NCBI GenBank assembly: GCA_949935685.1
Contig: CATLGN010000022.1
Coordinates: 1 to 12,872 of the forward strand
Direction of reading: 5' to 3'
DNA: 12,872 nt
DNA from: an uncultured Lachnospiraceae bacterium
GTDB taxonomy: Bacteria > Bacillota > Clostridia > Lachnospirales > Lachnospiraceae
Part shown: in pieces, positions 1-12,872 of the stretch
How the letters are laid out: every line of letters begins with the position of its first letter
How positions within the stretch are numbered: the first letter of the stretch is position 1
Position numbers and translations under genes: made by a program
Notes under the pieces: model-generated
Databases searched by the model: none
Told to the model about the DNA's origin: nothing
The model's input: only the letters and a program-made list of their open reading frames with translations

Positions 1-1312
1 TCGACGTGGAGCCGTTCGACTCGAATGTTTCCGACACGGAACGAATCGCATACGGGAATTCTTCCGTCGAAGGCAATACCGGAAGCAACGCCCGCTCTGC
101 CAGCGCGCCGTGGCCGATTTCCCGGCGTCCCGGTCCCCGGGAAGGCTTCGTCTCACCCACCGAATAGGATGGGAAGTTATAGTGATGCATATAACGCTTG
201 CTGACTTCGTTTTCATCCAGCCCGTCCAGCTTCTGTACCTCCGACAAAGGCGCCAGCGTCGTCACATTACAGATCTGTGTCTGTCCCCTTGTAAACATGG
301 CCGAACCGTGTACCCGGGGAATGGGATCCACTTCCGCCGCCAGCGGACGGATCTGCGTCATCTCACGTCCGTCGGGACGTCTGCCGTCCTTCAAAATCAT
401 CTTGCGGACGGTCTTTTTCTCATATTGATAAATCGCCTCATCCAAAACGGCAAGCCATTCTTCGTTCTCCGCAAAGGCTTCTTCGAGACGCTCCGTTATC
501 TTTCTGATATTTTCTTCCCGCACCTGCTTTTCATCGGTAAATACCGCCGTCTCCATCTCCTGCGGCGGAACGAGTTCTTTTATCTTCGCAAACATTTCTT
601 CGGGAATGGCGCAGCTCGTATACTCGTGTTTCGGTTTGCCCACCTCAGAGACAATCTGATTGATAAAGGCGATAATCTCCTGATTGATCGCATGCGCTTT
701 GTAGATGGCTTCCAGCATAACGGCTTCGGGAACCTCATTCGCACCGGCCTCAATCATAATGACTTTTTCCGCCGTCGATGCCACAGTCAGCTTCAGATCG
801 CCGACTTTCCACTGTTCCTGCGACGGATTGATAACAAACTCCCGGTCGATCATACCCACCTGCGTCATGGCGCAGGGGCCTGCGAACGGAATATCGGAAA
901 TACAGGTGGCAATCGAAGCGCCCAGCATAGCCACCAGTTCCGGGCGGCACTGCGGATCAACGCTCATTACCATATTGTTCAGCGTCACGTCATTCCTGTA
1001 ATCTTTCGGAAACAAAGGACGCATCGGTCTGTCAATCACACGGCTTGTCAGAACCGCGTTTTCGGAAGCCTTCCCCTCCCGCTTATTAAAACCACCGGGG
1101 ATTTTTCCCACGGCATACAGTTTTTCTTCAAATTCCACACTGAGCGGGAAGAAATCAATTCCCTCTCTCGGTTTCTCGGACGCCGTAGCCGTGCTGAGCA
1201 CGGTCGTCTCCCCATACTGCATGAAAGCACAGCCGTTCGCCTGCTTTCCCACTTTGCCGATCTCAACCCGTAATGTCCGTCCGGCAAGTTCCATTGTGTA
1301 AGTCTTGTACAT
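1..1312 (-). CDS. pnp: Polyribonucleotide nucleotidyltransferase (PNPase), 5' part, cut by window edge
   Basis: PNPase is a phosphorolytic 3'-5' exoribonuclease that degrades mRNA in the cytoplasm, as a ring-shaped trimer. The window holds the first 437 codons of a protein usually near 700 residues, open to the edge. The first RNase PH-like domain begins at the N-terminus (YGETTVLSTATASEKPREG, then RPMRPLFPKDYRND). The second RNase PH domain starts near residue 330 (GRREMTQ-like entry, RVHGSAMFTRGQTQ, HHYNFPSYSVGET) and carries RREIGHGALAERALLPV and FPYAIRSVSETFESNG, which match PNPase signatures closely. The missing part should hold the rest of that domain plus KH and S1. The start at 1312 is preferred because AAGGAG (1319-1324) lies 6 nt upstream. 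An in-frame ATG at 1330 is possible but lies on the wrong side of that site. The gene follows rpsO, as in most bacteria. Confidence 0.97.
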   Translation of the reverse strand, partial: MYKTYTMELAGRTLRVEIGKVGKQANGCAFMQYGETTVLSTATASEKPREGIDFFPLSVEFEEKLYAVGKIPGGFNKREGKASENAVLTSRVIDRPMRPLFPKDYRNDVTLNNMVMSVDPQCRPELVAMLGASIATCISDIPFAGPCAMTQVGMIDREFVINPSQEQWKVGDLKLTVASTAEKVIMIEAGANEVPEAVMLEAIYKAHAINQEIIAFINQIVSEVGKPKHEYTSCAIPEEMFAKIKELVPPQEMETAVFTDEKQVREENIRKITERLEEAFAENEEWLAVLDEAIYQYEKKTVRKMILKDGRRPDGREMTQIRPLAAEVDPIPRVHGSAMFTRGQTQICNVTTLAPLSEVQKLDGLDENEVSKRYMHHYNFPSYSVGETKPSRGPGRREIGHGALAERALLPVLPSTEEFPYAIRSVSETFESNGSTS

Positions 1313-1336
1313 ATTTTTCTCCTTTTTCATTGCTGC

Positions 1337-1373
1337 ATTCCGCGCAGAACCGGAAATCTCCGGCGCGCAGAAT
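1337..1373 (-). promoter_or_regulatory. GC-rich hairpin just upstream of the pnp ribosome binding site
   Basis: Seen directly: three helices stack here. ATTC (1337-1340) pairs with GAAT (1370-1373), CGCG (1341-1344) with CGCG (1364-1367), and CCGGA (1350-1354) with TCCGG (1359-1363), with a 4-nt loop and small bulges. The base is about 12 nt upstream of the pnp AAGGAG. In enterobacteria the pnp leader folds, is cut by RNase III and is then bound by PNPase for autoregulation. A similar role here is inference from position and structure only. Confidence 0.5.
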
Positions 1374-1405
1374 ATTGTCAGAATATCTGCACCAGACAGA
1401 AGATG

Positions 1406-1493
1406 CCGAAACTACTGAGCTGCCTATATGTCCACAGACGTAATCCGTTCCCGCCGGACCGTCGTTTACATATCCCCACCTCAGTGGTCTCGG
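1406..1493 (-). ncRNA. Candidate structured leader element of pnp
   Basis: An 88-nt segment folds into one long arm on the transcribed strand. The outer stem joins 1406-1419 to 1480-1493 (14 positions, one mismatch, one G-U). A middle helix joins 1426-1431 to 1468-1473 (ATATGT/ACATAT). An apical stem joins 1437-1440 to 1460-1463 and 1443-1447 to 1455-1459, with a 7-nt loop. Asymmetric internal loops separate the helices, as in natural structured RNAs. I compared it from memory with common riboswitch consensus motifs and the SRP RNA loop and found no convincing match. It lies in the rpsO-pnp gap, so a PNPase control leader is the simplest reading. A separate small RNA is possible. Confidence 0.5.
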
Positions 1494-1537
1494 TAGCGTT
1501 CTTCTGTCCTGTCGCCGCCATGCGGCCAAATGAACCC

Positions 1538-1573
1538 GTTACATCGGAAATCCCGGAGAATTTCCGATGTAAC
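1538..1573 (-). promoter_or_regulatory. Perfect 14-bp hairpin at the start of the rpsO-pnp gap
   Basis: GTTACATCGGAAAT (1538-1551) is perfectly complementary to 1560-1573, with an 8-nt loop. On the minus strand it directly follows the U-tract of the rpsO terminator and has no U-run of its own, so it does not look like a terminator. A 14-bp perfect stem downstream of rpsO would suit RNase III entry or act as a 3'-end barrier. A further small hairpin (GCCGC/GCGGC, 1514-1518 with 1522-1526) follows it. Confidence 0.6.
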
Positions 1574-1600
1574 AAAAGGCGGATGAAAATTCAATCCGCC
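1574..1600 (-). terminator. Rho-independent terminator of rpsO
   Basis: On the minus strand GGCGGAT (1600-1594) and ATCCGCC (1584-1578) form a 7-bp GC-rich stem with a 9-nt loop, followed by TTTTGTT (from 1577). It starts 11 nt after the rpsO stop codon. The short U-tract suggests partial read-through into pnp is possible. Confidence 0.75.
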
Positions 1601-1611
1601 TGTTGAGCACA

Positions 1612-1878
1612 TTATTTTCTGAGGCCGAGCCTTTCGATCAGAGCACGGTATCTCATAATATCTTTCTTCTTTAAATAAGCAAGCAGGCCACGCCGCTGAC
1701 CAACCATCATCAAAAGTCCTCTTCTGGAATGATGATCTTTGTCATTTGCCTTCAAATGCTCTGTCAATTCCTCAATCCGTGCTGTCAGTACGGCAATCTG
1801 CACTTCCGGCGAACCGGTATCGCCTTCGCTCCTTGCATACTCTTTGATAATCGCTGTTTTCTTTTCCTTAGAAATCAC
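1612..1878 (-). CDS. rpsO: 30S ribosomal protein S15
   Basis: S15 is a primary binding protein of the central domain of 16S rRNA and forms part of the subunit bridge to 23S rRNA. The 88-residue product has the usual length and the family motifs [14 protein letters not shown] near residues 18-31 and DHHSRRGLL near 48-56. The start is GTG at 1878 (V-ISKEKK, read as M), chosen because a perfect AGGAGG (1888-1893) lies 9 nt upstream and because the protein then has the family N-terminus. The open frame continues upstream to 2073, but that extension has no S15 similarity and runs through the promoter. rpsO has its own promoter and terminator here, away from its usual partner ribF. Confidence 0.97.
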
Positions 1879-1922
1879 TTCTGTCTTCCTCCTGTTTTCA
1901 TACGCCTGCTGCCAAGAATGGG

Positions 1923-1962
1923 TCGGAAACTCCCGATTCCGAGCAACGGTAAATTTCATACC
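1923..1962 (-). promoter_or_regulatory. rpsO 5' leader with two small stems (possible S15 autoregulatory site)
   Basis: The predicted leader of about 80 nt contains a GGTA/TACC stem (1948-1951 with 1959-1962) and a 6-bp TCGGAA/TTCCGA stem with an 8-nt loop (1923-1928 with 1937-1942). In several bacteria S15 binds its own mRNA leader and blocks translation, using different RNA folds in different phyla. That this leader does so is inference; I cannot match it to a known S15-binding consensus. Confidence 0.35.
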
Positions 1963-1967
1963 CAGAT

Positions 1968-1996
1968 AGTTTATCACAATATTTTTTTTGTGTAAA
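1968..1996 (-). promoter_or_regulatory. Predicted sigma-A promoter of rpsO
   Basis: On the minus strand TTTACA (1991-1996) is followed by a 17-nt A/T-rich spacer and TAAACT (1968-1973). The -35 matches consensus at 5 of 6 positions and the -10 at 4 of 6. It begins about 20 bp from the edge of the first palindromic repeat element, so rpsO transcription starts right beside that element. Confidence 0.6.
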
Positions 1997-2016
1997 GTAC
2001 AAATTTTAGCAAATAG

Positions 2017-2267
2017 GTAATGTTTTCGGGAATCCGGGCATGTGTCTCGTTTGCCGTGCCGGACTACGGGCATAAGCGGTTCTAAGCGGTTTGTCTGTCA
2101 GTTATGACAATCGTGCAACCGGCCTCTATGCGCCATCCGGGCGCAGGTCGGCCTTTTCCGTGCATCCTTGCACGGAAATTGCAGGGAACCGACAAACCGC
2201 CAAGAACCGCTAACGCTCTCCGTAGGCACGGCAAACGAGACACATGCCCGGATTCCCGAAGCGTTAC
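2017..2267 (-). repeat. Structured palindromic element, copy 1 (conserved core reads on minus)
   Basis: Arms 2025-2060 and 2225-2260 are perfectly complementary over 36 bp. With one bulge and two T-G pairs they extend to 2017 and 2267. Inside them are stems 2065-2069/2220-2224, 2075-2083/2203-2211 (AGCGGTTCT/AGAACCGCT) and 2086-2095/2191-2200. A closing helix (2114-2118/2179-2183, TGCAA/TTGCA) then encloses two hairpins: a 10-bp stem with a 4-nt loop (2155-2164/2169-2178) and a GGCC-flanked stem TGCGCC/GGCGCA (2129-2134/2140-2145). A small hairpin sits at 2096-2109. The unit 2056-2229 is homologous to copy 2; the outer arms are not. I see no coding potential and no terminal sequence of a known insertion sequence. 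Confidence 0.88.
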
Positions 2268-2335
2268 GGTATGAAAATTTTTTATCGAAAGCATATAGCG
2301 GGACAGAATATGGCAAAGTCCGCAATACGGACATA

Positions 2336-2566
2336 TTCCGACGGGGACGGATACGCGCGGCTTTGTGCCTTCGGAGGGTATTAGCGGTTCTTACAGATGC
2401 GTCGCAGCCTGCAATTCCCGGACAGGGATGTCCGGGAAAGGCCGACCTGCGCCCGGATGGCGCATAAAGGCCGGTTGCACGCCCGTCGGTATCTGTTGCC
2501 GCAGCCGTTAGAACCGCTTATGCCCGCAGTCTGGCGCAAAGCCGCGCGTATCCGTCCTCGCCGGAA
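2336..2566 (+). repeat. Structured palindromic element, copy 2 (conserved core reads on plus)
   Basis: Arms 2336-2369 and 2533-2566 pair over 34 positions with one mismatch and two G-T pairs. Inside are AGCGGTTCT/AGAACCGCT (2383-2391/2510-2518), a weaker ACAGAT/ATCTGT helix (2393-2398/2491-2496), the closing TGCAA/TTGCA (2410-2414/2475-2479), a 10-bp hairpin with GGGA loop (2415-2424/2429-2438) and TGCGCC/GGCGCA (2448-2453/2459-2464) between GGCC boxes. The 45-nt core 2437-2481 differs from copy 1 (2112-2156, reverse complement) at one position. The homologous unit 2365-2537 is 173 nt, against 174 nt in copy 1. The outer stem has wholly different sequence yet still pairs, so base pairing appears to be the conserved feature. 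The element ends 57 nt after the stop codon of the NlpC/P60 gene. Confidence 0.88.
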
Positions 2567-2623
2567 AGCAATACCGCAATCCTGACTTTTCCCATCCCTT
2601 CCGGCGTCGCATTACTCCCTTCG

Positions 2624-3775
2624 CTATGGCAATACCCGCTTCACAGCCGCCGGCGTACGATAAGTCGCATTGGAAATGCGGATTCCGGTCTTGGGGCTGC
2701 TGGCATGCACCACCTGTCCGTCTCCGATATACAGCGCCACATGGTTGATCGTGCCGCCTTTGGCATAAAAGATCAGATCGCCCGGTTTCGCATCCGCCAG
2801 AGAAATCTTCGTTCCCACGCCTACCTGCTGTCTGGACGATCTGGGCAGCGATACGCCGAAGTGCTTGAACACACTCTGCACGAATCCGGAGCAGTCCGCT
2901 CCCTTTGTCAGACTTGTGCCGCCCCAGACATAGGGATTGCCCACAAACTGTTTCGCATACTGGCACAGATCAATCCGTGTATTGGAAATTCCGTTTCCAT
3001 ATAACAGCTCTTTCATCGTGACGGCTGTTTCCAGTTCTTCTTCCACAACACAGTAATCGGTGGACACATAAGCTTCCTCGTCGTCCAGCATAATCTTAGC
3101 CCATCCGTCGCTCTGCTGTTCCACAACTTCCAGCCGTTCATCCTGCGCCACAAGCGTGATAACCGGGCAGTCGGTGTTTGGCTGTTCCCGCACCTTGAGC
3201 GTCTGGGTATTGACTTTTGCCACGACATAGACGACTTCCTGCGCCTTTTTCCGGGCTTCCTCACCGGTCAGCAGGTAGTCCGTATGTACATACCCTTCCA
3301 CCTTGCCCGATTTCACATGCGCCCAGTCTCCTTCCACCGAAAGGATCTCACAGGCGGCGTTCTTCGTCATTTTTCCGACCAGCTCCCCGTCTTCCCCGGC
3401 CTTATCCCGCACATTCAAATGATTATCAACCTGCGCCATTCCCAGATTGGTATATCCCCACAGATTGTCCACACTGTTTGCTTCCTTCTGTGCCTCCGCG
3501 GTCTCCAGAATTTCCGCATCCACCGCCTCATCGATAATCTCCTGCGCCTCCTGTAACGCTTCTTCCGCTTCTTTTCTTCTCTCCTCCACGGCCGCTACCG
3601 CCTTTTCCGCCTTCCCGGGATCGATCGGGCCATAGTCCGCCTCTGCCGCAATGCGGTCAAAACCAGCCGTGGCTTTTATAATATCGCTGGTGGATGCCGC
3701 TGTTATCTTTATATTGGATACCGACAAAATCGCTGCTGTAAGCAGCACCACTCTTCCTGTCGTCTTTTTTTCCAT
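2624..3775 (-). CDS. Secreted SH3b-SH3b-NlpC/P60 peptidoglycan hydrolase
   Basis: This is a predicted cell-wall endopeptidase acting outside the membrane on peptide stems of peptidoglycan. The 383-residue protein has a signal peptide (residues 1 to about 27, KK then a hydrophobic stretch, cleavage near TAA-S). A Glu/Ala-rich, probably coiled-coil segment follows (about 52-98). Two bacterial SH3 domains come next (about 107-168, LNVRDKAGEDGELVG; and 182-243, LKVREQPNTDCPVI), which usually bind the wall. The NlpC/P60 domain covers about 265-383, with nucleophile C295 in ADCSGF, H345 in NHVALY and H357 as the likely third catalytic residue. All catalytic residues are present. GGAG lies 5 nt upstream of the ATG. 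The exact bond cleaved is not readable; gamma-D-Glu-diamino acid cleavage is the family norm. Confidence 0.93.
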   Translation of the reverse strand: MEKKTTGRVVLLTAAILSVSNIKITAASTSDIIKATAGFDRIAAEADYGPIDPGKAEKAVAAVEERRKEAEEALQEAQEIIDEAVDAEILETAEAQKEANSVDNLWGYTNLGMAQVDNHLNVRDKAGEDGELVGKMTKNAACEILSVEGDWAHVKSGKVEGYVHTDYLLTGEEARKKAQEVVYVVAKVNTQTLKVREQPNTDCPVITLVAQDERLEVVEQQSDGWAKIMLDDEEAYVSTDYCVVEEELETAVTMKELLYGNGISNTRIDLCQYAKQFVGNPYVWGGTSLTKGADCSGFVQSVFKHFGVSLPRSSRQQVGVGTKISLADAKPGDLIFYAKGGTINHVALYIGDGQVVHASSPKTGIRISNATYRTPAAVKRVLP

Positions 3776-3800
3776 ATGATCTCCATCTTTCCTTTAAATT

Positions 3801-3837
3801 TGTTACAAATTTATTACGTCTGTTACAAATTGTAACA
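3801..3837. promoter_or_regulatory. Palindromic operator and 20-bp-spaced direct repeat at the NlpC/P60 promoter
   Basis: GTTACAA-A-TTGTAAC (3822-3836) is a perfect 7-bp inverted repeat with one central base, and it covers the -10 box. The 11-mer TGTTACAAATT occurs at 3801-3811 and again at 3821-3831, exactly 20 bp apart, which is about two helical turns. Placement over the -10 and start site suggests repression. The pattern TGTTAC-N5-TATTAC (3801-3817) resembles the WalR box (TGTWAH-N5-TGTWAH) with one mismatch. WalR controls NlpC/P60 wall hydrolases in Bacillus, so that link is plausible but inferred. Confidence 0.55.
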
Positions 3838-3857
3838 AATACACGAAAGCCTGTCAA
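3829..3857 (-). promoter_or_regulatory. Strong sigma-A promoter of the NlpC/P60 gene
   Basis: On the minus strand TTGACA (3852-3857) is followed by a 17-nt spacer and TACAAT (3829-3834), a near-consensus promoter. The predicted start, near 3822, leaves a leader of about 47 nt. The -10 box is embedded in the palindrome annotated separately. Confidence 0.8.
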
Positions 3858-3936
3858 TCAATGAGAGATATTTCCACATGACAAACGCGTACATGGGCAG
3901 ACTGTGACTGTCTGAAAACAGAACAGAAACATGCAT

Positions 3937-4149
3937 TTATCTGTCGCACGCCTCTTCCGCCGCGTCGAAACAGTCGCCGCTGGCCCACGGGCTTCCAATA
4001 TCGCACCGACCATGATGATGTACGCGGGAAACAGCGCCTTCTGCGACTGTTTCCGATACGTGCAGTTTCATCCGGCTCTCTCCGCTCTCCGCGAAACCAT
4101 CCAGTATCGCCAATAATTGCGCAATGTCTCTGTCCATCTCTTTCGCCAT
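3937..4149 (-). CDS. Small conserved-looking Cys/His-rich protein, function unknown
   Basis: This 70-residue protein begins MAKEMDRDIAQLLAILDGF and probably has an N-terminal helix (3-22). The C-terminal half carries HHHGRCDIGSPWASGDCFD (residues 44-62), with three adjacent histidines and cysteines at 49, 60 and 68, a possible metal-binding or redox site. I recall similar short clostridial proteins with an HHGRCD-GSPWA signature but know no function. The start at 4149 follows a purine-rich stretch (GGAAGGCAGG) and lies 49 nt after the VOC gene stop, on the same strand. Co-transcription with the regulator-kinase-VOC genes is therefore likely. The frame is open upstream to 4332, but that part overlaps the VOC gene and is unlikely to be translated. 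Confidence 0.7.
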   Translation of the reverse strand: MAKEMDRDIAQLLAILDGFAESGESRMKLHVSETVAEGAVSRVHHHGRCDIGSPWASGDCFDAAEEACDR

Positions 4150-4198
4150 ATCACGCCTGCCTTCCTGACCGCATCCGGTCAATACAATACGACGCGCT

Positions 4199-4774
4199 TC
4201 ACAATTCCCCGCTTCGTTCCAGAAATGCCCACTGAACGCCGTATCGGTCAATAAAATGAAAAAAACGCTTCCCGCTGATTCTGTCCGCAACTTCCTGTTT
4301 CCGGTCAAAATTCCCTTCCGTCTTCCAGTCAAAGCAGATCAGATCGGCCGGGCGCGTCGTATCGATCCGGCTGACCTTATACTCTTTCGCCGGGTCGGCC
4401 ATCATAATATCCGGCTGCTGCCGGATATACGCAAAAGCCTCCTCAATATTTTCCACTTCCAGCGCCGCGTATCGAATGCCGCTCATATCGTTGGGTTTAA
4501 AAAATACCGGGGTTTTTCTCCCTTCCGGATCATGAAAACGCATCAGCACAATTATCAGCGGCGTCCCCGGTAAATCCATCACGCCCACGGAAGCCTCGCT
4601 CTCGTCCGCCTGCTCTGCAAATCCCATCCCTCTGAAAAATCCTCTGTTTCTCCAATGGGACAGATGTTCCCTCGGTACGGCTCCCAGTATCCGTTCATAA
4701 TATGCAAATGCTTCGCTCACATCCTCCACCGGAATACAGATATGCGAAAAACCGGTAAACGACGCTTTTCTCAT
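4199..4774 (-). CDS. VOC-fold (glyoxalase/bleomycin-resistance-like) protein
   Basis: The product has 191 residues from the ATG at 4774. The N-terminal module starts FTGFSHICIPVEDVSEAFAY (6-25), typical of the first strand and helix of the vicinal oxygen chelate fold, with H11 a candidate metal ligand. The second module starts IRYAALEVENIEEAFAYI (100-117) and ends FIDRYGVQWAFLER (174-187), with E187 a candidate ligand. VOC proteins include glyoxalases, dioxygenases and antibiotic-binding proteins; the substrate cannot be read here. The start at 4774 gives a 4-nt ATGA overlap with the kinase stop and places GGAG 5 nt upstream, so translation is probably coupled. The ATG at 4789 is a less likely alternative. 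The operon context hints at a stress or detoxification function under the two-component system, which is inference. Confidence 0.85.
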   Translation of the reverse strand: MRKASFTGFSHICIPVEDVSEAFAYYERILGAVPREHLSHWRNRGFFRGMGFAEQADESEASVGVMDLPGTPLIIVLMRFHDPEGRKTPVFFKPNDMSGIRYAALEVENIEEAFAYIRQQPDIMMADPAKEYKVSRIDTTRPADLICFDWKTEGNFDRKQEVADRISGKRFFHFIDRYGVQWAFLERSGEL

Positions 4775-6081
4775 ATCAACTCCGCCCATGCTTCACCCCC
4801 CCCCCTTGCCATCACATCCAATATAAAAAATCCGCCCTGTGTGAAGCAGACCATCTCGCCGCCAAGCCGCTGCGTCGCATCCGCGATCGTCCGCATGCCA
4901 AAACCATGTTCCGGCCCGGTCTTGTCCGTATCGGGCATCATCCCCTTCTCGACACACAGACTCTCCCGGCAGCGGTTTTTCATACGGATAATCAACCAGT
5001 CTCCGCGCGAACGCATCTGTATCTGCGCCTCCGCCGGAAGCTGCGCTTCTTTCTGGCGGCAGGAAGCGTCATAGGCGTTCTCCAGCCCGTTCGAAAGAAT
5101 CTGGCACAACTCCATATAAGGAAGCCTTTCTTCGTTGATCTGAATATCCAGATGAAACGGAATATTCTGTTCCCCGAATTTCATCACATAATGACTGAAT
5201 ACCGAATTCAGATAAGGATTGCCACAGTAAATCTGACGGGTTTTATCCTGGCCGGAGATCAACTTTTGCAGATAATTCTGCGCCTCCTCCGTCTTCTCCG
5301 CAAACAACAGCCCCGAAAGCGTCACGATATGCGCCCGCATATCATGCTGCAGCCTGCGGATAAACTGCTGATTTTCAATCTGTGCTTCCAACTGCTGCTG
5401 ACGTTCCACAAGCAGCCGGTCCTCCTGCTTTTTCCGGTACAGCAAAAGCTGCCGGTACAGAGCGGAAAAGATCGTGGCATATGTCATCGGCATCAAAATC
5501 AGCACAAGCAGATAGGCGCCCATGTCGTGCGGACGGCTCGTGATAATCGAAGGGAAGTTGGACATTGCAATCAGCAGCGCATAATAGAGCGCGGCCATGG
5601 CTGCAAAAATATTCCATCCTTTCTCCACCGAGTCCTGCAGTTCGATATACGGATTGCGTATTCTCCGGTAAGCATACCATTCAACAAGCGGGAACAATAT
5701 CAGCCTGCCAATAAACATCAGAATACACCGGCCGCCGCCTGCGTAATAGTCCAACAGGTTGGTGACAATGATAATCCAGTAGGCCACCGTATCCGCCACA
5801 CAAAACGTAAATAAAAACCGCCCTTTGCGGTCTTTGGACATCAGATAATAAAACACCAAGCTGGGAATCGTGCAGGTCAGATAAAACAGCTTTCCCATCC
5901 GTTCCGCACCCAACAGGTACAGCCCCGCAACATTCGCCAACCCGACCGGCGTCATGCAGAGAACGGTCAGCAAGATTGTTGTTTTCCGGGAAAAACGGGA
6001 ACGATACAGAAGCATAAAAAGAATCAGAATATGAAAAAGGCACCAGAGTATGGAAACTTCCCGCAAAAATGCTGTCTGCAT
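4771..6081 (-). CDS. AgrC-like (HPK10) membrane sensor histidine kinase
   Basis: This is the sensor of a two-component system, with 436 residues. The N-terminal half has six or seven hydrophobic segments (about 10-27, 34-58, 64-81, 88-112, 118-137, 158-175, 188-212). A charged coiled linker follows (213-240), then the phosphoacceptor motif RRLQHDMRAH with H246, and a GHKL ATPase domain with N-box SNGLENAYDA (330-339) and G-box HGFGMRT (392-398). The HDxxxH motif and short ATPase domain are typical of AgrC-type quorum-sensing kinases. The ATG overlaps the regulator stop by one base (TGATG). The coding sequence ends with a run of ten G (4796-4805) giving ARGGGE. No AgrB or AgrD gene is in the window, so the signal is unknown. 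Confidence 0.93.
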   Translation of the reverse strand: MQTAFLREVSILWCLFHILILFMLLYRSRFSRKTTILLTVLCMTPVGLANVAGLYLLGAERMGKLFYLTCTIPSLVFYYLMSKDRKGRFLFTFCVADTVAYWIIIVTNLLDYYAGGGRCILMFIGRLILFPLVEWYAYRRIRNPYIELQDSVEKGWNIFAAMAALYYALLIAMSNFPSIITSRPHDMGAYLLVLILMPMTYATIFSALYRQLLLYRKKQEDRLLVERQQQLEAQIENQQFIRRLQHDMRAHIVTLSGLLFAEKTEEAQNYLQKLISGQDKTRQIYCGNPYLNSVFSHYVMKFGEQNIPFHLDIQINEERLPYMELCQILSNGLENAYDASCRQKEAQLPAEAQIQMRSRGDWLIIRMKNRCRESLCVEKGMMPDTDKTGPEHGFGMRTIADATQRLGGEMVCFTQGGFFILDVMARGGGEAWAELI

Positions 6082-6779
6082 CAGTCCATCTCCTCAAACA
6101 AGATCTCCCGGTACCGCTTTTTGACTTCTGCGGCATACCTTCTGGATATGGGAATATGATACCCGGCAAGCGTCATGTCGTTCCCGTCCAGATTGTCAAC
6201 ATAATACATATTAACCAGATAACTCTGGTGACACCGGCAGAAAGTATCGCCCGCGACCCGCTCGGCAATCTCGTCCAGTCTGCCCGTACAGGACTGAATA
6301 TAACCGTCCCGGCAATAAATGGACAGCGTATGCGCCCTGCTGCTCACAAACAGAATCCTGTTATAGGGAATGGCCCCCAACTGCCCCCGCCAGCGAAAAT
6401 GCAGAGAAAGCTCTTTATTTTTTGCAACATGACGGGCCACCCGTTCCAGAAGCTGACGAAGGGTTTCCGGTTCCACCGGCTTCAACAGATACTGAACGGC
6501 ATACAGGTCATACGCCTCCCGGTAAAATGCATCGCTGGAAGATACAAAGCAAACTGCTCCGTACTCATCCACCAGCCGGATCTGTTTTGCCAGCCGGATA
6601 CCGTCCATAGAATCCAGATATATATCCAACAGATACAGATCATATGATATTCTTGCATCCCTTACATCCGCCAGAAGTTCCCGGGCGCTTCCATATAAAA
6701 CGGTCATATGCATTCCGCCAAGCAGAGATTGCAGATATAAAGCGTCTTCACGGCAATCGTCACATATGGCAATCCTCAT
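6081..6779 (-). CDS. LytTR-family response regulator
   Basis: This is the DNA-binding partner of the adjacent kinase, with 232 residues. The receiver domain (1 to about 118) has acidic residues D7-D8, phosphoacceptor D52 in LLDIYLDSMDG and the conserved K100 in YLLKPVE. The LytTR domain (about 128-230) shows FRWRGQLGAIPYNRILFVSS, FCRCHQSYLVN (180-190) and IPISRRY (209-215), all standard for the family. The ATG at 6779 is chosen because AGGTGG (6785-6790) lies 5 nt upstream and MRIAICDD is the family N-terminus. A GTG at 6788 overlaps that site and is unlikely. The gene is first in an operon with the kinase, VOC and small-protein genes. LytTR regulators usually bind paired direct repeats and often control their own operon. 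Confidence 0.95.
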   Translation of the reverse strand: MRIAICDDCREDALYLQSLLGGMHMTVLYGSARELLADVRDARISYDLYLLDIYLDSMDGIRLAKQIRLVDEYGAVCFVSSSDAFYREAYDLYAVQYLLKPVEPETLRQLLERVARHVAKNKELSLHFRWRGQLGAIPYNRILFVSSRAHTLSIYCRDGYIQSCTGRLDEIAERVAGDTFCRCHQSYLVNMYYVDNLDGNDMTLAGYHIPISRRYAAEVKKRYREILFEEMD

Positions 6780-6795
6780 AACAGCCACCTTTCAT

Positions 6796-6825
6796 CCATT
6801 CAGTCAAAAGTACCATTCACGTCAA
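6796..6825 (-). repeat. Direct repeat in the leader of the LytTR-kinase operon
   Basis: On the minus strand TTGAC-G-TGAATGG (6813-6825) and TTGACTGAATGG (6796-6807) repeat the same 12 bases, apart from one inserted G. They are 17-18 bp apart, between the promoter and the ribosome binding site. They could be regulator sites, but they do not clearly match the usual LytTR half-site, and chance cannot be excluded. Confidence 0.4.
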
Positions 6826-6833
6826 TACTACTT

Positions 6834-6862
6834 ATTATAATGGAGTTTTCATCGGGGTTCAA
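6834..6862 (-). promoter_or_regulatory. Predicted sigma-A promoter of the LytTR-kinase-VOC operon
   Basis: On the minus strand TTGAAC (6857-6862), a 17-nt spacer and a perfect TATAAT (6834-6839) lie between the terminator of the upstream transporter gene and the regulator start. The predicted leader is about 48 nt. Confidence 0.8.
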
Positions 6863-6898
6863 TGTCAAATTTGGTCTGAAAAGTGTTGATTCTGTCAG

Positions 6899-6920
6899 AA
6901 AAAGGGGCGCTAAGCCCCTT
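6899..6920 (-). terminator. Rho-independent terminator of the Na+/phosphate cotransporter gene
   Basis: On the minus strand AAGGGGC (6920-6914) and GCCCCTT (6908-6902) form a 7-bp stem with a 5-nt loop, and the transcript continues into TTTTT (6903-6899). It starts 5 nt after the stop codon and separates this gene from the LytTR operon. Confidence 0.9.
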
Positions 6921-6924
6921 CTCG

Positions 6925-8583
6925 TTACACCGCCTTTTTTTCCTCCGCATCATCATTTTCACTGCGCAGTATGGCAAAAGCAATATTGGTCGCATGATCC
7001 GACACACGTTCCAGTCCTGAAATAATATCGGAAAAAAGCATCCCCGCCTCCGGCGTGCACTCGTTTCTGGTCAGCCGTTCCACATGAAGCTGCTGTAACT
7101 GCCGCTCCTTGGTATCAATGGCATCTTCCAGCTCGATAATCTCCTCCATATGTTCCTCGTTGCTGCGGGCAAACATATCCACAGAATAGCGCATTATCTT
7201 ATTGACCATTTCCATCATTTCATTCAGCTCTTTTTGCGCGATCTTGCTGAACCCGGTTCCCTTTTCTTTCCGCTGGCGCGCGGAATCCGCCACATTCTCC
7301 GCGTGATCCCCGATTCGTTCAATGTCGTTTACCACATGGAACAATGCGCCGATGCTTTTCAGATCTTCGATCGGCAGCGTCGTCTGATTGATTTTCACCA
7401 GATAATTGGTAATGGCGTGATTCAGGAAGTTGATATTTTTTTCGACCGCATAAACTTCTTCAATATCTTCTTCGTCCAGTGTAATCAGCGCGTTCATGGC
7501 ACGGTTCAGGTTTTCGGAAGCGAGGTCTGCCATCCGCTCGATTTCCTTGATTACCTCCACAACCGCCGTCGCCGGATTAAATACCACCTTATCGCCGATA
7601 TATTTCAACTGGAAGCTGTCGCGGTATCCCACCTTCTGATCGTCGCCCGGCACCAGAATATAGGTCAGCTTTACGATCATACCCGCAAACGGGAACAGCA
7701 AAATAACCTGCAAAATTTTGATAATCGTGTGGGCGTTTGCCACGCATCTGCCCGGATTGCCTCCGGAAATCCGCATAAAGAGCGAAACGGCGGGTTCCAT
7801 GGCAAAGAGGAAAATCACGTAAAATATGATTGTGCCGAATATATTGAACAGCAGATGAATCATAGCCGCCCGTCTGGCGTCCTTTTTCCCGGCAAGGCTG
7901 GCCAGCGTCGCCGAAGCGCAGGCGCCGATATTGCAGCCCAGCATAATATAGATGCAGATCGGCATTTCCAACAGCCCCTGATTGGCCATCAGCAAAACGA
8001 TACTGACCGTCACGGAGGAGCTCTGGATCACCGTCGTCACAACCGTTCCCAGAAGCACCGCCAGGACAGGGCTTGTCAGTGAACCGAACAGACTTACAAG
8101 CGCCGGATCCTCCTTCAGGCCCGCCATCGCGCCGGACATCCCCGAAAGTCCCATAAAGAGCACGCCGAAACCGAGAACGATCTCTCCGATCTTTTTTACC
8201 ATATTGTTTTTTACGAACATAACGGCCAGTACGCCGCCAAGCAAAAATACAGGGGCAATTTCAGATAGGTTAAAAGAAACAAGCTGAGACGTTACCGTCG
8301 TACCGATATTGGCGCCAAATATGACGCCCGCCGCCTGATACAGATTCATCAGACCGGAGTTTACAAAACTGACAACCATAACCGTACAGGCGCTCGACGA
8401 CTGGATAATCGCCGTAAAGACAACGCCTACAATCATGCCCGTGAAACGGTTTGTCGTGAAAAATTCGAGGATTCCGCGCAGTTTTGCGCCGGCCGCCTTT
8501 TCAATTCCCTCGCTCATCAGTTTCATACCGAACAGAAACAGGCCGAGTCCGCCTGCCATTGACAATAGTACCGAAGCATTCAT
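6925..8583 (-). CDS. Na+/phosphate cotransporter with PhoU-like C-terminal region
   Basis: This is a predicted integral membrane protein of the Na/Pi-cotransporter (NptA/YjbB, PNaS) family, importing or exporting phosphate with sodium. It has 552 residues. The two inverted family repeats are visible: QSSSA (61-65) with GANIGTT (90-96), and QSSSV (187-191) with GCNIGAC (216-222), within about eight hydrophobic segments ending near residue 310. The cytoplasmic part (about 340-545) resembles PhoU, with DIERIGDHAENVAD (420-433) and a second copy LERVSDHATNIA near the C-terminus. PhoU-type helical bundles usually sense or regulate phosphate flux. The start at 8583 gives the family N-terminus (MNASVLLSMAGGLGLFLFGM), with AGAGGG 8 nt upstream. 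An upstream in-frame TTG at 8625 is unlikely. The gene sits 83 nt after ribF. Confidence 0.94.
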   Translation of the reverse strand: MNASVLLSMAGGLGLFLFGMKLMSEGIEKAAGAKLRGILEFFTTNRFTGMIVGVVFTAIIQSSSACTVMVVSFVNSGLMNLYQAAGVIFGANIGTTVTSQLVSFNLSEIAPVFLLGGVLAVMFVKNNMVKKIGEIVLGFGVLFMGLSGMSGAMAGLKEDPALVSLFGSLTSPVLAVLLGTVVTTVIQSSSVTVSIVLLMANQGLLEMPICIYIMLGCNIGACASATLASLAGKKDARRAAMIHLLFNIFGTIIFYVIFLFAMEPAVSLFMRISGGNPGRCVANAHTIIKILQVILLFPFAGMIVKLTYILVPGDDQKVGYRDSFQLKYIGDKVVFNPATAVVEVIKEIERMADLASENLNRAMNALITLDEEDIEEVYAVEKNINFLNHAITNYLVKINQTTLPIEDLKSIGALFHVVNDIERIGDHAENVADSARQRKEKGTGFSKIAQKELNEMMEMVNKIMRYSVDMFARSNEEHMEEIIELEDAIDTKERQLQQLHVERLTRNECTPEAGMLFSDIISGLERVSDHATNIAFAILRSENDDAEEKKAV

Positions 8584-8624
8584 CCTGTGTGCCCTCTCAT
8601 TTTTTATCCTTTGAAAATTCCACA

Positions 8625-8653
8625 ATCTTATTGTAAGTGATACCGTCCAAAAC
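8625..8653 (-). promoter_or_regulatory. Weak candidate promoter for the Na+/phosphate cotransporter gene
   Basis: In the 83-nt gap after ribF the minus strand has a good -10-like TACAAT, 17 nt downstream of TTGTAG, which matches the -35 consensus poorly. Either this or read-through from the ribF operon could drive the transporter gene. I see no terminator after ribF. Confidence 0.3.
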
Positions 8654-8666
8654 TACAAGTACCAAT

Positions 8667-9572
8667 TTACCATTTCCCTTCCGCGATGTCCTTCTGCATC
8701 TGGGCCATGAGCTGCCGCACGGAGTCAAATTTCATTTCCGGCCGCTTGAATCGCAACAGATTGACCGTAATTTCCATACCGTATATATCCTCATCGAAAT
8801 CATACAGATAGGTTTCCACCCCCATTACCCGCCGGTCGCTGACCGTCGGTTTGTACCCCACATTGCTGATACTCTTATAATGTCTTCCCCGCCAGGATAC
8901 ATATGAAAAATAGACGCCGCAGGGCGGCAGCAGTTTATCCGGCGGCGGCAGCAGATTGACCGTGGGCATACCAAGCGTTCTGCCGAGCTGTCTGCCGTGC
9001 ACCACAGTTCCCGTGACACTGTACGGATAACCGATCAGCGCATGTACCTCCTCCATGCGGCCGGCCTGCAGCGCTTCCCGGATCCGGCTGGAACTGATCT
9101 CCCGGCCGTCCGCACAGACCTTATCGATAATCTCCACCCGATAGCCGAGCTCTTTCCCATACCGCGCCAGCAGCGCACTGTCGCCGCGGCCGCCCGCGCC
9201 AAACGTCACATCCGTTCCCGCCGCCACCAACGCCGCTTTCATTCGTTTTACGAGAATTTCCCGGATAAAATCCGCCGGCGGTGTGGCCGCTGTCCCGTCG
9301 TTCAGCGGAAACTCGATCAAAATATCCACTCCGATCTTTTCAAATATCCGACGTTTTTCCGCTCTCGTCGTCAACTCCCGGCCGCCCGTCCCGCTTCCGA
9401 AAAATACCGCCGGCGGCGGATCAAACGTAAAAACGGCCGCCGGATACCGTTTTTCTTTCAGAATACGCGCCAGCAGCGCCTGATGGCCTCTATGTATGCC
9501 GTCAAATTTTCCGATGGCGGCAGCGCATGCCCGATCCAGCATAAAATCCGTCGTTCCCTGTATCAAACGCAT
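8667..9572 (-). CDS. ribF: Bifunctional riboflavin kinase / FAD synthetase
   Basis: The enzyme phosphorylates riboflavin to FMN and adenylylates FMN to FAD in the cytoplasm. The 301-residue length is typical. The N-terminal nucleotidyltransferase domain has GKFDGIHRGH (21-30), the HxGH-type ATP site, and ISSSRIREAL (159-168). The C-terminal riboflavin kinase domain has GRTLGMPTVNL (197-207) and the catalytic glutamate E253 in VETYLYDFDEDIYG. The sequence FDPPPAVFF (50-58) is also characteristic. GAGGGAG lies 5 nt upstream of the ATG, and truB ends 26 nt upstream. In many Firmicutes rpsO follows directly; here other genes intervene. Confidence 0.96.
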   Translation of the reverse strand: MRLIQGTTDFMLDRACAAAIGKFDGIHRGHQALLARILKEKRYPAAVFTFDPPPAVFFGSGTGGRELTTRAEKRRIFEKIGVDILIEFPLNDGTAATPPADFIREILVKRMKAALVAAGTDVTFGAGGRGDSALLARYGKELGYRVEIIDKVCADGREISSSRIREALQAGRMEEVHALIGYPYSVTGTVVHGRQLGRTLGMPTVNLLPPPDKLLPPCGVYFSYVSWRGRHYKSISNVGYKPTVSDRRVMGVETYLYDFDEDIYGMEITVNLLRFKRPEMKFDSVRQLMAQMQKDIAEGKW

Positions 9573-9598
9573 GGTTTCTCCCTCATACTCTCCTCCGT

Positions 9599-10501
9599 TT
9601 ACCGGCTCAGAAACATTTTTTCAGGCCGGAAATTTCCCTTCATAACCTGAAAGGCATAAATACCATAAAATATTCCTTCTCCGTCATATACCCGCGTCTG
9701 TTCTCCCTCCGTCCAGCCGGACTTTCCCGTGATCTGACGCAGGTAAAGCGGATTGCCGTTCCGAACGCTTCCCTCGCAGCCGCCCTTTACCGTTATGGCC
9801 GGCAAGTGCGAAAACATAGCGTCCACCGGCAGTACCAGCGCATCGCCCGCGCCTGCCTCCACCGCTTTTTCAACCTGAGAGAGTGTTTTTGCCCCGTCCA
9901 CCGTAAACCGCTCCACCCGGGTGCGCAGCAGGCTTTTCATGGCGCCGCCGCAGCCCAGTTTTTTCCCGATGTCATGGCAGAGCGTGCGGATATACGTCCC
10001 CTTGGAACAGAGAACCCGCAGCCTGACAAGCGGCAGTTCCATGGAAAGGATTTCCAGCTCATAGATTGTAACCGGCCTTGTCTGCCGCTCCACTTCCTTT
10101 CCTTCCCGCGCCAGCTCGTAAAGCCGTCTTCCGTTTACTTTACAGGCCGAATACATGGGCGGAAGCTGCTCATACGTCCCCAGAAACGACATAACCGTTG
10201 TTTTTACTTCCTCCGGCGATACCGCGGCTTCCCGATTTGTAAGCACCGTGCCGGTCATATCCTGTGTGTCCGTTGTCACGCCGAGCAAAAGCCCGGCGAC
10301 ATACTCTTTTCTCTGATCGGTCAGCATGCCGCACAGTTTCGTAGCGTTCCCCAGACATACCGGAAGGACACCCTCCGCCGCCGGATCCAGTGTCCCCGTA
10401 TGCCCGATCTTTTTCTGCCCGAAAATACCCCGGAGCCGGGCCACCACATCATGAGAGGTATAGCCCCTCTCCTTGTATATATTCACCACTCCGTTTATCA
10501 C
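9599..10501 (-). CDS. truB: tRNA pseudouridine(55) synthase TruB
   Basis: TruB converts U55 in the T-loop of elongator tRNAs to pseudouridine and also acts as a tRNA-folding chaperone. It has 300 residues. The catalytic motif GHTGTLDPAAEGVLP (33-47) has the nucleophile D39. CSKGTYIRTLCHDIG (165-179) and MYSACKVNGRRLYELAR (116-132) are further TruB signatures. The C-terminal region (about 230-300) is probably a PUA-like domain. The start is GTG at 10501, which overlaps the stop of the DHH gene by 4 nt (GTGA), so translation is probably coupled. Confidence 0.96.
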   Translation of the reverse strand: MINGVVNIYKERGYTSHDVVARLRGIFGQKKIGHTGTLDPAAEGVLPVCLGNATKLCGMLTDQRKEYVAGLLLGVTTDTQDMTGTVLTNREAAVSPEEVKTTVMSFLGTYEQLPPMYSACKVNGRRLYELAREGKEVERQTRPVTIYELEILSMELPLVRLRVLCSKGTYIRTLCHDIGKKLGCGGAMKSLLRTRVERFTVDGAKTLSQVEKAVEAGAGDALVLPVDAMFSHLPAITVKGGCEGSVRNGNPLYLRQITGKSGWTEGEQTRVYDGEGIFYGIYAFQVMKGNFRPEKMFLSR

Positions 10502-11451
10502 TGTTCCTCCTGAAGCTGCCTTTCGATATGTAAGGACAGGTTATTCACCACATCGTGGAATGTACCCGACATGGTACAGCCTGCCGCTTTCTTATGGCCG
10601 CCGCCGCCGAAATAGGAAGCGATCTCCGCCACATTTACCCGGTCCGTGGAACGCATGCTGACCTTATACTGCATGATGTCGGTCTCATACATAAAGATCG
10701 CGCACTCCACACCCCGGGTATCCCGAAGCTGACTGACAATCCCGTCCAGATCCTGCGGCACGGCGTTATAAAAATCCATCAGTTTCCGATCCACAACGCT
10801 GACAATGCACCTGCCATGCAAAAACAGGATACTCTCCAGCAGCGCCCGGCCCATAATCTGATGTTGTACATACGTCTTCTCGTAAAAGGTGTGGGCAATG
10901 ATAGCGGAAAAATCAAATCCGTACGTCATCAGGTCCGCCGCAATCCGCATCGTCTCCGGCGAAGTATTGGAATACTGGAATACTCCCGTATCATGGATGA
11001 TGCCGATGTAAAGCGCTTTCGCGATCTCCGCATCCATCCGTTCCCGTTCCAGCAGCGTATAGACCATTTCACTCGTGGAACTTGCCTGTGCATCGATATA
11101 GTTGACCGTACCGCAGCCGGGGTTGCTGACATGATGATCGATATTGATTTTCCTGCCCGCCTTCTCAAATAACGGCTGCGCTGCGCCAAGACGGCTGCTC
11201 TCGCAGTCCAGGGCAAAGAACACATCCGGCGCCTGCGTATCCGCCTGCGTCCGAATCTCCTCCACCCCTGCGATCGTATCAAAAATATCGGCCGGCCGTT
11301 CCAGATATACGCGTACATCCGCCTTCGGCATACACTTTTTCAGATATAAATACAACGCCATGCAGGCTCCCACACAGTCGCCGTCCGGCCTGATATGGCC
11401 GCCGATGCCGATTGTCGCCGCATCTTTTATTTCATTCAATAGCTGAATCAT
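10498..11451 (-). CDS. nrnA: DHH/DHHA1 phosphoesterase, NrnA-like (nano-RNase / pAp phosphatase)
   Basis: This is a predicted Mn-dependent phosphoesterase that degrades very short RNAs and, in characterised relatives, 3'-phosphoadenosine 5'-phosphate or linear dinucleotides. The 317-residue protein has the DHH motifs in order: GHIRPDGDCVGA (18-29, ligands H19, D23, D25), ALDCES (80-85, D82), NIDHHVSN (103-110) and GIIHDTGVFQYSNT (150-163, D154). The DHHA1 substrate-binding motif is FGGGGHKKAAG (281-291). This length and layout fit NrnA rather than RecJ or the larger GdpP. The gene overlaps rbfA by 4 nt (ATGA) and truB by 4 nt. It is a regular member of the infB-rbfA-truB cluster in Firmicutes. 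The exact substrate cannot be decided from sequence. Confidence 0.92.
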   Translation of the reverse strand: MIQLLNEIKDAATIGIGGHIRPDGDCVGACMALYLYLKKCMPKADVRVYLERPADIFDTIAGVEEIRTQADTQAPDVFFALDCESSRLGAAQPLFEKAGRKINIDHHVSNPGCGTVNYIDAQASSTSEMVYTLLERERMDAEIAKALYIGIIHDTGVFQYSNTSPETMRIAADLMTYGFDFSAIIAHTFYEKTYVQHQIMGRALLESILFLHGRCIVSVVDRKLMDFYNAVPQDLDGIVSQLRDTRGVECAIFMYETDIMQYKVSMRSTDRVNVAEIASYFGGGGHKKAAGCTMSGTFHDVVNNLSLHIERQLQEEQ

Positions 11452-11828
11452 GTTTCCGTTCCATCTCTTTCTTTTAAGTCTTTATTTACTTCGTCTATTT
11501 TCTTTGACATGGACACGCCATAGGCAATGGACTGATCCATAATAAATCGGATGTCCGGCGTATTGCGCAGATTGACTTCTCTGGCAAGTTTTGTCCTGAT
11601 AAAACCCTCTGCGCTCCGCAGTCCCGCCAGCGTATTCTCTGCGGCTTCCTCATCGCCGAGCACACTGATCCACGCTTTGCAGGTTTTCAGATCCGGCGCA
11701 ACTTCCACCGATACAACCGAAGTCAGCGGCGCGATGCGGGGGTCCTTAATTTCGCTGCGGATAATCTCCGCCAGCACTCTCTGAATCTCCCCGTTGATCC
11801 TTGTATTTTTAATACTGTTTTTCTTCAT
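11448..11828 (-). CDS. rbfA: 30S ribosome-binding factor A
   Basis: RbfA binds immature 30S subunits and helps process the 16S rRNA 5' end, with a role in cold growth. The product has 126 residues, the usual size. The KH-like fold is recognisable from RINGEIQRVLAEIIRSEIKDPRI (10-32), VSVEVAPDLKTCKAWISVLG (39-58) and REVNLRNTPDIRFIMDQS (83-100). It starts 13 nt after the infB stop, with AAGGA just upstream of the ATG, and its stop overlaps the next gene's start (ATGA). Confidence 0.96.
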   Translation of the reverse strand: MKKNSIKNTRINGEIQRVLAEIIRSEIKDPRIAPLTSVVSVEVAPDLKTCKAWISVLGDEEAAENTLAGLRSAEGFIRTKLAREVNLRNTPDIRFIMDQSIAYGVSMSKKIDEVNKDLKERDGTET

Positions 11829-11841
11829 ATTTCCTTACTTC

Positions 11842-12872
11842 CTATCTGGGCACTTCCACCATAATATAAGCCTCTGCAATATCCAGTTCCTGCATCTGGT
11901 CAAAGCCCTCAAATACCAGACCGCACTCGAATCCGGCCTTCACTTCTTTCACGTCATCCTTAAACCGCTTCAGCGAAGCCAGCGCACCTTCGTAAATCTG
12001 CTCCTCTCCTCTGCGGATTCTGATCTTGCATCCCCGCTGGAATATTCCGTCCAGCACATAGGAACCGGCGATATTTCCGACCGCGGAAGCCTTGAAAATC
12101 TGACGCACCTCCGCATGGCCGATAATTTTTTCCTCGAAAACGGGATCCAGCATACCCTTCATGGCCGCTTCCACATCTTCGATCGCCTGATAGATTACCT
12201 TATACAGCCGGATGTCCACGCCTTCCCGCTCCGCGATCGCCTTGGCCGTCGCGTCGGGGCGGATATTAAACCCGATAATAATCGCATTGGAAGCCGACGC
12301 CAGCGTAACGTCGGATTCGTTGATAGCGCCCACACCGCCGTGAATGCATTTTACGACCACTTCTTCGTTCGACAGCTTCAGAAGGCTCTGCTTTACGGCT
12401 TCCACGCTGCCCTGTACGTCCGCTTTGACGATCAGGTTCAGCTCTTTCAGATTGCCCGCCTGAATCTGGGTAAACAAATCGTCCAGAGACATCTTGCTCC
12501 GTGTCTCCTCCAGTTTCTTCTCTTTATTCTGCGCCAGATACGTATCCGCATACGATTTGGCCGTCTTATCATTCTCATGGGCGATAAAGATTTCACCGGC
12601 GCCCGGCACATCGGAAAGCCCCAGTATCTCAACCGGCGTCGAAGGCCCTGCCTCCTTCACCCTGCGCCCCTTGTCATCGATCATGGCCCTGACCTTGCCG
12701 TGGCTGGCGCCCGCGGAAATAAAGTCGCCCACATGCAGCATACCCTTCTGCACGAGCACCGTGGCCACCGGCCCGCGTCCTCTGTCCAGCTCCGCCTCGA
12801 TCACAAGCCCTCTTGCCTGACGTTTGGGATTGGCTTTCAGTTCCAGAATCTCCGCCGTCAACAGAATCGTCT
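11842..12872 (-). CDS. infB: Translation initiation factor IF2, C-terminal part, cut by window edge
   Basis: IF2 is the GTPase that brings initiator fMet-tRNA to the 30S subunit and promotes subunit joining. The window holds about the last 343 codons. The frame is open to the right edge, and the upstream G domain lies outside. The segment begins at the entry to domain II ([17 protein letters not shown], then [21 protein letters not shown]). It continues through the linker and domain III ([48 protein letters not shown]) and ends with the C-terminal tRNA-binding domain (ADVQ...[45 protein letters not shown]). All are standard IF2 signatures. It is followed closely by rbfA. Confidence 0.97.

Follow-up and report, generated by a model that had tools for sequence, protein, structure and literature searches.

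Within the window, i.e. the whole stretch of 12,872 nucleotides that was analysed, rpsO and its upstream neighbour, a gene for an NlpC/P60 and SH3 domain protein, are separated by about 740 bp. This gap contains two homologous hairpin units arranged head-to-head. Both are recognised by cmscan as TwoAYGGAY (RF01731), with 96.9 bits for the minus unit and 89.2 bits for the plus unit against a gathering score of 43. The covariance-model match spans the full 168 positions, with two GGA hairpins on a junction and a long closing stem. The features of the locus are as follows.

1612..1881, minus strand: rpsO (ribosomal protein S15), the downstream gene (PF00312, E 2.2e-39)
1968..1996, minus strand: rpsO promoter TTTACA-17-TAAACT, immediately beyond the minus unit (promoter scan)
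2025..2060, no strand: outer arm of the minus unit, 3' arm, partner 2225-2260 (inverted repeat I2, 36 nt, 100%; subfamily B arm common to other copies)
2061..2225, minus strand: TwoAYGGAY (RF01731) core, subfamily B unit (cmscan, 96.9 bits)
2129..2145, minus strand: hairpin 2 of the minus unit, loop CCGGAU (sequence and Rfam alignment)
2154..2178, minus strand: hairpin 1 of the minus unit, loop region GCAAGGAUGC (sequence and Rfam alignment)
2225..2260, no strand: outer arm of the minus unit, 5' arm (inverted repeat I2)
2300..2324, plus strand: remnant of an A-type sub-terminal arm, GGGACAGAATATGGCAAAGTCCG, where other A copies read GGACAGAAACGGAAAAGTCTG (by eye against the flanks of other copies)
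2336..2369, no strand: outer arm of the plus unit, 5' arm, partner 2533-2566 (inverted repeat I4, 34 nt, 91%)
2369..2532, plus strand: TwoAYGGAY (RF01731) core, A-like unit (cmscan, 89.2 bits)
2415..2438, plus strand: hairpin 1 of the plus unit, loop region ACAGGGAUGU, GGA at 2426-2428 (sequence)
2448..2464, plus strand: hairpin 2 of the plus unit, loop CCGGAU, GGA at 2455-2457, lacking the A of ANGGA (sequence)
2533..2566, no strand: outer arm of the plus unit, 3' arm (inverted repeat I4)
2624..3775, minus strand: NlpC/P60 and SH3 domain protein, the upstream gene (PF00877, PF08239; synteny with rpsO in relatives)

The hairpin pair upstream of rpsO

A previous sequence-only reading of this stretch had proposed two homologous units with a near-identical core, and the RF01731 matches at 2061-2225 and 2369-2532 bear this out. 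The inverted pair 2112-2185 / 2408-2481, made of segments of both cores, shows 89% identity over 74 nt, and around hairpin 2 the cores differ, by eye, at a single position over about 44 nt. The same reading had offered a new structured RNA as a candidate. The novelty has to be abandoned, as both units match an Rfam family, an outcome that the reading itself had named as speaking against its proposal. In the alignment, the hairpin 2 loop of the plus unit is one base shorter than in the Rfam model. Single-strand folding of the two units gave z-values of -16.85 and -11.41, and in each case 0 of 200 shuffles were as good. The outer arms do pair as had been described, with 36 of 36 positions complementary in the minus unit (2025-2060 / 2225-2260) and 91% over 34 nt in the plus unit (2336-2369 / 2533-2566). 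On one point the description needs amending: the arm sequences are not specific to each copy, since both kinds of arm recur in other copies of the genome. Comparison with the flanks of these copies assigns subfamily B arms to the minus unit and an A-like arm to the plus unit, and it is this membership in two subfamilies that makes the arms of the two window copies differ.

No promoter-like site other than that of rpsO was found at 1900-2700, and thus none for the window cores. The promoter scan, which found one site versus 0.8 expected in shuffles, is no proof on its own; by eye, a similar promoter precedes rpsO in the relatives L052, L054 and L055. In these three relatives, the gap between the NlpC and rpsO genes is 141–162 bp versus about 740 bp here (one locus compared), and no hairpin units were seen in it by eye. 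The search for empty orthologous sites was therefore successful as regards the short gaps, while exact insertion ends are not definable there. In L053 (9155-10047) a different insert, of roughly 700–750 bp, is located in the same gap. Neither intact terminal ends nor a detectable target duplication was found for the window pair, which is therefore a decayed, head-to-head two-core form located upstream of the rpsO promoter. Elsewhere in the window (4771-6788), a GHKL histidine kinase and LytTR response regulator pair lies beside a Na/Pi cotransporter-PhoU gene.

Copies in the genome, their ends and their targets

Further copies, whose existence had been a point to check, are numerous: RF01731 has 55 matches in the same genome, 54 of them over the cut-off (2.0 Mb, genome about 69% complete). 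In the better-preserved copies the Rfam core is the middle of an inverted-repeat element of about 400 bp (396–403 bp for full copies), with sharp and conserved ends, CACGACAAACG...CGTTTGTCGTG. Among 52 copies, such ends were recognised on at least one side in 37 and on both sides in 21 (right end 28, left end 30). Directly outside the ends lies a 10-bp direct duplication: over 29 end pairs, one of which (C110:3824) is probably spurious, identity was 0.60 for own pairs versus 0.25 for mismatched ones, and it reached at least 0.8 in 12 of the 29. In this genome TwoAYGGAY thus forms a family of many copies, the better-preserved of which are non-autonomous elements of the MITE type, and it is very nearly certain that they are mobile. 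It had been argued that a MITE would keep identical terminal repeats. This objection fails because the window copies are of different subfamilies and have lost their outermost ends; elsewhere in the genome, conserved terminal inverted repeats and target duplications are present.

Deleted derivatives of about 150–320 bp were also found, in which the ends are kept and the core is wholly or partly gone (L135:2213-2361, L136:686-832, L137:2236-2472, L139:2478-2681 and L138:3531-3805). As core-lacking copies keep the ends and some of them the duplication, perfect over 10 bp for the short copy in L135, it seems to be the ends, and not the core, that define the mobile unit. The same ends (G000-type) occur on a viral contig (L252:13536-13708), flanked by the repeat AAAGTATGT, and no core hairpin was found in this element. 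The viral contigs contained no exact core pattern and no G176-type end, the plasmid collection gave no match for the window pair, and the phage collection gave none for one full-length copy. No autonomous partner with the same ends was noticed among 45 matches (40 of 94 candidate stretches scored, in a genome about 69% complete), nor in the stretches that hold the core-lacking short copies.

The insertion sites show a strong preference. With approximate sigma-A promoter weights, the first 100 nt outside 57 sufficiently flanked element ends were scored, and 30 ends have an outward promoter of at least 10 bits; its -35 box begins 17–20 nt from the end in 27 cases, mostly at 18–19 nt. Control stretches 100–200 nt away contained 2 strong promoters, with 0 at 17–20 nt, and those 180–280 nt away contained 0; in the inward direction there were 10, one of them at 17–20 nt. 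With a laxer rule (score of at least 8, 17–21 nt), 19 of the 20 elements with both ends tested have a promoter on at least one side, and 3 have one on both sides. Insertion aimed at promoters is thus highly probable. Gene neighbours, called with a simple codon model, showed no copy between convergent genes (0 of 39 with both neighbours called) and no clear strand preference (16 opposite/opposite versus 11 same/same). Recombination directed by the hairpins, another suggestion made from the sequence, finds no support here, the target duplications and conserved ends looking instead like DDE-type insertion aimed at promoters. Transcription of the core is not obvious, since many copies are located upstream of promoters directed away from them.

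The head-to-head arrangement is not peculiar to the window, since all five pairs less than 700 bp apart in this genome (full list) are divergent; in other genomes, 12 further divergent pairs, 2 tandem and 0 convergent ones were found among the matches listed. Arms are present in 46 of 52 copies at a score of at least 17.5. The control for this pairing (mean 11.3, maximum 63.5) is weak, as arms of the same subfamily also pair across copies. The other six copies are C76, C230, C48 and C137, located at contig ends, C68:4617, which lacks the right arm, and C113, which has a short one.

Conservation of the core here and in other genomes

For 49 cores an alignment was made, C76, C230, C68:4617, C134, C128 and C12 being left out as partial or at contig ends. 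The GGA is invariant in both loops, 96.7% of the cells pair, and 26 of 47 pairs are changed on both sides; shuffles gave 12.2 on average, and slid structures no more than 7. This covariation, together with folding beyond that of shuffles, upholds the earlier claim of selection on structure. In the 21 full-length copies, conservation per 20 columns is 0.92–0.96 for the two hairpins, 0.81–0.94 for the rest of the core, 0.68–0.84 for the arms and 0.88–0.90 for the outermost ends. In the core stems, G.U exceeds A.C in 38 of the 49 copies, with the reverse in 4 and a tie in 7. In total there are 100 G.U to 28 A.C cells; counted by column the ratio is 16 to 11 (p 0.44), which weakens this bias as proof of an RNA. 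The long arms were rejected as RNA evidence because G.U and A.C number 183 and 213 there (67 to 42 in the inner 36 nt, 116 to 171 in the outer part). A GGA-loop hairpin was found on the sense strand in 144 of 148 copies tested (14 genomes, part of the known copies) and on the other strand in 16; as applied to this genome, the test also counts GGAs located at a stem edge.

The core is probably selected as RNA. If it acted as DNA instead, as a cruciform or hairpin that aids transposition or as a protein site, its resemblance to CsrA sites would be coincidental. Such a role is compatible with the long, near-perfect arms, which form DNA palindromes, with a G.U bias that is not significant by column, and with the frequent position of copies upstream of promoters pointing away, but it explains neither why the GGA-loop hairpins are confined so largely to one strand nor why G.U prevails copy by copy. 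Furthermore, the core-less copies with shared ends and some duplications indicate that the core is dispensable for insertion, unless it was lost afterwards. We consider the DNA role unlikely.

TwoAYGGAY cores are present in 35 of 200 genomes of a family sample (at most 13 matches scored per genome) and in 36 of 391 genomes of a class sample (27 over the cut-off). A later search gave 50 copies in G143, 47 in G042, 32 in G122, 31 in G086, 23 in G176, 12 in G066, 7 in G008 and 3 in G131, and 0 in G080 (same genus). The ends vary between genomes. In G176 they read GATTCGGGTGTCAAAAGG on an element of about 310 bp, with a 7-bp duplication (0.80 versus 0.52 for mismatched pairs, 19 of 20 copies read), although part of this signal is target preference, since the target itself is conserved. 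G122 has variants of the GATTCGGGTGTCAAAAGG ends, both being found in 9 of 24 copies. The ends in G236 are CTGTAATTCGTAATAT, with an 8-bp duplication (0.61 versus 0.36, 7 copies) and an outward promoter at 16–18 nt on one side in 6 of the 7. In G066, the arms of the four copies read are different again, and each pairs over about 140 nt, as far as the scan reached. Since the core is combined with different ends in other genera, the two are separate modules.

Some additional features were noted in these genomes. The G066 copies (L149, L158, L166 and L173) have the core at the apex of a palindrome with arms of at least about 140 nt, and by eye of more than 200 nt in L166; outer arm segments differ between copies and are complementary within each copy. 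The G176 elements (L196-L211), inspected by eye, often follow a T-run and have a common target like CTTATAG, and a second small repeat, CTTTCACGCTTTAGCGTGACAAGGTCTTTCCTAT and variants, adjoins some of them. Starts and ends of G143 contigs (e.g. L179, L184, L189, L190, L191 and L193) fall inside or near a core copy, which is what recent and almost identical copies would produce.

CsrA, the proposed function and known systems

The SELEX consensus for E. coli CsrA is RUACARGGAUGU, CsrA SELEX hairpins have mostly at most 4 contiguous pairs, and CsrA dimers bridge sites 10–63 nt apart, according to the retrieved part of PMC7652899. By eye, loop 1 fits this E. coli consensus at 11 of 12 positions in the plus unit and at 10 of 12 in the minus unit. 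The two GGAs are 29 nt apart here and 22–52 nt apart in other copies tested. Loop 2 in this genome reads CNGGA and thus lacks the expected A of ANGGA; at least one ANGGA loop per copy was found in 112 of 148 copies tested (14 genomes), including 45 of 49 here and 0 of 20 in G176. The 9-pair stem of hairpin 1 may not be favourable to CsrA binding, judging from the mostly short stems among the SELEX hairpins as described there.

CsrA is encoded in the same genome. It is found over the cut-off in 34 of 35 TwoAYGGAY genomes versus 74 of 165 others in the family sample (Fisher 9e-10), and in 31 of 36 versus 94 of 355 in the class sample (2e-12). FlhA is present in 35 of 35 and 35 of 36 TwoAYGGAY genomes of these samples, respectively, and this near-complete confounding with flagella weakens the co-occurrence as proof of a link with CsrA. 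Among flagellated genomes of the class sample, TwoAYGGAY occurs in 30 of 123 with CsrA versus 5 of 24 without it, 3 of these 5 being less than 90% complete, and the presence of CsrA thus has no effect on the rate in this group. CsrA is the likeliest ligand of the core, a putative one at a little under even odds.

TwoAYGGAY was listed by Weinberg et al. in 2010 as a probable RNA that is not cis-regulatory, with hosts that include Clostridiales and human gut (PMC2864571, retrieved in part), and its Rfam type is Cis-reg. From motif matches, Gardner and co-workers proposed that it is a CsrA-titrating sRNA (PMC4333381, retrieved in part). This proposal could mean that the motif is a stand-alone regulatory RNA copied for dosage and not the passenger of a transposon, which would agree with the two GGA hairpins, the CsrA-like loop, the strong covariation and the low number of copies in some genomes (only 1–4 with strict filters, among the matches listed). 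However, conserved ends, 10-bp target duplications and a fixed promoter distance are hallmarks of transposition, the ends differ between genera, and no promoter of its own was found in the window pair, all of which make a stand-alone RNA rather improbable. Least probable is a recently spread MITE with a functionless core, conserved through recent spread and arm-to-arm conversion: the copies of one genome are indeed alike (mean column identity 85%) and many G143 contigs stop at a copy, as would be expected of recent repeats, but within the same copies conservation is clearly higher in the core hairpins than in the arms, compensatory changes occur within one genome, and the same core is found with different ends in other genera and families.

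The best explanation overall, with a probability of about 55%, is that these are promoter-aimed mobile elements whose core is kept as an RNA with CsrA-type sites. A DDE transposase acting in trans would mobilise the elements, and it would recognise promoters or promoter-bound RNA polymerase, as in the TnGBS/ISLre2 group. The core may be retained, although we are less sure of this, because its RNA is useful. Upon read-through transcription, the GGA-loop strand would form a long hairpin, at the apex of which one or two sites of the CsrA type would be displayed, about 29 nt apart. Each copy could then be a dispersed CsrA-binding element, which titrates CsrA or tags mRNAs, and RNase III could release the apex. 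It is conceivable, although doubtful at present, that TwoAYGGAY is a CsrA-binding module that travels: several unrelated miniature transposons of flagellated Clostridia, aimed at promoters or selective for other sites, would have acquired it. If true, the spread of the elements would seed a genome with dozens of CsrA sites, and mobile elements would set or rewire the CsrA network.

The RNA is known and its genomic setting is new. The structured RNA and the mobile element, put forward earlier as alternative candidates, are both right together, except for the novelty of the RNA; the mobile nature is well supported, and a role as RNA is likely. A curated but unexplained RNA family would thereby be identified in the genome as the conserved core of miniature transposons aimed at promoters, which would account for its patchy and high copy number. 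A TwoAYGGAY match should not automatically be taken as a cis-regulator of the adjoining gene. The family also allows a direct test of whether binding sites for a global RNA-binding regulator can be spread by mobile elements. The retrieved parts of the literature on TwoAYGGAY contain nothing on mobility, those on CsrA and miniature inverted repeats name the two, but apart, and those on MITE and Lachnospiraceae, CsrA with transposable element or decoy, and MITE and Rfam hold nothing relevant.

Several known systems can be compared with these elements. Like TwoAYGGAY in RF01731, they show the full-model match, with two GGA hairpins on a junction and a long closing stem; unlike it, the better-preserved units are about 400 bp long with terminal repeats, and loop 2 is one base short. 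REP/REPIN sequences with RAYT are palindromic and intergenic, dispersed in many copies and often paired head-to-head. The present copies are similar in these respects, but they have target duplications and much longer units. RAYT-type transposition was rejected, as no Y1 (HUH) transposase (PF01797) was matched in this genome, about 69% complete. UPF0236 (PF06782), which we take to be the transposase family of TnGBS/ISLre2, had no match in 7 of 8 genomes searched, including this one, and is present in G122. An ISLre2 transposase was thus also rejected as the mover here, with the same completeness of about 69%. The resemblance to CsrA-titrating sRNAs of the CsrB and RsmY type consists of GGA in hairpin loops, a loop 1 that fits RUACARGGAUGU and a GGA spacing of 29 nt, within the 10–63 nt bridging range (PMC7652899, in the part retrieved). 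In contrast with these sRNAs, there are 1–2 sites per copy instead of many and about fifty dispersed copies, and no own promoter or terminator was seen in the window pair; the hairpin stem is also longer than in most of the SELEX ligands described.

A further comparable system is TnGBS/ISLre2 (p-MULT 3), whose members are described as inserting 15–17 nt upstream of the -35 box of sigma-A promoters with 8–9 bp duplications (PMC3942029, retrieved in part). The elements share with them a fixed distance upstream of a sigma-A -35 box and a terminal C, and, as in some members, near-perfect repeats with promoters on either side (PMC3942029). The G236 elements, with an 8-bp duplication and promoters at 16–18 nt in 6 of 7, fit p-MULT 3 as described there. 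In the genome studied here, the distance is mostly 18–19 nt and the duplication 10 bp, versus 15–17 nt and 8–9 bp. As both are slightly longer and the transposase family was not found here, the element is similar to TnGBS/ISLre2 in its target and is not a member. As a MITE that has a 10-bp duplication and a promoter target at a fixed distance, it is close to, and distinct from, the described Mutator-type elements.
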